Part shown: positions 1-64,000 of the stretch, in pieces
Layout: the number at the start of each line of letters is the position of its first letter
Position numbering within the stretch: position 1 is the stretch's first letter
DNA from: Blastococcus sp. CT_GayMR19
GTDB taxonomy: Bacteria > Actinomycetota > Actinomycetes > Mycobacteriales > Geodermatophilaceae
Direction of reading: 5' to 3'
DNA: 64,000 bases
NCBI RefSeq assembly: GCF_004570385.1
Contig: NZ_SPQL01000005.1
Location: 186,001-250,000, forward strand
The notes under the pieces: model-generated
Told to the model about the DNA's origin: nothing
The model's input: only the letters and a program-made list of their open reading frames with translations
The model's database searches: none
Made by a program: the position numbers and the translations under genes

Positions 1-83
1 TCCTGGCGATCACCGTCGCGGGCTGGGCGCTCACCTTCGTGATCATGCGGCGCTACCGGGCACGCGTGGCCTACTGGGTCTGA
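1..83 (+). CDS. ABC-2 type polysaccharide export permease, C-terminal end (partial)
   Basis: Only the last 26 codons are in the window (reading frame starts at base 3, TGA at 81-83). The residues form the end of a hydrophobic helix followed by a basic tail (RRYRARVAYWV). This is how the membrane subunit of Wzm/RfbD-type polysaccharide ABC exporters ends. The next gene, 28 bp downstream on the same strand, is the matching ATPase, so the pair is read as the lipid-linked galactan exporter. Identification rests mainly on that neighbour; the tail alone is not diagnostic. Confidence 0.6.
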   Translation, partial: LAITVAGWALTFVIMRRYRARVAYWV

Positions 84-111
84 GGACCCGGGGCAGAAAG
101 GCACAGACTTC

Positions 112-858
112 GTGGTCAGCATCGCGACGCGCGACGCGTCGGTCGACTTCCCCATCTTCAACGCCAAGACGCGGTCGCTGAAGAAGACCGTCCTCGGGAT
201 GGTCGGCGGCAACATCTCCAGCGAGGACCGCGTCCCGGTCATCCAGGCGCTGCACGACGTGACCCTGGACCTCGACCACGGCGCCCGCGTGGGGCTGGTC
301 GGCCACAACGGTGCCGGCAAGTCCACGCTGCTGCGCCTGCTGGCCGGGATCTACGAGCCGACCAGTGGCACCGCTGTCGTCTCGGGGCGCGTCGCGCCGG
401 TGTTCGACCTGGGCGTCGGCATGGACCCGGAGATCTCCGGCTACGAGAACATCATCATCCGCGGCCTGTTCCTGGGCATGTCCCGGAAGCAGATGGAGGA
501 GCGGGTCGACGACATCGCGGAGTTCACCGAGCTCGGTGACTTCCTGTCGATGCCGCTGCGCACCTACTCGACGGGCATGCGGGTCCGCCTGGCCCTGGGC
601 GTGGTCACGAGCATCGATCCGGAGATCCTGCTGCTCGACGAGGGCATCGGTGCCGTGGACGCCGCCTTCCTGGAGAAGGCGCGGACCCGGCTCAGCGACC
701 TCGTCGACCGGGCCGGCCTGCTCGTCTTCGCCTCGCACTCCGACGAGTTCCTCCGGCAGCTGTGCACCTCGGCCATCTGGATGAACCACGGCAGGGTGAA
801 GGCACACGGGCACCTGGACGACGTCCTCCGCGCCTACAAGAGCCCCGAGGTCGCGTGA
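112..858 (+). CDS. wzt: Polysaccharide ABC transporter ATP-binding protein (Wzt/RfbE type)
   Basis: This 248-residue cytoplasmic ATPase should power flipping of lipid-linked galactan across the membrane. The Walker A motif GHNGAGKST lies near residues 64-72, the ABC signature STGMRVRLAL near 155-164, and Walker B ILLLDEG followed by the D-loop near 174-183. The length matches short Wzt proteins that lack the C-terminal carbohydrate-binding domain, as in mycobacterial Rv3781. Start is GTG at 112. It lies between the permease end and glfT1; the glfT1 GTG overlaps its TGA, so translation is probably coupled. In mycobacteria the same three genes (permease, ATPase, GlfT1) are adjacent, which supports the substrate assignment. 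Confidence 0.9.
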   Translation: MVSIATRDASVDFPIFNAKTRSLKKTVLGMVGGNISSEDRVPVIQALHDVTLDLDHGARVGLVGHNGAGKSTLLRLLAGIYEPTSGTAVVSGRVAPVFDLGVGMDPEISGYENIIIRGLFLGMSRKQMEERVDDIAEFTELGDFLSMPLRTYSTGMRVRLALGVVTSIDPEILLLDEGIGAVDAAFLEKARTRLSDLVDRAGLLVFASHSDEFLRQLCTSAIWMNHGRVKAHGHLDDVLRAYKSPEVA

Positions 859-1793
859 CCGCCCGTCCGGGGGCCGACAGTGCCGTGCCCGCCCGGTCCG
901 CCCCTGCCGCGGCCGAGTTCGTCGCGGCGGTCGTCGTCACCCGGTACCGGGCCGGACTCCTCCGGGAGAGCCTGGCCGCCATCGCCGAGCAGACCCGCTC
1001 CCTCGACCTCGTCGTCGTGGTCGACAACGGCGCCGACCCGGAGACGGAGGAGGTCGTCCGCGGGTGCGGCCTGCCGGTGGCGTACGTGCCGTCGAAGGCG
1101 AACCTGGGCGGCGCCGGCGGCTTCGCGCTCGGGCTGCTGACGGCGCTGGCGCGGGGAGCGGACTGGATCTGGTGCGCCGACGACGACGGACGCCCGGGCA
1201 GCGCCGACGCCCTCGCCATCCTCCTGGAGGAGGCCCGCCGCCGGGACCTCGCGGAGGTGTCACCGGCCGTCGTCGACAAGGATGACCCGCTGCGGCTGGC
1301 GTTCCCGCTGCGCCGGGGGGTGCGCTGGAAGGGATCCGTCTCGGACTTCGGCCGCGACGAGTTCCTGCCGGGTTACGCCTCGCTGTTCAACGGGGCGCTC
1401 TTCCGCGCCGGCACCCTCGAGGCGGTCGGCGTGCCGGACCTGCGGCTGTTCATCCGCGGGGACGAGACCGAGGTGCACCGCCGCCTGCAGCGCTCGGGCC
1501 TGCGGTTCGGCACCACCATGCGGGCCACCTACCTGCATCCCCAGGGCGGTGACGAGTTCCTGCCGATCCTCGGCGGACGGCTCGCGGCCCAGTACCCGAA
1601 CGACGACGTCAAGCGCTACTTCACCTACCGCAACCGCGGCTACCTCATGGCCCAGCCGGGGATGCGCTGGCTGTTCCCGCTCGAGCTCGTGCGGTTCGGC
1701 TACTTCTTCCTCAGCCGCGGCGACCTGCGCGGCCTGCGCACGTGGCTCGGCCTGACCCGCGCCGGCCGCCGGGAACGCTTCCGTCGTCCCTGA
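855..1793 (+). CDS. glfT1: Galactofuranosyltransferase GlfT1 (GT2 family)
   Basis: This 312-residue GT2 enzyme should add the first galactofuranose residues from UDP-Galf to the rhamnosyl-GlcNAc-PP-polyprenol linker at the inner membrane face. The N-terminal nucleotide-binding fold begins around AAVVVTRYRAG. The metal/UDP site is WCADDDG near residue 103, preceded by the NLGGAGGF segment. The acceptor half carries LFNGALFRA, DLRLFIRGDE and YFTYRNRGY, which I recognise as close to mycobacterial Rv3782. The start is GTG 855, overlapping the stop of the ATPase (GTGA). Upstream in-frame codons lie inside the ATPase gene and were rejected as start. The next gene is convergent, 21 bp away. Confidence 0.92.
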   Translation: MTARPGADSAVPARSAPAAAEFVAAVVVTRYRAGLLRESLAAIAEQTRSLDLVVVVDNGADPETEEVVRGCGLPVAYVPSKANLGGAGGFALGLLTALARGADWIWCADDDGRPGSADALAILLEEARRRDLAEVSPAVVDKDDPLRLAFPLRRGVRWKGSVSDFGRDEFLPGYASLFNGALFRAGTLEAVGVPDLRLFIRGDETEVHRRLQRSGLRFGTTMRATYLHPQGGDEFLPILGGRLAAQYPNDDVKRYFTYRNRGYLMAQPGMRWLFPLELVRFGYFFLSRGDLRGLRTWLGLTRAGRRERFRRP

Positions 1794-1814
1794 CGCCCGG
1801 CGGGGCCGGCGCGG

Positions 1815-2750
1815 TCAGAGGACGGTGCGCGGGAAGCTGGGCTTCGGGTCGAAGCGGACGCCCTCCAGGAACTTCCGGGCCAGCCGCAGGCGCAGCCGCC
1901 GCGACACGCGGCCGGCCTTGAGCCCGCGGTAGAGCCGCTGGGCGAAGCGCATCGCCGCGAACGGGTCCTCGTGGTGCCAGCGGTAGGAGGCCTCGTTGCG
2001 GACGCCGTACTCGAACTTCCACATGTTGCCGGGGTTGACGTCGCCGAAGTTGACGCCGCGGTTGACGCCGAGGTCGTGGGTCACCGTGCTGTTCAGGCAC
2101 TGGATGCCGGGGCCGGCCTTGGTGATCCGGCGGGTGTACTCCTGGTCGTCGAACCAGATGAAGTACTCGGCCAGCGGCAGGCCGAACTCGCCGAGCACCC
2201 AGCGCGGGAAGAGCACCGACACGAACGAGCACGAGTTGACCAGCACCGAGGACTGGCCGCGGACCAGCAGCTTCCCCCAGTCCCACGTCGGCTCCGGATT
2301 GTTCATCTCGCAGATGTCGCCGTCGGTCCAGCGCACGACCGAGCAGGCGTAGGGCAGTCGCATGCCCATGCTCTTCTCCGCCGCGGCGTGACCGTCGAGG
2401 AGCTCGCCCAGCGCGGTGGGGTCGGCGTAGCAGTCGTCGTCCATGATCCAGACGAAGTCGGCCCCGCGCTCGTAGGCCAGGGCCATCCCGCGGGAGAAGC
2501 CGCCGGCCCCGCCGGTGTTCTCGGCCAGCCGCTCGATGCTCACCGTCGGCCGGTCGGCGTAGGCGGCCAGCACCTTCGCGGTGTCGTCGGTCGAGGCGTT
2601 GTCGACCACGATCACCTGCTGCGGAGCCCGCTCCTGCGCGAGGACGTGGTCGAGCACCGTGCCGAGCTTGTCCGCGCGGTTGTAGGTGACGATCACCGCC
2701 GCCACGTTCGTCGCGGTGTCGGTCGGTCCGTCGGCCGTCACGAGGCCCAC
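1815..2750 (-). CDS. GT2 family glycosyltransferase, likely cell-wall polysaccharide
   Basis: This 311-residue GT2 enzyme has the nucleotide-sugar fold starting at AAVIVTYNRAD (about residue 17). It has DNAST near 51, NTGGAGGF near 79 and the metal-binding triad IMDDD near 101-105. A second acidic cluster, IWFDDQEYTRR, sits where the catalytic base of GlfT-type enzymes lies. The NLGGAGGF-like and DDD motifs place it in the same branch as GlfT1 and rhamnosyl/galactosyl transferases, but donor and acceptor cannot be read from sequence. Its start overlaps the end of the upstream GT4 gene by 13 bp, so it is the last gene of a glf-GT4-GT2 operon on the minus strand. The substrate is inferred to belong to galactan or its decoration. 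Confidence 0.85.
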   Translation of the reverse strand: MGLVTADGPTDTATNVAAVIVTYNRADKLGTVLDHVLAQERAPQQVIVVDNASTDDTAKVLAAYADRPTVSIERLAENTGGAGGFSRGMALAYERGADFVWIMDDDCYADPTALGELLDGHAAAEKSMGMRLPYACSVVRWTDGDICEMNNPEPTWDWGKLLVRGQSSVLVNSCSFVSVLFPRWVLGEFGLPLAEYFIWFDDQEYTRRITKAGPGIQCLNSTVTHDLGVNRGVNFGDVNPGNMWKFEYGVRNEASYRWHHEDPFAAMRFAQRLYRGLKAGRVSRRLRLRLARKFLEGVRFDPKPSFPRTVL

Positions 2751-4390
2751 CTTTCGTAGAGGGACCGGGTCCAGTCGCGCGCGCGGGGAAGGGCCGCGAA
2801 CGCCTGCATCCGGGTGTGCTGCTTGGAGGCCAGCCGGGCGGCCAGCGCCGGGTCCTCGGCCAGCCGGGCGAGGCGCTCCTCCGCGGCGCGGAGGAAGGCG
2901 AGCGGGGGGCGGGGGCAGAGCAGCTCCTCGGCCACGACGGAGGCCTGCGACCCGACGTCGGAGCTGAGCACGAGGACGTTGTGCGCGTCGGCCTCGAAGG
3001 ACGTCAGCGTGACGCCCTCGTTGTCGGAGCTGAGCACCAGCACGTCGGCCTCGGCGAGCGTGTCCGCGACCGACCGGGTCGAGTCGCGCAGCTCGACGAA
3101 CTCGCCGAGACCGAGCCGGTCACGGTCGATGCGCACCTCGTCGCCGAGCTCGCCGTCGCCCTGCATGACGAACCGGACCCGGTCGCCGAACCGGGCGTGC
3201 AGGCGGTCGGCGAGCCGGAGGAACAGGTAGGGCCGCTTCTGCTGGGTGAACCGGCCGACGAACGCGATGGTCAAGGGGCGGTCCGGGGTGGCCGGCGTCG
3301 TCACGGCGTGCGGTACCGGCTCGTCCGGGGCGGTGTCGTGCCGCGACTCCACCGTGAGGTCCGCCAGGGTCGCGAGGGTGACCTTCTCCTTCGGCAGCCC
3401 GTGCCGGTCGACGAGGTAGTCGCGGAGCTGCGGGGAGATGACGTGGTGCTCGTCCATCACGTCGGACAGGCGGACGGCGATGTCGACGAAGCCGCCGGTG
3501 CGCCACTCGAGGACGTGCAGCGAGTCGACCATCTGGGTGTCCGGGTACTGGGTCCGGATCCACGGCAGCCGCTGGTAGAGCCACGTGCAGTGGTGCACGT
3601 GCACGCCCCGGATGTCGAACCGGGTGAACAGCTCGGCGAGCAGGCGGGACTCGTGCTCCTCGGCCATGGGGGTGGTCAGGGGGATGACCAGCGCGCCGTC
3701 GAAGGCGGGCCGGTCGATGTCGGGGTGGCCCGAGGGCCGGTCGGTGACCACGATCGGCAGCAGCCCCGCCTCCCGGGCCATGGCCACGGTCTCCATCGCC
3801 CAGCTCTCGGCGCCGCCGAGCTCCAGCCAGTGCAGGCCGAAGAGGACCGCCGGGCGGGTGCCGCGGCGAGCCCCGGCACCGCCTCCGACGGGGCGCGGCG
3901 TGCACGGGATCGGGCGGCTCGCCCGCCGGTTCTCGATGTGGTCCGTCCGCCGCTGGCGCAGGGCGTCGAACGCGACCGGCACGCGGGCACGGACGGCGTG
4001 GCGCACGGTGCCGAGCCGGCTGACCTCGGTGCCGCCGCCGCGCAGGTGGTACCCGACCTGCGCGGCGCCGAGGTCGACGACGACGTCGGTGGGGACGACG
4101 TCGTCACGGGTGGGGACGCCGGTCGCGCAGGCGAGCACGCTGCCGACCGTGGCCCGCCCGTCGGGCCACTCGATGCTGGACGTCGTCTCGTCGGTCAGCG
4201 CGGGGAAGTCCGGCTCGACGGGCCGGAGCACCGTCGCGCGGACGCGCTGCCCGGGCCGGACCAGGCAGTGGAAGGTGAGCGCGCCGTCGAGCAGCCGTGC
4301 CTCACGGACGCTGAGCCCGGACAACCAGGCCGGCGGGTCGACGACGTCGTAGGTCAGACCGGAGCCGGCCGTGGCGGGCGGAACGCTCAC
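2738..4390 (-). CDS. GT4 family glycosyltransferase with extra N-terminal domain
   Basis: This 550-residue protein has two parts. Residues ~180-550 form a GT-B glycosyltransferase: LHWLELGGAESWAMET at the start of the first Rossmann half, IAFVGRFTQQKRPYL opening the second half, and the donor-site acidic block SSDNEGVTLTSFEA near residue 455. Residues 1-175 are a separate domain I do not recognise, rich in beta-type sequence and joined by an Arg/Pro linker. The start is GTG at 4390, immediately after the glf stop at 4391-4393, so the genes are translationally adjacent. It lies between glf and a GT2 enzyme, which suggests a role in galactan or a related wall glycan. The sugar donor is unknown. 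Confidence 0.85.
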   Translation of the reverse strand: MSVPPATAGSGLTYDVVDPPAWLSGLSVREARLLDGALTFHCLVRPGQRVRATVLRPVEPDFPALTDETTSSIEWPDGRATVGSVLACATGVPTRDDVVPTDVVVDLGAAQVGYHLRGGGTEVSRLGTVRHAVRARVPVAFDALRQRRTDHIENRRASRPIPCTPRPVGGGAGARRGTRPAVLFGLHWLELGGAESWAMETVAMAREAGLLPIVVTDRPSGHPDIDRPAFDGALVIPLTTPMAEEHESRLLAELFTRFDIRGVHVHHCTWLYQRLPWIRTQYPDTQMVDSLHVLEWRTGGFVDIAVRLSDVMDEHHVISPQLRDYLVDRHGLPKEKVTLATLADLTVESRHDTAPDEPVPHAVTTPATPDRPLTIAFVGRFTQQKRPYLFLRLADRLHARFGDRVRFVMQGDGELGDEVRIDRDRLGLGEFVELRDSTRSVADTLAEADVLVLSSDNEGVTLTSFEADAHNVLVLSSDVGSQASVVAEELLCPRPPLAFLRAAEERLARLAEDPALAARLASKQHTRMQAFAALPRARDWTRSLYERWAS

Positions 4391-6573
<2,183 letters not shown>

Positions 6574-6575
6574 GG

Positions 6576-7676
6576 GTGCGCCACGCGGTGATCATGGCCG
6601 GTGGCTCCGGCACACGGCTGTGGCCGCTGTCCCGCGCCGGCCGCCCCAAGCAGCTCCTGGACGTGGTGTCCGGCCCCGACGGCGGTGCCCACAGCCTGCT
6701 GGTCGAGGCGTTCGACCGGCTGCGCACCCTGCTCCCGGCCGATCGGATCTGGGTGTGCACGGCGGCCCGCTACGGCGAGCAGGTGCGCGCGGCGCTGCCC
6801 GAACTGCACGCAGACCGGCTGATCCTCGAACCCGTGGCCCGCGACACCGCCAACGCCGTCGGGCTGGCCGCCGCGCTGGTGGCCGACGTCGATCCCGATG
6901 CCGAGCTCGCCGTGGTGAGCGCCGACCACGTGATCCGCCCGGTCGACCGCTTCGTCGCCGTCCTGGCCACGGCCTTCGACGCGCTCAGCGCGCGGCCCGA
7001 CTCGCTGGTCACGCTCGGCATCACTCCCACGTCGCCGGCCACCGGGTTCGGCTACGTGCAGCGCGGGGCGCCGACGGGGATCCCCGGTGTGGCCGAGGCG
7101 GCCGCCTTCCGCGAGAAGCCCGACCGGGTCACGGCCGAGGCGTACCTGGCCTCAGAGACGTACCTGTGGAACTCCGGGATGTTCGTCTGGCGCGCGCAGA
7201 CCGTTCTCGACGCGCTCGCCCGCCACCTGCCGGAGACCGCGGCGGGCCTGCGGCGGATCGTCACCGCCGAGCGCGGCCCGGCCCGGGACGCCGTCCTGGC
7301 GGAGGTCTTCCCGACGCTGCCGAGGATCAGCGTCGACTACGCGGTGCTGGAGCCCGCCGCCGCCGAGCCCGGCCGCGTCCTCGTCGCCGACCTCGACGTC
7401 GACTGGCTCGACGTCGGCTCCTGGCCCGCCCTGGCGCACACGCTCGACCCCGACGGGGCCGGCAACGCGGTCCGCGGGCTGACCGTGGTGCTGGACGGGT
7501 CGGGCAACATCGTCCTCAGCGACGACCCGGCGCACGTGGTGGCGCTGGTCGGCGTCCGGAACAGCGTGGTGGTGCACACCGCGGACGTGACGATGGTCTG
7601 CCCGGTCGCGGACGCCGAGCGGGTCAAGGAACTGCTCGCCGCCGTCGAGGAGCGGCACGGCCTCCGGTACAGCTGA
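6576..7676 (+). CDS. manC: Mannose-1-phosphate guanylyltransferase
   Basis: This 366-residue cytosolic enzyme makes GDP-mannose from GTP and mannose-1-phosphate. The signature [16 protein letters not shown] followed by PKQLL occupies residues ~5-27, the metal-site SADHV lies near 114 and FREKPD near 178. The C-terminal [14 protein letters not shown] is the usual end of the nucleotidyltransferase fold. There is no phosphomannose isomerase extension, so isomerisation is left to the separate manA at 23096. The start is GTG 6576, two bases after the stop of wbbL; the frame is open far upstream but that part overlaps wbbL. With manA and manB it completes the fructose-6-P to GDP-mannose route within this window. 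Confidence 0.93.
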
Positions 7677-7711
7677 CCGGCCCCGCGCGGGCGCATGGTT
7701 GGCTCCGAGGC

Positions 7712-8485
7712 ATGAAGAGCTTCGACGTCGCAGCCGTGGTCACCGGAGGAGCCTCCGGGCTCGGCGAGGCCACCACCCGCGCACTGGCCGCCAAGGGCGC
7801 CGCCGTGACCGTCCTCGACCTGCAGGAGGACCGCGGACAGGCCCTCGCGGCGGAGCTCGGCGGGCACACGACCTTCGTCCGCACAGACGTCACCGACGAG
7901 GCCTCGGTGCAGGCCGCGATCGCCGAGGCGACCGCCAAGGACCGGCCGCTGCGGATCGCCGTCAACTGCGCCGGCGTCGCGTGGGCGCAGCGCACGGTCG
8001 GCCGGGGTGGTGAGCCGCACGATCTCGGCGTCTTCACCAAGACGGTGATGGTGAACCTGGTCGGCACGTTCAACGTGCTGCGGCTGGCGGCCGCCGCGAT
8101 GGCGGCCACCGAGCCGGAGGACGAGGACGGCGAGCGCGGTGTCATCGTCAACACCGCCTCGATCGCGGCCTACGACGGCCAGATCGGGCAGATCGCCTAC
8201 GCGGCGTCCAAGGGTGGGGTCGTGGGGATGACCCTCCCGGCCGCGCGTGACCTCTCCAGCGTCGGCGTGCGGGTGTGCACCATCGCGCCCGGGCTGGTCG
8301 ACACGCCGATGATGGCCGGTCTCCCGGAGGAGGCGCGGCAGAGCCTCGCGGCGGGCATACCCTTTCCCAAGCGCCTGGCCCAGCCGGCCGACTACGCCCA
8401 GCTCGCCCTCGGGATCATCGAGCACGGCTACCTCAACGGCGAGGTCATCCGGATGGACGGCGCGCTGCGCATGGCCCCTCGTTGA
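7712..8485 (+). CDS. SDR family NAD(P)-dependent dehydrogenase (HSD10-like)
   Basis: This 257-residue short-chain dehydrogenase has the dinucleotide motif [11 protein letters not shown] near residues 11-21, NCAGVAWA near 85 and the catalytic set Ser150, Tyr163 and Lys167 (YAASK). The C-terminal part ([10 protein letters not shown], then [14 protein letters not shown]) resembles bacterial 3-hydroxyacyl-CoA dehydrogenases of the HSD17B10 type, so fatty-acid oxidation is likely, but substrate is inferred. The ATG at 7712 is preceded by GAGG. It follows manC by 35 bp; no functional link to GDP-mannose is evident. Confidence 0.85.
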
Positions 8486-8535
8486 TCCACTGTTGCTGAT
8501 CAGTAGCCGCTGATCCCTCTTCCCCGGAGCAGCTC

Positions 8536-9471
8536 CTGAGCACCGCCGTCGCGACCGCCCCCGCCTACGAGGCGGTGTGGACGGCGGACTGGCCGCTGGA
8601 CCTGCTGAGTGCCCTGGCGCCGCACCGCCGCGGCGCGGGCGACCCGGCCATGCGCGCGGCCGACGACGGGCTGTGGCGGACCACGAGCACGGCCGACGGG
8701 CCGGCGTCCGTCCGCATCACCGTCGCGGCGGGCGAGGTGCGGATCGCGGCGTGGGGGGCGGGCGCCGAACGGGCGGGCGCGGCGGTGCCGGAGTGGCTGG
8801 GGGCGGCGGACCGGCCGGAGGCCTTCTCACCGGGCGCGCACCCGTTGGTCGCCGACCTGCACCGCCGGACCGGATGGCTGCGGCTGAGCCGGACCGGCCG
8901 CACGTGGGACGCGCTCGTGCCGGCCGTGCTGGAGCAGAAGGTGACCACGATCGAGGCGAACCGGGTGTGGCGCGAGCTGCTGCGGCTGGCCGGTGAGCCG
9001 GCGCCGGGGCCCGCGCCGGCCGGGATGCGGGTCGTGCCCTCGGCGCGCCGGGTGCTCGACGTGACCGACTGGGAATGGCACCGCTGCGGCCTCGACGGCG
9101 CGCGCCGCCGGGCGCTGCGGGCGGTGGCGACGGTCGCCGCCCGGCTGGAGCCGGAGGACGGCTGCGACTCGGCGACCCTGCAGCGGCGGCTGTGCTCGGT
9201 GCCCGGCATCGGGGTGTGGACGGCGGCCGAGGTGGCGCAGCGGGCTCTCGGCTGCCCCGACTCCGTGAGCGTCGGCGACTACCACCTGAAGAACATCGTC
9301 GGCTGGGCGCTGGCCGGCCGGAAGACCGACGACGAGGGGATGCTCGAACTGCTCGAGCCGTGGCGCGGTCAGCGGCAGCGCGTCGTGCGGCTGATCCTCA
9401 CCAAGGGAGGAGCGGCGCGGCCGCCACGCCGCGGGCCGCGCAACGCCCCGACGAACTACCGCGGGATCTGA
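8536..9471 (+). CDS. DNA-3-methyladenine glycosylase / HhH-GPD family base-excision enzyme
   Basis: The protein removes damaged bases from DNA. The HhH-GPD core is in the second half: a helix-hairpin-helix CSVPGIGVWTAAEV and, about 25 residues on, the catalytic aspartate in VGDYHLKN, as in AlkA-type enzymes. Two starts are possible. GTG at 8575 gives 298 residues. An in-frame CTG at 8536 has GGAG about 7 nt upstream and adds 13 residues; I give the longer span but the N-terminus is uncertain. No AraC/Ada fusion is present. It ends 5 bp before the convergent toxin gene. Confidence 0.85.
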   Translation: MSTAVATAPAYEAVWTADWPLDLLSALAPHRRGAGDPAMRAADDGLWRTTSTADGPASVRITVAAGEVRIAAWGAGAERAGAAVPEWLGAADRPEAFSPGAHPLVADLHRRTGWLRLSRTGRTWDALVPAVLEQKVTTIEANRVWRELLRLAGEPAPGPAPAGMRVVPSARRVLDVTDWEWHRCGLDGARRRALRAVATVAARLEPEDGCDSATLQRRLCSVPGIGVWTAAEVAQRALGCPDSVSVGDYHLKNIVGWALAGRKTDDEGMLELLEPWRGQRQRVVRLILTKGGAARPPRRGPRNAPTNYRGI

Positions 9472-9476
9472 CGCGG

Positions 9477-9821
9477 TCAGAGGCCCAGGACTCGGCGGAG
9501 GCCTCGGTCGACGGACTGCATCAGGGCCGCTGGAAGGACGCCGGCCCGGTCGTCGAGGTCGTTCTTGTCCAGGGTGACCAAGGCGGTTCCGTTGACGACG
9601 GAGTCGCGGGGGAGCCCGCTGACCGTCGACGGGAGGAACGTGTTTCCCGGCATGGTCGCCAGTGCCGTGTTCGAGGTGATCACCGCGGCCACCACGCTGG
9701 CCAGGCGGCTGGCGTTGTAGGCGTCCGACTGCACGATCAGCACAGGGCGTCGTTTCGCCGGGCGGCTTCCGACGGCCGGTCCGAGGTCGGCCCAGTAGAT
9801 GCCACCCCGTTCGATCACCAC
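9477..9821 (-). CDS. mazF: MazF/PemK-type endoribonuclease toxin
   Basis: This 114-residue protein has the MazF/CcdB-like barrel: IERGGIYWADLGPAVGS at the N-terminus and KRRPVLIVQSDAYN, the segment with the conserved RP. A later VVAAVITSNT and the TALVTLDKNDL strand complete the fold. Such toxins cut single-stranded RNA and arrest translation. The start overlaps the end of the upstream antitoxin gene by 7 bp, the normal arrangement of a co-translated pair in which the antitoxin comes first. Cleavage specificity cannot be predicted. Confidence 0.88.
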   Translation of the reverse strand: MVIERGGIYWADLGPAVGSRPAKRRPVLIVQSDAYNASRLASVVAAVITSNTALATMPGNTFLPSTVSGLPRDSVVNGTALVTLDKNDLDDRAGVLPAALMQSVDRGLRRVLGL

Positions 9822-10063
9822 TCGTCGGCGGTGCCGGCCATGAGACGCCGTCCGACGCCGATCGCGGCGGCGCCGGAGTCGTCACCTTCTCGCAGGCTGT
9901 CCAGTGCGCTGTCGATCTCGTGGGTCAACGACTGGGCGTCGAGTTCCTCGAGGTAGCGCTGGGCGGCCCGCGCGAAGAACTCCGACCGGCTCATGCCGAG
10001 TTCGAGCGCTCGACGGGACGCCCGCTCGAAGGTGTCATCAGGAAGCGAGATGGCGGTTTTCAC
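9815..10063 (-). CDS. mazE: Ribbon-helix-helix antitoxin (MazE type)
   Basis: This 82-residue protein opens with a ribbon-helix-helix DNA-binding domain (KTAISLPDDTFERA, then LGMSRSEFFARAAQRYLEEL). It continues with an acidic tail (residues ~50-82) of the kind that wraps the MazF toxin. It should neutralise the downstream MazF and repress its own operon. The start is GTG 10063. A CATACT box ends 6 nt upstream, so the transcript may be leaderless. A short direct repeat at 10071-10087 is a likely operator. Confidence 0.87.
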   Translation of the reverse strand: MKTAISLPDDTFERASRRALELGMSRSEFFARAAQRYLEELDAQSLTHEIDSALDSLREGDDSGAAAIGVGRRLMAGTADEW

Positions 10064-10070
10064 CCCGCCA

Positions 10071-10087
10071 GTATGACCGGGTATAAC
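10071..10087. promoter_or_regulatory. Direct repeat, candidate antitoxin operator
   Basis: GTATGAC at 10071-10077 and GTATAAC at 10081-10087 are spaced exactly 10 bp, one helical turn. They lie directly before the antitoxin start and overlap its presumed -10 region. Ribbon-helix-helix proteins commonly bind such tandem half-sites. Operator function is inferred. Confidence 0.4.
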
Positions 10088-10120
10088 TACGCCGTCCAGC
10101 TTCGGCCGGTTGCGGGCCGG

Positions 10121-10987
10121 TCAGAGACCGTTCAGCAGGGCCAGCAGGTAGTCGCCGTAGCCGCTCTTGCCGAGGGGGCCGGCCGCCGCGCGCAGGCCGT
10201 CGTCGTCCAGCCAGCCGTTGCGCCAGGCGACCTCCTCGATGCAGCCGATCTTGAGTCCCTGCCGCTCCTCGACCACGGACACGAACTCCGTCGCCTGGCG
10301 CAGCGACGCGAACGTCCCGGTGTCCAGCCACGCGGTGCCGCGGTCCAGGGCGGTGACGGTCAGCCGGCCCTCGCGCAGGTAGTGCTCGTTGACCGCAGTG
10401 ATCTCCAGCTCGCCCCGGGCCGAGGGCTTGATGCCCCGCGCGACCTCGACGACGTCCCCGGCGTAGAAGTACAGGCCCGGGACCGCGTAGGAGCTCTTCG
10501 GTGCCGCCGGCTTCTCCTCGATGGAGAGCACCCGGCCGTCGTCGTCGAAGTGCACGACGCCGTAGTCCTCGGGGTTGGCCACGTGATAGGCGAAGACGTG
10601 GCCGCCCTCGGGCTCGGGCAGCCGCGACAGCGCCGTCCCCAGACCGGCGCCGTAGAAGATGTTGTCGCCCAGGACGAGCGCCGCCGCCTGCCCGTCGAGG
10701 AACTCCGCGCCGATGAGGAAGGCCTGCGCCAGCCCCTCCGGCTTCGGCTGGGCGGCGTACTCGATCCGCATCCCGAGCCGGGCGCCGTCGCCGAGCAGGT
10801 GGCGGAACGCCTCCTGGTCCTCGGGCGTGGTGATGACCAGCACCTCGCGGACGCCGGCCATCATCAACGTGGAGAGCGGGTAGTAGATCATCGGCTTGTC
10901 GTAGACCGGCATCAGCTGCTTGCTGACGGCCTGGGTGATGGGGAAGAGGCGGCTACCGGTTCCCCCGGCCAGGATGATCCCGCGCAT
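10121..10987 (-). CDS. rmlA: Glucose-1-phosphate thymidylyltransferase
   Basis: This 288-residue enzyme joins dTTP and glucose-1-phosphate, the first step of dTDP-rhamnose synthesis. The motif [16 protein letters not shown] with [18 protein letters not shown] fills residues 3-40. GDNIFYG near 110, IEEKP near 160 and AWLDTGT near 220 are all as in RmlA. The length equals that of the mycobacterial enzyme. The start is ATG 10987 with a TACGGT box 7 nt upstream (leaderless type). RmlC lies 68 bp upstream on the same strand; rmlB and rmlD are not in the window. Confidence 0.95.
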
Positions 10988-10994
10988 GGGCGGA

Positions 10995-11000
10995 ACCGTA
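10995..11000 (-). promoter_or_regulatory. Candidate -10 box of rmlA (leaderless)
   Basis: On the minus strand TACGGT ends 7 nt before the rmlA ATG. No ribosome binding site lies between. This suggests rmlA can be transcribed separately from rmlC. Confidence 0.4.
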
Positions 11001-11055
11001 CCGACCCGCCTCGGTCGCCCCCCGCCGGACCTGCCCTGACGACGAGCCGCCGGGA

Positions 11056-11676
11056 CTACCGGACGGACGAGGGAGCCCGGTTCCGCAGCTCCGCGTACCG
11101 GGCGGCGCACTGCTCCATGGTGGGCAGCAGACCGCGCTCCTGGGCCTCGGCGAACGAGGGCGCGGCGCGGTCCTTGGCGGAGAGCTCGAACTCGACGTCG
11201 TCCGGCCACGGCAGGGCCAGCTCCGGGTCCATCGGATCGATCCCGAACTCGCGCTCCGGCGCGTAGGGCGTGGAGACCAGGTAGGCGACCGAGCTGGCCG
11301 GGGCCAGGGAGAGGAACGCGTGGCCCACCCCCTCGGAGAGGAACACGGCGCGCGGCTCCTCGCTGTCCAGCAGGACGGAGTCGTGCACGCCGAAGGTCGG
11401 GGAGCCGACCCGGATGTCGAGGATGACGTCGAGGATCACGCCCGACGGGCAGTACACGTACTTCGCCTGACCCGGCGGGACGGTGGAGAAGTGGACGCCG
11501 CGCAGCGCGCCGCGGCCGGAGACGCTGTGGTTGGCCTGGGCGAGGGGGAACGGATACCCGATGACGTCGGTGAGCACGTCGGCCCGGAACCACTCGACGA
11601 ACCGCCCGCGGGAGTCGCCGTGCGGCACCAGGTCCAACACATAGGTGTCGGGCACGGCGAGCTCGCGGATGTCCAC
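11056..11676 (-). CDS. rmlC: dTDP-4-dehydrorhamnose 3,5-epimerase
   Basis: This 206-residue cupin epimerises dTDP-4-keto-6-deoxyglucose on the way to dTDP-rhamnose. Recognisable segments are [27 protein letters not shown] (with the catalytic-region histidine) and [22 protein letters not shown] and [14 protein letters not shown] follow. The start chosen is GTG 11676 ([14 protein letters not shown]), which aligns with known RmlC N-termini. An upstream GTG at 11727 would add 17 residues and overlap fbiB. It lies downstream of fbiB with a 26 bp gap and upstream of rmlA. Confidence 0.93.
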
Positions 11677-11702
11677 GTGTCGACGGTAGTCAACCGGGCC
11701 GG

Positions 11703-12764
11703 TCACGTTGCGGGACTGCCGAGCCACAACCTCCCCACGAGTGACGAGCCGCCGGGCGTACCCACGGGTTCCCAGCGGGTGGTCCAGCCCTCCGCGTGCA
11801 GCTGCACGATCGCCGCCCCCAGCAATGCGCCCAGGTTCAGCGCGGCCGTCGTGGTGGGGACGTCGGTGAGGTGCACGTCGACCACGCCGTCGCTCTCACC
11901 CCCGTAGCGCAGCACCACGGGGAACTCCGGGAGGGCGGCACTCGCGACGCGCAGGGCCTCGGCGACCGCCTCGAGCTCGCCCGCGCGGGGCACCAGGTCC
12001 CACCCGGGCTCCCGCGAGCCCACCAGGTCACGGGAGCCGTAGGGGAAGAGGTCGTCGGCGGGCAGCCGGACGAGGGGGCGGGTGCCCTCGTCGGCGTCCC
12101 CAGCGGGCCGGTCCACCGGCAGACCGCGGACGACGGCCACGGGCACGCCGGCGAGCTTGCCCTTCACCAGGTCGGCCGCCGACGCCAGCTCGTCGACCAC
12201 CGCCACCCGCGTCGTCTCCAGCCGGTTGCCCTGGGCGTCGACCTGCCCGCGGTGGTCGGTGAGGGCGACGATGCCGGCCGAGCCGACCGCCACGTCGGTG
12301 AGCCCCTCGCGCCAGGTCCGGCCGAAGGTGTCGCTCACCACCACCGCGACGTCGACGCCGAGCAGGTTCCGCAGCCGGGTGCGCAGCGCGCGGGCAGAGG
12401 CGTCGGCGTCCTCCGGGAGGAGCACCAGGGCGTCCTGCGCCACGTTGGACGCGTCGATGCCGGCCGCGGCCACCACCCAGCCCTGCGGCGTCTGCACGAT
12501 CTTCAGCGGTCCCCGGCGGGCGACCACCCGCACGGTCTCGGCATCGATCGCCCGCTGCCGAGCTGCTTCGCGATCCGTGCCGGGCGCGACGCGGACCAGG
12601 CGGCCCTCCACCTTGGAGACGACCTTGGAGGTGACGACGACGACGTCGCCGTCGGCCAGCCACGGGGCGGCCGCTGCGATCGCGGCGGCCAGGTCGTCGC
12701 CGGGGGAGAACTCGGGCAGGCCGGGAACGGGGAGGACCGAGATCCCGGCCGGGACCTCAGACAC
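11703..12764 (-). CDS. fbiB: Coenzyme F420-0:L-glutamate ligase (FbiB/CofE)
   Basis: This 353-residue enzyme adds glutamate residues to F420-0. Residues ~1-245 form the CofE domain, with [55 protein letters not shown] and the [15 protein letters not shown] stretch. Mycobacterial FbiB has an additional nitroreductase domain of about 200 residues. Here only about 100 residues follow, with no clear FMN-binding motifs, so the dehydro-F420-0 reductase activity may be missing or encoded elsewhere. The GTG start overlaps the end of fbiA by 8 bp, giving an fbiA-fbiB operon. Confidence 0.9.
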
Positions 12765-13716
12765 CGGCGGCGGAGAGGGCGGCGCGGGCCAGGTCCGCCG
12801 TCGCCCCGGGGTCGGACATGAGCAGCGGCACCCGCCGGACGTCGACGCCGGGCACGTCCGCCGCGTCGTCCTCGGCCACCAGCCAGGCGTCCAGCAGGCC
12901 GCCGGCCGCCCGGGCGCCGTAGTGCCGCCCCACGCCCTCCGCGCTGACCTCGATGCCCAGCGCCGGCAGGCAGCGGTCGGCCATGCCCCGGACGACGGCA
13001 CCTCCGACGATCGGCGAGACGCCGGCGATGCGGCCGGGGGAGGCGAGCAGCGCCGCGCGCAGCCCGGGCACGCCGAGGATCGTGCCGATCGAGACCACCG
13101 GGTTGGACGGCGCCAGCAGGACGGCGTCGGCGCTCGCGAACGCCTCGGTCACCCCGGGGGCCGGCCGTGCGTCGTCCACACCCACCTGGACGAAGGCACG
13201 CGGCTCGAGGGCCGCGCGGTGGCGCACCCACCACTCCTGGAAGTGGATCGCCTGCTGCCGTCCGGTGTCGGGGTCGGCGACGACGACGTGCGTCTCGACC
13301 CGCTGGTCGCTCATCGGCAGCACCGTGACGCCGGGCTGCCAGCGGTCGGCCAGTGCCGCGGTGACCGCGGAGAGGGGATAGCCGGCGTCGAGCATGCGGG
13401 TGCGGATCAGGTGGGTGGCGAGGTCGCGGTCGCCGAGCCCGAACCAGGCGGGGTCGGCCCCGTAGGCGGCGAGCTCCTCCTTGACGGTCCAGCTCTCGCG
13501 GGACCGGCCCCAGCCGCGCTCCTCGTCGATGCCGCCACCGAGGGTGTAGACGACGGTGTCGAGGTCCGGGCAGATCCGCAGACCGTGCATCGTCACGTCG
13601 TCCCCGGTGTTGACGACCGCGGTGATGGCGGCGTCCGGGGCCGCGGCCCGCAGCCCACGCAGGAATCGAGCCCCACCGGTCCCTCCGGCCAGCACCACGA
13701 TCTGCACGAAAGACAT
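12757..13716 (-). CDS. fbiA: 2-phospho-L-lactate/phosphoenolpyruvate transferase (FbiA/CofD)
   Basis: This 319-residue enzyme transfers the lactyl- or enolpyruvyl-phosphate group to Fo, forming (dehydro)F420-0. The N-terminal [16 protein letters not shown] and [18 protein letters not shown] are the CofD nucleotide- and metal-binding motifs. [14 protein letters not shown] and [14 protein letters not shown] follow near residues 185-235. The start is ATG 13716; the longer open frame upstream lacks family similarity. It is divergent from whiB2, exactly as Rv3261 is from whiB2 in mycobacteria. An F420/FMN-type oxidoreductase at 36476 is a potential user of the cofactor. Confidence 0.93.
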
Positions 13717-13832
13717 CGTGCCCGATAGGCAGTTGTCGACTGTTCCATGGGCGTGTCGGGGGTTGGAACGAGATCTGACGAACGCCTGGTAAAGGAGGGG
13801 CTGGTGTGGCGTGTCGCTTACACGGGGCAAGG

Positions 13833-13862
13833 TTGACGGGCAGGCAACGACACGCGTGTAAT
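13833..13862 (+). promoter_or_regulatory. Candidate sigma-70-type promoter of whiB2
   Basis: TTGACG at 13833-13838 and TGTAAT at 13857-13862 are separated by 18 bp. They sit in a comparatively AT-rich stretch between the divergent fbiA and whiB2 genes. The expected leader before the whiB2 ATG is about 75 nt. This is the best-formed -35/-10 pair noticed in the window. Confidence 0.5.
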
Positions 13863-13944
13863 TCCGGCGATGTCATCGAGTGCAGGCCGGTCCGGGAACG
13901 TCCCGGGGACCGCGCACCGGGGCAACAGCGAGAGGGGACGCACC

Positions 13945-14334
13945 ATGGCCGAGATTTCGTGGTTGAGCGACTACGTCAGTGCGAACGACCGGTCCGCGGA
14001 CCGGTTCGGAGCCGGCGCAGGCCACGGCATCGGCGGTCAGGGAGTCGGCACGGGTCAGGGCATGGGCATGGGTCAGGGCATCGCCGGGCTGCTCGGCATC
14101 GGGGCCGAGGCGGACGCCCAGTCCTGGCAGGAGCAGGCGCTGTGCGCCGAGACCGACCCCGAGGCGTTCTTCCCCGAGAAGGGCGGCTCGACCCGCGAGG
14201 CGAAGAAGATCTGCACCGGCTGCGAGGTCAAGGCCCAGTGCCTCGAGTACGCGCTGTCCAACGACGAGCGCTTCGGGATCTGGGGCGGGCTGTCGGAGCG
14301 CGAGCGCCGTCGCCTGCGCCGCCGCGCCGTGTGA
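13945..14334 (+). CDS. whiB2: WhiB2/WhmD-type iron-sulfur transcription regulator
   Basis: This 129-residue regulator should bind a [4Fe-4S] cluster and act with the principal sigma factor on septation genes. The cluster ligands are Cys67, Cys90, Cys93 and Cys99. The conserved GIWGG turn is at 111-115 and a basic tail (RERRRLRRRAV) ends the protein. Between the short N-terminus and the WhiB domain lies an unusual Gly/Gln/Met-rich linker (residues ~22-54). ATG 13945 is preceded by GAGAGGGG. Divergence from fbiA fits WhiB2. A strong hairpin terminator follows at 14354. Confidence 0.92.
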   Translation: MAEISWLSDYVSANDRSADRFGAGAGHGIGGQGVGTGQGMGMGQGIAGLLGIGAEADAQSWQEQALCAETDPEAFFPEKGGSTREAKKICTGCEVKAQCLEYALSNDERFGIWGGLSERERRRLRRRAV

Positions 14335-14353
14335 CCCGTACCCCCAGCTGACC

Positions 14354-14386
14354 CACAGCCGCCGACGGATCCCGTCGGCGGCTGTG
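14354..14386 (+). terminator. Rho-independent-type hairpin after whiB2
   Basis: A perfect 15-bp inverted repeat (CACAGCCGCCGACGG and its complement) is separated by a 3-nt loop (ATC). There is no T-tract, as is usual in high-GC actinobacteria. It lies 20 bp after the whiB2 stop and just before the next gene. Confidence 0.8.
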
Positions 14387-14400
14387 GTCGTATTCGGGAC

Positions 14401-15255
14401 GTGACCGCCCGGCCCGCATCGACGCGGATCGCGCTCGGACGGGCCTGCGTGGTGGCCGAGATCCGCGCGGCGGCGTCCCTCATGGCGGCGCTCCGGGCGC
14501 CGGTGACCGCCCGGGCGCCCTGGCTCACGGCGGTCGTCAACCAGGGCGGGCCCGTCCGGTCGCGCTCCCGCCCCGTGGCGGTCGTCGTCGCGGTGGACGG
14601 GCAGCGACCGGACGCGGCGGCCTTCCTGTCCCTGCGGCGTCGGGGCCTGACGACGGTCGTCTCGATGCTCGGCGGCGGGACCGAGCCGCTGCCGGGCGGC
14701 CGCCCGTCCGCGCGGTTGCTGGTGCGCGACGAGGAGGCGGCGGCCCGCCTCGCGGACGGACTCTGCGACCTGCTCGGCACGCTGCGCGGGCCCTGGAGCC
14801 TGGAGCTGGCCGGACTGCCGCTCGGGGACCCCACGTCGCGCGCCCTGGCTGCCCGGTTGCCCACGTCCGTCCTGGCCAACGTCCGGAGCACCCGCCTCGT
14901 CGACGGGCTCGACGACCGGGACGGCCCGGGCGGCACGCCGGTGGTGCGCAGCCGCGACCCCCGCGTCCTCGAGCGCTGGCTGCCCGCGCTCCTGGCCGGA
15001 GTGGCCGATCCCCGCGCCCGCGCCTTCCTGCGTTCCGCCGCGCGGCTGCACGCCGCCATCGGGCAGCTGGAGCTGGCGGTAGCGGATGAGAACGGCGTCC
15101 TCCGTGCCGGGCTGCTCACGCTCGTGGACGGCGACGACCGCTGGCCCTGGTGGGGGACCAGCGAGGTCGGCGGGCTGCGGGAGGAGATGGGCGCGCCGCT
15201 GGTCGGCCTGACGGCGGGGGGATGGAGCGCTCTCAGCCCCGGCGCAGGACGGTGA
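14401..15255 (+). CDS. Conserved-looking hypothetical protein (unrecognised)
   Basis: This 284-residue protein starts with GTG 14401. I do not recognise a family. It is Ala/Leu/Arg-rich with no signal peptide, transmembrane segment or metal motif that I can see. Codon use has the strong third-position GC of the neighbours, and the frame is intact, so it is very likely a real gene. Some segments (PVAVVVAVDG, then a glycine-rich GGGTEPL) suggest an alpha/beta fold. It ends 23 bp inside the convergent gene at 15233 and follows the whiB2 terminator, so it has its own promoter. Confidence 0.7.
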   Translation: MTARPASTRIALGRACVVAEIRAAASLMAALRAPVTARAPWLTAVVNQGGPVRSRSRPVAVVVAVDGQRPDAAAFLSLRRRGLTTVVSMLGGGTEPLPGGRPSARLLVRDEEAAARLADGLCDLLGTLRGPWSLELAGLPLGDPTSRALAARLPTSVLANVRSTRLVDGLDDRDGPGGTPVVRSRDPRVLERWLPALLAGVADPRARAFLRSAARLHAAIGQLELAVADENGVLRAGLLTLVDGDDRWPWWGTSEVGGLREEMGAPLVGLTAGGWSALSPGAGR

Positions 15256-16240
15256 CGTCAGCGGAGTCGAGCGTCGCGGCCCGGCCGGACCCCAGCCGGA
15301 TCTCGCCCTCGGCGCGCACCCACCCCTCGGCCGGCTCGCCGTCCACCGGCGCGGCGCGCACCCGGAGCTCGTAGACGCGGCCGGTCCATCCCGGGGGCGT
15401 GCCGTTCGGCCGCACGTACGTCGGGAAACGGCCCGAGAGCTGCACCGTGCCGTCGTTCCCGGTGATCGTGAGGGCGGGGGAGGGGAGGTCGCCGTACTCG
15501 CGGACCGTCGGCACGCATCCGGCCGCCACCGGGTCCTCCGGGGCCGTCGCGGTCAGGCAGTTGAACGTGGGCAGCCGGACGTGGGCCACGCCCTGCTGCC
15601 CGCTCCATGTCGCCTCGACGACCGGATAGGTCGCGGTGATCCCGACGGCACGCTGCTCCAGCACCAGCCCTCCGAACTCGAGGCGGGCCGCGCCGCCCTC
15701 CCGGCCGGGCCGGACGGAGGCGTCGGCGAGCTCGCCCGCGCCCGGCTGCCCGGGGGTGGGAGCCGCGGGCACCGCCGGCAGGTCGACCGTCTGCCGGATG
15801 CGGTCCCGGTCCGGACCCGGCGGCCGCTGGGCGAGCGCGAGGACGGTGGCGACGATCAGCAGGGCGATCAGTGCCAGCGCCCCGAGCACCAGAGCCCTGT
15901 TCCGGCCTCGTCCGGTGAACGGCTCCGGCGCCACGTCCGGAGCCGGGGACGGCGCCGCGCCGGGACCCCCGGCGAGTGCGGGCCAGCCGCCGGGAGGCGG
16001 GGCCGGCGAACCGGCGGTGCCGGGCGGCGACTCCAGGAACGCGGCCAGGTCGTCGTCGCGGTACGGAAGCGGGCCGGCCGGTCCGTCGTCGCCCCCTGCG
16101 GGGAGGCGACGCCGGCCTTTCCGGCGGCGCAGCAGGAGCAGCGCACCCACGGCGGTGAGGACGAGCGCCATGACGACCACGAGCAGGACCCAGGGCGGAA
16201 TCCAGGGCCCGGCCTGCGAGATGTCCATCGGGCCCAGCAT
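15233..16240 (-). CDS. Membrane protein with two predicted helices and an extracytoplasmic domain
   Basis: This protein of about 335 residues has no recognised family. An N-terminal helix (WVLLVVVMALVLTAVGALLLL, ~residues 15-35) is followed by a basic and Pro/Gly/Ala-rich linker. A second helix (LVLGALALIALLIVATVLAL) lies near residues 110-130. The C-terminal ~180 residues are beta-rich (for example VEATWSGQQGVAHVRL) and contain two cysteines that could pair outside the cell. Starts at 16240 and 16228 (both ATG) are possible. It lies 44 bp downstream of the metallopeptidase-like gene and is probably cotranscribed with it. Confidence 0.7.
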   Translation of the reverse strand: MLGPMDISQAGPWIPPWVLLVVVMALVLTAVGALLLLRRRKGRRRLPAGGDDGPAGPLPYRDDDLAAFLESPPGTAGSPAPPPGGWPALAGGPGAAPSPAPDVAPEPFTGRGRNRALVLGALALIALLIVATVLALAQRPPGPDRDRIRQTVDLPAVPAAPTPGQPGAGELADASVRPGREGGAARLEFGGLVLEQRAVGITATYPVVEATWSGQQGVAHVRLPTFNCLTATAPEDPVAAGCVPTVREYGDLPSPALTITGNDGTVQLSGRFPTYVRPNGTPPGWTGRVYELRVRAAPVDGEPAEGWVRAEGEIRLGSGRAATLDSADVTVLRRG

Positions 16241-16284
16241 CGCAGGGAGGGGCGCCCCGCCCTGCCGTGGTCGGGATCGCCGGG

Positions 16285-16752
16285 TCAGCCGGTGGGGTCG
16301 ATCTCCTCCGGGTCGCGGCCCAGCAGTGCCGCCACCTGGTCCACGACCACGTCGCGCACCAGGTCGGCGAGGTCGTCGCGGTCGTGCGCGCGGATCTCCA
16401 GCGGACGGCGGTAGACCACGATCCTCGGCGGCACCTCGTGGCCGTCCTCCCGGTGCGCCGGCAGCACCCGGGCCAGCGGCACGCTGCCGTCGTCGAGCAC
16501 GTCGGCGTCGGGCAGGGCGTCGTCGGGGCTGGTGTGCTCCACCCAGGGGACGTCCTCGACGGCGAACTCCACGCCGGCCAGCTCGCGCTCCCAGCGGCGC
16601 TCGAGATCCTCGACGGCGTCCAGCACCAGGTCGTCGAACTGCTCGGCCCGGCTGCGCGCGAGCGGCACCTCGGCGGGTACGAGGCGACCGCGCAGGCCAC
16701 GGCCGTGGCGGTCGCGGCGGGAGGGCGTCGGGCGGCGCGGAGGACGGGTCAT
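16285..16752 (-). CDS. Metallopeptidase-family (zincin-like) protein lacking HExxH
   Basis: This 155-residue protein resembles the actinobacterial branch of the zincin-like family represented by mycobacterial Rv3259. It has a basic N-terminus, then FDDLVLDAVEDLERRW, the central VEFAVEDVP and PRIVVYRRPLEIRA. The C-terminal VRDVVVDQVAALLG sits where catalytic members have an HExxH helix, and here no histidine remains in it. It is therefore unlikely to be an active zinc protease. The ATG at 16752 has an upstream TAGGCT box. Divergence from the DUF3499 gene matches Rv3258c/Rv3259. Confidence 0.75.
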   Translation of the reverse strand: MTRPPRRPTPSRRDRHGRGLRGRLVPAEVPLARSRAEQFDDLVLDAVEDLERRWERELAGVEFAVEDVPWVEHTSPDDALPDADVLDDGSVPLARVLPAHREDGHEVPPRIVVYRRPLEIRAHDRDDLADLVRDVVVDQVAALLGRDPEEIDPTG

Positions 16753-16761
16753 GACGGGGCG

Positions 16762-16767
16762 AGCCTA
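16762..16767 (-). promoter_or_regulatory. Candidate -10 box of the metallopeptidase-like gene
   Basis: On the minus strand TAGGCT ends 9 nt before the ATG at 16752, with no ribosome binding site between. This fits a leaderless or very short leader transcript. Confidence 0.35.
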
Positions 16768-16916
16768 CGGCGGCCGGGAGGCCCCGGACCGGTGTCGGGG
16801 CCCACGGGGTTGTCGTGCAGGATGGGGCGGCGCGTTCCCGGAGGGGCACTTTTCCGGTGCGCCTGCTCCCATCGGCCGCCCCGCACGATTACTGTGCCGA
16901 GCGTGAGGAACCGGTG

Positions 16917-17267
16917 GTGAGGCAGTCACGTCGCTGCTCGCGCAGCGGCTGCGCGCAACCGGCAGCGGCGACATTGACGTACGTGTACGCGGAGTCGACC
17001 GCCGTCGTCGGCCCCCTGGCGACCTACTCGGAGCCGCACAGCTACGACCTGTGCGAGTTCCACGCGGGACGCCTGACGGTGCCGCGCGGCTGGGACGTCG
17101 TCCGGCACGAGATCGACCTCGAGGACTCGGGGCCGACCGGTGACGACCTGCTCGCACTGGCCGACGCGGTCCGCGAGGCCGCCCGCCCCGAGCCGCCGCG
17201 CGACCCCGCGGACGACGGCGGCGGCTTCCGCCGCGGCCACCTCCGGGTGCTGCCCGACCTTCCCTGA
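16917..17267 (+). CDS. DUF3499 family protein
   Basis: This protein of about 116 residues starts with tandem GTG codons at 16914 and 16917, preceded by GAGG. It shows the DUF3499 pattern: an N-terminal cysteine pair in RRCSRSGCAQPAAATLTY, then YAESTAVVGPL, and a third cysteine and histidine in SYDLCEFHAGRLTVP. The Cys/Cys/Cys/His set suggests a small zinc site. Function is unknown. It lies upstream of phosphomannomutase, as Rv3258c does relative to manB in mycobacteria. Confidence 0.85.
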   Translation: MRQSRRCSRSGCAQPAAATLTYVYAESTAVVGPLATYSEPHSYDLCEFHAGRLTVPRGWDVVRHEIDLEDSGPTGDDLLALADAVREAARPEPPRDPADDGGGFRRGHLRVLPDLP

Positions 17268-17375
17268 GCTCCTCGACCCGGCCCTTCGCGCCGGTCGTCG
17301 CACCCCGCCACTAGGGTCGGTCGAGCACCGCCGGGCCGTGGAGCCGCGGTGCGCTCCGGTGCGAGGGGATGTGGA

Positions 17376-18740
17376 TTGTCCGATCTGTCGGCGCTGATCA
17401 AGGCCTACGACGTCCGCGGCGTCGTCCCGGACGAGTGGGACGAGGACGTCAGCCGGGCCATCGGTGCCGCGTTCGCCGAGTTCGTCCTGACCGAGAGCGG
17501 CGCGACCGCCGTCGTCACGGCGCACGACATGCGTGAGTCCTCCATCCCGCTCTCGCGCGCCTTCGCCGAGGGCGTGATCAGCCGCGGCGTCGACGTCGTG
17601 GAGGCCGGGCTCGGCTCGACCGACCTGCTGTACTTCGCGGCCGGCTCGCTGGACCTGCCCGGGGCGATGTTCACCGCCAGCCACAACCCGGCCCGGTACA
17701 ACGGGATCAAGCTGTGCCGCGCCGGCGCGGCCCCGATCGGCCAGGACTCCGGACTGCTGCCCATCCGCGAGTGGGCCGAGCGCGACCGCTACGACCGCGT
17801 GCCCGACCGGGTCGGCTCGGTCTCCGGCCGTGACGTCCTCGCCGACTACGCGGCGTACCTGCACTCGCTGGTCGACCTCTCCACCGTCCGGCCGCTCAAG
17901 GTCGTGGTGGACGCCGGCAACGGCATGGGCGGGCACACGGTGCCGGTGGTCCTCGCCGGGCTGCCGCTGGAGGTCGTCCCGCTGTACTTCGAGCTCGACG
18001 GCACCTTCCCCAACCACGAGGCGAACCCGCTGGACCCGGCCAACCTCGTCGATATCCAGGCCGCCGTCCGGCAGCACGGCGCCGACATCGGCCTCGCCTT
18101 CGACGGCGACGCCGACCGGGTCTTCGTCGTCGACGAGAACGGCGACCCGGTGAGCCCGTCGGCCGTGACGGCGCTGGTCGCCGTCCGCGAGCTGGCCAAG
18201 GGCCGCGGGACGACGATCATCCACAACCTGATCACGTCGAGGTCCGTTCCGGAGATCGTCCGGGAGCACGGCGGCGAGCCGGTCCGCACCCGGGTCGGGC
18301 ACTCCTTCATCAAGGAGGAGATGGCCCGCACCGACGCCGTCTTCGGTGGCGAGCACTCGGCGCACTACTACTTCCGGGACTTCTGGCGGGCCGACACGGG
18401 CATGCTCGCGGCCATGCACGTGCTGGCGGCGCTGGGGGAGCAGGGGCGCCCGCTGTCCGAGCTGGCCGCCGCCTACAGCCGGTACGCGGCGTCCGGGGAG
18501 ATCAACTCCACCGTGGACGACGCCGCGGCCCGCGCGGCGGAGGTCCGGAAGGCCTTCGAGGAGCAGGACGGCGTCACCGTCGACGAGCTGGACGGGCTCA
18601 CCGTCGAGCTGCCCGACGGGGCGTGGTTCAACCTGCGCGCCAGCAACACCGAGCCGCTGCTGCGGCTCAACGTCGAGGCGCCGGACGCGGCGCGCATGAC
18701 CGAGCTGACCGACCGGGTACTGGGGATGGTGCGCGCATGA
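17376..18740 (+). CDS. manB: Phosphomannomutase/phosphoglucomutase
   Basis: This 454-residue alpha-D-phosphohexomutase interconverts mannose-6-P and mannose-1-P for GDP-mannose synthesis. The phosphoserine loop is TASHNPARYNGIK near residues 101-113. The metal loop DGDADR lies near 244-249, the sugar-binding GEHSAHYYF near 328 and the phosphate-binding RASNTEP near 422. The start is TTG 17376 with GAGGGG seven bases upstream; in-frame codons further up have no support. A TAGGGT box at ~17312 may be the promoter. Its stop overlaps the ATG of the Trm112-like gene (ATGA). Confidence 0.94.
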   Translation: MSDLSALIKAYDVRGVVPDEWDEDVSRAIGAAFAEFVLTESGATAVVTAHDMRESSIPLSRAFAEGVISRGVDVVEAGLGSTDLLYFAAGSLDLPGAMFTASHNPARYNGIKLCRAGAAPIGQDSGLLPIREWAERDRYDRVPDRVGSVSGRDVLADYAAYLHSLVDLSTVRPLKVVVDAGNGMGGHTVPVVLAGLPLEVVPLYFELDGTFPNHEANPLDPANLVDIQAAVRQHGADIGLAFDGDADRVFVVDENGDPVSPSAVTALVAVRELAKGRGTTIIHNLITSRSVPEIVREHGGEPVRTRVGHSFIKEEMARTDAVFGGEHSAHYYFRDFWRADTGMLAAMHVLAALGEQGRPLSELAAAYSRYAASGEINSTVDDAAARAAEVRKAFEEQDGVTVDELDGLTVELPDGAWFNLRASNTEPLLRLNVEAPDAARMTELTDRVLGMVRA

Positions 18741-18976
18741 CCGCAGGGACGAACGGCACGTCCGGAGGGCCGCTGGGACTGGATCCGCAGCTGCTGGCCA
18801 TCCTGGCCTGCCCCGACACCCACCACAGCCCGCTGACCGTGGACGAGCAGGCGGGCGAGCTGCTCTGCACCACCTGCGACCGCGCCTTCCCGGTGCGGGA
18901 CGGCATCCCGGTGCTCCTGCTCGACGAGGCCAGGCATCGGGGTGGTGGGGTGGGCGACCAGCCCAGCACACCATGA
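18737..18976 (+). CDS. Trm112-like small zinc-ribbon protein
   Basis: This 79-residue protein has the Trm112/YcaR pattern: LLAILACPDTHHSPL, then a second knuckle CTTCDRAFPVRDGIPVLLLDEA. The first knuckle keeps only one cysteine (CPDTHH in place of CPxC), so metal binding may use histidine or be weakened. Trm112-type proteins act as small partners of other enzymes. It is encoded by ATGA overlap with manB and overlaps the next SIS gene by 4 bp, so the three genes form one coupled operon. Confidence 0.82.
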   Translation: MTAGTNGTSGGPLGLDPQLLAILACPDTHHSPLTVDEQAGELLCTTCDRAFPVRDGIPVLLLDEARHRGGGVGDQPSTP

Positions 18977-20115
18977 CCTCCCCCGAGATCGCCGAGGAGG
19001 TCCTCGACGACCTCGAGCTGCTGCGCGCCCGCGATCCCCGGGGGCTGCTGCCCGCGGTAGCGGGCTCCGGCGCCCAGGTGCGCGAGACCGCCCGGCTGAC
19101 CGCGGAGGCCGGCCTCGGCCGCGTCACCGAAGGCGGCCGGCCGCGCGGGTTGATCATCGTGGCCCGGCGCGAGGGGGCGGTGGCCGCCTCCGTGCTCCGC
19201 GCCCTGCTCGGGCCGGGCAGCCCGGTCACCGTGGACGTCGTCCCCGGTCCGGCGCTGCCGGTGTGGGCCGGGCCCAGCGACATCGCCGTGGTCGCCACCC
19301 GCACGGGCGCCGGCCGCTACGCGGTCACACCCGCCTACGAGGCCGCGCGCCGGGGGGTCTCGCTGGTGGGCATCGGCGCGGAGGAGTCGCCGCTGCGGGC
19401 CGCCTGCTCCGGCGCCCGGGCGCCGTACGTGCCGCTGCCGGAGTCCCGGGTGCGGCACACCACCCTGTGGTCGATGCTCACCCCGCTCCTCCGGCTGGCC
19501 ATCGACCTGGAGCTGCTCCCCGCCGCTGCGGCCGACCCGGAGGAGGTCGCGGCGGCCCTGGACGAGATCGCCACCCAGTGCGGGCCGGCCCAGGAGTCCT
19601 TCGTCAACCCCGCCAAGACCCTGGCCCTGGAGTTGCTGGACGCCCTGCCCGTCATCGCCGCCGAGGGTCCGCTCGCCGACGCCGCCGCGGCCCGGATCGC
19701 CGACCAGCTGGCCACCCTCGCCGGGCTGCCGGTGACCGGTTTCCGGCTGCCCGATCAGCGGGTCGCCGCCTGCGCCGTCCTGGGCGGGCCGCTGGCGCCG
19801 GGCGCCGACGACGACTTCTTCCGCGACCGGTCCGCCGACCCCGGGCGCCGGCTGCGGCTGCTGACCATCCGCGACCCCGACGCCGGAGCCCTCGACGTCG
19901 CCGGCGAGCGCGAGCCGCGGTCCGCGGCCGAGGCTCTGGAGCAGGTGCTGGGCACCGCGGCCGCGCACAGCGTCCCGGTCAGCGGCCTGGCCGAGCACGG
20001 CGATCCCGCCCGGTTCGGCCGTCTCCCGCGGCTGGCCCGGCAGCTGGCCGTCGCGGACTTCACCGCCGTCTACCTGGCGCTCGCCCTGGACAACGAGCGG
20101 GCGCTGCCCTCATGA
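18973..20115 (+). CDS. SIS-domain protein (TobH/phosphomannose isomerase-like)
   Basis: This 380-residue protein resembles mycobacterial Rv3256c and the phosphoglucose/phosphomannose isomerase C-terminal family. The N-terminal half has SIS-like strands (GLIIVARREGAVAASVLRALL, then DIAVVATRTGAGRYAVTPAYEAARRG). ECGPAQ-like QCGPAQESFVNPAKTLALEL lies in the centre. True isomerase activity is uncertain because catalytic residues of the family are not clearly recognisable. Context between manB and manA suggests a role in mannose metabolism. The start is ATG 18973. Confidence 0.75.
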   Translation: MTSPEIAEEVLDDLELLRARDPRGLLPAVAGSGAQVRETARLTAEAGLGRVTEGGRPRGLIIVARREGAVAASVLRALLGPGSPVTVDVVPGPALPVWAGPSDIAVVATRTGAGRYAVTPAYEAARRGVSLVGIGAEESPLRAACSGARAPYVPLPESRVRHTTLWSMLTPLLRLAIDLELLPAAAADPEEVAAALDEIATQCGPAQESFVNPAKTLALELLDALPVIAAEGPLADAAAARIADQLATLAGLPVTGFRLPDQRVAACAVLGGPLAPGADDDFFRDRSADPGRRLRLLTIRDPDAGALDVAGEREPRSAAEALEQVLGTAAAHSVPVSGLAEHGDPARFGRLPRLARQLAVADFTAVYLALALDNERALPS

Positions 20116-20239
20116 GCACCGCGGCCGCGGGATCGCCGACCGCGGACGGGGCGTTCGAGGAGCCCCCGCTGGGTAAGGCTGGGCGGTCGACCATTCCTCC
20201 AGCACGCCTGCACGTGGTGCCCGATCGGAAGGACCTCCC

Positions 20240-21196
20240 TTGGCGGGTGGACTCGTAGCCCTGCTGGACGACGTGGCGGTGCTGGCGCGCGCGGCCGCCG
20301 CGTCCGTCGACGACATCGGGGCCGCTGCCGCGAAGGCCAGTGCGAAGGCGGCCGGCGTCGTCGTCGACGACACCGCCGTCACGCCGCAGTACGTGCACGG
20401 CCTGGCCGCCGAGCGGGAGCTGCCGATCATCCGGCGCATCGCCGTCGGATCGCTGCGCAACAAGCTGCTCATCATCCTGCCGGCGATCCTGCTGCTCAGT
20501 CAGTTCCTGCCGTTCCTCCTCACCCCGATCCTCATGCTCGGCGGCTGCTATCTCTGCTACGAGGGCGCGGAGAAGGTGTGGCACAAGCTCCGCCCCCACC
20601 ACGACGAGCACGCTGCGGACGAGGCGGCGCTCCCGGACGAGAACACCATCGTCTCCGGAGCCGTGCGCACCGACTTCATCCTGTCGGCGGAGATCATGGT
20701 GATCTCGCTGAACGAGGTAGCCGATCAGGGGTTCGTCTCCAGGGCGATCATCCTCATCGTCGTCGCGCTCGGCATCACCGTGCTGGTGTACGGCGTCGTC
20801 GGCCTCATCGTGAAGATGGACGACGTCGGGCTGCACCTGTCCGAGCGCCCCGGCAAGGGCGTGGCCAAGCTCGGCCGCGGCCTGGTCAAGGGGATGCCGA
20901 AGCTGCTCACCGCGCTCACCGTGATCGGCACCGCCGCCATGCTGTGGGTCGGCGGTCACATCCTGCTGGTGGGCACCGACGACCTGGGGCTCCACGTCCT
21001 CTACGGGGCCGTCCACCACGTGGAGGAGATCGCGCACGACGCGGCCGGGGCGCTCGGCGGCCTGGTGGCGTGGCTGGTCAACACGCTGGCCAGCGCGCTC
21101 CTCGGACTCGTCGTCGGCGTGATCATCGTGGTCGTCATGAGCCTCACGGTCTACCGGCGCAAGGCCGCACACGCGGGCGAGACCGAGAAGCACTAG
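20240..21196 (+). CDS. DUF808 family membrane protein
   Basis: This 318-residue protein belongs to the DUF808/YedI family. The opening GGLVALLDDVAVLARAAAASVDD and the VTPQYVHGL segment are diagnostic. They are followed by AVGSLRNKLLIILPAILLLSQF and further hydrophobic helices near residues 80-100, 165-190, 220-245 and 265-295. It is an inner-membrane protein of unknown function. The start is TTG 20240 with GGAAGGA about 6 nt upstream. The gap to the SIS gene (124 bp) holds a doubtful 48-codon frame. Confidence 0.88.
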   Translation: MAGGLVALLDDVAVLARAAAASVDDIGAAAAKASAKAAGVVVDDTAVTPQYVHGLAAERELPIIRRIAVGSLRNKLLIILPAILLLSQFLPFLLTPILMLGGCYLCYEGAEKVWHKLRPHHDEHAADEAALPDENTIVSGAVRTDFILSAEIMVISLNEVADQGFVSRAIILIVVALGITVLVYGVVGLIVKMDDVGLHLSERPGKGVAKLGRGLVKGMPKLLTALTVIGTAAMLWVGGHILLVGTDDLGLHVLYGAVHHVEEIAHDAAGALGGLVAWLVNTLASALLGLVVGVIIVVVMSLTVYRRKAAHAGETEKH

Positions 21197-21249
21197 CCGC
21201 CGGGGCGGGTTCTCCGGGAGATTCCGGTGGGCGGGGGACAGTGGGCGAC

Positions 21250-22998
21250 ATGAGCAACACGCTGCTGTCGCCGGAGCGACGGCGGGCCGACCGCGCGCGG
21301 CTGGCCGACGAGGTGGTCGACGTCCTCGTGATCGGCGGCGGGGTGACCGGCGCCGGTGCCGCGCTGGACGCGGCCAGCCGGGGACTGTCGGTCGGCCTGC
21401 TGGAGGCCCGCGACTGGGCCTCCGGGACCTCCAGCCGCTCGAGCAAGCTGATCCACGGCGGGCTGCGCTATCTCGAGCAGCTGGCCTTCCCCCTGGTGCA
21501 CGAGGCGCTGGGTGAACGCGCCCGGCTGGTGCAGACGATCGCCCCGCACCTGGTGACGCCGCTGCCGTTCCTGCTCCCGCTGACCAGGCCGGTGTGGCAG
21601 CGGGCCTACTTCGGCGCCGGGGTCGCCCTCTACGACGTCCTGGGCGCGGCCATGAAGGCCGGCCGCGGGGTGCCGGTCCACCGGCACCTGTCCCGGAAGG
21701 CGACGCTGGCGGCGTTCCCCGGGTTGCGTCGCGACGTCGTCCGTGGGGCGATCCGGTACTGGGACGCGCAGGTGGACGACGCGCGGCACACGCTGGCCGT
21801 CGTCCGCACGGCGGCCGGCTACGGCGCCAGGGCGCTCTCCAGCGCCCGGGTGGTGGGCCTGCTCCGCGACGGCGACGAGCCGGACTCGGCGGTGGTCGGC
21901 GTCCGGGTGGCCGACCTGACCGACGGCTCCAGCTTCACAGTCCGCGCGCGCAGCATCGTGGCCGCGACCGGCGTCTGGAGCGACGATATCGGCGAGATGC
22001 TGGGCTCGTCGGCCCCGAACCTGAAGGTGCGGGCCTCCAAGGGCGTGCACCTGGTCGTGCCGCGCGGAGCGATCGACGGCGCCGACGTCGAGGGCGCCGG
22101 GGGGACGCGGTCGGGGCTGATCCTGCGGACGCCGAGCAGCGTGCTGTTCGTCATCCCCTGGGGCGAGCACTGGATCCTCGGCACCACCGACACCCCGTGG
22201 CGGCTGGACCGCGATCATCCCGCCGCGAGCAGCGCCGACATCGACTACCTGCTGGACCAGGTGAACCGGGTGCTCACCCGCCCGGTGGGGCCCGAGTCGA
22301 TCCTCGGTGTGTACGCCGGCCTGCGGCCGCTGCTGGCCGGCGAGTCGGACGAGACCAGCCGGCTCTCCCGGGAGCACGCCGTCGTCACGCCCGTGCCCGG
22401 GCTCGTGCTCGTCGCCGGCGGCAAGTACACGACCTACCGGGTGATGGCCGAGGACGCCGTGGACGCCGCCGTCGCCGGCTTCCCCGCGGTACCGGCCTCG
22501 CGCACCGCGAACCTGCCGCTCGTCGGCGCGCAGCGCTGGGCCGAGGTCCGCGACACGGCGGCGGAGCTCGCGGCCGGGGCGGGGTTGCCCGAGGAGACCG
22601 TGGCCCGGTTGCTGCGTCGGCACGGCGACCAGGTGGGCGCGGTGCTCGACCTGGCCCGGGCCGACGCGGAGCTGGCCCGCCCGCTGGACGGCGCTCCGGC
22701 ATACCTCGCCGCCGAGGTCGTCCACGCCGTCCGGGCGGAGGGCGCGCTGCACCTCGACGACGTCCTCACCCGCCGGACCCGGGTGAGCATCCAGACCGCG
22801 CACCGGGGCGTCGACTCCGCACCGCAGGTGGCCGCGCTCATGGCGCGCGAGCTGGGCTGGGACGAGGAACGGACCACGCGCGAGGTAGCGCACTACGCCG
22901 CCCGCGTGGACGCCGAGCGGGAGTCGCAGCGGATGCCCGACGACCACACCGCCGACGCGGCACGGCTGGGCGCCCCGGACGTCCGCGCGGCGGTCTGA
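21250..22998 (+). CDS. glpD: Glycerol-3-phosphate dehydrogenase (FAD-dependent)
   Basis: This 582-residue peripheral membrane flavoenzyme oxidises glycerol-3-phosphate to dihydroxyacetone phosphate. The FAD motif VLVIGGGVTGAGAALDAASRG lies at residues ~25-45. ARDWASGTSSRSSKLIHGGLRYLE follows as in GlpD. TGVWSDD, WILGTTDTPW and AGLRPLLAG lie in the middle, and the alpha-helical C-terminal domain runs from ~400. The length is typical. ATG 21250 is used; GTG 21241 in frame is also possible. Its neighbours give no clear pathway link beyond central carbon flow. Confidence 0.95.
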   Translation: MSNTLLSPERRRADRARLADEVVDVLVIGGGVTGAGAALDAASRGLSVGLLEARDWASGTSSRSSKLIHGGLRYLEQLAFPLVHEALGERARLVQTIAPHLVTPLPFLLPLTRPVWQRAYFGAGVALYDVLGAAMKAGRGVPVHRHLSRKATLAAFPGLRRDVVRGAIRYWDAQVDDARHTLAVVRTAAGYGARALSSARVVGLLRDGDEPDSAVVGVRVADLTDGSSFTVRARSIVAATGVWSDDIGEMLGSSAPNLKVRASKGVHLVVPRGAIDGADVEGAGGTRSGLILRTPSSVLFVIPWGEHWILGTTDTPWRLDRDHPAASSADIDYLLDQVNRVLTRPVGPESILGVYAGLRPLLAGESDETSRLSREHAVVTPVPGLVLVAGGKYTTYRVMAEDAVDAAVAGFPAVPASRTANLPLVGAQRWAEVRDTAAELAAGAGLPEETVARLLRRHGDQVGAVLDLARADAELARPLDGAPAYLAAEVVHAVRAEGALHLDDVLTRRTRVSIQTAHRGVDSAPQVAALMARELGWDEERTTREVAHYAARVDAERESQRMPDDHTADAARLGAPDVRAAV

Positions 22999-23081
22999 CC
23001 TGCGGGCCCCGGCTCCGCGGCCCCGTCCGTGGCGGTCCCCCAGGGGGATGACGAACTGCCGTCAGCGAGCCGCCGCACGGG

Positions 23082-23087
23082 TAGCCT
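23082..23087 (+). promoter_or_regulatory. Candidate -10 box of manA (leaderless)
   Basis: TAGCCT ends 8 nt before the manA ATG at 23096 and no ribosome binding site intervenes. This argues that the ATG at 23096, not the upstream GTG-type frame extension, is the start. Confidence 0.42.
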
Positions 23088-23095
23088 CCGAGCCG

Positions 23096-24268
23096 ATGTG
23101 GCTCCTGACCAACACCGTGCGCCACTACCCGTGGGGGTCGCGCACCGTGATCCCCGAACTCCTGGGTGCGCCGAACCCCGCCGAGCGGCCGTACGCGGAG
23201 CTGTGGCTGGGCGCCCACCCGGACGCGCCCAGCGTCCTCGACGACGGCACCCCATTGGACAAGGCGATCGCGCAGCGCCCGGTCCTCCTCGGAGCACCGG
23301 CGCGAGAGCGGTTCGGCGACCGGCTGCCTTTCCTGATGAAGGTGCTGGCGGCCGACCATCCGCTGTCCCTCCAGGCGCATCCGACCAGTCCCCAGGCCGC
23401 CGTGGGGTTCGCCGCGGAAGAAGCCGCCGGCGTGCCGCACGACGACCCGGCGCGGACGTTCAAGGACCCGTTCCACAAGCCAGAGCTGCTCCTTGCGCTG
23501 ACCCCGTTCGAGGCGCTGTGCGGCTTCCGGCCGGTGGGGGAGTCGCTGCACTGCCTGGCCAAGCTGGAGGTTTCGGAGCTGAGGCCGACTATCGCGGCCC
23601 TGGCCCGCGGTGGGCTCCGGGCGGCGATCCCGCAGCTGATCGCCCTCTCCCCCGAGGACCGGAGCGCGCTGGTCGACGCCGTCGCCGAGGTCGCCGACCG
23701 GTTCGTGGCCGCCCACGACCCGGAGTTCATCAACACCTACCGCTGGGCCGCCGCGCTCGCGAAAACCTACCCGGCCGACCCGGGCGTGGTGATCTCGCTG
23801 ATGTGCAACCACCTCACGCTGGCCCCTGGCGAGGCGGTGTTTCTGCCCGCCGGCAACCTGCACGCCTACCTCTCCGGCGCCGGCGTCGAGGTGATGGCAA
23901 GCTCGGACAACGTGATCCGTGGCGGGCTGACGGTCAAGCACGTCGACCTCGCCGCGCTGATCGAGGTGCTCGACTTCACTGACGGCCGGGTACCGATCCT
24001 CCATCCCGTACTGGGCCCCGGTGGGCTGCGGTACCCCGTACCCGTGGACGACTTCGACCTGACCCGATGCCAGCTCGACGGCCAGGCCGGTTCCCTAGCC
24101 ACTCGTGGGCCCCAGGTCCTGCTGTGCACCGAGGGCAGCGCCGTTCTGAGCTCCGGCGAGGACGAGCTCGCGGTGGAGAAGGGTGGATCGGTGTTCGTGC
24201 CGGCGGGTGCCCCGCTTCGCGCGCGTGGGCCTGCCGTCCTTTACCGGGCCACCACCGGTCTCTCCTGA
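23096..24268 (+). CDS. manA: Mannose-6-phosphate isomerase, class I
   Basis: This 390-residue zinc enzyme converts fructose-6-P to mannose-6-P and so feeds manB and manC in this window. Zinc ligands are visible as Gln93 and His95 (SLQAHP), Glu130 (HKPELLLAL) and His256 (PAGNLHAYL). The catalytic arginine is in SSDNVIRGGLT near 275. The N-terminal TVRHYPWGS is typical. The family usually has 390-400 residues. It stands alone between glpD and a membrane protein gene, with a leaderless-type promoter. Confidence 0.95.
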   Translation: MWLLTNTVRHYPWGSRTVIPELLGAPNPAERPYAELWLGAHPDAPSVLDDGTPLDKAIAQRPVLLGAPARERFGDRLPFLMKVLAADHPLSLQAHPTSPQAAVGFAAEEAAGVPHDDPARTFKDPFHKPELLLALTPFEALCGFRPVGESLHCLAKLEVSELRPTIAALARGGLRAAIPQLIALSPEDRSALVDAVAEVADRFVAAHDPEFINTYRWAAALAKTYPADPGVVISLMCNHLTLAPGEAVFLPAGNLHAYLSGAGVEVMASSDNVIRGGLTVKHVDLAALIEVLDFTDGRVPILHPVLGPGGLRYPVPVDDFDLTRCQLDGQAGSLATRGPQVLLCTEGSAVLSSGEDELAVEKGGSVFVPAGAPLRARGPAVLYRATTGLS

Positions 24269-24505
24269 CCGGCTCGTGACCGGGCGATGTGCGCGCACCC
24301 GGCGCCGGGTGCGGGCACAGCTCACCGCATCGGGGGCCTTCGGTTCTGCTTCGTCCTTCCGGCGCTCTAGCCTGGAGGTTGACAACCGGGGCATCCGGCA
24401 TGCCCGGACACTCGTCCTGCCAGGCACTGGGCGAGGCTGGAGGAGGCTCGCCATGGTGCTCGCACAGCCGGCAGCCGCCCGGCTCGCCCGCCGGGGCGGG
24501 CGCGG
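24269..24505. other. Intergenic region with palindrome and TTGACA box
   Basis: This 237-bp gap holds no convincing gene. A perfect 16-bp palindrome (CACCCGGCGCCGGGTG, about 24297-24312) follows the manA stop and may act as terminator. TTGACA at 24379-24384 could be a -35 element for the following membrane-protein gene, but no good -10 stands at the right distance. Confidence 0.4.
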
Positions 24506-26806
24506 GTGAGCGCCGACATCACCGACGACGCGGCCGTCCTGGCTCCCCCCGCGGAGCCGCAGGACCGATCGCCCGTCGCCGTCCCGCCGGGACCGCGACC
24601 GGCGCGACGTCTCGCCGGCCTGGCCCGGCGGGCCCCCGAATGGCTGGTGACCGCCGGGGCGGGGGTCCTGGCGGCGCTCCTCGGCGCGATCGCCCAGTGG
24701 CGGGGCACGTTCTTCTTCTACGTCGGGGACAACCCCGAGTCGTTCATCCCGGTGTGGCACGAGGTCGGCGCCGCCCTCCGCGAGGGCCGGTGGCTGGTCT
24801 TCGACCCCACGGCCTGGACCGGGGGAAACCTGGTCGGCGAGGCCGCCTACGGGGTCTTCAACCCCGTGACCCTGGCCAACACCGTCGTCATCTCCTTCTT
24901 CGACGACCTGTCGCTGGCCGCGGCCACGGTGATGGTGGAGTTCCTGGCGATCCTCGCGATGGGCACGTTCCTGCTCGCCCGCGAGTACGGCGCCGGCCGG
25001 GTGCCCGCCGTCCTCGTCGCCGTCGCCATCCCGTTCTCCGGGTTCACGCTCTGGTACGAGGCGTCCGGCTGGCCGGCCGGCCTCATGGCCTTCACCTGGG
25101 TCACCCACTTCTGGTGGTCGGCGCGGCGGCACGCGCGCGGCCGGCTGATCCCGCTGGTGCCGTTCCTCTTCGGCTTCCTCGCCATGACCACCGGCAACCC
25201 GTACGCGGCGCTCGGCCTGGTCGTCGTGCTCGGGGCCATCGGTGTGGAACTGCTCCTGCAGCGGCGCTTCGCCCGCCTCGCCCACCTGACGGTCATGGGC
25301 GCCTGCGTCGGCCTGGTGGCGCTGCTCGTCTTCCTCCCGCTGCTCGGCACCAGCTCGGTGTCGGCGCGCCAGCAGCTGGCGAACCTCGCGAACGACACCT
25401 TCCTCGTGCCCGACCTCGGGGACCTGGCCGGCGCCAGCTCGCCGACCTATCTGCCGTCCATCACCAACTGGAACGGCGCCCTGCTGGAACAGCTCCCCTC
25501 GACCTACCTGGCCTGGTTCGTCCTGCCCCTGCTGGCGTGGCTGCGCTGGGGGGCGCTCCGCGGGCGGGCGGCGTCGCTGACCAGCCTCGGGGTCGTGGGC
25601 GGCGCCTACCTCCTGGCCACCCTCGGGCCGTCGAACCTCTGGCTGTTCCGCTGGCCGGTCCGCCTCATCGAGTACCTGTACCTCGCCGTCGCCGTGATCT
25701 TCGCGGTCGCGCTCTCCGCCGGTCTGGCGACCGACCGGGTGCGTTTCCGGGCCCTGGCCAGCGGTGTGATCGTCGTCCTGGGCGGCTACCTCGCCTGGGC
25801 CGTGCAGCCGGGGCAGTACCGCGTCCACGCCACCGGCGTGGTGGTGGTCGCCGTGCTCGTGGCGCTCGCGGTTCTGGCCGGCCACCGCCGCGGCATGGCC
25901 GCGCTGGGTGCGGTCGTCGTCGTGGGCACGGCCGGGATCCTGACGCTGCAGACCAGCGTCTTCCCGCCGATACCGGAGGGGCAGACCCCGCACTACCCGC
26001 CCTACGACCTCTCGGACATGACCGCCGGCACGGCCGGCTACGAGGGAACGGTCCTCCAGCTCGCCAGGCTGGACGGCGTCACGACCGGCCAGAAACGTGC
26101 CGGTGAGCTCCTTTTCGGCAACCTGCCCCGCGCCACGGGCGTGGAGAGCGTCGCGAGCTACAGCGGCATCGGCTTCCTGGAGTTCAACGAGCGGCTCTGC
26201 ATCGACTACCGCGGCGTCACCTGCCCGGAGGCGTTCGACCGCCTCTTCGCGCCCACCGGCGAGGGCGTGCCCGTCCGGCTGATCGACGCCCTGCGCGTGT
26301 CCACGCTGGTGATCCAGCGGTCCCTGCTGCCCGAGGCCGCCCAGGACACGCCGCAGTCGGGGTGGCGGGTCCTGGACCGGACCCCGGTGCGCACCGTGTG
26401 GGTCCGGGAGCAGCCGCTCGCGGGGGAGGGGCGCGTCTCCTGGGCCTCGCCGGGCGTCGAGGTGCTCGCGGACTCGGCGTCCCCCCGCCGGGAATCGGTC
26501 CGGTACCGCGCCGACGGTCCCGGCCGGGTGGTGTTCGCCCGGCTGGCGTGGCCGGGCTACACGGCGACGGTCGACGGCCGCCCGGTGGACGTCGACGACG
26601 GCCCGGCCGGCCTGGTCACCGTGGACGTCCCCGCCGGGACCGGCACGCTGCAGCTGCGGCACACGACGCCGGGCCTGCAGCCCGGTGTCCTGGCGGCGTC
26701 GGGAGCGGCCGCGGCCGTGCTCGTCCAGTCGGGGCTGTGGCTCTGGCAGAGACGCAGGTCACAGGCACGTCGTGGCACCGTGCAAGAGGTCGTTCTCGGA
26801 GCGTAG
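24506..26806 (+). CDS. Large multi-spanning membrane protein, GT-C/YfhO-like
   Basis: This 766-residue protein has a short cytoplasmic N-terminus, then about a dozen hydrophobic helices between residues ~45 and ~490, and a soluble C-terminal domain (~490-735) before a last helix. An acidic loop after the first helix (FFFYVGDNPESFIPVWHE) resembles the catalytic-loop position of GT-C glycosyltransferases. The overall plan resembles YfhO-type proteins. The extracytoplasmic tail contains GYTATVDGRPVDV, a beta-type repeat common in that group. The start is GTG 24506. It is placed between manA and glfT2, so polyprenyl-phosphate-sugar-dependent decoration of a wall glycan is plausible but unproven. 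Confidence 0.75.
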   Translation: MSADITDDAAVLAPPAEPQDRSPVAVPPGPRPARRLAGLARRAPEWLVTAGAGVLAALLGAIAQWRGTFFFYVGDNPESFIPVWHEVGAALREGRWLVFDPTAWTGGNLVGEAAYGVFNPVTLANTVVISFFDDLSLAAATVMVEFLAILAMGTFLLAREYGAGRVPAVLVAVAIPFSGFTLWYEASGWPAGLMAFTWVTHFWWSARRHARGRLIPLVPFLFGFLAMTTGNPYAALGLVVVLGAIGVELLLQRRFARLAHLTVMGACVGLVALLVFLPLLGTSSVSARQQLANLANDTFLVPDLGDLAGASSPTYLPSITNWNGALLEQLPSTYLAWFVLPLLAWLRWGALRGRAASLTSLGVVGGAYLLATLGPSNLWLFRWPVRLIEYLYLAVAVIFAVALSAGLATDRVRFRALASGVIVVLGGYLAWAVQPGQYRVHATGVVVVAVLVALAVLAGHRRGMAALGAVVVVGTAGILTLQTSVFPPIPEGQTPHYPPYDLSDMTAGTAGYEGTVLQLARLDGVTTGQKRAGELLFGNLPRATGVESVASYSGIGFLEFNERLCIDYRGVTCPEAFDRLFAPTGEGVPVRLIDALRVSTLVIQRSLLPEAAQDTPQSGWRVLDRTPVRTVWVREQPLAGEGRVSWASPGVEVLADSASPRRESVRYRADGPGRVVFARLAWPGYTATVDGRPVDVDDGPAGLVTVDVPAGTGTLQLRHTTPGLQPGVLAASGAAAAVLVQSGLWLWQRRRSQARRGTVQEVVLGA

Positions 26807-26933
26807 CGACGACCGGGGGGGTCACCCGGACGGGCAGCGTCGCTCCGGTTCACCGGCGCTGTCGCGGGCTACCTTTCGAAAGAGCTGCGCCCGCCTCCGC
26901 GGGCGCCGTCGCGTGATTGGGGCCAGGCAACTC

Positions 26934-28808
26934 ATGGTGATGTACACCTCTGAACCGGTGGTGCGCGAGCGCATCGTCTCGCCCGACCGGCCGGTGGCCG
27001 GTCGGCTGCTCGCCCAGCGGACGCTGTTCGCCGGCCCCTCGGCGGAGGCACCCGACGAGCTGTACGCGGTCGTCGTGCGGGGCGTCATGGTCCGCGAGCG
27101 GAACCGCGTGATCCTGGACGGCCACGCCGCGGTCCACACCAACACCTTCTTCGGCCGGTTCCCCGCCTCGTACTGGCAGCGCTGGACGTCGGCGACGTCG
27201 GTGGACGTCGGCGCGGTCGTCAGCGGTTCGGGCCTCCTGCGGATCATGGCCTCCGACAGCGACGGGACCCCGCGCACCATCGCGACCCACCGGGTGACCG
27301 ACGCCCACTCCGAGCCGGTGGAGCTTCCGGTCGCGATCGACAAGTTCATCGACGGCGGGGCGCTCTGGCTGGAGCTGGAGACGACGACCGCCGGCATGAC
27401 GGTCGAGCAGGTCCGCTGGTCGGTGGGGCGGACCCGTGCCCGTCGCGCGACGGCCGTGGTGATCTGCACCTACAACCGCGCCGACGACTGCCTGGCCACG
27501 CTGCAGACGCTGGCGTCGGATCCCGAGGTCGCCGACGAGCTCAGTGCGGTCTACGTCATCGACCAGGGCACCGACGCGGTCGAGTCCCGCGAGGCCTTCC
27601 CGGCCGTGCGCGACGCGCTCGGGGCGTCGCTGCGCTACATCCGGCAGCCGAACTTCGGGGGCGCCGGCGGCTTCACCCGGGGCATCTACGAGGCCGTCCG
27701 CAACGAGACGATCGACCGCGTCAACCTGCTGCTCATGGACGACGACATCCGGCTGGAGCCCGACACGGTCACCCGGCTCCGGGCGCTGGCCGACCGCGCC
27801 GACGAGCCGATCCTCGTCGGCGGCCAGATGCTCAACCTCCTGCACCCGGACCAGCTGCACGTCGGGGCCGAGACCACCGACCTCAGCATCCTGCGGGCGG
27901 GGCTGCCGGTGGACGACGCGCTGGCCGAGGCCGACGTCACCGAGGAGCAGCAGGAGATCCGGGTCGACGCGGCCTACAACGCGTGGTGGACCTGCCTCAT
28001 CCCCTCCGAGGTCGTGCAGGCCATCGGCTACCCGCTCCCGGTGTTCTTCCAGTGGGACGACATCGAGTACGGCCTGCGCGCCCGGGGTGCCGGGTTCCCG
28101 ACCGTGACCCTGCCGGGGGCGGGCGTCTGGCACGCGGACTTCACCTGGAAGAACTGGGACGACTGGTCGCGGTACTTCAGCTTCCGCAACTCGCTGATCA
28201 CCAGCGCGCTGCACAGCGACTTCGACCGGCGCCGCATCGTCGACCACCTGGCCAAGCAGCTGACCGAGGCGATCGTCTCGATGCGCTACGGCCTCGCGGC
28301 GCTGATCATCCGCGCGGTCGAGGACTTCCTCCGCGGCCCGGACGTGCTGCTCGACGGGGGCGCGGAGACCTCCGCCGTCGTCCGGAAGCTGTGGGCGCAG
28401 TACCCGGAGACCGCGAACCACCCGGCCTTCGCGGTGCCCGGCGTCCCGTCGGTGGACATGCCCAAGTCGTCGGACGCGGGCACGCCGTCGATGCTGAAGG
28501 CGGTGCTGGCCAAGCGGATCATCTGGCAGCTGCTGCGCAAGTCCCGCGGCACCGCCGCCATCTCGGCAGCCGACGCCAACTGGTGGCACGTGTCGCTGTT
28601 CACGACCGCCGTCGTGACCGACCCCTCGCAGGAGGGCGTCCGCGTCCGCCGGTTCGACCGGGACACGATGCTCGACCTCACCCGCCGCGGGGGCTCGGTG
28701 CTCTGGCGGCTGATGCGCGAGGGCGAGCAGGTCCGGGGACAGTTCCGGGCCCGGCTGCCCGAGCTGACCGACCGGGACACCTGGACGAGGCTGTTCGAGA
28801 GCGAGTAG
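26934..28808 (+). CDS. glfT2: Bifunctional galactofuranosyltransferase GlfT2
   Basis: This 624-residue enzyme polymerises galactan by alternating beta-1,5 and beta-1,6 galactofuranose additions. Residues 1-165 form the N-terminal beta-sandwich domain. The GT-A domain starts at [12 protein letters not shown]. The UDP/metal triad is Asp269-Asp271 (LLMDDDI), and the catalytic-base region WDDIEYGL has Asp375/Asp376. [12 protein letters not shown] carries the conserved histidine and tryptophans, and the helical C-terminal region follows. Length and motifs match mycobacterial Rv3808c (637 residues). The start is ATG 26934; ATG 26940 is also possible. In mycobacteria it sits next to glf, whereas here glf is 21 kb away. 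Confidence 0.94.
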
Positions 28809-28927
28809 ACCGGCGCCCCGCCGGGCGTACCCTGGACGACGGCACGAGCCCCGCCGAAGCCTCGGCATGCTCGCCTCCCCATCCGATCCCTGCCGCCCGT
28901 TCGAGGCCGGCCGGACACTGGAGCGAC

Positions 28928-30412
28928 ATGACCGCCAGCACTCGCACCCGCACGTTGACCGATGGCGACTTCAAGGTCGCCGACCTCTCCCTGGCCGGCT
29001 TCGGCCGGAAGGAGATCTCCCTCGCCGAGCACGAGATGCCCGGCCTGGTCTCCCTGCGCGAGGAGTACGGCGCCGAGCAGCCGCTCGCCGGGGCGCGCAT
29101 CGCCGGGTCCCTGCACATGACCGTGCAGACCGCCGTCCTCATCGAGACCCTGACCGCGCTCGGCGCCGACGTCCGCTGGGTGAGCTGCAACATCTTCTCC
29201 ACCCAGGACCACGCCGCCGCGGCGATCGTCGTCGGCGACGGCACGCCGGAGCAGCCCGCCGGCGTCCCGGTGTTCGCCTGGAAGGGCGAGACCCTCGAGG
29301 ACTACTGGTGGTGCACCCAGCGGCTGTTCGACTTCCGCGACACCTCCGGGACGGTGATCGGGCCGAACATGCTGCTGGACGACGGCGGCGACGCCACCCT
29401 CCTGGTGCACCTCGGCACCCGCTTCGAGGCCGAGGGCGCCGTCCCGGACACCACCGACTCCGACTCCGAGGAGTACGCGGTGATCCTCGACGTGCTGCGC
29501 CGCAGCCTCGGCGAGGACCCGCAGCGCTGGACCCGCATCGGCGCGGAGATCAAGGGGGTCACCGAGGAGACGACCACCGGCGTCATGCGGCTCTACGAGC
29601 TCGCCCGCGACGGCCGCCTGCTCTTCCCGGCGATCAACGTCAACGACTCGGTGACCAAGAGCAAGTTCGACAACCTCTACGGCTGCCGGCACTCACTGAT
29701 CGACGGCATCAACCGCGCGACCGACGTCATGATCGGCGGCAAGGTCGCGGTCGTCTGCGGGTACGGCGACGTCGGCAAGGGCTGCGCGGAGTCGCTCCGC
29801 GGCCAGGGCGCCCGGGTGATCGTGACCGAGATCGACCCCATCTGCGCGCTGCAGGCGGCGATGCACGGCTACGAGGTGACCACCCTCGACGAGGTCATCG
29901 GCAAGGCCGACATCATCATCACGGCCACCGGCAACAAGGACATCATCAGCGCCGAGCAGCTCGCCCGGACCAAGCACCAGGCGATCATCGGCAACATCGG
30001 GCACTTCGACAACGAGATCGACGTGGCCGGCCTGGCCCGCACGCCGGGGGTCACCCGGACGACGATCAAGCCGCAGGTCGACGAGTGGCGCTTCGAGGAC
30101 GGCCACACGATCATCCTGCTGTCCGAGGGCCGGCTGCTGAACCTGGGCAACGCCACCGGGCACCCGAGCTTCGTCATGAGCGCCTCGTTCGCCAACCAGG
30201 TCCTCGCGCAGATCGAGCTGTGGAACAACCGGGCCGCCTACGAGGGCCGGACCCCGGGCGTGACCGTCCTGCCCAAGCACCTCGACGAGCACGTCGCGCG
30301 GCTCCATCTCGACGCCCTCGGCGTCAAGCTGACCGAGCTGACCAAGGTCCAGGCCGACTACATCGGCGTGTCGGTCGAGGGCCCGTTCAAGAGCGACCAC
30401 TACCGCTACTGA
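28928..30412 (+). CDS. sahH: Adenosylhomocysteinase
   Basis: This 494-residue NAD-dependent enzyme splits S-adenosylhomocysteine into adenosine and homocysteine, relieving product inhibition of methyltransferases. Substrate-side segments are [27 protein letters not shown] and the actinobacterial-type insertion around [13 protein letters not shown]. The NAD site [12 protein letters not shown] lies near residue 278, and the C-terminal KSDHYRY tail is diagnostic. ATG 28928 lies about 95 nt after a TACCCT box, leaving a leader in which I see no clear SAH riboswitch. Three hairpins follow the gene. Confidence 0.97.
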
Positions 30413-30415
30413 CAT

Positions 30416-30513
30416 CCGCTTTCGGTACCGAAAGCGGCGGTGTGGCCGCACGCTTCCGGTACCGAAGGCGTGCGGTCGAGCCACCCGCCCGGGGGTCTCA
30501 CCCGGGCGGGTGG
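30416..30513 (+). terminator. Three consecutive hairpins between sahH and mtrA
   Basis: Positions 30416-30437 form a perfect 22-nt palindrome with core TTCGGTACCGAA. Positions ~30449-30476 form an imperfect hairpin with the similar core TTCCGGTACCGAA. Positions 30481-30513 form a 13-bp perfect stem (CCACCCGCCCGGG) with a 7-nt loop. The third is the best terminator candidate. The two GGTACC-centred palindromes could be operators or mRNA 3' structures. Confidence 0.75.
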
Positions 30514-30540
30514 GGAACCTTCGCCCCCCTTCAGCGCAGA

Positions 30541-31257
30541 ATGGGCACCGTGCCACCCACCGCTCCCCAGAACGGGCCCAGTCGCGGCCGTGTCCTGGTC
30601 GTCGACGACGACGCCGCCCTCGCCGAGATGCTCGGCATCGTGCTGCGGCGCGAGGGGTACGAACCGGCCTTCGTCTCCGACGGCAACCGCGCCGTCGGGG
30701 TCTTCCAGCAGACCCGGCCCGACCTGGTGCTGCTGGACCTGATGCTGCCGGGCCGCAACGGCCTGCAGATCTGTCAGGACATCCGCACCCAGTCGACCGT
30801 GCCGATCGTGATGCTCACCGCCAAGGGCGACACGATCGACGTCGTCCAGGGGCTGGAGGCCGGCGCCGACGACTACGTGACGAAGCCGTTCAAGCCCGTC
30901 GAGCTGGTCGCCCGCGTGCGCGCCCAGCTGCGGCGCGGCGAGACGGGGCAGGCCGAGAACCTGGCGATCGGGGACGTGCAGATCGACGTCCCGGCCCACC
31001 AGGTCACCCGGGACGGCGTGCCGATCCCGCTGACCCCGCTGGAGTTCGACCTGCTGGTCGCGCTGGCCCGCAAGCCCCGCCAGGTGTTCACCCGTGAGCT
31101 GCTGCTCGAGCAGGTCTGGGGCTACCGGCACGCAGCCGACACCCGGCTGGTGAACGTCCACGTGCAGCGGCTGCGGGCCAAGATCGAGCAGGACCCGGAG
31201 AAGCCCGAGGTGGTGCTCACCGTGCGCGGGGTCGGCTACAAGGCCGGGCCACCGTGA
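30541..31257 (+). CDS. mtrA: Two-component response regulator MtrA
   Basis: This 238-residue OmpR/PhoB-type regulator has the receiver domain at residues ~17-130 with acidic pocket VDDD, phospho-acceptor Asp66 (LLDLMLPG) and Lys115 (TKPFKP). The winged-helix DNA-binding domain ends in VRGVGYKAGPP, identical to MtrA of mycobacteria. It controls cell-wall hydrolase and cell-cycle genes in actinobacteria. It precedes mtrB and lpqB. Starts ATG 30541 and GTG 30550 are both possible; no ribosome binding site is seen. The tmk gene that separates sahH and mtrA in mycobacteria is absent here. Confidence 0.96.
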   Translation: MGTVPPTAPQNGPSRGRVLVVDDDAALAEMLGIVLRREGYEPAFVSDGNRAVGVFQQTRPDLVLLDLMLPGRNGLQICQDIRTQSTVPIVMLTAKGDTIDVVQGLEAGADDYVTKPFKPVELVARVRAQLRRGETGQAENLAIGDVQIDVPAHQVTRDGVPIPLTPLEFDLLVALARKPRQVFTRELLLEQVWGYRHAADTRLVNVHVQRLRAKIEQDPEKPEVVLTVRGVGYKAGPP

Positions 31258-31369
31258 GCGGACAGGCCCGTGAGCATCGCGGCGAGGAACGAGCGGGACG
31301 CGGCAGCGAACCGATGGGCACCATGAGCGGGTTCGCGGTGTTGCCTGCGACTCCGGTGACAATGGGGCT

Positions 31370-33121
31370 GTGACCCGGACGGATCTCCCCGCAGGGGGCG
31401 CCGGGGTCGGCTCGTCGCCGGGACCGGCGCTCGAGGGACCGGCGTCGCCGGAATCCGCCGCGCCGTCCCGCGTCGCCGCCGAGCTCCGGCGGGTCCGGCG
31501 CGGGCTGCGCCGCCGCGTCGTGCGGGGCCGCCGGTGGGCCCGGCGCACGTTCCGCCGGGTGGCCGCACGGGCCCTGCACGACTGGCGCTCCTCGCTGCAG
31601 GTGCGCATCGGCGCGATCACCATGATCGTCGCGGGCACGGTCGTCGTCATCGTCGGTCTCGTGCTGTTCAGCCAGATCCGGGACCAGCTGCTGTCGGTGA
31701 AGAGGCAGGCGGCGATCGCCCAGGCCCAGGCCGGGGCGGTCTACGCCCAGACGCAGGTCGCGGGCATCGCCACCGGCGACGCGGCCAGCGTGCGGTCGGC
31801 CCTCGACCGCACGGTGCGGGCCCTGAAGGAACGGGGCGGCGCGGCCGGCGACTTCGACGTCGTCATGGTCTACCGGACCGGCGACGAGGACCGCACGGCC
31901 CCGAGCCGCCGCTACGTCTATCCGGCCCTGCCCGCCGATCTGCGGACGGCGGTCGACTCGGGCAACCAGGTGTGGCGGTACGCCCCCGTCCCCGACGAGA
32001 ACGCCGAACCGCGGCCCACCCTGCTGATCGGGGCACCCGTGCCCGGCGGCGCCGGCGGTGGCGAGCGGATCGAGCTGTACTACGCGTTCCCGCTCGACCA
32101 GGAGGAGGAGAGCCTCGCGCTCATCCGCGGGACGGTGATCATCATCGGCGTGGTGCTGACGCTCTTCGTCGTCGGCATCGGCGTGCTGGTCACCCGGCTC
32201 GTCGTCGACCCCGTCCGGCGCGCCGCGGGCACCGCCCAGCGGCTGGCGGAGGGGCAGCTCGAGCAGCGGATGGTCGTCCGCGGCGAGGACGACCTGGCCC
32301 GCCTCGCGACGAGCTTCAACGCGATGGCCGACAGCCTGCAGCGTCAGATCACCCAGCTCGAGGGGCTCTCCCAGCTCCAGCAGCGGTTCACCTCCGACGT
32401 CTCCCACGAGCTGCGGACGCCGCTGACGACGGTGCAGATGGCCGCCGACGTGCTGCACGAGGCGCGCGGTGACTTCGCGCCGCACGTGGCCCGCTCGGCC
32501 GAGCTGCTCAGCGCGGAGCTGGATCGCTTCGAGGGGCTGCTGACCGACCTGCTGGAGATCAGCCGGTACGACGCCGGGGCGGCGGTCCTGGACTCGGAGC
32601 CGACGGACCTCGGCGCGCTGGTCGCCCGCGTGGTCGCCGGCATGTACGGCCTGGCGGAGCGGCACGACACCGAGCTGGTGGTGGAGCGGCCCGACGAGGA
32701 GGTCATCGCCGAGGTCGACGCGCGCCGGGTGGAGCGGATCCTGCGCAACCTCATCGGCAACGCCATCGAGCACGGGGCCGGACGGCCGGTGGAGATCACG
32801 CTCGCGGCCAACCCCACCGCGGCCGCCATCACGGTGCGCGACCTCGGCGTGGGTCTGAGCTCGGCCGAGGCCCAGCACGTCTTCGACCGGTTCTGGCGGG
32901 CCGATCCCTCGCGGGTCCGGACGGTGGGAGGGAGCGGCCTGGGGCTCTCGATCAGCCTCGAGGACGCCCGGCTGCACGGCGGCTGGCTGCAGGTCTGGGG
33001 CCAGCCAGGCTCCGGTGCCCAGTTCCGGCTCACGCTGCCGCTGACCGCGGGCGCCGACCTGACCAGCTCGCCCCTGCCGCTGCGCCCCGCCGTCCTCCGC
33101 CGGCCCGGGAGCCGGTCGTGA
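31370..33121 (+). CDS. mtrB: Sensor histidine kinase MtrB
   Basis: This 583-residue membrane kinase has a basic cytoplasmic N-terminus and transmembrane helix 1 near 78-100. An extracytoplasmic sensor region (~105-250) and helix 2 near 252-275 follow. A HAMP segment (~276-330) precedes the H-box SDVSHELRTPLTT with phospho-acceptor His346. The N-box NLIGNAIEHG and G-boxes (DLGVGLS, GSGLGLSI) complete the ATPase domain. The start is GTG 31370, preceded by GACAAT at a leaderless distance. Its TGA overlaps the lpqB GTG by 3 bp. It phosphorylates MtrA. Confidence 0.95.
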   Translation: MTRTDLPAGGAGVGSSPGPALEGPASPESAAPSRVAAELRRVRRGLRRRVVRGRRWARRTFRRVAARALHDWRSSLQVRIGAITMIVAGTVVVIVGLVLFSQIRDQLLSVKRQAAIAQAQAGAVYAQTQVAGIATGDAASVRSALDRTVRALKERGGAAGDFDVVMVYRTGDEDRTAPSRRYVYPALPADLRTAVDSGNQVWRYAPVPDENAEPRPTLLIGAPVPGGAGGGERIELYYAFPLDQEEESLALIRGTVIIIGVVLTLFVVGIGVLVTRLVVDPVRRAAGTAQRLAEGQLEQRMVVRGEDDLARLATSFNAMADSLQRQITQLEGLSQLQQRFTSDVSHELRTPLTTVQMAADVLHEARGDFAPHVARSAELLSAELDRFEGLLTDLLEISRYDAGAAVLDSEPTDLGALVARVVAGMYGLAERHDTELVVERPDEEVIAEVDARRVERILRNLIGNAIEHGAGRPVEITLAANPTAAAITVRDLGVGLSSAEAQHVFDRFWRADPSRVRTVGGSGLGLSISLEDARLHGGWLQVWGQPGSGAQFRLTLPLTAGADLTSSPLPLRPAVLRRPGSRS

Positions 33122-34839
33122 CGCGCTCGCCCGCGGTGGCCGCCGCACTCGCGCTGCTGCTCGCCCTGCCGGCCTGCTCCACGGTGCCGAGCAACTCCCC
33201 GACGGTGCAGATCACCCAGGCGCCGGCCCGCCCGGTCGACGAGATCGGCATCGAGCCGGCCGCGCCGGAGCCCGGGGCGACTCCCGAGGACGTCGTGCGG
33301 GGTTTCATCGACGCCGCGGCCAGCACCCGGCAGGGGCACCCGGTGGCGCGGGACCACCTCGCGACGGAGCCGGCGGGCACGTGGTCGGACGAGGCCGGGA
33401 TGACGGTGATCAGCCCCGACTACGCCACCGTCACCACCGAGGCCGGCTCGGTGGCCGTGTCGGCCAGCCTCGTGGGCACGGTCGACGAACGGGGGGTGTT
33501 CGCCGTCGGCGGGGAGACCCGGTTCACCCGGGAATTCACCCTCGAGCAGGTCGAGGGCGAGTGGCGGATCACCAACCCCCCGGACGGCCTGATCATGGCC
33601 GAACCCGACTTCGAGCGGCTCTACGACGAGCGGGCGGCCTACTTCCTCGACCCGACCGGTCAGCGCGTCGTCCCCGACCCGCGCCACCTCATCCGTGGGG
33701 CGGCGCAGCCGACGACGCTGGTGCAGCGCGTCCTGGAGGGGCCGTCGGCCGCGCTGGCCCCCGGGGTCCGCAACCCGCTCGCCGGGGTCCAGCTGCGTTC
33801 CGCCGTCACGGTCCGCGGGCAGGAGGCGATCGTCGACCTGAGAGCCCTCGCCACGGATCCGGCGCCCATGCTGGCGCAGATCTGCGCACAGCTGGTCTGG
33901 ACGCTGACCCAGCTGCAACCGATCCGCAGCGTGGTCGTGCGGGTCGATGGCGAGGAGGTCGACCTGGACGGGGTGCCGGCGCAGCAGACGGTCGACGACT
34001 GGGCGTCCCTCGACCCGGACGCCGTGCCGGTCGACGGGGTGGGCCACTACGTGAGCGGCGGGGCGCTGCGCACGGTGACCGCCGGTGAGCCCGTCCCCGG
34101 CCCCGCGGGGACAGGCGCGTACGCCCTGACCGGCGCCGCGGTCGCCGCAGACACCCGCACGGGCGAGCTCTCCTTCCTCGTGGGCCTGCGGGCGGATGCC
34201 GGTGGGGCCACCCTGGTCGCCGGCCCCTACGGGGGCGACCTCGCCCCCGTCCTCAACGGGGCCACGCTGAGCGTGCCGAGCGTCGCCGCGACCCGGGAAG
34301 AGGCGTGGGTGGTGCGCGACGGGACCTCCGTCGTGCGGGTCCCGGCCGGTGCGCCGCCGCAGCCGGTCAGCGCCCCGACGCTGCCCGGCCTCGGCCTGGC
34401 GACGTCGCTCCGGCTCTCGCCCGACGGTGTCCGCGCCGCGGTCGTGGTGGAGGGCCCCGAAGGGCCGGCCCTCTACGTCGGGACCGTCGTCCGCGACGAC
34501 GACGGCAGCGTGGCGCTGCGCGACCTCCGCGACATCGCTCCGTCGCTGTCCCAGGTCGCCGATGCGGCGTGGCGGGACAGCGACACGCTGCTCGTCCTGG
34601 CCGGGGACGCGGGGGAGGAGCGGACCGTCCCCTACGCGGTCGGAGTGGACGGCTGGGGGCTGGTCGACGTGCCGACCGCCGGACTGCCGAGCCAGGCGAC
34701 CACGATCGGTGCGGCGCCCACGCGGCAGCCGCTGGTCAACGCCGGCGGCACCATCTGGCAGCTCACCGGCGGCACCTGGGCCACCCTGGTGCGCGGCCAG
34801 GAACCGCTCCCGGGGACGGCGCCCTTCTACCCGCTCTGA
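33118..34839 (+). CDS. lpqB: Lipoprotein LpqB (MtrAB accessory)
   Basis: This 573-residue exported lipoprotein modulates MtrB signalling. The signal peptide ends in the lipobox LPAC with lipidated Cys20. A GerMN domain lies at residues ~190-320 (for example VQRVLEGPS, then VTVRGQEAIVDLRAL), and a C-terminal beta-propeller-like half runs from ~340. GTG 33118 overlaps the mtrB stop. The mtrA-mtrB-lpqB order is conserved in nearly all actinobacteria. Confidence 0.94.
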   Translation: MTRSPAVAAALALLLALPACSTVPSNSPTVQITQAPARPVDEIGIEPAAPEPGATPEDVVRGFIDAAASTRQGHPVARDHLATEPAGTWSDEAGMTVISPDYATVTTEAGSVAVSASLVGTVDERGVFAVGGETRFTREFTLEQVEGEWRITNPPDGLIMAEPDFERLYDERAAYFLDPTGQRVVPDPRHLIRGAAQPTTLVQRVLEGPSAALAPGVRNPLAGVQLRSAVTVRGQEAIVDLRALATDPAPMLAQICAQLVWTLTQLQPIRSVVVRVDGEEVDLDGVPAQQTVDDWASLDPDAVPVDGVGHYVSGGALRTVTAGEPVPGPAGTGAYALTGAAVAADTRTGELSFLVGLRADAGGATLVAGPYGGDLAPVLNGATLSVPSVAATREEAWVVRDGTSVVRVPAGAPPQPVSAPTLPGLGLATSLRLSPDGVRAAVVVEGPEGPALYVGTVVRDDDGSVALRDLRDIAPSLSQVADAAWRDSDTLLVLAGDAGEERTVPYAVGVDGWGLVDVPTAGLPSQATTIGAAPTRQPLVNAGGTIWQLTGGTWATLVRGQEPLPGTAPFYPL

Positions 34840-34925
34840 GGCGCTGCCCGTCCCGAGTCGGCGCGGCCGTCCACAGATGCCGGCCGACCTGCCGCCCGGA
34901 CGCTCCGCCGGGACAGGCTGGGGGC

Positions 34926-35627
34926 GTGGGCGCGTCGGGAATGGCCGCGCTGGCCGACCTGGTGCTGCCCCGGACCTGCGCCGGCTGTGCCCTCCCCGGG
35001 CGGGTGCTGTGCGGCCGGTGCGCATCGCTGCTGGCGCGGCCACGGCTGGCCACGCCGCGGCGGGTCCCCTGGGGGTTTCCGCCGACCGTCGCCGCCGGCG
35101 CCTACCGGGGCCCGGTGCGGCCCGCGATCCTCGCCTTCAAGGAGCGGGGCCGGGCGGAGCTGGCCCGACCGCTGGGGACGGCGCTGGCACTGTCCGTCGT
35201 CGCCGTGAGCCGCGGGGTCCCGGAGCGGGACGGGCGGCTTGTGCTGGTCCCGGTGCCGAGTTCCCGCGCCGCGCTGCGCATCCGCGGCCGGGACCACGTC
35301 CGGGAGCTGACCCGGTCTGCGGTCGCGGAACTGCGGGCCGCCGGACTGCCCGTGGCGGAGGCCCGGCTGCTGCGCCGCCGCGGGCGGGTCCAGGACTCCG
35401 CGGCGCTGTCGGCGGCGCAGCGGCGCGCCAACCTGGCGGGCACGTTCGAGCTCGATCCGCGGTGCCGGCGGCTCTCCGCCGGGGCGCTGCTGATCCTGGT
35501 CGACGACGTCGTGACCAGCGGCGCCACGCTCACCGAGGCGGCGGCAGTCCTCACCGGCGCGGCCGGGCCGGACGCCCCGCCGGTGCTCGCGGCGGTGGTC
35601 GCGGCGACCCCGCGGCTGCCCGGGTGA
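34926..35627 (+). CDS. ComFC-type phosphoribosyltransferase-like protein
   Basis: This 233-residue protein has an N-terminal zinc finger (CAGCALPGRVLCGRC, four cysteines). The phosphoribosyltransferase fold has the PRPP loop LILVDDVVTSGATLTEAA near residue 195. The middle segment VPVPSSRAALRIRGRDHV is typical of the ComF family, whose members act in DNA uptake in competent bacteria; the role in actinobacteria is unclear. GTG 34926 and ATG 34941 are both possible starts. Location between lpqB and the hibernation factor is conserved in mycobacteria (Rv3242c). Confidence 0.88.
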   Translation: MGASGMAALADLVLPRTCAGCALPGRVLCGRCASLLARPRLATPRRVPWGFPPTVAAGAYRGPVRPAILAFKERGRAELARPLGTALALSVVAVSRGVPERDGRLVLVPVPSSRAALRIRGRDHVRELTRSAVAELRAAGLPVAEARLLRRRGRVQDSAALSAAQRRANLAGTFELDPRCRRLSAGALLILVDDVVTSGATLTEAAAVLTGAAGPDAPPVLAAVVAATPRLPG

Positions 35628-35749
35628 CGTGTTCGGTGTGCGACCTGGGCGTTGTCCCGGCCGGCCGTCGGCACCCTCTCGATCGACTGTCGGGAGCGGG
35701 GCAGAGCGACTAGCGTCGAAGCGACTACACCCGTCCACCGGGAGGTCAG

Positions 35750-36433
35750 ATGGAGATCGTGGTCCGTGGTCGCAACGTCGAGGTTCCGGAGCACTACCGC
35801 CAGCACGTGGAAGACAAGGTCGGCCAGCTCGAGCGGTTCGACGCCAAGCTCTCGCGCATCGACGTAGAGCTGTTCCACGAGAAGAATCCCCGCCAGTCCG
35901 CCCACTGCCAGCGCGTGGAGATCACGTTGCGCGGCAAGGGTCCCGTCGTCCGTGCCGAAGCGGCCGGGCCCGACTTCTACGCGGCGCTCGACCTGGCCTG
36001 CGCCAAGCTCGACAACCGGCTGCGGCGTGCCGCCGATCGACGGCGGGTGCACCACGGACGACGCACCCCCGCCAGTGTCCGGATGACCGACAACACCGCC
36101 GCCGATCTCGGCGAGGGCGCCCTCGACCGGGACCGTCAGCTCGCCGAGGGTCCCCATGTCACCGATCTCGACGAGCACCTGCCCGGCCGGGTGGTGCGGG
36201 AGAAGCACCACCCCGCCACGCCCATGACCGTGGACCAGGCGCTGCACGAGATGGAGCTCGTCGGCCACGACTTCTTCCTGTTCCAGTGCGCCGACACCGA
36301 TCAGCCGACGGTCGTCTACCGCCGGCACGCCTACGACTACGGCCTCATCCGCCTGACCGAGGTACCGCAGAACGGCGCCGGGCCCGCCCATGTCGGGCAG
36401 GGCGCACCGCGGGTTGCCGCGACGACCGCCTGA
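35750..36433 (+). CDS. hpf: Long-form ribosome hibernation promoting factor
   Basis: This 227-residue protein dimerises 70S ribosomes to 100S in stationary phase. The N-terminal S30AE domain occupies residues ~1-105 (MEIVVRGRNVEVPEHYRQHV, with basic ATPase-like helices up to CAKLDNRLRRAADRRR). A variable linker follows. The C-terminal dimerisation domain starts at PMTVDQALHEMELVGHDFFLF and includes VVYRRHAYDYGLIRL. GGGAGGT precedes ATG 35750. A TAGCGT box at ~35711 may be the promoter. It lies directly before secA in mycobacteria; here one minus-strand gene intervenes. Confidence 0.95.
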   Translation: MEIVVRGRNVEVPEHYRQHVEDKVGQLERFDAKLSRIDVELFHEKNPRQSAHCQRVEITLRGKGPVVRAEAAGPDFYAALDLACAKLDNRLRRAADRRRVHHGRRTPASVRMTDNTAADLGEGALDRDRQLAEGPHVTDLDEHLPGRVVREKHHPATPMTVDQALHEMELVGHDFFLFQCADTDQPTVVYRRHAYDYGLIRLTEVPQNGAGPAHVGQGAPRVAATTA

Positions 36434-36438
36434 GTCCG

Positions 36439-36472
36439 GTCGGGAGGGCGCGGCAGCCCGCGCCCTCCCGAC
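36439..36472. terminator. Bidirectional terminator hairpin
   Basis: A perfect 15-bp stem (GTCGGGAGGGCGCGG and complement) with a 4-nt loop (CAGC) fills the gap between the convergent hpf gene and the oxidoreductase gene. It ends 3 bp before the stop of the latter. Confidence 0.85.
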
Positions 36473-36475
36473 CCG

Positions 36476-36868
36476 TCAGGCGCTGCCCAGGATGCGGTCG
36501 ACCGCGATCTCGAGGACCACGCGGGCCGGGTTCTCGCGCGGCTGCCGGTACCGGACGGCGTAGCGCGCCACGGCGTCGGCGACCGATGCCGGGTCGTCGC
36601 GCACCACCGCCGTCCCCTCGAGGGTGACCCACCGCCGGCCGTCGACCTGGCAGACCGCGACCCGGCCGTGCCCGCCGCGGACGTGCCGCGCCTTCACGGA
36701 GCCCCCGGACGTGATCACCCGGGCGGTGCGCGTGGGGGCGTCGTAGGTGACGCCCACCGGGACGACGTGCGGACTGCCGTCGGCGCGCAGCGTGGTGAGT
36801 GTCGCCAGGTGCCGCTCGGCGAAGAAGGCGAGCAGTCCGGGGCCGGGCGCGTCGAGGGCGGAGTCCAC
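36476..36868 (-). CDS. Pyridoxamine-phosphate-oxidase-fold oxidoreductase, F420- or FMN-dependent
   Basis: This 130-residue split-barrel protein has the flavin/deazaflavin-binding pattern ATLTTLRADGSPHVVPVG followed by TARVITSGGSVKARHVRGG. The central WVTLEGTAVVRDD and C-terminal PARVVLEIAVDRI complete the fold. It resembles FDOR-B F420-dependent reductases of actinobacteria; the fbiA/fbiB genes in the window make F420 use plausible. The start GTG 36868 has TACCCT 6 nt upstream (leaderless type). Substrate is unknown. Confidence 0.82.
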   Translation of the reverse strand: MDSALDAPGPGLLAFFAERHLATLTTLRADGSPHVVPVGVTYDAPTRTARVITSGGSVKARHVRGGHGRVAVCQVDGRRWVTLEGTAVVRDDPASVADAVARYAVRYRQPRENPARVVLEIAVDRILGSA

Positions 36869-36874
36869 CGGCCG

Positions 36875-36880
36875 AGGGTA
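36875..36880 (-). promoter_or_regulatory. Candidate -10 box of the F420/FMN oxidoreductase gene
   Basis: TACCCT on the minus strand ends 6 nt before the GTG at 36868. No ribosome binding site is present, so a leaderless transcript is likely. Confidence 0.4.
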
Positions 36881-36950
36881 GGTCGCGTCCCGTGCGGAAC
36901 ACCTGCCCCACCCCACCCCCCAACGGGCCGAGGGTGCTGGCGGCGCCGCC

Positions 36951-36956
36951 TACGCT
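36951..36956 (+). promoter_or_regulatory. Candidate -10 box of secA (leaderless)
   Basis: TACGCT ends 6 nt before the GTG at 36963. A second GTG follows at 36966. No Shine-Dalgarno sequence is seen, so the mRNA may start at or within the first codons. Confidence 0.4.
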
Positions 36957-36962
36957 GGTGGT

Positions 36963-39938
<2,976 letters not shown>

Positions 39939-39949
39939 GCCGGCGTCCA

Positions 39950-39985
39950 CCGCGCCCCCGCCGATCGGGATCGGTGGGGGCGCGG
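39950..39985. terminator. Terminator hairpin after secA
   Basis: CCGCGCCCCC-G-CCGAT pairs with ATCGG-T-GGGGGCGCGG around a 4-nt loop, giving a 16-bp stem with one G-T pair. It lies between secA and the convergent Rv3235-family gene and can serve both. Confidence 0.82.
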
Positions 39986-39993
39986 TCGTCCCG

Positions 39994-40554
39994 TCAGCCG
40001 ATCTGCAGGGCCGTGCAGCGCCAGCGGCCGTCGATGCCCTCGAGCCGGGCCGCGACCGCATGGGCCCGGCCCGCGCGCCGGGCGACCGCACTGACCTCGG
40101 CGACGCCGTCCACCGGCTCGCACACGTGCACCGGTCCGACGATCAGGGGCGCCGTCCCCTCGGTGCACCAGCGCGGCCGCCGTCCGCCGGAGAGCGCGGC
40201 GAACACGCCGACCGACGTCATCGGCTGCAGCTGGGGAAGGGGACGCCGTCCGGCCAGCGCCTCCAGCGTGAGCGTGATCAGGCGGCGGCCGGCGTCCCGG
40301 GCGTCGGGCAGCTCGGCCCGCCGGGACCAGGTCGGCCCGAAGTCGTCGCGGAAAGCGGCCGGCCCGATCAGCGGGCGCGGGCCCGGCCGGTAGCGGGGCC
40401 GCGGAGCGGGCGCACCGGGGAGCAGCAGGCGGACCGGCTGCCGGACGTCCTCGAGCGGCGGTTGCGGCGTCGGCACCACGACCAGCCGGAGCGGCGGTCG
40501 CTGCGGCTGCGGGGCTCGGGTCGCGGCGGGAACGGTGGCGCGGGTTGCGGTCAT
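39994..40554 (-). CDS. Rv3235-family protein (DUF6459)
   Basis: This 186-residue protein has a Pro/Arg-rich disordered N-terminal ~60 residues and a compact C-terminal domain with RRLITLTLEALAGRRPLPQL and the VFAALSGGRRPRW segment. A beta-rich end (VHVCEPVDGVAEVSAVARRAGRAHAVAARLE, in part) resembles the Rv3235/DUF6459 family found next to secA in actinobacteria. Function is unknown. ATG 40554. It is downstream of, and 44 bp from, the LysM gene, with which it probably forms an operon. Confidence 0.75.
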   Translation of the reverse strand: MTATRATVPAATRAPQPQRPPLRLVVVPTPQPPLEDVRQPVRLLLPGAPAPRPRYRPGPRPLIGPAAFRDDFGPTWSRRAELPDARDAGRRLITLTLEALAGRRPLPQLQPMTSVGVFAALSGGRRPRWCTEGTAPLIVGPVHVCEPVDGVAEVSAVARRAGRAHAVAARLEGIDGRWRCTALQIG

Positions 40555-40598
40555 CGGGGGCTCCCAGGTCGAGGGGTCGGTTCGGTGTGCGGGGCGGC

Positions 40599-41300
40599 TC
40601 ACGACGGGTCCGGTGGGGAGAGCACCTGACCCGGCAGCAGCAGGTCGGGGTCCGGGCCGATGACGTCGGCGTTGGCCTGCCACCAGGCCCGGGTCGCGGC
40701 GGCGACCTCGCCGGCCGTCGGCGTCCGGCCCTGCTCCGCGAGCAGCCGGTCGCTGGCGATGTGCCACAGGCACTCCCCGCGGACGACGACGTGCGCGTCC
40801 GTGGCCGAGGCGGCGCCCGGCCAGTCCGGAGCCGGGCCCGCCCCGGCCATGGCGACGGCAGCGGGCCAGTCGGGCGCCGTACCGACGCTCGACGGCGGCG
40901 TCTCCGGGACCGCGGCCGAGGCCGGGGAGGGGGCCGCCAGCGCCGCGGTGCCGAACAGGGGGCCGGCGACACCGAGTCCCAGGCCGAGGGCGAGGGCGGC
41001 GCTCCGGCGGGCGCCTGCCGGGAGGACGACGCGGAGTGCTCCGTGGGCGGCGCCGCCGACTATTCCGGGCAGCGCGGCAGCGGCGGTGAGGGCGAGTCCC
41101 AGCGCGCCCCAGGCCCACACCGCCCACGCCAGCAGGCCCGCCGCGGAGAGGACCAGCGCGTCCGGCCCGGCGGTGTCCGCGGTGCGCTGGGCGGCTGCGA
41201 GCGTGGCGGCCATCGCGGGAATCCCCGGCGTCAGTGACGCGAGGGCGCAGGCGATCAGCGCCATCGCCGTCGCCGTGCCGATGAGTCGACGAATCGACAT
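40599..41300 (-). CDS. Membrane-anchored LysM-domain protein
   Basis: This 233-residue protein has a hydrophobic N-terminus (residues ~8-30), two further hydrophobic stretches (~50-80 and ~98-125) and an Ala/Pro-rich linker. The C-terminal LysM domain (~170-230) has VVVRGECLWHIASDRLL and ends ANADVIGPDPDLLLPGQVL. LysM binds peptidoglycan, so the tail is expected outside the membrane. An AT-rich divergent promoter region with an inverted repeat lies upstream. ATG 41300. Confidence 0.83.
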   Translation of the reverse strand: MSIRRLIGTATAMALIACALASLTPGIPAMAATLAAAQRTADTAGPDALVLSAAGLLAWAVWAWGALGLALTAAAALPGIVGGAAHGALRVVLPAGARRSAALALGLGLGVAGPLFGTAALAAPSPASAAVPETPPSSVGTAPDWPAAVAMAGAGPAPDWPGAASATDAHVVVRGECLWHIASDRLLAEQGRTPTAGEVAAATRAWWQANADVIGPDPDLLLPGQVLSPPDPS

Positions 41301-41338
41301 GTCACCCTCCGGGTCGTTGGTGGATGCACACTAAAGCA

Positions 41339-41367
41339 ACCAAATACATGCAAACGCAAGTATTGGT
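41339..41367. promoter_or_regulatory. AT-rich inverted repeat in a divergent promoter region
   Basis: ACCAAATAC (41339-41347) and GTATTGGT (41360-41367) form an inverted repeat with one bulged base around ATGCAAACGCAA. The surrounding 41325-41380 is clearly AT-richer than anything nearby. It separates the LysM gene from the gene at 41401 and is a likely operator. Confidence 0.45.
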
Positions 41368-41400
41368 ATGGATCTAGGCTTGCGGCGACGGAGGTGGCAC

Positions 41401-41970
41401 ATGCGGTGGCAGCAGCTGTTCGCCGATCTGCAGGCGCAGTTCGACGAGGAGGAGGCGGCGGCCGAGCGCAGTGAGTCGGCGTCCCGAGCGCGTGCGGAGA
41501 TGGGCGCCGTCCGGCTGTCCCAGCGGCTGCTGGGCTCCCTGGGGGCAGCCGTCTCGGTCACCTGCCGGGGGGCGGGGCAGGTGGGCGGGGTGCTGGTCGA
41601 CGTGGGCTCGGACTGGCTGCTGCTGGAGGACGACCGCGGCCGGCAGAACCTGGTGGCGACGGCGGCCGTCCGGGCGGTGGCCGGACTGGGCAGACGGGCG
41701 GCGCCGCCGGAGCGGCCCGGCGCGGTGCGTGGGCTGCTGGACCTGCGCCGGGCGCTGCGCGCCCTGGCGCGCGACCGCGCCGCCGTCCAGGTCGTCCTCG
41801 ACGACGGTGCCGTGCTGACCGGGACCCTGGACCGGGTGGGCGCGGACTACGTGGAGCTCGCGGAGCACCCGGCCGACCAGCCGAGACGGGCGGAGGCGGT
41901 GCAGGGGGTGCGGGTGATCGTGCTCGCCGCGGTCGCCGTCGTCCGGACGGGGCTGCCCGGATTCGGCTGA
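41401..41970 (+). CDS. Conserved actinobacterial protein of unknown function
   Basis: This 189-residue protein begins MRWQQLFADLQAQFDEEE and has a short acidic helix followed by two Sm/LSm-like beta repeats. These are SVTCRGAGQVGGVLVDVGSDWLLLED (in part) and, near residue 130, VQVVLDDGAVLTGTLDRVGADYVEL (in part). The duplicated strand pattern is visible but no enzymatic motif is. ATG 41401 is supported by GGAGG five bases upstream; an ATG at 41368 is rejected. It ends directly against the convergent HTH gene. Confidence 0.75.
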   Translation: MRWQQLFADLQAQFDEEEAAAERSESASRARAEMGAVRLSQRLLGSLGAAVSVTCRGAGQVGGVLVDVGSDWLLLEDDRGRQNLVATAAVRAVAGLGRRAAPPERPGAVRGLLDLRRALRALARDRAAVQVVLDDGAVLTGTLDRVGADYVELAEHPADQPRRAEAVQGVRVIVLAAVAVVRTGLPGFG

Positions 41971-42237
41971 TCAGGCCCGGGCGGTCGGGCTTCCTGCGGT
42001 CGTGTCGGCCTCGGCCGGTGCCGCGGCGGGCTCGTCGGGGACGGCGCCGGCCCGGGCCTCGGCGTACTTCTGCTCGATGAACCGCTCGAGCTCGTCGGTC
42101 TCGACGCGCCACTGGCCGCGGCCGCCGATCTGGATCGCGATCAGCTCCCTGCGCCGCACCAGTGCGTACGCCTGGGACCAGGAGACATTCAGGATCTCGG
42201 CGACGTCGTCGAGGGTCAGGAAGCGGGGCGTGGGCAT
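41971..42237 (-). CDS. Small helix-turn-helix protein (excisionase/BldC-like)
   Basis: This 88-residue protein has a MerR/excisionase-type winged helix-turn-helix: FLTLDDVAEILNVSWSQAYALVRRRELIAIQIGG (read in pieces), then the wing RGQWRVETDELERFI. An Ala/Pro/Glu-rich tail follows. The layout matches the BldC family of small developmental regulators. ATG 42237 is preceded by GGAGGA. It is divergent from the cpaB-like gene and faces the gene at 41401. Inverted repeats on both sides (41339-41367 and 42295-42316) are possible targets. Confidence 0.85.
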   Translation of the reverse strand: MPTPRFLTLDDVAEILNVSWSQAYALVRRRELIAIQIGGRGQWRVETDELERFIEQKYAEARAGAVPDEPAAAPAEADTTAGSPTARA

Positions 42238-42294
42238 CGGTCCTCCGTCCGGTCGAGGCCAGTGTGTCAGCACCATCGGTGGAACGTGGCCACT

Positions 42295-42316
42295 GTCCAC
42301 ACCCGAACGTGTGGAC
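42295..42316. promoter_or_regulatory. Inverted repeat between HTH gene and cpaB-like gene
   Basis: GTCCACAC and GTGTGGAC form perfect 8-bp arms around a 6-nt spacer (CCGAAC). The preceding base makes CTGTCCACA, one mismatch from the actinobacterial DnaA box TTGTCCACA. CGAACG occurs three times in the following 60 bp. The site lies in the 199-bp divergent gap and is a candidate operator. Confidence 0.4.
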
Positions 42317-42436
42317 GCCGAGTGCGCGCGAACGCATCCATGACGCATCATCTGCACCCGAACGCCGTCAAGTCGCGGTCCGGGCCTGCAATCGCCCGGA
42401 CACCGACGTTCGCCTGCCCGCGAAGGAGAACCTGCC

Positions 42437-43195
42437 GTGACCGCCGTCCGCTCCGCGGGCACCCCGACGGTCCCGCCGGAGGTGCTGCCCGGTCCGACGC
42501 CGCGACGGGTCCGCCCGCCCCGGTGGCTGGATCTGCGACTCGTGCTCGGCGTGCTCCTCGTGCTCGGCTCGGTCCTGCTCGGGGCGCGGATCGTCAGCGC
42601 CGCTGACGCGACCGTGCCCGTGTGGGCGGCGGCCGCCGACCTGGCGCCCGGCACCGAGCTGACCGTCGACGACCTGGTCGCCGTCGACGTGCGGCTCGAC
42701 GCCACTGCCCTCTATCTCTCCACCGGCACCCGACCGGAGGGCCGGGTGCTGGCCCGGGCCGTGCGGGCCGGCGAGCTGCTGCCGCGCTCGGTCCTGGAGG
42801 AGCCGGCCGAGCAGGTCCAGTTGGCGCTGCCCGTGCAGGCGGGCTACGTGCCGCCGGGGCTGGGCCGCGGGCAGCTGGTGGACGTGTACGCGGTGGCCGA
42901 CCCGGTGATCGGGGCCACCCCGGTTGCCGACGGTGGCGTGACCCTCGTCGTCGGGCGCGCACCCGTGCAGGCGATCTCCGGCCGGTCCGACGGGGTGCTC
43001 TCGACGCCGACCTCCGCCGTGCAGGTGGTGGTCGCCGTGCCCGCAGGCCGGGCCGCCGACGTCCTGACCGCCATCGGGGGCCGGCCGCTGGTCGTCGTCG
43101 TGCACGACTCGGTGGACACGGGCTCGGGGAGCGAGGGGGTGGACGTTCCGGAGCGCGCCGCCGCCACGTCGGCGCCGGCGGGTCCGACCGGCTGA
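42437..43195 (+). CDS. SAF-domain protein, CpaB/RcpC-like
   Basis: This 252-residue protein has one N-terminal transmembrane helix (~residues 35-55: LVLGVLLVLGSVLLGARIV). A SAF domain follows (~60-125: VPVWAAAADLAPGTELTVDDL, in part, then LARAVRAGELLPRSVL). The C-terminal part (for example GYVPPGLGRGQLVDVYAV) resembles CpaB/RcpC, which assists Flp/Tad pilus secretion. GGAGAA precedes GTG 42437. It is followed by a CpaE-like gene with TGATG overlap, but no pilin, TadA or secretin gene is nearby. Confidence 0.8.
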   Translation: MTAVRSAGTPTVPPEVLPGPTPRRVRPPRWLDLRLVLGVLLVLGSVLLGARIVSAADATVPVWAAAADLAPGTELTVDDLVAVDVRLDATALYLSTGTRPEGRVLARAVRAGELLPRSVLEEPAEQVQLALPVQAGYVPPGLGRGQLVDVYAVADPVIGATPVADGGVTLVVGRAPVQAISGRSDGVLSTPTSAVQVVVAVPAGRAADVLTAIGGRPLVVVVHDSVDTGSGSEGVDVPERAAATSAPAGPTG

Positions 43196-44490
43196 TGGCG
43201 CTCAACGTCTTCACCGCCGTCACCGGCGCCGCCTGGGAGTCCGAGCTCGTCGGCGCCCTGGACCGGGCCGACCACGGGGTCACCGTCGTCCGCCGGTGCG
43301 TCGACGTCTCCGAGCTCCTCGCCGCCGCGGCCACGGGCACGGGGCAGGCAGCCCTGCTCTCTGCCGAGCTGCGCCGTCTCGACGGCGACGCGATCGCCCG
43401 GCTGGATGCCGCCGGGGTGGCCGTCGTCGGCCTCGTCGAGCCGGGTGACGAGCGGGCAGCCGAGCGGTTGCGGCAGCTGGGGGTGCGGCGCGTGCTCCCG
43501 GCCGACGCCGAACCGGAGGCGATCGCGCAGGCTCTCCGGGAGGCGGTGGCGGGCTCGTCGCCGTCCGGCCGGGACGTGGCCGACCCCCGCGCCGCCCTCC
43601 CGGCGCTCGGCGTTCCCGAGGCGCCCGAGGAGCGGCCCGCGGGGCCGGGCAGCGTCGTGGCGGTGTGGGGGCCGACGGGCGCCCCCGGGCGGACGACCGT
43701 CGCCGTCGGGCTCGCGGACGAGGCGGCCCGGCTGGGCATCTCCACGCTCCTGGTGGACGCCGACGTCTACGGGGGTGTCGTCGCGCAGGTGCTCGGCCTG
43801 CTCGACGAGTCGCCGGGCCTGGCGGGAGCGGCGCGCCTCGCCGGTGCGGGGACCCTGGACAGCGCCGCCGTCGTGCGGCTGGCGTGGGCGGTGCGGCCCC
43901 GGCTGCGGGTGCTGACCGGTCTGGCGCGGGCGGACCGCTGGCCGGAGCTGCGGCCGCGCGCCGTGGCGACGGTGCTCGAGGAGGCGCGGCGGCTGGCCCG
44001 CTGCACCGTCGTCGACTGCTCCTTCAGCCTGGAGGACGACGAGGAGCTGTCCTTCGACACCGCGGCGCCGCGGCGGAACGGTGCCACCCTGGCGGTGCTC
44101 GAGGCCGCGGACACCGTGCTGTGCGTGACCGGCGCGGACCCCGTGGCACTGCAGCGCAGCGTGCGGGCGCTCGACGAGTTGCGGGAGGTGCTGCCCGAGG
44201 TTGACCCCGTGGTGGTGGTCAACCAGGTGCGGCGAGGGCCGGTCCCGGGGGACGCGCGGCAGGAGATCGCGGCGGCGCTCGAGCGCTTCGCCGGCCGCGA
44301 GGTCCGCTTCTTCCTCCCGGCCGACCGCGGCGCCACCGATGCCGCGCTGGCCTCGGGGCGCACGCTGGCCGAGGTGGCGCCCGGCTCACCGCTGCGCGTG
44401 GCGCTCCGGTCGCTGGCCGCGGCGGTGGTGGGGGTTCCCGAGCCCGCGGGCAGGCGACGCGGCCTCGGGCGGATCCGCGGGGCCGGCTGA
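43195..44490 (+). CDS. CpaE/TadZ-like ParA-family ATPase
   Basis: This 431-residue protein has an N-terminal receiver-like domain (~1-120) without the usual phospho-acceptor pattern. The ParA/MinD fold follows from ~155. Its P-loop reads GPTGAPGRTT, so the usual lysine is replaced by arginine; LLVDADVYGGV is the Walker A' strand and VVDCSF the Walker B strand. Such proteins position Tad pilus machinery at the pole. It is coupled to the CpaB-like gene, but the rest of a Tad system is missing from the window. ATG 43195. Confidence 0.82.
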   Translation: MALNVFTAVTGAAWESELVGALDRADHGVTVVRRCVDVSELLAAAATGTGQAALLSAELRRLDGDAIARLDAAGVAVVGLVEPGDERAAERLRQLGVRRVLPADAEPEAIAQALREAVAGSSPSGRDVADPRAALPALGVPEAPEERPAGPGSVVAVWGPTGAPGRTTVAVGLADEAARLGISTLLVDADVYGGVVAQVLGLLDESPGLAGAARLAGAGTLDSAAVVRLAWAVRPRLRVLTGLARADRWPELRPRAVATVLEEARRLARCTVVDCSFSLEDDEELSFDTAAPRRNGATLAVLEAADTVLCVTGADPVALQRSVRALDELREVLPEVDPVVVVNQVRRGPVPGDARQEIAAALERFAGREVRFFLPADRGATDAALASGRTLAEVAPGSPLRVALRSLAAAVVGVPEPAGRRRGLGRIRGAG

Positions 44491-44523
44491 CCGTCGGGAA
44501 CGGCGGCCGGACGGCCGCCCGGT

Positions 44524-44540
44524 GCCCACGTAGCGTGGGC
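44524..44540. promoter_or_regulatory. Dyad overlapping the -10 box of the acyltransferase gene
   Basis: GCCCACG-TAG-CGTGGGC is a perfect 7-bp dyad. It overlaps TAGCGT (44531-44536), the probable -10 element of the gene at 44561. A regulator bound here would block transcription. Function is inferred. Confidence 0.4.
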
Positions 44541-44560
44541 CACCACCCGGGAGGAGATCG

Positions 44561-45940
44561 ATGGTCGAGCGGCTAAGCAGACTGGACGCCTCATTCCTGT
44601 ACCTGGAGGAACCCGGCACCCCCATGCACGTGGGCGGGGTGCTGATCCTCGAGGCGCCCGCGGGCGGGCTGGAGCCGCTGGCCGCACTCGTGGAGGCGCG
44701 ACTGTCGCTGGTGCCGCGCTACCGGCAGCGCGTGGCCGAGGTGCCGGGGCACTTGGCGAGCCCGGTGTGGGTCGACGACCCGGAGTTCGACATCGCCTAC
44801 CACCTCCGCAGGTCCGGTCTGCCGCGTCCGGGTACGGAGGCGCAGCTGCTGGACCTCGTCTCCCGGCTGACCTCGCGGCCCCTGGACCGCAACCGGCCGC
44901 TGTGGGAGGCATACCTGGTGGAGGGCCTGCCGGGCGGCCGCGTGGCCGTGGTGACCAAGACCCACCCCGCTCTGGTCGACGGGCTGAGCGCGATCGACAT
45001 CGGCCAGGTGCTGCTCGACATCTCACCCGACGCCCCGGCGCCGGCTCCGGTCGCGTGGACGCCGAGGCGGCCCCCGTCGGGCGTCGAGCTGGTGTGGGAG
45101 GCGATCGACGAGTACGTGCGCCGGCCGTCGTCCGCGGTCGAGACGGTCCGGGAGGCGGTGACCGACGTCCGCTCCACCGCCGCCCGCGTCACGGGGATCG
45201 CCGGTGGGCTGCTGCGGACGGCGCGCAAGGCGGTGCTCCCGGTGCAGCACAGCCCGCTCAACGCCCCGATCGGGCGTTCCCGGCGGGTGGCCGTGGCGCG
45301 GGTCCAGCTGGAGGACGTGAAGCGGATCCGGAAGGCGCATGGCGGGACGGTCAACGACGTCCTGCTGAACGTGCTCACGGGTGCGCTGCGCGAGTGGTTG
45401 CTCTCCCGGGGGGAGCCGGTGGTCGCCGGCACGTCGGTGCGCGCGCTGGTGCCGATCTCCATGCAGGACGAGGACACCGTCCAGGGGAACCGGGTCTCCT
45501 CCTACCTGGTGGACCTGCCGGTCGGTGAGTCCAATCCCCGGGTGCGCCTGACCCGGCTGAGCTATGCCATGCGCGGCACGGCGCAGCACGGCCGGTCCAT
45601 GGGCGCGGACAGCCTGATCGCACTCACCGGGTTCGCACCGCCGACCCTGCACGCCCTCGGCGCCCGTGCGGCGCGCGGGCTGTCGCGTCGGCTGTTCAAC
45701 CTGGTCGTGACCAACGTGCCCGGCCCTCAGGTGCCCCTCTACGCCGCGGGCAGCCAGATGCTCGAGGTGTTCCCGGTCGTGCCGCTGGCCAGCGGACAGG
45801 GCCTGTCGATCGGGATGACCAGCTACAACGGCCGGGTGTTCTTCGGGCTCAACGCCGACCTGGACAGCGTCGGTGACGTGGACATCCTCCCCGACCTGAT
45901 CGAGCAGGAGGTCAGCGAGCTGGTGGAGTCGCTGGACTGA
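44561..45940 (+). CDS. Wax ester synthase/diacylglycerol acyltransferase-family protein
   Basis: This 459-residue protein belongs to the WS/DGAT family, which makes triacylglycerol or wax esters from acyl-CoA. The N-terminal RLSRLDASFLYLEEPGTPMHV, the PLWEAYLVEGL block and the C-terminal NLVVTNVPGPQVPLYAAG are typical, as is TVNDVLLNVLTGALR near 270. The active-site motif, normally HHxxxDG, reads HPALVDG (His135, Pro136, Asp140, Gly141), so the second histidine is missing. Mycobacterial tgs3 lies in an equivalent place (Rv3234c). Activity is therefore doubtful. GGGAGGAG precedes the ATG. Confidence 0.87.
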   Translation: MVERLSRLDASFLYLEEPGTPMHVGGVLILEAPAGGLEPLAALVEARLSLVPRYRQRVAEVPGHLASPVWVDDPEFDIAYHLRRSGLPRPGTEAQLLDLVSRLTSRPLDRNRPLWEAYLVEGLPGGRVAVVTKTHPALVDGLSAIDIGQVLLDISPDAPAPAPVAWTPRRPPSGVELVWEAIDEYVRRPSSAVETVREAVTDVRSTAARVTGIAGGLLRTARKAVLPVQHSPLNAPIGRSRRVAVARVQLEDVKRIRKAHGGTVNDVLLNVLTGALREWLLSRGEPVVAGTSVRALVPISMQDEDTVQGNRVSSYLVDLPVGESNPRVRLTRLSYAMRGTAQHGRSMGADSLIALTGFAPPTLHALGARAARGLSRRLFNLVVTNVPGPQVPLYAAGSQMLEVFPVVPLASGQGLSIGMTSYNGRVFFGLNADLDSVGDVDILPDLIEQEVSELVESLD

Positions 45941-45986
45941 GCCCGCGGGATACCGTCGCCCTTCCACGAAGAGAGGGAGTTCCCGC

Positions 45987-46499
45987 GTGCGCGTGTACCT
46001 GCCGGCGACGACGACCGTGCTCCGGACGCTCGTGGACGAGGGCCGCCTGACCGGCCCACTGACGGGGTTCGCCGTCACGCCTGCGCTGCGGGAGTTCTAC
46101 GCGCTCAGCGAGGCCGAGGCCGACACGGAGGAGCTGGAGTACGCCGCGCTCCTGGCGGCCGCCCGGGCGAGCCTGCGGCTGCTGGACGTCGATCCCTTCG
46201 CTGCCCGCCGGCGGGTGGTGCTGGCCGCCGACGTGGCCGACGACTCGGTCGCGCCGATCGACGATCCGGACACGGACCGCGGCGCGGTGCGGGTGGCGGG
46301 CGACGTCGAGCTCCGGAAGGTGGCGAGCGCGCACCTCGACGGCGCGGACGCCGAGGCCGACGTGCAGGCTGCGGTCGCCGTGGTGCTGGAGGCGGACCTC
46401 GGCAGCGACGACGCGCAGTTCGTCGTCGACCAGGCCGAAGGCCACGAGCTGGCCTGGTACGCGAACCAGGAGATCGGTCCCGCACTCGAGCTGCTCTGA
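45987..46499 (+). CDS. DUF6912 family protein
   Basis: This 170-residue protein begins MRVYLPATTTVLRTLVDEG and contains AVTPALREFYALSEAEADTEELEY (in part) and RRVVLAADVADDSV. It ends ELAWYANQEIGPALELL. This is the pattern of a conserved actinobacterial family of unknown function. It is cytoplasmic, acidic and without catalytic motif. GAGAGGGAG precedes ATG 45987. The convergent FtsK-like gene ends 3 bp beyond its stop. Confidence 0.8.
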   Translation: MRVYLPATTTVLRTLVDEGRLTGPLTGFAVTPALREFYALSEAEADTEELEYAALLAAARASLRLLDVDPFAARRRVVLAADVADDSVAPIDDPDTDRGAVRVAGDVELRKVASAHLDGADAEADVQAAVAVVLEADLGSDDAQFVVDQAEGHELAWYANQEIGPALELL

Positions 46500-46502
46500 C
46501 CC

Positions 46503-49500
46503 TCACCGCGAACCCACCGCCACGGGAACCGGTGCCCGGCGACGCGCCACCTGGACGCGCTCCATGCCCACGCCGGTGACCAGCCAGCCGGAGCCTGGCC
46601 GCACGGGCAGGGGCGTCCGGGGCAGCCGGATGGCCAGGAGCTCGGCGTCGCCGGGGCCCGGGCAGAGCAGCAGTCCGCTACGGCCGCGGCGCAGGCTCGC
46701 GATCGGTCCCTGGTAGTGGCCGGACAAGTGGCCCGGCGCGGCGGCCGCCAGCAGCGCGATCCCGCCGCGCGAACCCAGCGCCGGGAGCCGGCCGAGCGCG
46801 GGGAACTCGGCCGGTGTCCCCACGTCGTCGGCGACCACGACGCCCGGGCGGCCGTCCAGCTCCGCGACCCAGGCGGCCATCCCGGTCCCGTCGCCCGGGT
46901 CCAGCCAGACGAGGTCGGCCTCCACGGGTGTTCCCGCGGGCGCCGCTCCCAGGCGCAGCACCGCCACCCCCACGGCCTGGAGGTGCGCGCTGAACGCGTC
47001 GAGCGCGGTGGAGCGGCCGCTGCCCGGTGGGCCCGTGACGAGGAGCCCGCCGGTCCGCAGGAGGTCCACCTCCAGCACGTCGCCCGTGTCGCCTCCCGGG
47101 CCGATCGGCAGCGGGAGCGACCCGGCGGTGCCCGGCGCCGGCAGGACCCCGGACCGGAGGTCGTGCGGAACGTCGAGCAGCGGGTCGGACGGGAGGTCGG
47201 CGATGCGCAGGGGGAGGGGGAACCACTGGTCGGCGGCCCGGGGTTCCGGCGGACGCGGGAGGGCGAGCTGGCACTCCAGCGCCTCCTCTCCGAGCAGCGC
47301 CCGGCCCGGAGGCCGGTGGCCCGGTACGGCCCGGGCGGGCACGCCGGCGACTGCGTAGTCGGCGCGGTCGGGCAGCGGCAGGACGAGGCGCCGGCCGGCG
47401 ACGGCGGCGAGCCGTCCGCCCGGCACCGCCCGGTCGGCCGTGAGGATGCAGGTCAGGCCCACGGCGGCGCCGTCGCGCGCGAGCCGGAGGAGGTGCGCCG
47501 AACCGCGGCCGGGGTCCGCGTCGTCCAGGACCGTGCAGATCGACTCCGCCCCGTCGACGAGGAGCAGGATCAGCGGCCAGCCGGCGCCGGGTGTCGCTGC
47601 GGCGCGGCGGGCAGCCACCTCCTGGGCGAGGCGGTCGACCAGTCGGACGGCCCGGAGGACGTCCTCGCCGCCGACGGTGGTGCCGGTGTGCGGCAGGGCG
47701 GCCGCCTCGGTCCCGAGCGCGCCCGCGCCGGCTTCGAGCACGTGCACGTGGAGGTCCGCCGGTCCCAGCCGGCGCACGCTCTCACTCAGCACGCTGCGCA
47801 GCAGGGTGGTCCGGCCGCTGCGGGGGCCGCCCACCGCCAGCCACGTGCCGCCGTCGGCGAGGTCGAGCTCGAGTGGCTCCTGGGTCTGGCCGTCCGGTCG
47901 GTCGACCAGGCCGATCCGCAGGCGGGTGCTCCTCCGCGCACCGCGAGGACTCGCGTCGTCCACGTCCGAGGCGCCGGGGTTCCGGTCGGCCGGTCCGTCC
48001 AGGCTCTCGGCCGGGATGCGCTCGGCCAACGGGGGCCGCCACGGCCGGTGCGGCGTCGGCACGCCGTCGGTCCCGGTCCGTCGGGCCACCGCCCGGCACA
48101 GGAGCGCCAGGTCCGTCTCCTGCCCCGAGGCGGCCGGATCGGGCGGCGCCTCGGCACGGTACGGCCAGGCCCACCGCCGGATCTCCGGGCCCGGGCCCGG
48201 GTCGGGGACGCGGGAGGCGGAGGACGCCACCCGGGCGACCTGCAGCGCGACGGGGGCACCGCTGCCGACCCGGAGGTAGGCGCGACCGGGCAGATCGACG
48301 GGCAGGTGTGCGGCGTCCGTCGTGCCCAGCACGTCGCGCGAGTCGGTCTCGTCCGTGGTCCGCAGGCAGATGCGCAGGGTGCAGTTGGCGCGGATCTCGG
48401 GTGAGACCACTCCGCCCGGCCGCTGCGTCGCCAGCACGAGGTGCACCCCCAGCGAGCGCCCCCGCTGGGCAATGGACACCAGCCCCGGGACGAACGACGG
48501 CAGTTCGTCGGCCAGGGTGGCGAACTCGTCGACCACGATGACCAGCCGAGCGAGGTCGACCTCGTCCGGGAGGGCCGCGATGTCCGAGACCTGGTGGGTC
48601 GCGAGGATCGCCTCCCGGCGGGTCAGCTCGGCGCCGAGGGACCGCAGGGCGCGGGCGGTCGTCTGGCCGTCGAGGTCCGTCACCAGCCCGACGGTGTGGG
48701 GCAGCGCGGCTGCCTCGGCGAAGGCCGCGCCACCCTTGTAGTCGACGAGCAGGAACGAGCACCGGTCGGGGGGATGGTTCAGCGCGAGCCCGGCGATCAG
48801 GGTCTGCAGCAGCTCCGACTTCCCCGAGCCGGTGGTCCCGGCGACGAGGGCGTGCGGGCCCTGCCGGCAGAGATCGATCTCGACGGGGCCCTCCGCCGTG
48901 CGCCCCAGTGTGGCCACGAGACGATCTCGCGATCGCGACCAGGAACCCGTCGCCGCGCCGTCCTCGCACAGGCGCAGACCTGCGACGGGCAGGTCCAGCA
49001 GCCGGACGCGACGAGGCAGGCTCTTGTCCGAGGTCACGGGGCTGAGCGCGGCAAGGTCGCGGGCGAACTGTGCGGCCACGGAACGAGGCAGACGATCGAC
49101 CACGATCGAGCTCTGGTCGGCGACGGCCTGCCGGCTGAGGACGCCCACGTCCCCGGTCTCACCGGACAGCCGCAGCGCCGCATCGACGGTCACCGGCAGG
49201 TCGGCCACCGAGTCCGCCACCGCCAGCGTCAGGATCCCGGCGTCGACGGCTCCGCGGAGCGCCGCGGCGAGCCGGGCGTCCAGCGGACGGTCCACCACCA
49301 CGACGAGCCACCCGAGCGGAGTTGCGTGCCGGCCCGACGGACCGGCGGCCGCGCGGCGCCGGGCGGTGATGCCGGTCAGCCACGCATGCAGCGCCTCGTC
49401 CTCCTGCTGGGCCTCCGTGCCGCTCGCGCCGGTGTGGCGGACGTGGACGGCGCCCGTGTCGAGGTGCGGCAGCCACCGGGCCCACTCCCAGTCCCGGAGG

Positions 49501-50795
49501 CGGTCGGTGTCGGTCAGCAGGAGGAGGTCGACCTCGCCCGGCGGATGCAGCGCGGTGAGCTGCGCGAGGACGCCGTGCAGCACTCCGACCGTCCGTTCGC
49601 GCGGCCCGATGACGGCCAGCCCACCGGCGGCGCGGAGGTCCACCACTGCCGGGACGTGCGGCGCGCTCTCGGGACGACGTGCGCCGTCGGGCTCGATCCG
49701 GGTGACGCCGATCGTCCCGGGACCGGTCCCGACCCGGATGGTCAGCGCGTCGGCGTCCCCGCGGCTCCGGCTCCAGAGCAGGGAGGAACGCCGCCGTGCG
49801 GCGCCGGCCAGCGTGGCCAGGTCGGGGTGAGCGACGTCCGCGGCGCGTACGCATGAGCGGACCGCGTCGGCCAGGCGGTTCTGCGCGTCGAGCAGCTCGA
49901 GGGCGTGGGCGGCCGCGTCCTTCCGTCCGCTCTGCCGGCCCGACCATCGGTCGGACAGCCACGTGCCCAGCGCGACGACGGGACTCAGCAGGGCGAAGAA
50001 CAGGAACGTCGGCGTGTGCAGGAGCCAGGCCATGAGCACGCCCGCGACCGCCGGAAGGGCGACCGCCACCCAGGCCAGCCGCCGGCGGGGCGGTGGCTCC
50101 GGGGGGCGCGGGAACGTCACCTCCACCTCGGGCCTCGGGGTGGACATGCGCCGGGCCGGGCGCAGCCGCACCCGCCCCCCGGCCGCCGGCGTGAGTGCGG
50201 CGCCCGCCCCGCCCGGGCCGGCGACGCTGACGGCACTGGCGCCGAACCGCAGGACGGCGCCGGCGGGCCAGCTCACCGGTCGCTCGTCCAGGTCCCGATC
50301 GTCCAGACGGCTGCCGTTCGTCGACGACAGGTCGGCGACCGTGATCTCGCCTCCACCGACATGGACCTCGACATGACGGCGGGAGACGTCCGGGTCGTCG
50401 AGCCGGATGGTGGCCTCGCCTCCCCGGCCGAGCACGTGCCGGCCCTGACCCAGCGCGAGGGTCCGGCCGGCGTCGGGCCCGCCCACGACGTGCAACGAGA
50501 GTGCACTGGCACCGCGGCCCGCCACGACGCGCGGCACGGGCCGTCCCAGCCCCAGCACCGCCCCGTGTGCGAGCTCGGCCGCCGTGAGCGGAACGTCGTC
50601 ATCGAGCCGGGTCGACCCGGCCCAGAGCCCGGGGATCTCGCTGCCGAGCTCCCGCCCGAGGCAGGGCAGCACGGTGCCGAGGGTCGCGTCCTCCGCGGCC
50701 GTCACCTCCAGGTCGACCGCGCCGCCGACCACGACGACGGTCCAGCGTCGGGTGGAGCGCGCTGCCGTCGGCTCGGACGTCGAGAGTCGGATCAC
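46503..50795 (-). CDS. FHA-domain FtsK/SpoIIIE ATPase, EccC/EssC-like type VII secretion motor
   Basis: This 1430-residue protein starts with a ubiquitin-like/FHA region (FHA at ~98-193, with VLGRGG, SRRHVEV and STNGS). Two transmembrane helices follow (~240-258 and 263-281). Then come three FtsK/SpoIIIE-type ATPase domains. Domain 1 has an intact P-loop AGTTGSGKSELLQT near 655 and Walker B VIVVDEFATLADE. Domains 2 (~990, GPRSGRTT) and 3 (~1255, GPPGSGRST) have arginine for the P-loop lysine. The plan matches EssC (FHA plus ATPases) more than mycobacterial EccC. GTG 50795 is divergent from a WXG100-like gene, its likely substrate. No EccB, EccD, EccE or mycosin gene is nearby. Confidence 0.88.
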   Translation of the reverse strand: MIRLSTSEPTAARSTRRWTVVVVGGAVDLEVTAAEDATLGTVLPCLGRELGSEIPGLWAGSTRLDDDVPLTAAELAHGAVLGLGRPVPRVVAGRGASALSLHVVGGPDAGRTLALGQGRHVLGRGGEATIRLDDPDVSRRHVEVHVGGGEITVADLSSTNGSRLDDRDLDERPVSWPAGAVLRFGASAVSVAGPGGAGAALTPAAGGRVRLRPARRMSTPRPEVEVTFPRPPEPPPRRRLAWVAVALPAVAGVLMAWLLHTPTFLFFALLSPVVALGTWLSDRWSGRQSGRKDAAAHALELLDAQNRLADAVRSCVRAADVAHPDLATLAGAARRRSSLLWSRSRGDADALTIRVGTGPGTIGVTRIEPDGARRPESAPHVPAVVDLRAAGGLAVIGPRERTVGVLHGVLAQLTALHPPGEVDLLLLTDTDRLRDWEWARWLPHLDTGAVHVRHTGASGTEAQQEDEALHAWLTGITARRRAAAGPSGRHATPLGWLVVVVDRPLDARLAAALRGAVDAGILTLAVADSVADLPVTVDAALRLSGETGDVGVLSRQAVADQSSIVVDRLPRSVAAQFARDLAALSPVTSDKSLPRRVRLLDLPVAGLRLCEDGAATGSWSRSRDRLVATLGRTAEGPVEIDLCRQGPHALVAGTTGSGKSELLQTLIAGLALNHPPDRCSFLLVDYKGGAAFAEAAALPHTVGLVTDLDGQTTARALRSLGAELTRREAILATHQVSDIAALPDEVDLARLVIVVDEFATLADELPSFVPGLVSIAQRGRSLGVHLVLATQRPGGVVSPEIRANCTLRICLRTTDETDSRDVLGTTDAAHLPVDLPGRAYLRVGSGAPVALQVARVASSASRVPDPGPGPEIRRWAWPYRAEAPPDPAASGQETDLALLCRAVARRTGTDGVPTPHRPWRPPLAERIPAESLDGPADRNPGASDVDDASPRGARRSTRLRIGLVDRPDGQTQEPLELDLADGGTWLAVGGPRSGRTTLLRSVLSESVRRLGPADLHVHVLEAGAGALGTEAAALPHTGTTVGGEDVLRAVRLVDRLAQEVAARRAAATPGAGWPLILLLVDGAESICTVLDDADPGRGSAHLLRLARDGAAVGLTCILTADRAVPGGRLAAVAGRRLVLPLPDRADYAVAGVPARAVPGHRPPGRALLGEEALECQLALPRPPEPRAADQWFPLPLRIADLPSDPLLDVPHDLRSGVLPAPGTAGSLPLPIGPGGDTGDVLEVDLLRTGGLLVTGPPGSGRSTALDAFSAHLQAVGVAVLRLGAAPAGTPVEADLVWLDPGDGTGMAAWVAELDGRPGVVVADDVGTPAEFPALGRLPALGSRGGIALLAAAAPGHLSGHYQGPIASLRRGRSGLLLCPGPGDAELLAIRLPRTPLPVRPGSGWLVTGVGMERVQVARRRAPVPVAVGSR

Positions 50796-50844
50796 CGGGC
50801 GATCCTGACCGCTGCCCCGGCAGCGCGGGACCCGAGGACGCCGA

Positions 50845-50872
50845 CCTGTGGACAACCACCGGCCTGTGGACA
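50845..50872. promoter_or_regulatory. Two direct CCTGTGGACA repeats, DnaA-box-like
   Basis: CCTGTGGACA occurs at 50845-50854 and 50863-50872 in the 150-bp gap between the divergent FtsK-like and WXG100 genes. TGTGGACAA within the first is the exact complement of the actinobacterial DnaA box TTGTCCACA; the second differs by one base. Regulation by DnaA or another factor is inferred. Confidence 0.45.
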
Positions 50873-50945
50873 GCGCGGACGGCGCAGCGGCCCGCCGCCC
50901 TACCGTTCGCCCCGACCGGGAGGGACCCGGATCGGAGGAGGACCC

Positions 50946-51239
50946 GTGAAGGTCGACATCGCCACCCTGCAGTCCATGGCCGGCCAGTGCCGGTCGGAGG
51001 CGGCCGACACCGCCGGAAGGCACGCCACCCTGTCGAGCAGCATCAACACGTCGGTGCTCGACGGGTGGACCGACAGCCAGGCCGCCGTCCAGTTCAGCGA
51101 GCTCTACGAGCAGTGGCGGATGTCTGCCCAGGGGGTCAGCGACGCCCTGACCGGCATGGGTTCGCTGCTCACGAGCGTGGCCGGGTCCTACCAGCAGCAC
51201 GAGGCCGACATGGCGGCCCGCATCGGCGCGCTGATCTGA
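50946..51239 (+). CDS. WXG100-family (ESAT-6-like) protein
   Basis: This 97-residue helical hairpin protein has helix 1 (VDIATLQSMAGQCRSEAAD) and a turn at GWTDSQAA where classical members have W-x-G. Helix 2 (FSELYEQWRMSAQGVSDAL) follows. A C-terminal SYQQHEADM gives a YxxxE motif, the type VII secretion signal. GTG 50946 is preceded by GGAGGAGG. It is divergent from the EccC/EssC-like gene. A single WXG100 gene suggests a homodimer. A strong terminator follows. Confidence 0.87.
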   Translation: MKVDIATLQSMAGQCRSEAADTAGRHATLSSSINTSVLDGWTDSQAAVQFSELYEQWRMSAQGVSDALTGMGSLLTSVAGSYQQHEADMAARIGALI

Positions 51240-51248
51240 GGCCGGCCC

Positions 51249-51282
51249 GCGGCGGACCGGGCCTCCTCGCCCGGTCCGCCGC
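51249..51282 (+). terminator. Terminator hairpin after the WXG100 gene
   Basis: A perfect 14-bp stem (GCGGCGGACCGGGC and complement) with a 6-nt loop (CTCCTC) begins 9 bp after the WXG100 stop. It isolates this monocistronic unit from the MaoC gene. Confidence 0.85.
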
Positions 51283-51453
51283 CGCGACGGCCGCCCGAGC
51301 GGCCCGGGGGCTGGCGGAGGGCCGCCGTATGATCAGCGCCCGTCCAGGCGGGTCACCGGCGCTTCGTGATGGGCAGCTGGCCTTCCGTACCGGTCGGCCC
51401 GCCGTCCCGCGTACCGCCGTACCCCCACGCGTGCGAGGTCGGGAGCGGGTCAG

Positions 51454-51960
51454 ATGCAGTTCGGTCGGTACTACGAGGAGTTCGAGGTCGGGGCCGTCTA
51501 CAGGCACTGGCCCGGGAAGACCGTCACCGAGTACGACGACCACCTGTTCTGCCTGCTCACGATGAACCACCACCCGCTGCACATGGACGCGAACTACGCG
51601 GAGCGGACCACCGACTTCGGCAAGAACGTGGTGGTGGGCAACTACATCTACTCGCTGCTGCTCGGCATGAGCGTTCCCGACGTCTCCGGCAAGGCGATCG
51701 CCAACCTGGAGGTCGAGTCGCTGCGGCACGTCGCCCCGACCTTCCACGGTGACACCATCTACGGCGAGACCACGGTCCTCGACCGGACCGAGTCGAAGTC
51801 CAAGGACGACCGGGGCATCGTGCACGTCGAGACGATCGGCTACAAGCAGGACGGCACGGTCGTCTGCGTCTTCCGCCGCAAGGTCATGGTGCCGAAGCGC
51901 TCCTACGGCGAGAGCCGTGGCGGTGAACAGCCGGGGCGTCCGGAGCCCACACCCCGCTGA
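51454..51960 (+). CDS. MaoC-family dehydratase
   Basis: This 168-residue hot-dog-fold protein should hydrate enoyl-CoA or a similar thioester. EFEVGAVYRHWPGKTVTEYDD is the N-terminal strand, and MNHHPLHMDANYAERTTDFGKNVVVG contains the catalytic-type Asp/His pair. LEVESLRHVAPTFHGDTIYGET follows. Its length matches single-domain MaoC proteins of actinobacteria that act on mesaconyl- or enoyl-CoA. A TATGAT box at 51328-51333 is a plausible promoter with a ~115-nt leader. ATG 51454 is preceded by GGGAGCGGG. Confidence 0.9.
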   Translation: MQFGRYYEEFEVGAVYRHWPGKTVTEYDDHLFCLLTMNHHPLHMDANYAERTTDFGKNVVVGNYIYSLLLGMSVPDVSGKAIANLEVESLRHVAPTFHGDTIYGETTVLDRTESKSKDDRGIVHVETIGYKQDGTVVCVFRRKVMVPKRSYGESRGGEQPGRPEPTPR

Positions 51961-51987
51961 GCCGGCGACAGCCGTGACCGGGACCGG

Positions 51988-52422
51988 TCAGCCGGGCAGG
52001 AGGCCCCACCCCCGGAGGGTCTCCACGAGCAGAGGCGTGCAGTCCAGGGCCGCCAGGACGGCGGCGTCGGCGAACTGCACGTCGGCGGCGTCGTCCCCCG
52101 CGACCGGCACCTCGCCGGGGGTGACCAGCGTGCACGCCAGGTCCACGACGTCGTACACGACGCCGTCCCCCTGGATCCGCACGCGTCCGACCGGCGCTCC
52201 GGCCAGCACCGACAGCCCCGTCTCCTCGCGCACCTCGCGTTCGACGGCCTGCTCCGGGGACTCGCCGGCCTCGACCCGTCCACCCGGCAGCGACCACCGC
52301 CCACGATGCGGTTCCCGGCCGCGCCGGATCAGCAGCAGTCGGCCCGCGGCGTCGTGCACGATCGCGCCCACACAGGGGACGACGGGCAGCGAGACGCCGT
52401 CCGGGGTGCCCGCCGCGTCCAT
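51988..52422 (-). CDS. Nudix hydrolase
   Basis: This 144-residue protein has a full Nudix box starting GGRVEAGESPEQAVE and ending VREETGL, with the metal-binding REVREE core. The first strand is VPCVGAIVHDAAGRLLLIRRG, with RGRWSLPGG leading into the box. It hydrolyses a nucleoside diphosphate linked to an unknown group. ATG 52422 has TAGCCT seven bases upstream (leaderless type). It is convergent with the MaoC gene and divergent from the DUF6758 gene. Confidence 0.92.
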   Translation of the reverse strand: MDAAGTPDGVSLPVVPCVGAIVHDAAGRLLLIRRGREPHRGRWSLPGGRVEAGESPEQAVEREVREETGLSVLAGAPVGRVRIQGDGVVYDVVDLACTLVTPGEVPVAGDDAADVQFADAAVLAALDCTPLLVETLRGWGLLPG

Positions 52423-52429
52423 GCGCGGC

Positions 52430-52435
52430 AGGCTA
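52430..52435 (-). promoter_or_regulatory. Candidate -10 box of the Nudix gene (leaderless)
   Basis: TAGCCT on the minus strand ends 7 nt before the ATG at 52422 with no ribosome binding site between. Confidence 0.42.
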
Positions 52436-52533
52436 CGCAGTACCCACCCGCAGACACGCCGCACGAGCCCGTCGCGGTCGACGCGGTGGGGTTCGCTTGA
52501 CGATTCCGCCCCGCCACAGGACGGTGATGCCCG

Positions 52534-53157
52534 ATGAGCGTGTCGCCGGTCTGCCCACGCTGCGGCGAGGAGTTGGTCGTCCGGCCGGGGTCCTCCGCCC
52601 AGGCCTGGTGCCACCTCCACGGCGCCGTCACCCCCCTCCACCACACGGTGCTCGTCGCGCACGACGCGATCGCCGCGGTGACCGCCGACGCGCGGGTGCC
52701 CGCCTGGGTGCCCGACCCGATGCCGGCCGGCTGGTCGGTGACCGGGCTGGCCTGGGGAGGCGAGCCCGGGGCCCGGGCCATCGTCGTCGACTGCGCCGGG
52801 CCCGCCCCGCTCGGCGGTTCGGCGGAGCTGGTGCTCGTCGCGGAGGAACCCGGCACCGGAGTCGGGTGCGGGTACGCCGGGCTCCCCGGCCTCGATCCCG
52901 GTGACGTGATCGACGGGCCCTCGTCGGTCGACGTCAAGGCCGCCGGTCAGCACGCGCCGCTGTGGGCGGTGCCCACCTCCGACGACCGGGCCGCCTTCGT
53001 CGGTGAGGCCTACGGCGTCTGGCTGTGGCTGGTCACGTGGCCGATGAATGCCGCATGGCTGCTGGCCGAGCAGCTGGTACTGATCGACCTGCGCGACCGC
53101 ATCTACCCCGACCTTCCGCTGGGGCCGCCGAGCGAGCACCTCCTGCCGGGCAAGTAA
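52534..53157 (+). CDS. DUF6758-family protein with N-terminal zinc knuckle
   Basis: This 207-residue protein begins SVSPVCPRCGEELVV and has a further cysteine and histidine in AWCHLHGAVTPLHH, suggesting a small zinc ribbon. The rest contains PAWVPDPMPAGWSVTGLAWGGE, ELVLVAEEPGTGVGCGYAGLPG and the C-terminal PLWAVPTSDDRAAFVGEAYGVWLWLV (given in part). It is conserved in actinobacteria with no known function. It lies upstream of a tiny membrane protein and a PH-domain gene. Confidence 0.75.
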   Translation: MSVSPVCPRCGEELVVRPGSSAQAWCHLHGAVTPLHHTVLVAHDAIAAVTADARVPAWVPDPMPAGWSVTGLAWGGEPGARAIVVDCAGPAPLGGSAELVLVAEEPGTGVGCGYAGLPGLDPGDVIDGPSSVDVKAAGQHAPLWAVPTSDDRAAFVGEAYGVWLWLVTWPMNAAWLLAEQLVLIDLRDRIYPDLPLGPPSEHLLPGK

Positions 53158-53321
53158 CCGGAACCCGGTGGGCCCTTTTCACGACCGGCGCGCCGCCGAT
53201 GGGACGACTGGGACCTGTGTTACCCATGGGACGAATCAGTCCGCCGCACTCTGGCAGACCCTGTCCCGCAGGTTCCGGAGCAGAATCGGAACCTCCCGAA
53301 CGAACACCCACGGAGGTGGCG

Positions 53322-53480
53322 GTGAACCTCAAGAAGGTCGTCACCTGGCTGGTCGTCGCTTTCGTCGTCTTCTACGTGATCCAGGCGCCCGAGGCATCGG
53401 CCCAGATCGTCCGCAACGCCGGCACCGCGCTCGGTGACGCGGCGTCCTCTCTCGCGGCCTTCGTCGGCTCGCTCGTCTAG
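53322..53480 (+). CDS. Small membrane protein (52 residues)
   Basis: This small gene has GTG 53322 with GGAGG five bases upstream. The product starts NLKKVVTWLVVAFVVFYVIQ, a single transmembrane helix or uncleaved signal, and continues APEASAQIVRNAG with a small Ala/Ser-rich amphipathic tail. An alternative GTG lies at 53316. Good ribosome binding site, GC-rich third positions and location before the PH-domain gene support it as real. The function is unknown. Confidence 0.65.
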   Translation: MNLKKVVTWLVVAFVVFYVIQAPEASAQIVRNAGTALGDAASSLAAFVGSLV

Positions 53481-53527
53481 CCCGCCGTGGCCGAGCGTGC
53501 GGGCTTGCGGCCGAGCGGCGCTGCCGC

Positions 53528-54211
53528 GTGACCGGCCCGGCACCGGGACGGCTGCCGTCCCGGGCCAGCAAGGACGCCGCCAAGTACCTGCTCGACGACG
53601 AGGAGCCGGTTCTCACCAGGAGGCGTCACTGGGCCGTCCTGATCGAGCCGACGATGAAGTTCATCCCGGCCTTCGTCGCCGGCGGCTGGCTGTTCCTGCT
53701 CGACCCCGGCAACGAGGTGACCAGCACCGCGGGTCTGCTCGTTCTCGTGGGGGCGCTGGGGTACTACGCCCTGCGCGTCGCCGAGTGGTGGATGCGGCAC
53801 TTCATCGTCACCAAGCGGCGGGTGCTGCTCACCTCGGGCGTCATCGTGCGCACGGTGACGCTGCTGCCGCTGCGCCGGATCACCGACCTGACCTGGCAGG
53901 AGACGCTGCTCGGCCAGGTGCTGGGGTACGGCACCTTCCGCTTCGAGTCCGCCGGCCAGGACCAGGCGCTGCGCCACCTCACCTACATGCCGGACGCCCA
54001 GGGGTTGTACCGGGAGGTCAGCCGGCTGCTGTTCAGCAGCGACTACGGCGGTGCCGCGGCCGGGGACGACGAAGGCAATCCGGAACCGGAATCGCCCCCC
54101 GCGCCGCCGCCTCCCGCCCCGCCGCCTCCCGCGCCGCCGCCTCCCGCCCCGCCGCCCGCCGGCCCGCGGGACAGCGAGCCCATCCCGGGACCCCCGCCGC
54201 CGAACGCATGA
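53528..54211 (+). CDS. Membrane protein with bacterial PH domain (YdbS/YdbT type)
   Basis: This 227-residue protein has two hydrophobic segments (~residues 45-60 and 66-80: VAGGWLFLLD, then LLVLVGALGYYALRV). The bPH2 domain at ~85-170 has WWMRHFIVTKRRVLLTSGVI, LLPLRRITDLTWQETLLGQVLGYG (in part) and GQDQALRHLTYMPD. The C-terminal tail is a Pro/Ala repeat (APPPP) made of four 15-bp tandem DNA units. Start ATG or GTG at 53528. The function is unknown. Confidence 0.85.
   Translation: MTGPAPGRLPSRASKDAAKYLLDDEEPVLTRRRHWAVLIEPTMKFIPAFVAGGWLFLLDPGNEVTSTAGLLVLVGALGYYALRVAEWWMRHFIVTKRRVLLTSGVIVRTVTLLPLRRITDLTWQETLLGQVLGYGTFRFESAGQDQALRHLTYMPDAQGLYREVSRLLFSSDYGGAAAGDDEGNPEPESPPAPPPPAPPPPAPPPPAPPPAGPRDSEPIPGPPPPNA
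54101..54160 (+). repeat. Four 15-bp tandem repeats coding for proline-rich tail
   Basis: Units at 54101, 54116, 54131 and 54146 alternate GCGCCGCCGCCTCCC and GCCCCGCCGCCTCCC, the last one degenerate. They encode the APPPP repeats of the PH-domain protein. Copy number is likely to vary between strains. Confidence 0.85.
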
Positions 54212-54254
54212 GCCCGCCGGGTGGGCCACGACGCCGTGCGGCAGGCTGGGCGTG

Positions 54255-55112
54255 ATGCTGATCGATCTGCACACCCACTCCTCGGTCTCCGACGGCACCG
54301 AGACCCCGGCCGAGCTCATGGCGACGGCGCGGGCGGCGGGGCTGGACGTGGTGGCCCTCACCGACCACGACACGACCGCCGGCTGGGCGGCGGCCGACGC
54401 GGCGAGGCCGCCGGGGCTCACCGTCGTCCCCGGCATGGAGCTGTCCTGCCGCTGGTTCCCGTCGGACGCGCCCCCGATCAGCGTCCACCTGCTCGCCTAC
54501 CTCTTCGACCCGCTCGACCCGGGCTTCGTGGCCGAGCGCGCCCGCCTCCGCGACGAACGGCTGGGCCGGGCCGAGCGGATCGTCGCCGCACTGGCCGCCG
54601 ACGGTCACCCGGTCGTCTGGGAGGAGATCGTCGCCGGGTGCGCCGGCGGGGTGGTCGGCCGCCCCCACGTCGCCCGGGCGTTGGTGGACGCCGGAGTCGT
54701 CGCCTCGGTCGACGACGCCTTCGCCACCCTCCTGCACCACCGCAGCCCGTACTACGTCACGAAGGCGGACACCGACGCACGGGAGGGCATCGCGCTGATC
54801 CGCGCGGCCGGCGGGGTCCCGGTGTTCGCCCACGGCCTGGCGACGAACCGGGGCCGGACCGTGGGGGACGAGGCCATCGCGGCCATGGCCGAGGCGGGGC
54901 TGCTCGGCCTGGAGGTCGACCACCCCGACCACACTCCCGACCAGAGCGCGCAGCTGCGCGGCCTGGCCGCCGACCTCGGCCTCATCAGCACCGGCTCCAG
55001 CGACTACCACGGCACCAACAAGCAGACCGCGATCGCCGTCTGCACCACGGAGCCCGCCGAGTTCGAGGCGCTGCTGGCGGCCGGCACGGGCAGCGCGCCC
55101 TACCGCGACTGA
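54255..55112 (+). CDS. PHP-domain phosphoesterase
   Basis: This 285-residue metal-dependent phosphatase has the four PHP motifs: LIDLHTHSSVSDGT (residues 2-15), ALTDHDTTAG near 36, VPGMELSC near 62 and the C-terminal STGSSDYHG near 258. It resembles 3',5'-nucleoside-bisphosphate phosphatases (Trpp/YciV type), which degrade pAp and RNA fragments. ATG 54255 is preceded by GTG 54252 in frame. CAGGCT seven bases before is a possible leaderless -10. Confidence 0.88.
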   Translation: MLIDLHTHSSVSDGTETPAELMATARAAGLDVVALTDHDTTAGWAAADAARPPGLTVVPGMELSCRWFPSDAPPISVHLLAYLFDPLDPGFVAERARLRDERLGRAERIVAALAADGHPVVWEEIVAGCAGGVVGRPHVARALVDAGVVASVDDAFATLLHHRSPYYVTKADTDAREGIALIRAAGGVPVFAHGLATNRGRTVGDEAIAAMAEAGLLGLEVDHPDHTPDQSAQLRGLAADLGLISTGSSDYHGTNKQTAIAVCTTEPAEFEALLAAGTGSAPYRD

Positions 55113-55136
55113 CCCGGAACCGTCGTACCCCGCGGC

Positions 55137-55142
55137 TACCGT
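55137..55142 (+). promoter_or_regulatory. Candidate -10 box of the RecB-like nuclease gene (leaderless)
   Basis: TACCGT ends 7 nt before the ATG at 55150. This favours that ATG over the GTG at 55141, which overlaps the box. Confidence 0.42.
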
Positions 55143-55149
55143 GACCGGC

Positions 55150-56007
55150 ATGACCGTCGGCGGGCAGCGCACCCAGCTCGAGATGCCCGGCATGCCCCGG
55201 CGGCTCTTCTCGGCGACGCCGAGCAAGCTCGCCTCCTTCGCCGACTGCCCCCGCCGCTACCGGTACGCCTACGTCGACCGCCCGACGCCGCCGAAGGGCC
55301 CGGCGTGGGCGCACAACACCGTCGGGGCCGCGGTGCACGCCGCGCTCCGCTCGTGGTGGGACCTCCCGGTGCAGAAGCGGACGACGGCGGCGGCCCGCCA
55401 GCTGCTCTACGCGGCGTGGTCGCAGAACGGCTTCCGGGATCCCGAGCAGGCCGACCGCTGGCGGGCCCGCGCGGCCGGGTGGCTGACCGAGTACGTCCCG
55501 ACACTGGACCCGACCGACGAGCCCGTGGGCAACGAGCGAACGGTCGGTGCCACGACGGAACGGCTGGCGATCTCCGGCCGGGTCGACCGGATCGACCAGC
55601 GGGGCGACGAGCTCGTGGTCGTCGACTACAAGACCGGCCGCGCCGTGTGCACCGACGACGAGGCGCGCGGGTCGCCGGCGCTCGCCGCCTACGTCCTCGG
55701 CGTCCGTCGCACGCTGCGCCGGCCCTGCACCCGCGTCGAGCTGCACCACCTGCCCAGCGGCACCGTGGCGGCCTTCGAGCACACCGAGCGGTCGCTGGCC
55801 AACCACGTCCGCCGCGCGGAGGACATCGCCGTCGACATCACCGCGGCCACCGAGAGGATGGCGGCGGGAGAGGAGCCGGACGCCGCCTTCCCGGCGGTCC
55901 CGGGCGTGCAGTGCAGCTGGTGCGACTTCCGGCCGAGCTGCCCGACCGGTCAGGCCGCGGTGCCCGCCCGCGAGACGTGGAGCTTCCTCGCCGAGGACGA
56001 CGCCTGA
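55150..56007 (+). CDS. RecB/Cas4-like PD-(D/E)XK nuclease with iron-sulfur cysteines
   Basis: This 285-residue protein has one cysteine in the N-terminal FADCPRRYRYAYV and three at the C-terminus (CSWCDFRPSC). This is the AddB/Cas4-type [4Fe-4S] staple. The nuclease core shows GRVDRID and VVDYKTG (D-x-K), preceded by a conserved HAAL segment. It is a RecB-family exonuclease of the type seen singly in actinobacteria (Rv2119-like). No CRISPR array or cas gene is near, so a repair role is more likely than adaptation. The start could also be GTG 55141. Confidence 0.88.
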   Translation: MTVGGQRTQLEMPGMPRRLFSATPSKLASFADCPRRYRYAYVDRPTPPKGPAWAHNTVGAAVHAALRSWWDLPVQKRTTAAARQLLYAAWSQNGFRDPEQADRWRARAAGWLTEYVPTLDPTDEPVGNERTVGATTERLAISGRVDRIDQRGDELVVVDYKTGRAVCTDDEARGSPALAAYVLGVRRTLRRPCTRVELHHLPSGTVAAFEHTERSLANHVRRAEDIAVDITAATERMAAGEEPDAAFPAVPGVQCSWCDFRPSCPTGQAAVPARETWSFLAEDDA

Positions 56008-56013
56008 ACCCGC

Positions 56014-56889
56014 TCAGGCAGCGCGGGCGTCGGCGACGCGGGCGTACCCCGCCCGCACGATCGGCGACCAGCGCGCCCGCTCCGGCACCGCGAGCAGCGC
56101 CGTGCGGAAGGCCCTCAGCGCGGCCGTGGCTGCCGCGTCGGTCAGGGAGAAGCCGGGCATCGAGAACATCTGCCGCGCCCACGGCGGCAGCGTCGCGAAG
56201 CCCAGCGACACGAACGTGCCCCACGCCGGGCGCGCGGGCGTCAGCACCTGCACCCAGCCCTTCATCGGCGGCACGAACAGTCGGCGGACGCCCTCGGAGG
56301 CGGCCGGTGTCAGCGCCAGCTCCGGGCGGATCCGCTCGAAGTACGCGTCGAGGTCGGCCACCGTCCGAGGGACGAGTTCCTCGGGCACCCCCACCAGCCG
56401 GGCCGCCGCCATCTGCTCCAGCACGTAGGCGTCGGCGTCGTCGTCGGACAGCGGCAGACCCGCCCGCCGGGCCGTCGAGAGCAGCGAGTCGACCGCGCCG
56501 TTGTGCACCCACAGCAGGAGATCCGGATCGTCGACCCGGTAGGCCCGGCCGGTGGTCTCGTCGACGCCGGAGAGCTTGCGGTGGTATCCGCGCACCCGCG
56601 CCGCCATGCGCCGGGCCTCGGTGCGGGTGCCGAACGTGACGGTCTCCACGTACTGGCCCGTGCGGGTCATCCGCATCCACCACTCGTCCTTGAAGCCGGT
56701 CGAGTTGCGGGCCACGCCGTCCATCGCGACGGGGTGCAGCGCCTGCAGCATGAGGGCACGCAATCCGCCGACCGCGTAGCTCGGGTCGGCGTGGATCCGC
56801 CAGGTGACGCTGCCGGGCCCGAAGAAGCCGAGCAGGTCCTCCTCGGCGGTCCACTCGTCGGGCGAGGGCAGCGGCGCCAGCCGGCTCAT
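56014..56889 (-). CDS. MpaB/DUF2236-family putative oxygenase
   Basis: This 291-residue protein has the DUF2236 pattern: LLGFFGPGSVTWRIHADPSYAVGG (in part), ALMLQALHPVAMDGVA with the conserved histidine, RTGQYVETVTFGT, and RVRGYHRKLSG. DDPDLLLWVHNGAVDS contains the second conserved histidine. The family is related to rubber and polyketide-type oxygenases that bind haem. Substrate is unknown. ATG 56889 overlaps the stop of the upstream alpha/beta hydrolase by 4 bp, so the two are coupled. Confidence 0.88.
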   Translation of the reverse strand: MSRLAPLPSPDEWTAEEDLLGFFGPGSVTWRIHADPSYAVGGLRALMLQALHPVAMDGVARNSTGFKDEWWMRMTRTGQYVETVTFGTRTEARRMAARVRGYHRKLSGVDETTGRAYRVDDPDLLLWVHNGAVDSLLSTARRAGLPLSDDDADAYVLEQMAAARLVGVPEELVPRTVADLDAYFERIRPELALTPAASEGVRRLFVPPMKGWVQVLTPARPAWGTFVSLGFATLPPWARQMFSMPGFSLTDAAATAALRAFRTALLAVPERARWSPIVRAGYARVADARAA

Positions 56890-57803
56890 GACTCCACCGA
56901 GGCGTTCGCCCAGAAGTCGAGCAGCACCTCCACCGTGCGCGGCGGATTCTCGACGGCGGGGGAGTGGATCGAGTTGTTGATGACCTCGTGCCGGGCGCCG
57001 AGCCGGACCGCCATGTCGGCCTGGACGTGCGGGAGCCAGGCGTCGTCCGCCTCGCCGTAGGCAACCAGCAGCGGCACTCCCGTGGCGGCCAGCTCGGCCA
57101 CGCGGTCGGGTTCGTTCAGCATCGCCTCGGCCATGCCGCGCAGGCCCGCCTCGGAGTTGCGCAGGAACCGGCGGGAGTAGAACTCCCGGGTCGGCGCCGG
57201 GACCGTCTGCGCCCTCGGATCGGTCATCGCGACCTGCTCGAGCGTCTGGTGGACCAGCGCCACGCCGCCCTGATCGAGCAGCGGGCCGAGGTGGTCGAGG
57301 AGGTCGGCCCGCCGCCCGCCCAGCTTCGACGGCCCCGACCCGAGCAGCGTGAACGACGTGAACAGCGCCGGCTCCGCCAGGACGGCGGCCCTGGTGACGA
57401 GGCCACCGAAGCTGTGCCCGAGCAGGTGCAGCGGCTCGCCGGACTCCTCGCGCAGGATCCGGGCGACGGCGACGACGTCCAGACCCAGCTCGGCGACCGA
57501 GTAGGCCGTGGGGTCGTCGGGGCCGGGTGACTCGTACTGCCCGCGCTGGTCGAGCGCGACGATCCGGTAACCGGCGTCGGCCAGCGGGGCGAGCAGCGGT
57601 GCGAAGTCCTCCTTGCTGCCGGTGTAGCCGGCCACCAGCAGCGCGGTTCCGCGCACCGCCTCCCCGCCGGTGTCCAGGGCGGTGAGGGGACCGGCGCGCC
57701 CGGGGAACGTGCGGTGCGCCGCGTCGTGGGCGGCGAGCTGGCGGAGGTCGTCGGGTGCGATGGCGAGCGGCACGGAGAAGTCGGGACCACCGGGCAGGAC
57801 CAT
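56886..57803 (-). CDS. Alpha/beta hydrolase
   Basis: This 305-residue hydrolase has the nucleophile elbow GHSFGG with the catalytic serine near residue 130. The strand LLVAGYTGSKEDFAPLL supplies the oxyanion region, and VALDQRGQYES follows. The acid is likely in LLVAYGEADDAW and the histidine in NNSIHSPAVENP. The substrate is unknown. It is followed by, and overlaps, the DUF2236 gene. ATG 57803. Confidence 0.88.
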   Translation of the reverse strand: MVLPGGPDFSVPLAIAPDDLRQLAAHDAAHRTFPGRAGPLTALDTGGEAVRGTALLVAGYTGSKEDFAPLLAPLADAGYRIVALDQRGQYESPGPDDPTAYSVAELGLDVVAVARILREESGEPLHLLGHSFGGLVTRAAVLAEPALFTSFTLLGSGPSKLGGRRADLLDHLGPLLDQGGVALVHQTLEQVAMTDPRAQTVPAPTREFYSRRFLRNSEAGLRGMAEAMLNEPDRVAELAATGVPLLVAYGEADDAWLPHVQADMAVRLGARHEVINNSIHSPAVENPPRTVEVLLDFWANASVES

Positions 57804-57849
57804 GGTGCCCAGTGAACCCCGGTTCTTGCGGCCGTGCCGTCCGCGGGGC

Positions 57850-59007
57850 TCAGCGGAAGCCGTGCACCCGGTCGGGCAGGCGGTAGACCACGGCGTCCCC
57901 GGCCGTGGCGGCCACCCCGCCCTCGGGCAGGCCGCTCACCGCCGACCGGGCGACCTCACGCCCGGTCGACGTCTCCCGGAAGACGAAGCCGACCGCTGTC
58001 GGCACCGGCAGCGGAGTCGCCGGGTCCGCGCCGGCGTCCGGGGCGGCGGGCAGGCCGAGCGCGTCGGCCGACCAGAGCAGGCCGCCGGACGCCGAGTCGA
58101 GAGCGGCCAACGTGTCCCCGAGCCGGACCAGCGCGACGGTGCCCACCGCCACCTGCTGGACGGCGTCGGCGGCACCGGCCGGGACCAGCAGCCGGCACAG
58201 AACGGTCCCGTCCGCCGGCGACAGACCCTGGAACTCGCCGTCCAGCACGACGCCGAGCAGGCCGTCGGCCCCGAGCAGCCGGATCTCCGCACCGTCCCGG
58301 ACCGGCAGGTCCCTGGTCCAGTGCGCGTCGCCCTCGAAGCCGTCCAGCAGCCGCAGCCGTACGGCGGACGACCCGCCGCACCGCTCCAGGAGCGCGACCC
58401 CCGCCGACCCGGCCTCCGCGCCGAGCAGGACGCAGCCGTCCGGCGGGGCGTACCGCCAGCGGATGTTGTTGCCCGTCGGGTCGAGGGTCACCAGCCCCGT
58501 GGCGCTGACGGCGAGGACGATCCGGTCGGTGGAGTCGAGGGTGGCGTCCCCCCGGAAGTGGACGCTGCGCGTCCACCTCCGCACGCCGGTGCCGGCGTCG
58601 AGGGCGATGGCCTCGTCGCAGCGGTCCGCGGTGCGGAACACGGCCACCGCGACGCCGTCGGTGGCCGTCAGGCCGCACAGCCGCGCGTTGGCGCGCGTGT
58701 AGTGCCACGCCTCCTCGCCCGTCGCGGGGTCGAGGGCGCGCACCCCGTGCGCGGACCGGAGCAGGACGCGCCCGCTCTCCACGACGGTCTCCGGCAACGA
58801 GCCGCCGGGAGCGGACCAGTCCTCGGAGACGGCGCCGGCCGGCGTCCCCGAGGGGGCGTCGGCCGGTGCCGCGGTGGTGCTCTCCGTGGCCGCCGCGTCC
58901 GAACCGCGCCAGAGCAGCGCAGCGACGACGACGAGCGCCAGGGTGGCCGCCGTCCAGACCCACACCCGCAGCGGCGGGCGGCGCAGACCGGTCAGGAGAG
59001 GCGGCAC
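57850..59007 (-). CDS. PQQ-like beta-propeller membrane-anchored protein
   Basis: This 385-residue protein has an N-terminal transmembrane helix (~residues 16-33: VWTAATLALVVVAALLW). An extracytoplasmic domain of repeated beta-propeller blades follows: VVESGRVLLRSAHGVRALDPATGEEAW (in part), IALDAGTGVRRWTR and LAALDSASGGLLWS. The A-x-D-x-x-T/S-G-x-x-x-W repeats mark the PQQ-like fold, as in BamB. The neighbouring helicase and ferritin-like genes reproduce the Rv3210c-Rv3212 order. The function is unknown. Confidence 0.85.
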   Translation of the reverse strand: MPPLLTGLRRPPLRVWVWTAATLALVVVAALLWRGSDAAATESTTAAPADAPSGTPAGAVSEDWSAPGGSLPETVVESGRVLLRSAHGVRALDPATGEEAWHYTRANARLCGLTATDGVAVAVFRTADRCDEAIALDAGTGVRRWTRSVHFRGDATLDSTDRIVLAVSATGLVTLDPTGNNIRWRYAPPDGCVLLGAEAGSAGVALLERCGGSSAVRLRLLDGFEGDAHWTRDLPVRDGAEIRLLGADGLLGVVLDGEFQGLSPADGTVLCRLLVPAGAADAVQQVAVGTVALVRLGDTLAALDSASGGLLWSADALGLPAAPDAGADPATPLPVPTAVGFVFRETSTGREVARSAVSGLPEGGVAATAGDAVVYRLPDRVHGFR

Positions 59008-59017
59008 GGCCGGAGGA

Positions 59018-60739
59018 TCAGGCGGCGGACTCGGAGCCGCCGCGGCCGGAACCGCCGCGGCGACGACGGCGACGCGGCTTGCTGCCGCCGCCCTCGCCCG
59101 AGCCGTCGGACGATCCCTCGGACGGGCCCGCCGCGGCCGGGGTGGACTCGCCGGCCTCGGCGGTCGGTCCGGTGCCGCGGGTGCGACGGCGGGGGCGGCT
59201 CTTGCCGGGACCGGCCTGCTCGCCGTCGGTGGAGCGCTCGCCCTGCCGGCTGCCCGACGGGCCGCGCGAGTCGCCGCGCCCGCCGGAGTCGCGTCCGCCG
59301 GAGTCGCGTCCGCCCGAGTCGCGTCCGCCCGAGGTGGGCCGGTTGCGCTTGCCGGTCTCCCCGAGATCCTCGAGGGTCTCGGCGTCCAGGCCCTCGCGCG
59401 TGCGCTGCGAGCGCGGCAGCCGGCCGGTGGCCGTCTCCGGGACGTCGAGGTCGCTGTAGACCCACGGCGAGGTGGAGTAGGTCTCCGGCGGCTCGGCGAA
59501 GTCCAGGTCGAGCGCCTTGTTGATCAGCTGCCACCGGGGGATGTCGTCCCAGTCGACGAGTGTGACGGCGACGCCCTCGCTGCCGGCCCGGCCGGTGCGG
59601 CCGATCCGGTGCAGGTAGGTCTTCTCGTCCTCGGGGCACTGGTAGTTGACGACGTGGCTGACGCCGGTGACGTCGATGCCGCGGGCGGCGACGTCGGTGG
59701 CCACCAGGACGTCGACCTTGCCGCTGCGGAAGGCTCGGAGCGCCTGCTCGCGGGCGCCCTGGCCGAGGTCGCCGTGCACCGCGGCCGCCGCGAACCCGCG
59801 GTCGACGAGCTCATCCGCGACCTTCTGCGCAGTGCGCTTGGTGCGGCAGAAGACCATGACCAGTCCGCGGTCGCGGGACTGCAGCACCCGGGACAGCAGC
59901 TCGGGCTTGTCCAGGTTGTGGGCCCGGTAGATGTACTGCGTCGTCTGCGGGACGGTCGAGCCCTCGTCGTTGCCGTGCGCCCGGATGTGGGTCGGCTGGG
60001 TCATGAACGACCGGGACAGGGTCACGATCGGGCCCGGCATGGTCGCGGAGAACAGCATCGTCTGCCGCTTGTCCGGGACCATCGCGAGGATCCGCTCGAT
60101 GTCGGGCAGGAAGCCCAGGTCGAGCATCTCGTCGGCCTCGTCGAGGACGAGGACCTTGACCTTGCCCAGGATCAGGTCGCCCCGCTGGGCCAGGTCGAGC
60201 AGCCGGCCCGGTGTGCCGACGACGACCTCGACGCCGTTCTGCAGCGCGGAGACCTGCGGCTCGAAGGCCCGGCCGCCGTAGATGGCCTGCACGCGGATGC
60301 CGCGCCGGGCGCCGGCCGTGGCCAGGTCGCGGGAGACCTGCACGCACAGCTCACGGGTGGGGACGACGACCAGCGCCTGCGGCACGCCGTCGCCGCCCTC
60401 GGCCGGGGGGACGACGCGCTGCAGCATCGGAACCCCGAAGCCGAGGGTCTTGCCGGTGCCGGTGCGGGCCTGACCGATGAGGTCGTGGCCGGCCAGCGCC
60501 AGCGGGAGCGTCAGCTCCTGGATGGCGAACGTGCGGGTGATCCCGGCGTCGTTCAGCGCGCGGACGATGTCGGGGTGGACGTCGAAGTCGCTGAACAGCG
60601 GGCTGTCGGGCGCGACGGGCGCGCCGCCCAGCTCCTCGACCTGCGACTCGAGCTCCTCCGGAGCGGGAGCGCCGGTCTCGGCGTGGTCGAGCGCGGTCGG
60701 CTCGAGGTCGGGCGTGGGGGTGTTCTCGATGGAGGTCAG
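59018..60739 (-). CDS. rhlE: DEAD-box RNA helicase RhlE, probable CTG start
   Basis: This protein of about 573 residues unwinds RNA. The Q-motif region TFAIQELTLPLAL, Walker A ARTGTGKT (residues 91-98), PTRELCVQV, TPGRLL, VLDEADEML, FSATMP, ATDVAARGID and HRIGRTGRAG are all present. The C-terminal tail is Arg/Gly/Ser-rich with GGRDS repeats and a basic end. The frame between the upstream TGA (60902-60904) and ATG 60427 contains no ATG, GTG or TTG, and ATG 60427 lies after Walker A. CTG 60739 has AGAGG eight bases upstream and is the best start. Confidence 0.9.
   Translation of the reverse strand: MTSIENTPTPDLEPTALDHAETGAPAPEELESQVEELGGAPVAPDSPLFSDFDVHPDIVRALNDAGITRTFAIQELTLPLALAGHDLIGQARTGTGKTLGFGVPMLQRVVPPAEGGDGVPQALVVVPTRELCVQVSRDLATAGARRGIRVQAIYGGRAFEPQVSALQNGVEVVVGTPGRLLDLAQRGDLILGKVKVLVLDEADEMLDLGFLPDIERILAMVPDKRQTMLFSATMPGPIVTLSRSFMTQPTHIRAHGNDEGSTVPQTTQYIYRAHNLDKPELLSRVLQSRDRGLVMVFCRTKRTAQKVADELVDRGFAAAAVHGDLGQGAREQALRAFRSGKVDVLVATDVAARGIDVTGVSHVVNYQCPEDEKTYLHRIGRTGRAGSEGVAVTLVDWDDIPRWQLINKALDLDFAEPPETYSTSPWVYSDLDVPETATGRLPRSQRTREGLDAETLEDLGETGKRNRPTSGGRDSGGRDSGGRDSGGRGDSRGPSGSRQGERSTDGEQAGPGKSRPRRRTRGTGPTAEAGESTPAAAGPSEGSSDGSGEGGGSKPRRRRRRGGSGRGGSESAA
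59281..59325 (-). repeat. 15-bp tandem repeats in the rhlE tail
   Basis: Three 15-bp units (two identical CGCCGGAGTCGCGTC, one with a single change), with a degenerate fourth after them, encode GGRDS repeats in the disordered RNA-binding tail of the helicase. Confidence 0.8.
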
Positions 60740-61072
60740 TGGTCTCGCCTCTGGTCTGCTGGGGGACCGGGTCCGGCGGCGGGGATCCGCAGCGTCGGGC
60801 CTGTCCGCGGGGTCGGTTGTCGCGGGATCAGTTCCAGCGCCGACGCGGCCAGCAGACCGGGCGAAGGGGATCGACCCGGGAGAAAGCCCTGGGGCTCTCG
60901 ATCACCGGCCCCGAGGGGCGGCGTCCAGCGGTGTCAGCGCACAGATACACAAGCGAGCCGAGCGGCTCGCCGATTCCCATGGTAGCGCGGGCACCGGTTA
61001 GCCTCGGCGCGCCGCGCTCCCCGCCCTCGGCGGCCGTCCGCGGATGGTCCCGCTGAGCCTCTGGAGCTGCCC
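60740..61072. other. Divergent intergenic region between rhlE and the ferritin-like gene
   Basis: This 333-bp gap holds no convincing gene. On the plus side, TAGCCT (60999-61004) and GGAG (61064-61067) fit a promoter and ribosome binding site for the gene at 61073. On the minus side, TACCAT near 60980 could start a long rhlE leader of roughly 230 nt. GCGAGCCG-AG-CGGCTCGC (60953-60970) is a perfect 8-bp hairpin in that leader. A structured leader would suit cold or autogenous control of a helicase, but this is inference. Confidence 0.5.
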
Positions 61073-61723
61073 GTGCCACCGGTCGACCGCCGCGCCGTCG
61101 TCGACCTGCTCGGCGTGCTCGCCTACGCGGAGCTGACCGCCTTCGACCGACTGGCCGAGGACGCCCGGCTGGCGCCCACGCTGGGCGGCCGGGCGGCGCT
61201 GGCCCGGATGGCGGCCGCCGAGATCGCCCACCACGTCCGGCTCACCGACCGGCTCTCGGAGCTGGGCATCGACCCGGCGAACGCGATGGCCCCGTTCGTC
61301 TCGGCGCTGGACACCTTCCACGAGAGCACCCGGCCGAGCACCTGGCTGGAGGGCCTGGTCAAGGCATACGTGGGCGACGGACTGGCCACCGACTTCTACC
61401 GGGAGATCGCCTCCTTCCTGCCCGATCCGGACCGCGCCCTGGTCCTCGACGTGCTCGCCGACACCGGGCACGCGGACTTCGCGGTCCGCGAGGTACGCGC
61501 GGCCATCGCCGCCAACCGCCGGGTCGCGGGGCGGCTGGCCCTCTGGGGACGGCGGCTCGTGGGCGAGGCGATGACCCGCTCCCAGGCGGTCATCGCGGAG
61601 AACGACCGGCTCGCCGAGCTCATCGTCGGCGGCACCGGCGACCTGACCGGGGTGGGCCGCCTGATCCAGCGGATCACCGACGCGCACACCGAGCGCATGA
61701 AGACGCTCGGCCTCAACCCCTGA
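61073..61723 (+). CDS. Ferritin-like-fold protein (Rv3210c type)
   Basis: This 216-residue all-helical protein contains LLGVLAYAELTAFDRLAEDA near the start and ARMAAAEIAHHVRLTDRLSELG with a Glu-x-x-His pair. Later DVLADTGHADFAVREVR may provide a second ligand set. It resembles the tRNA-hydroxylase/ferritin-like superfamily, and metal binding is plausible but not certain. GTG 61073 has GGAG five bases upstream. It sits next to rhlE, as in mycobacteria, and is followed 11 bp on by an SDR-like gene. Confidence 0.8.
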   Translation: MPPVDRRAVVDLLGVLAYAELTAFDRLAEDARLAPTLGGRAALARMAAAEIAHHVRLTDRLSELGIDPANAMAPFVSALDTFHESTRPSTWLEGLVKAYVGDGLATDFYREIASFLPDPDRALVLDVLADTGHADFAVREVRAAIAANRRVAGRLALWGRRLVGEAMTRSQAVIAENDRLAELIVGGTGDLTGVGRLIQRITDAHTERMKTLGLNP

Positions 61724-61734
61724 GGGGAGTTCCG

Positions 61735-62397
61735 ATGCTGCACCTGCTGATCGTCGGCGCCGGACCGGGGATCTCCGCCGCCACTGTGCGCCGGTTGACG
61801 CGCGAGGGGGACGCCGTCGGTCTGATCGCGCGCCGCGACGAGACGCTCGCCGAGCTCGCCGACGACCTGCGGGGCTGTGGCGTCATCGGGCGCGCCCCCG
61901 CGGAAGCCGGCGACCCCGCGTCGCTGACGGCGGCCGTCGAGTTGTTCGTCGAGACGTTCGGCCCGGTCGACGTCCTGCTCTACAACGTCTCGGTCGGTCG
62001 GCAGGTGGCAATCCCCGACCTGGCGCCGGAGGACCTGCTGGCCGATCTGGCGGCCGGCGCCGTGGGTCTGCAGACGGCGGTGCGGGCGGTGCTGCCCGGG
62101 ATGCGCGACCGCGGGTCGGGCACCGTGCTGGTGACCGGCAGTGGTTCGGCGGACCGGCCGATGACCTCCATGGCGACCCTCGGTGTGCAGAAGGCCGCGC
62201 TGCGGGCGCTGGCCCAGGTGCAGGCCGAGGCGCTGGCACCAGAAGGCGTCCACGTGGCGACGGTGACGATCCGCGGCCTCGTCGGGGAGGACCGGCAGAT
62301 CACCCCGGATCGGGTCGCCGCGCTCTACGCCGAACTGGTCGCCGAGACCGCCGGCCCCCGAGAGCGCTGGCGCAGCCTGGTCGACCTGACGCCGTGA
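61735..62397 (+). CDS. SDR-family protein lacking the catalytic tyrosine
   Basis: This 220-residue Rossmann protein has the nucleotide motif IVGAGPGISAAT (residues 6-17) in place of the usual TGxxxGIG, and NVSVG near 84. VLVTGSGSAD near 131 offers a serine. At the active site the normal YxxxK reads LGVQK (Leu149, Lys153), so the catalytic tyrosine is missing. It may bind NAD(P) without normal dehydrogenase activity. GAGGGGAG precedes ATG 61735, and it is coupled in an operon with the ferritin-like gene. Confidence 0.82.
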   Translation: MLHLLIVGAGPGISAATVRRLTREGDAVGLIARRDETLAELADDLRGCGVIGRAPAEAGDPASLTAAVELFVETFGPVDVLLYNVSVGRQVAIPDLAPEDLLADLAAGAVGLQTAVRAVLPGMRDRGSGTVLVTGSGSADRPMTSMATLGVQKAALRALAQVQAEALAPEGVHVATVTIRGLVGEDRQITPDRVAALYAELVAETAGPRERWRSLVDLTP

Positions 62398-62406
62398 AAC
62401 GCAACG

Positions 62407-62434
62407 GGGCGTCCCCGCAGAAGCGGAGACGCCC
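62407..62434. terminator. Hairpin between convergent SDR and DUF3107 genes
   Basis: GGGCGTC-C-CCGC pairs with GCGG-A-GACGCCC around AGAA, with one internal mismatch. Flanking AACGCA and TGCGTT can extend the structure. It lies 10 bp after the SDR stop and serves both convergent genes. Confidence 0.75.
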
Positions 62435-62454
62435 TGTCGGGACGTGCGTTGTTC

Positions 62455-62691
62455 TCAGGCGCCGGCGATGAAGCCGACCCGGCGCTGGTCCGGCTGGGCG
62501 ATCTCGACGTAGGCGATCCGGTCGACGGGGACGACGACGCGACGACCCCGCTCGTCGACGAGGGTCAGCAGGCCGTCCTTCGTCGAGCCGGACATGGCTG
62601 CTGCCACGTCTGCTGCGATCTCGTCGGGGGTCTTGGGGCTGTCGATGACCAGCTCCCTGGGGGAGTGCTGGACGCCGATCTTGACTTCCAC
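62455..62691 (-). CDS. DUF3107 family protein (TB9.4 type)
   Basis: This 78-residue protein begins MEVKIGVQHSPRELVIDS and continues with AADVAAAMSGSTKDGLLTLVDERGRRVVVPVDRIAYVEI (read in pieces). This is the DUF3107 signature seen in most actinobacteria (Rv3208A). It is probably cytoplasmic with a ferredoxin-like small fold; function unknown. GTG 62691 has GAGGAGG upstream and TAGCGT near 62733. The TetR gene lies upstream on the same strand, 105 bp away, as in mycobacteria. Confidence 0.9.
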   Translation of the reverse strand: MEVKIGVQHSPRELVIDSPKTPDEIAADVAAAMSGSTKDGLLTLVDERGRRVVVPVDRIAYVEIAQPDQRRVGFIAGA

Positions 62692-62796
62692 GTAGGCGAT
62701 GCCTCCTCGGTTCGCGCGACTGTCCCCACGCTAACCCAGTGGCGCGGTCGCGGCCGTGCTCCGCCGGTGCGCCGTCAGCGAACGGCGCCGGGCCGG

Positions 62797-63441
62797 TCAG
62801 TGGGGCAGCGAGCCGCCGTCGATCCGGGGGAAGCCGGAGATGCCCCGCCAGGCCAGCGCGGACATGAGCGCAACCGCCTCGTCGCGGGAGACGGTGCCCT
62901 TGCGGGGCAGCCACCAGCGCGCGCTCGTCTCGGCGAGCCCGGTCAGCCCGGCGGCGATCAGCAGCGCCCGCTCGGGGTCGGCGCCGGTGTCGGCCGCGAT
63001 GACCTCGGCGATCGCGTCCACGCAGACGCCGGTGCCGCGGTCGACGATGGCCCGGACGTCCGCGTCGTTGCGGAGGTCGGACTCGAAGACCAGGCGGAAC
63101 GCCTCGCCCTCCGCGTCGATGAAGTCGAAGTAGGCACCGACGGCGGCGTCCACCCGCTCGCGGTTGTCGTCGGTGGCGCCCATCGCCTCGCCGACCCGGT
63201 CCGCCAGCTCGGACACGTGCTCCTCGAGCAGCGCCAGGTACAGCTCCCGCTTGCCGGGGAAGTGCTGGTAGAGCACCGGCTTGCTGACGCCGGCGCGGTC
63301 GGCGATGTCGTCCATCGCGGCGGCGTGGAAACCCTGGGCCACGAAGACGTCCTGCGCGGCCCGCAGCAGCTGGAGCCGGCGAGCACCCCGCGGCAGTCGC
63401 GACGTGCGCCGGTTCGGGGCGGCGGCGGGAGGGGGCTGCAT
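62797..63441 (-). CDS. TetR/AcrR-family transcription regulator
   Basis: This 214-residue repressor has the N-terminal helix-turn-helix LLRAAQDVFVAQGF, then AAAMDDIADRAGVSKPVLYQHFPGKRELYLALL (given in part), typical of TetR. The C-terminal ligand domain (~80-214) contains FRLVFESDLRNDADVR and a WWLPRKG segment. It occupies the place of Rv3208, next to DUF3107. ATG 63441 has TAACAT nine bases upstream. Its ligand is unknown, and the divergent hydrolase gene at 63513 is a candidate target. Confidence 0.9.
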   Translation of the reverse strand: MQPPPAAAPNRRTSRLPRGARRLQLLRAAQDVFVAQGFHAAAMDDIADRAGVSKPVLYQHFPGKRELYLALLEEHVSELADRVGEAMGATDDNRERVDAAVGAYFDFIDAEGEAFRLVFESDLRNDADVRAIVDRGTGVCVDAIAEVIAADTGADPERALLIAAGLTGLAETSARWWLPRKGTVSRDEAVALMSALAWRGISGFPRIDGGSLPH

Positions 63442-63498
63442 GACGGCCCTATGTTACCGGCGAGTTGCCGTTCCGCATGCGGTGTCCCGCGCGTGGAT

Positions 63499-63504
63499 TA
63501 CCGT
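63499..63504 (+). promoter_or_regulatory. Candidate -10 box of the terminal hydrolase gene (leaderless)
   Basis: TACCGT ends 8 nt before the ATG at 63513, without a ribosome binding site. It lies 60 bp from the divergent TetR start. Confidence 0.4.
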
Positions 63505-63512
63505 CGCCCCCG

Positions 63513-64000
63513 ATGTCCGACGCCCCGCTGTCCGCCACCCCGCTGCCCCGCGTGGCGCCGGCCCTGCCCCCGTGGCCGGGCGAGGCGCTGCCCCTGCGAA
63601 CCGGTGAGGTGTTCGTGCGCCACACGCCGTGGACCGGCCCCGTGGACCCGTCAGCGGAGGATGCCCCGCGCGAGCGGGCCCTGTACGTCCACGGCCTCGG
63701 CGGTGCGTCCACCAACTGGACCGATCTCGCCGCGCTCCTCGCCGTCCGGTTCGAGGCATGGGCGCTGGACCTGCCCGGCTTCGGCCGCTCACGGCCCCCG
63801 CTGCGCGGGCGCTACTCGATCCGCGGGCACGTCGCCGCCGTCGTCGACGTCCTCGAACACATCGTCGCCCGGCCCGGCGTGGCCGCCGGCGAGCCCGTCC
63901 ACCTGCTCGGGAACTCCCTCGGCGGGCTGGTCAGCCTGCTGGTGGCGACGCGTCGTCCCGACCTGGTCGCCTCGCTGACGCTCGTCTCCCCGGCCATGCC
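63513..64000 (+). CDS. Alpha/beta-fold hydrolase, truncated by window end
   Basis: The first 162 residues are visible. RALYVHGLGGASTNW gives the oxyanion loop, ALDLPGFGRSRPP the second strand motif, and LLGNSLGGLVSL the nucleophile elbow with the catalytic serine. The acid and histidine lie beyond the window. The start is ATG 63513 and the frame is open to the last base. It is divergent from the TetR regulator. The substrate is unknown. Confidence 0.87.
   Translation, partial: MSDAPLSATPLPRVAPALPPWPGEALPLRTGEVFVRHTPWTGPVDPSAEDAPRERALYVHGLGGASTNWTDLAALLAVRFEAWALDLPGFGRSRPPLRGRYSIRGHVAAVVDVLEHIVARPGVAAGEPVHLLGNSLGGLVSLLVATRRPDLVASLTLVSPAM

What the first reader, a model, noticed from the sequence alone, without database searches (positions are those of the whole stretch)
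46503..51239. Compact two-gene WXG100 / FHA-FtsK-SpoIIIE locus: a minimal type VII-like secretion unit
A 1430-residue EccC/EssC-like ATPase with FHA domain and two membrane helices is divergent from a single WXG100-like protein carrying a C-terminal YxxxE signal. No EccB, EccD, EccE or mycosin gene lies within the flanking genes. Known ESX systems need these partners, so this may be a reduced system, or it may share components encoded elsewhere.
Basis: partly seen in the sequence, partly recalled or inferred. Interest (0 to 1): 0.62.

Follow-up and report, generated by a model that had tools for sequence, protein, structure and literature searches.

The report
Pilus-linked minimal type VII motor
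An actinobacterium related to Blastococcus keeps only the motor and one small passenger of the type VII secretion machine, with a ubiquitin-like part built into the motor, and this pair sits near pilus genes of a kind used elsewhere for DNA uptake, which hints that it may serve the pilus rather than stand alone.

Summary
The two genes are real: a 1430-aa EssC/EccC-like ATPase (46503-50795, -) divergent from a 97-aa WXG100 protein (50946-51239, +). The pair is adjacent in 13 of 13 genus genomes (one across a contig break). In none of the 13 is EccB, an EccD/YukD-type protein or mycosin over its curated cut-off, and EssB has no match. So it is neither T7SSa nor T7SSb as searched, and no complete ESX hides elsewhere.

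New here: (1) the ATPase carries its own N-terminal ubiquitin-like domain (AlphaFold, Foldseek), then an FHA domain with its phosphothreonine motif, so the usual separate partner is fused in; (2) 18 of 47 distant clade loci hold Tad/Flp pilus genes within the fetched flanks, 15 of them upstream and divergent; 0 of 13 T7SSa EccC genes lie near a pilus ATPase; (3) the window pair lies 2 kb from an HTH_17/SAF/CpaE trio. In Micrococcus luteus such a trio's SAF gene, and a two-helix FtsK/SpoIIIE gene beside tad-1, are needed for natural transformation (published).

Best reading: a T7SS-like core that serves the Tad pilus, perhaps in DNA uptake. Secretion, pilus service and orthology with the M. luteus gene are inferred. 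New variant of a known kind.

The parts
46503..50795 (-). EssC/EccC-like FtsK/SpoIIIE ATPase, 1430 aa: Ubl - FHA - 2 TM - ATPase 1-3
   Evidence: start GTG 50795
50547..50759 (-). N-terminal ubiquitin-like (beta-grasp) domain, residues 13-83
   Evidence: AF2 pLDDT 87; Foldseek E 1.6e-4 to an ESX-3 core chain, 7.7e-4 to EccD5 Ubl; Z up to 9.2 to Ubl proteins
50208..50507 (-). FHA domain, residues 97-196, with G-R / S-x-x-H / N-G phosphothreonine motif
   Evidence: motif kept in 31-32 of 33 Geodermatophilaceae-end loci
49905..50072 (-). two membrane helices, residues 242-259 and 263-297
   Evidence: predicted
48816..48839 (-). ATPase 1 Walker A GTTGSGKS (the Gly-Lys-Ser end is invariant in 80 of 80 relatives)
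47808..47831 (-). ATPase 2 degenerate Walker A, Lys replaced by Arg (GGPRSGRT)
   Evidence: Arg in 33 of 33 and 46 of 47
47010..47033 (-). ATPase 3 degenerate Walker A (GPPGSGRS); ATPase 3 is the expected WXG100-binding module (by analogy with EccC)
   Evidence: Arg in 31 of 31 (two gaps) and 41 of 47
50946..51239 (+). WXG100 protein, 97 aa; W41-T-D turn; YQQHE export-type motif 51189-51203
41971..42237 (-). HTH_17 excisionase-like regulator, like M. luteus Mlut_14660 in kind and place
   Evidence: PMC8467076
42437..43195 (+). SAF-domain (RcpC/CpaB-like) protein, like Mlut_14650 in kind and place
   Evidence: Pfam SAF 35.6 bits over 21; NCBIfam CpaB 25.6 bits, below its cut-off of 71; profile
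43195..44490 (+). CpaE/TadZ-like ATPase, like Mlut_14640 in kind and place (start not fixed)
   Evidence: NCBIfam CpaE_hom_Actino 55 bits, below its cut-off of 154
40599..41300 (-). LysM-like protein (by eye; no Pfam match), syntenic in 29 of 33 Geodermatophilaceae-end loci and in L073

Best explanation
It is the two-gene form, in Geodermatophilaceae, of an unclassified actinobacterial T7SS-like core: one membrane ATPase with its own ubiquitin-like and FHA domains plus one WXG100 protein. Proposed working: the ATPase forms a hexamer on two helices per subunit; only ATPase 1 hydrolyses ATP, ATPases 2 and 3 being degenerate docking modules; the WXG100 dimer docks through its C-terminal YxxxE helix, opens the motor and is moved out; the fused ubiquitin-like domain does the job of EsaB/EccD; the FHA domain reads a phosphothreonine signal. 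Its client is most likely the Tad (Flp) pilus, probably in DNA uptake. Shown: genes, predicted domains, conservation, absence of the searched partners, genomic tie of the clade to Tad genes. Inferred: hexamer, docking, export, phospho-control and service to the pilus.
For: Pair divergent and adjacent in 13 of 13 genus genomes; WXG100 under purifying selection. Over the curated cut-off in 0 of 13: EccB (21), EccD/YukD (22), mycosin, EccCa; EssB without a match in any of 21 genomes. Fused Ubl. 64 EssC-like rows separated from six T7SSa EccC, SH-aLRT 100. Tad link: Tad genes in 18 of 47 distant named loci, upstream and on the opposite strand in 15, at 67-306 nt in eight, measured to the edge of the open frame; same in G018 and G020. 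Control: within 20 kb of a T2SSE match 0 of 13 T7SSa EccC and 0 of 17 FtsK, against 3 of 9 EssC-like genes other than the genus' first copies (84; some contigs are short). The Tad label changes 3 times on 43 scored rows (200 shuffles: mean 14.5, minimum 10; 75). HTH_17/SAF/CpaE trio in 29 of 33 Geodermatophilaceae-end loci; L073 has that trio and TadABC around one EssC-like gene; the genus' TadA groups with the L073 and Intrasporangiaceae EssC-linked TadA (82). In M. luteus a point mutation in the two-helix FtsK/SpoIIIE gene beside tad-1, or loss of the SAF gene, cuts transformation 1000-fold or more (PMC8467076). ComEC in 13 of 13 genus genomes.
Against: In the genus no T2SSE match lies within 20 kb of the pair (0 of 13), and two genus genomes (G009, G012) have another Tad cluster with its own SAF and CpaE. 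Of 13 Tad-linked distant loci with 5 kb or more on both sides, six (L044, L047, L064, L067, L070, L073) show no WXG100 by my profile, so pair and pilus are not inseparable. Fourteen full-flank loci (3 Streptomycetaceae, 6 Microbacteriaceae, 4 Promicromonosporaceae, one Streptosporangiales MAG) have no Tad genes; in some (L054 and like) the ATPase sits with WXG and cargo-like genes. In this very genome the related tadA is split by a mobile element while the pair is intact. The match with the M. luteus gene rests on position and topology, not on sequence. ComEC is in 21 of 21 genomes, so its presence is weak support. No expression or secretion data.
Confidence: 0.5

Rival explanations
1. A free-standing minimal type VII exporter whose only job is to put the WXG100 protein (or unlinked cargo) outside; the Tad neighbourhood is an inherited accident.
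For: The pair alone is conserved in 13 of 13 genomes; YxxxE kept; some other members of the clade sit beside WXG and cargo-like genes without Tad; in the genus the TadABC genes lie elsewhere.
Against: Tad linkage recurs in several orders and beside two different TadA lineages and was not seen for T7SSa EccC or FtsK; I saw no cargo gene beside the pair in the window.
Confidence: 0.27
2. A DNA motor: the FtsK-family ATPase itself moves DNA in Tad-dependent uptake, with WXG100 as a regulator, not a passenger.
For: The M. luteus two-helix FtsK/SpoIIIE gene beside tad-1 is needed for transformation, and its mutation does not by itself shut the com promoter (PMC8467076); its authors call it a DNA translocase.
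Against: The window sequence is EssC/EccC-like (TIGR03928 422 bits, TIGR03924 319 bits against 64 bits for an FtsK model); best solved relatives are T7SS ATPases; it has the three-ATPase T7SS layout with degenerate second and third modules.
Confidence: 0.1
3. A reduced ESX or Ess that borrows EccB/EccD/EccE/mycosin or EssB from another locus.
For: Known T7SSa and T7SSb need such partners (general knowledge).
Against: Whole-genome searches of 13 genus genomes find no EccB, EccD/YukD or mycosin over cut-off and no EssB match, while T7SSa-bearing genomes of the same order ring for the ESX parts and B. subtilis for YukD and YukC. EccE, EsaA, EssA not searched.
Confidence: 0.05

Closest known systems
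T7SSg and T7SSh (Bacillota; Garrett, Higginson and Palmer 2024, PMC11217815)
   Same: Few components, one or two WXG100 proteins, EssC-type ATPase, adjacent Tad pilus genes
   Different: Theirs lack FHA domains and have a separate ubiquitin-like TsxB; ours has FHA and a fused Ubl and is actinobacterial
T7SSd (Olsenella, Bifidobacterium; same paper)
   Same: Actinomycetota, FHA with phosphothreonine motif on the ATPase, no separate ubiquitin-like gene
   Different: T7SSd has a kinase (TsdD), TsdH and the large TsdI; no kinase among the ten neighbours scanned here. ATPase sequences were not compared (none held), so whether TsdC too hides a Ubl is open
T7SSb EssC (TIGR03928) / T7SSa EccC (TIGR03924)
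   Same: Overall layout FHA (EssC) - 2 TM - three ATPase modules; 422 and 319 bits
   Different: Below both curated cut-offs (778 and 509); searched partners missing; Ubl fused; ATPases 2 and 3 have Arg in place of Walker Lys
Micrococcus luteus Mlut_07490 and cluster 13 (Mlut_14640/14650/14660; PMC8467076)
   Same: Two-helix FtsK/SpoIIIE ATPase divergent from TadA of tad-1; HTH_17/SAF/CpaE trio, a similar arrangement reported there also in Geodermatophilus
   Different: In M. luteus the ATPase and the trio lie at two loci, the paper has no occurrence of 'WXG' (listing), and sequence homology of the ATPase was not tested here

Membership tests
T7SSa (ESX) | EccC equivalog over curated cut-off | tested here: not met
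   TIGR03924 319 bits, cut-off 509; 0 of 13 genus genomes over it, 6 of 8 other-order genomes over it
T7SSa (ESX) | EccB, EccD and mycosin present | tested here: not met
   over cut-off in 0 of 13 genus genomes; in 5, 6 and 3 of 8 other-order genomes
T7SSa (ESX) | EccE present | not tested
T7SSb (Ess/Yuk) | EssC equivalog over curated cut-off | tested here: not met
   TIGR03928 422 bits, cut-off 778
T7SSb (Ess/Yuk) | EssB/YukC and a separate YukD | tested here: not met
   YukC no match in any of 21 genomes at E 0.1; YukD over cut-off in 0 of 13; B. subtilis control rings in both
T7SSb (Ess/Yuk) | EsaA and EssA | not tested
T7SSd | kinase TsdD encoded beside the ATPase | tested here: not met
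   no kinase among ten neighbouring genes scanned with Pfam; TsdH, TsdI not searched by sequence
T7SSg / T7SSh | Tad genes adjacent; ATPase without FHA; separate TsxB | tested here: not met
   Tad adjacency met for part of the clade, but FHA present and no separate Ubl over cut-off
WXG100 family | profile score and length of about 100 aa | tested here: met
   PF06013 50.6 bits, TIGR03930 45.9 bits, 97 aa
WXG100 family | central W-x-G | tested here: not met
   W-T-D here; W[TS]D in the rows of loci L009-L041; family membership rests on the profile
Ubiquitin-like (YukD/EccD type) domain in the ATPase | beta-grasp fold of residues 13-83 | tested here: met
   (predicted structure); no Pfam YukD match among the 25 of 29 families shown
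Tad-pilus natural transformation apparatus | loss of function abolishes pili or transformation | not testable with these tools
   needs bench work; linkage only

The most novel reading that the evidence does not exclude
In Actinobacteria a type VII secretion core (Ubl-FHA-EssC ATPase, with WXG100 where present) has been recruited as a working part of the Tad pilus that takes up DNA: the M. luteus transformation gene Mlut_07490 is one of them, and the Tad/T7SS neighbourhoods noted in Bacillota are the same functional link and not coincidence.
Probability: 0.3. Interest if true: 0.87.

Novelty: new variant of a known kind. Interest (0 to 1): 0.66.

Why it matters
The published T7SS survey left open whether Tad-T7SS neighbourhood in Bacillota is coincidence. 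Here the same neighbourhood turns up in another phylum, in several orders, beside two TadA lineages, and was not seen for T7SSa EccC; and a model organism already has transformation phenotypes in what look like the matching genes. That makes the question testable with ready strains. It would also add an actinobacterial T7SS type with the ubiquitin-like partner fused to the motor, the simplest layout I know of, useful for asking what the irreducible T7SS engine is.

Tried and rejected
Complete ESX elsewhere: rejected by whole-genome searches. Weak YukD matches in 11 of 12 other genus genomes, none over cut-off: the one examined (G002, L143) lies in what reads by eye as a pyrroline-5-carboxylate-reductase frame, far from the pair; taken as chance, the other ten not examined. 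Anti-phage defence: the PADLOC matches (best Mad8 133 bits, SspH 101 bits, HerA) look like shared FtsK/HerA-type ATPase sequence. Foldseek and VIA with the whole N-terminal model returned only FHA proteins in the rows shown, so the Ubl was folded and searched alone; its best VIA Z of 9.2 is modest (the tool gives 7-8 as typical without a clear match), but the rows shown are, by their titles, of one fold. Two weak WXG-like hits in the genome, not over the cut-off; the C1 one has no Pfam match, the C14 one was not examined. WXG100 against solved structures: no match at E 1. The first-pass clustering of neighbours mixed antisense frames; I used profiles for the counts. Checks of Tad genes against curated models were uneven: T2SSE, one T2SSF and TadE pass Pfam's cut-off, the second T2SSF and Flp do not, TadA-family TIGR03819 scores 223-254 against a cut-off of 373, and the L061 CpaE and SAF stretches gave no Pfam match. 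Tree caveats: quick search, SH-aLRT only, long branches noted by the program; L047 and G020 have identical rows, so probably one organism; 27 of 70 rows carried no strict Tad label (short flanks or not scored) and were left out of that change count, 24 of 70 for the loose label.

Searches for prior description. The listings showed no description of this actinobacterial Ubl-FHA-EssC/WXG100/Tad link; the M. luteus paper has no occurrence of 'type VII'. Only open-licence PMC papers are held.
Full report
What is there. The ATPase gene is complement 46503-50795 (1430 aa) and the WXG100 gene 50946-51239 (97 aa), back to back across 150 nt (start codon). Pfam, NCBIfam and solved structures place the ATPase in the EssC/EccC branch of FtsK/SpoIIIE: TIGR03928 422 bits and TIGR03924 319 bits, both below their curated cut-offs (778, 509); best solved relatives an 1147-residue FtsK/SpoIIIE chain (4nh0, recalled as Thermomonospora curvata EccC), B. 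subtilis YukB and mycobacterial EccC5. Only ATPase 1 keeps a full Walker A (its Gly-Lys-Ser invariant in 80 of 80 relatives); in ATPase 2 the Lys is Arg in 33 of 33 and 46 of 47, in ATPase 3 in 31 of 31 (two gaps) and 41 of 47. The WXG100 protein passes Pfam and NCBIfam cut-offs, has W-T-D in place of W-x-G, and keeps Y-Q-Q-H-E near its end.

Fused ubiquitin-like domain. AlphaFold on 66 relatives gives a confident model of residues 1-298 (pLDDT 89): a beta-beta-alpha-beta-beta domain, then FHA, then two helices. Foldseek with the whole model finds FHA domains in the rows shown. The first 90 residues folded alone (pLDDT 87) match ubiquitin-like proteins in the 50 rows shown, judged by their titles, among them ESX-3 core chains 6sgw_B (E 1.6e-4), 6sgz_E, 6umm_B and 6sgx_B (recalled as EccD) and the EccD5 ubiquitin-like domain 7b7j (E 7.7e-4); VIA-align Z is up to 9.2 (rmsd 2.2, 75 aligned), a modest value. 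In the T7SS types of PMC11217815 (abstract, methods, sections 7, 9 and 16 and passages read) this is a separate protein, or in T7SSa part of EccD, and is missing in T7SSd. The fusion accounts for one missing partner. The FHA domain keeps the G-R/S-x-x-H/N-G motif in 31-32 of 33 Geodermatophilaceae-end loci but its single residues in only 12-15 of the 47 distant ones, apart from the first Gly (40 of 47).

Genome and genus. In 21 genomes (own genus 13, same order 8) WXG100 is in 21; 10 of the 13 genus genomes have exactly one match at E 0.01. EccB over cut-off: 0 of 13 genus, 5 of 8 others. YukD/EccD: 0 and 6. YukC/EssB: no match in 21. Mycosin: 0 and 3, with generic subtilases below the cut-off in the genus. 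EccCa over cut-off: 0 and 6. Below that cut-off every genus genome has an EssC-like ATPase on the same contig as the WXG100 gene, except G008, where a contig end cuts the ATPase gene and both parts are found; in G010 the ATPase match falls in two frames. So the pair is in 13 of 13. The WXG100 gene shows dN/dS 0.07-0.32 against eight relatives and 0.54 against Klenkia.

Relatives. The search for related loci kept the best 80 loci: 33 from the Geodermatophilaceae end (L009-L041, one labelled Frankiales) and 47 more distant (L042-L088), over several actinobacterial orders. WXG100 lies beside the ATPase in 31 of 33 (the other two are cut contigs) and somewhere in the locus in 32 of 47. A tree of 70 ATPase cores sets 64 EssC-like rows apart from six T7SSa EccC with SH-aLRT 100; the program warns of long branches.

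Tad link. Profiles for TadA, B, C, E, Flp and CpaE find at least one in 18 of 47 distant loci and TadA in 14; of 27 distant loci with 5 kb or more on both sides, 13 have Tad genes and 14 have none. In 15 of the 18 the Tad genes lie upstream of the ATPase on the other strand, and in L044, L047, L064, L065, L067, L070, L078 and L088 the nearest one is 67-306 nt away, measured to the edge of its open frame; in L052, L063 and L069 they are several kb off. Representative genes were checked against Pfam and NCBIfam, with mixed scores (see Tried and rejected). Genomes G018 and G020 show SAF-CpaE-TadA-TadB-TadC-Flp-TadE beside the ATPase (G020 is probably the organism of L047). Control over the 21 genomes with 72 T2SSE matches: within 20 kb of one are 0 of 13 T7SSa EccC, 0 of 17 FtsK, 0 of 13 genus first copies and 3 of 9 other EssC-like genes, one of them at 17 kb; some contigs are too short to tell. 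On the tree the strict Tad label changes 3 times over 43 scored rows (200 shuffles: mean 14.5, minimum 10), the loose label (with SAF/CpaE of the window type) twice over 46 (mean 12.3, minimum 9). The full-flank loci without Tad are 3 Streptomycetaceae, 6 Microbacteriaceae, 4 Promicromonosporaceae and one Streptosporangiales MAG.

The window's own Tad trace. HTH_17 (41971-42237, -), SAF/CpaB-like (42437-43195, +) and CpaE-like (about 43195-44490, +) lie 2 kb from the ATPase's end; the trio is in 29 of 33 Geodermatophilaceae-end loci. The MAG locus L073 joins the two arrangements: TadA-B-C on one side of the EssC-like gene, and DUF6912, WS/DGAT, CpaE, SAF and HTH_17 on the other, though without a WXG100 that I could find. 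In the genus the TadABC-Flp-TadE genes sit elsewhere, without SAF or CpaE in the stretches read (L140, L142, L153-L155, L157, L158; L156 is cut). Their TadA falls in one clade (99) with that of L073, of the Intrasporangiaceae loci in which EssC-like and TadA are neighbours, and of three other-order genomes; most other EssC-linked TadA form a second clade. G009 and G012 carry a further Tad cluster with its own SAF and CpaE.

Function lead from the literature. In Micrococcus luteus two tad clusters are needed for natural transformation and Flp pili (PMC4322843, section 7 and passages). Torasso Kasem et al. 2021 (PMC8467076; abstract, sections 3.5, 3.6, 4.2, 4.3 and passages read) found that G327E in Mlut_07490, an FtsK/SpoIIIE ATPase with two membrane helices next to and divergent from TadA of tad-1, lowers transformation at least 1000-fold without by itself shutting the com promoter, and that the SAF gene Mlut_14650 is needed too; gene arrangements like its HTH_17/SAF/CpaE cluster were reported also in Geodermatophilus. 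That text has no occurrence of 'type VII'. By position and topology Mlut_07490 matches the EssC-like genes of the Intrasporangiaceae loci L044 and L067; I could not obtain its sequence. ComEC is in 13 of 13 genus genomes, but also in all 21.

Verdict. I put the pair down as an unclassified, Tad-associated T7SS-like core with a fused ubiquitin-like domain, and think it about as likely as not that it serves the pilus, more likely than any single rival. Against: genus TadA is not adjacent, WXG100 is not found beside several Tad-linked members, and in this genome the related tadA is interrupted by a mobile element.

Noticed in passing
G000 contig C26:261436-272318 (L140, L179): The window genome's tadA of the TadABC-Flp locus is split by an insert of about 9.6 kb: residues 7-219 and 212-413 lie on either side, the cut being in the Walker A stretch. 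Inside are a large serine recombinase (Pfam Resolvase 103 bits, Recombinase 40 bits) right at the junction and a phage-capsid-family protein (111 bits).
   Followed up: partly
G008:C34:137902-171981; G005:C93 and C158: tadA is also in pieces in two other genus genomes: cut twice in G008 (gaps of about 25 kb and 8 kb), on two contigs in G005; six other genus loci are whole and one is cut by a contig end. tadA looks like a recurrent integration site, as competence genes are elsewhere (recalled).
   Followed up: partly
L003:1441-1764 (G000:C1, about 113.6 kb): A 107-aa ORF weakly like WXG100 (E 0.29) beside what reads by eye as a proton-pyrophosphatase gene, about 8 kb from another TadA-like gene at C1:122072; no Pfam match.
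   Followed up: partly
G011:C6:837913-845951 and C6:854911: A second EssC-like gene and WXG100 in a genus member, about 17 kb from TadA.
   Followed up: no
L054:679-12209 and similar Promicromonosporaceae/Microbacteriaceae loci: The Tad-less part of the clade can sit with a WXG100 gene, a small protein, a longer cargo-like protein and two proteins with signal-like N-termini (one with an F5/8 type C domain) just upstream of the ATPase: possibly another undescribed T7SS type.
   Followed up: no
L073:6851-7621: A 256-aa ORF of unknown family between TadA and the EssC-like gene in the linking MAG locus; no Pfam match.
   Followed up: no
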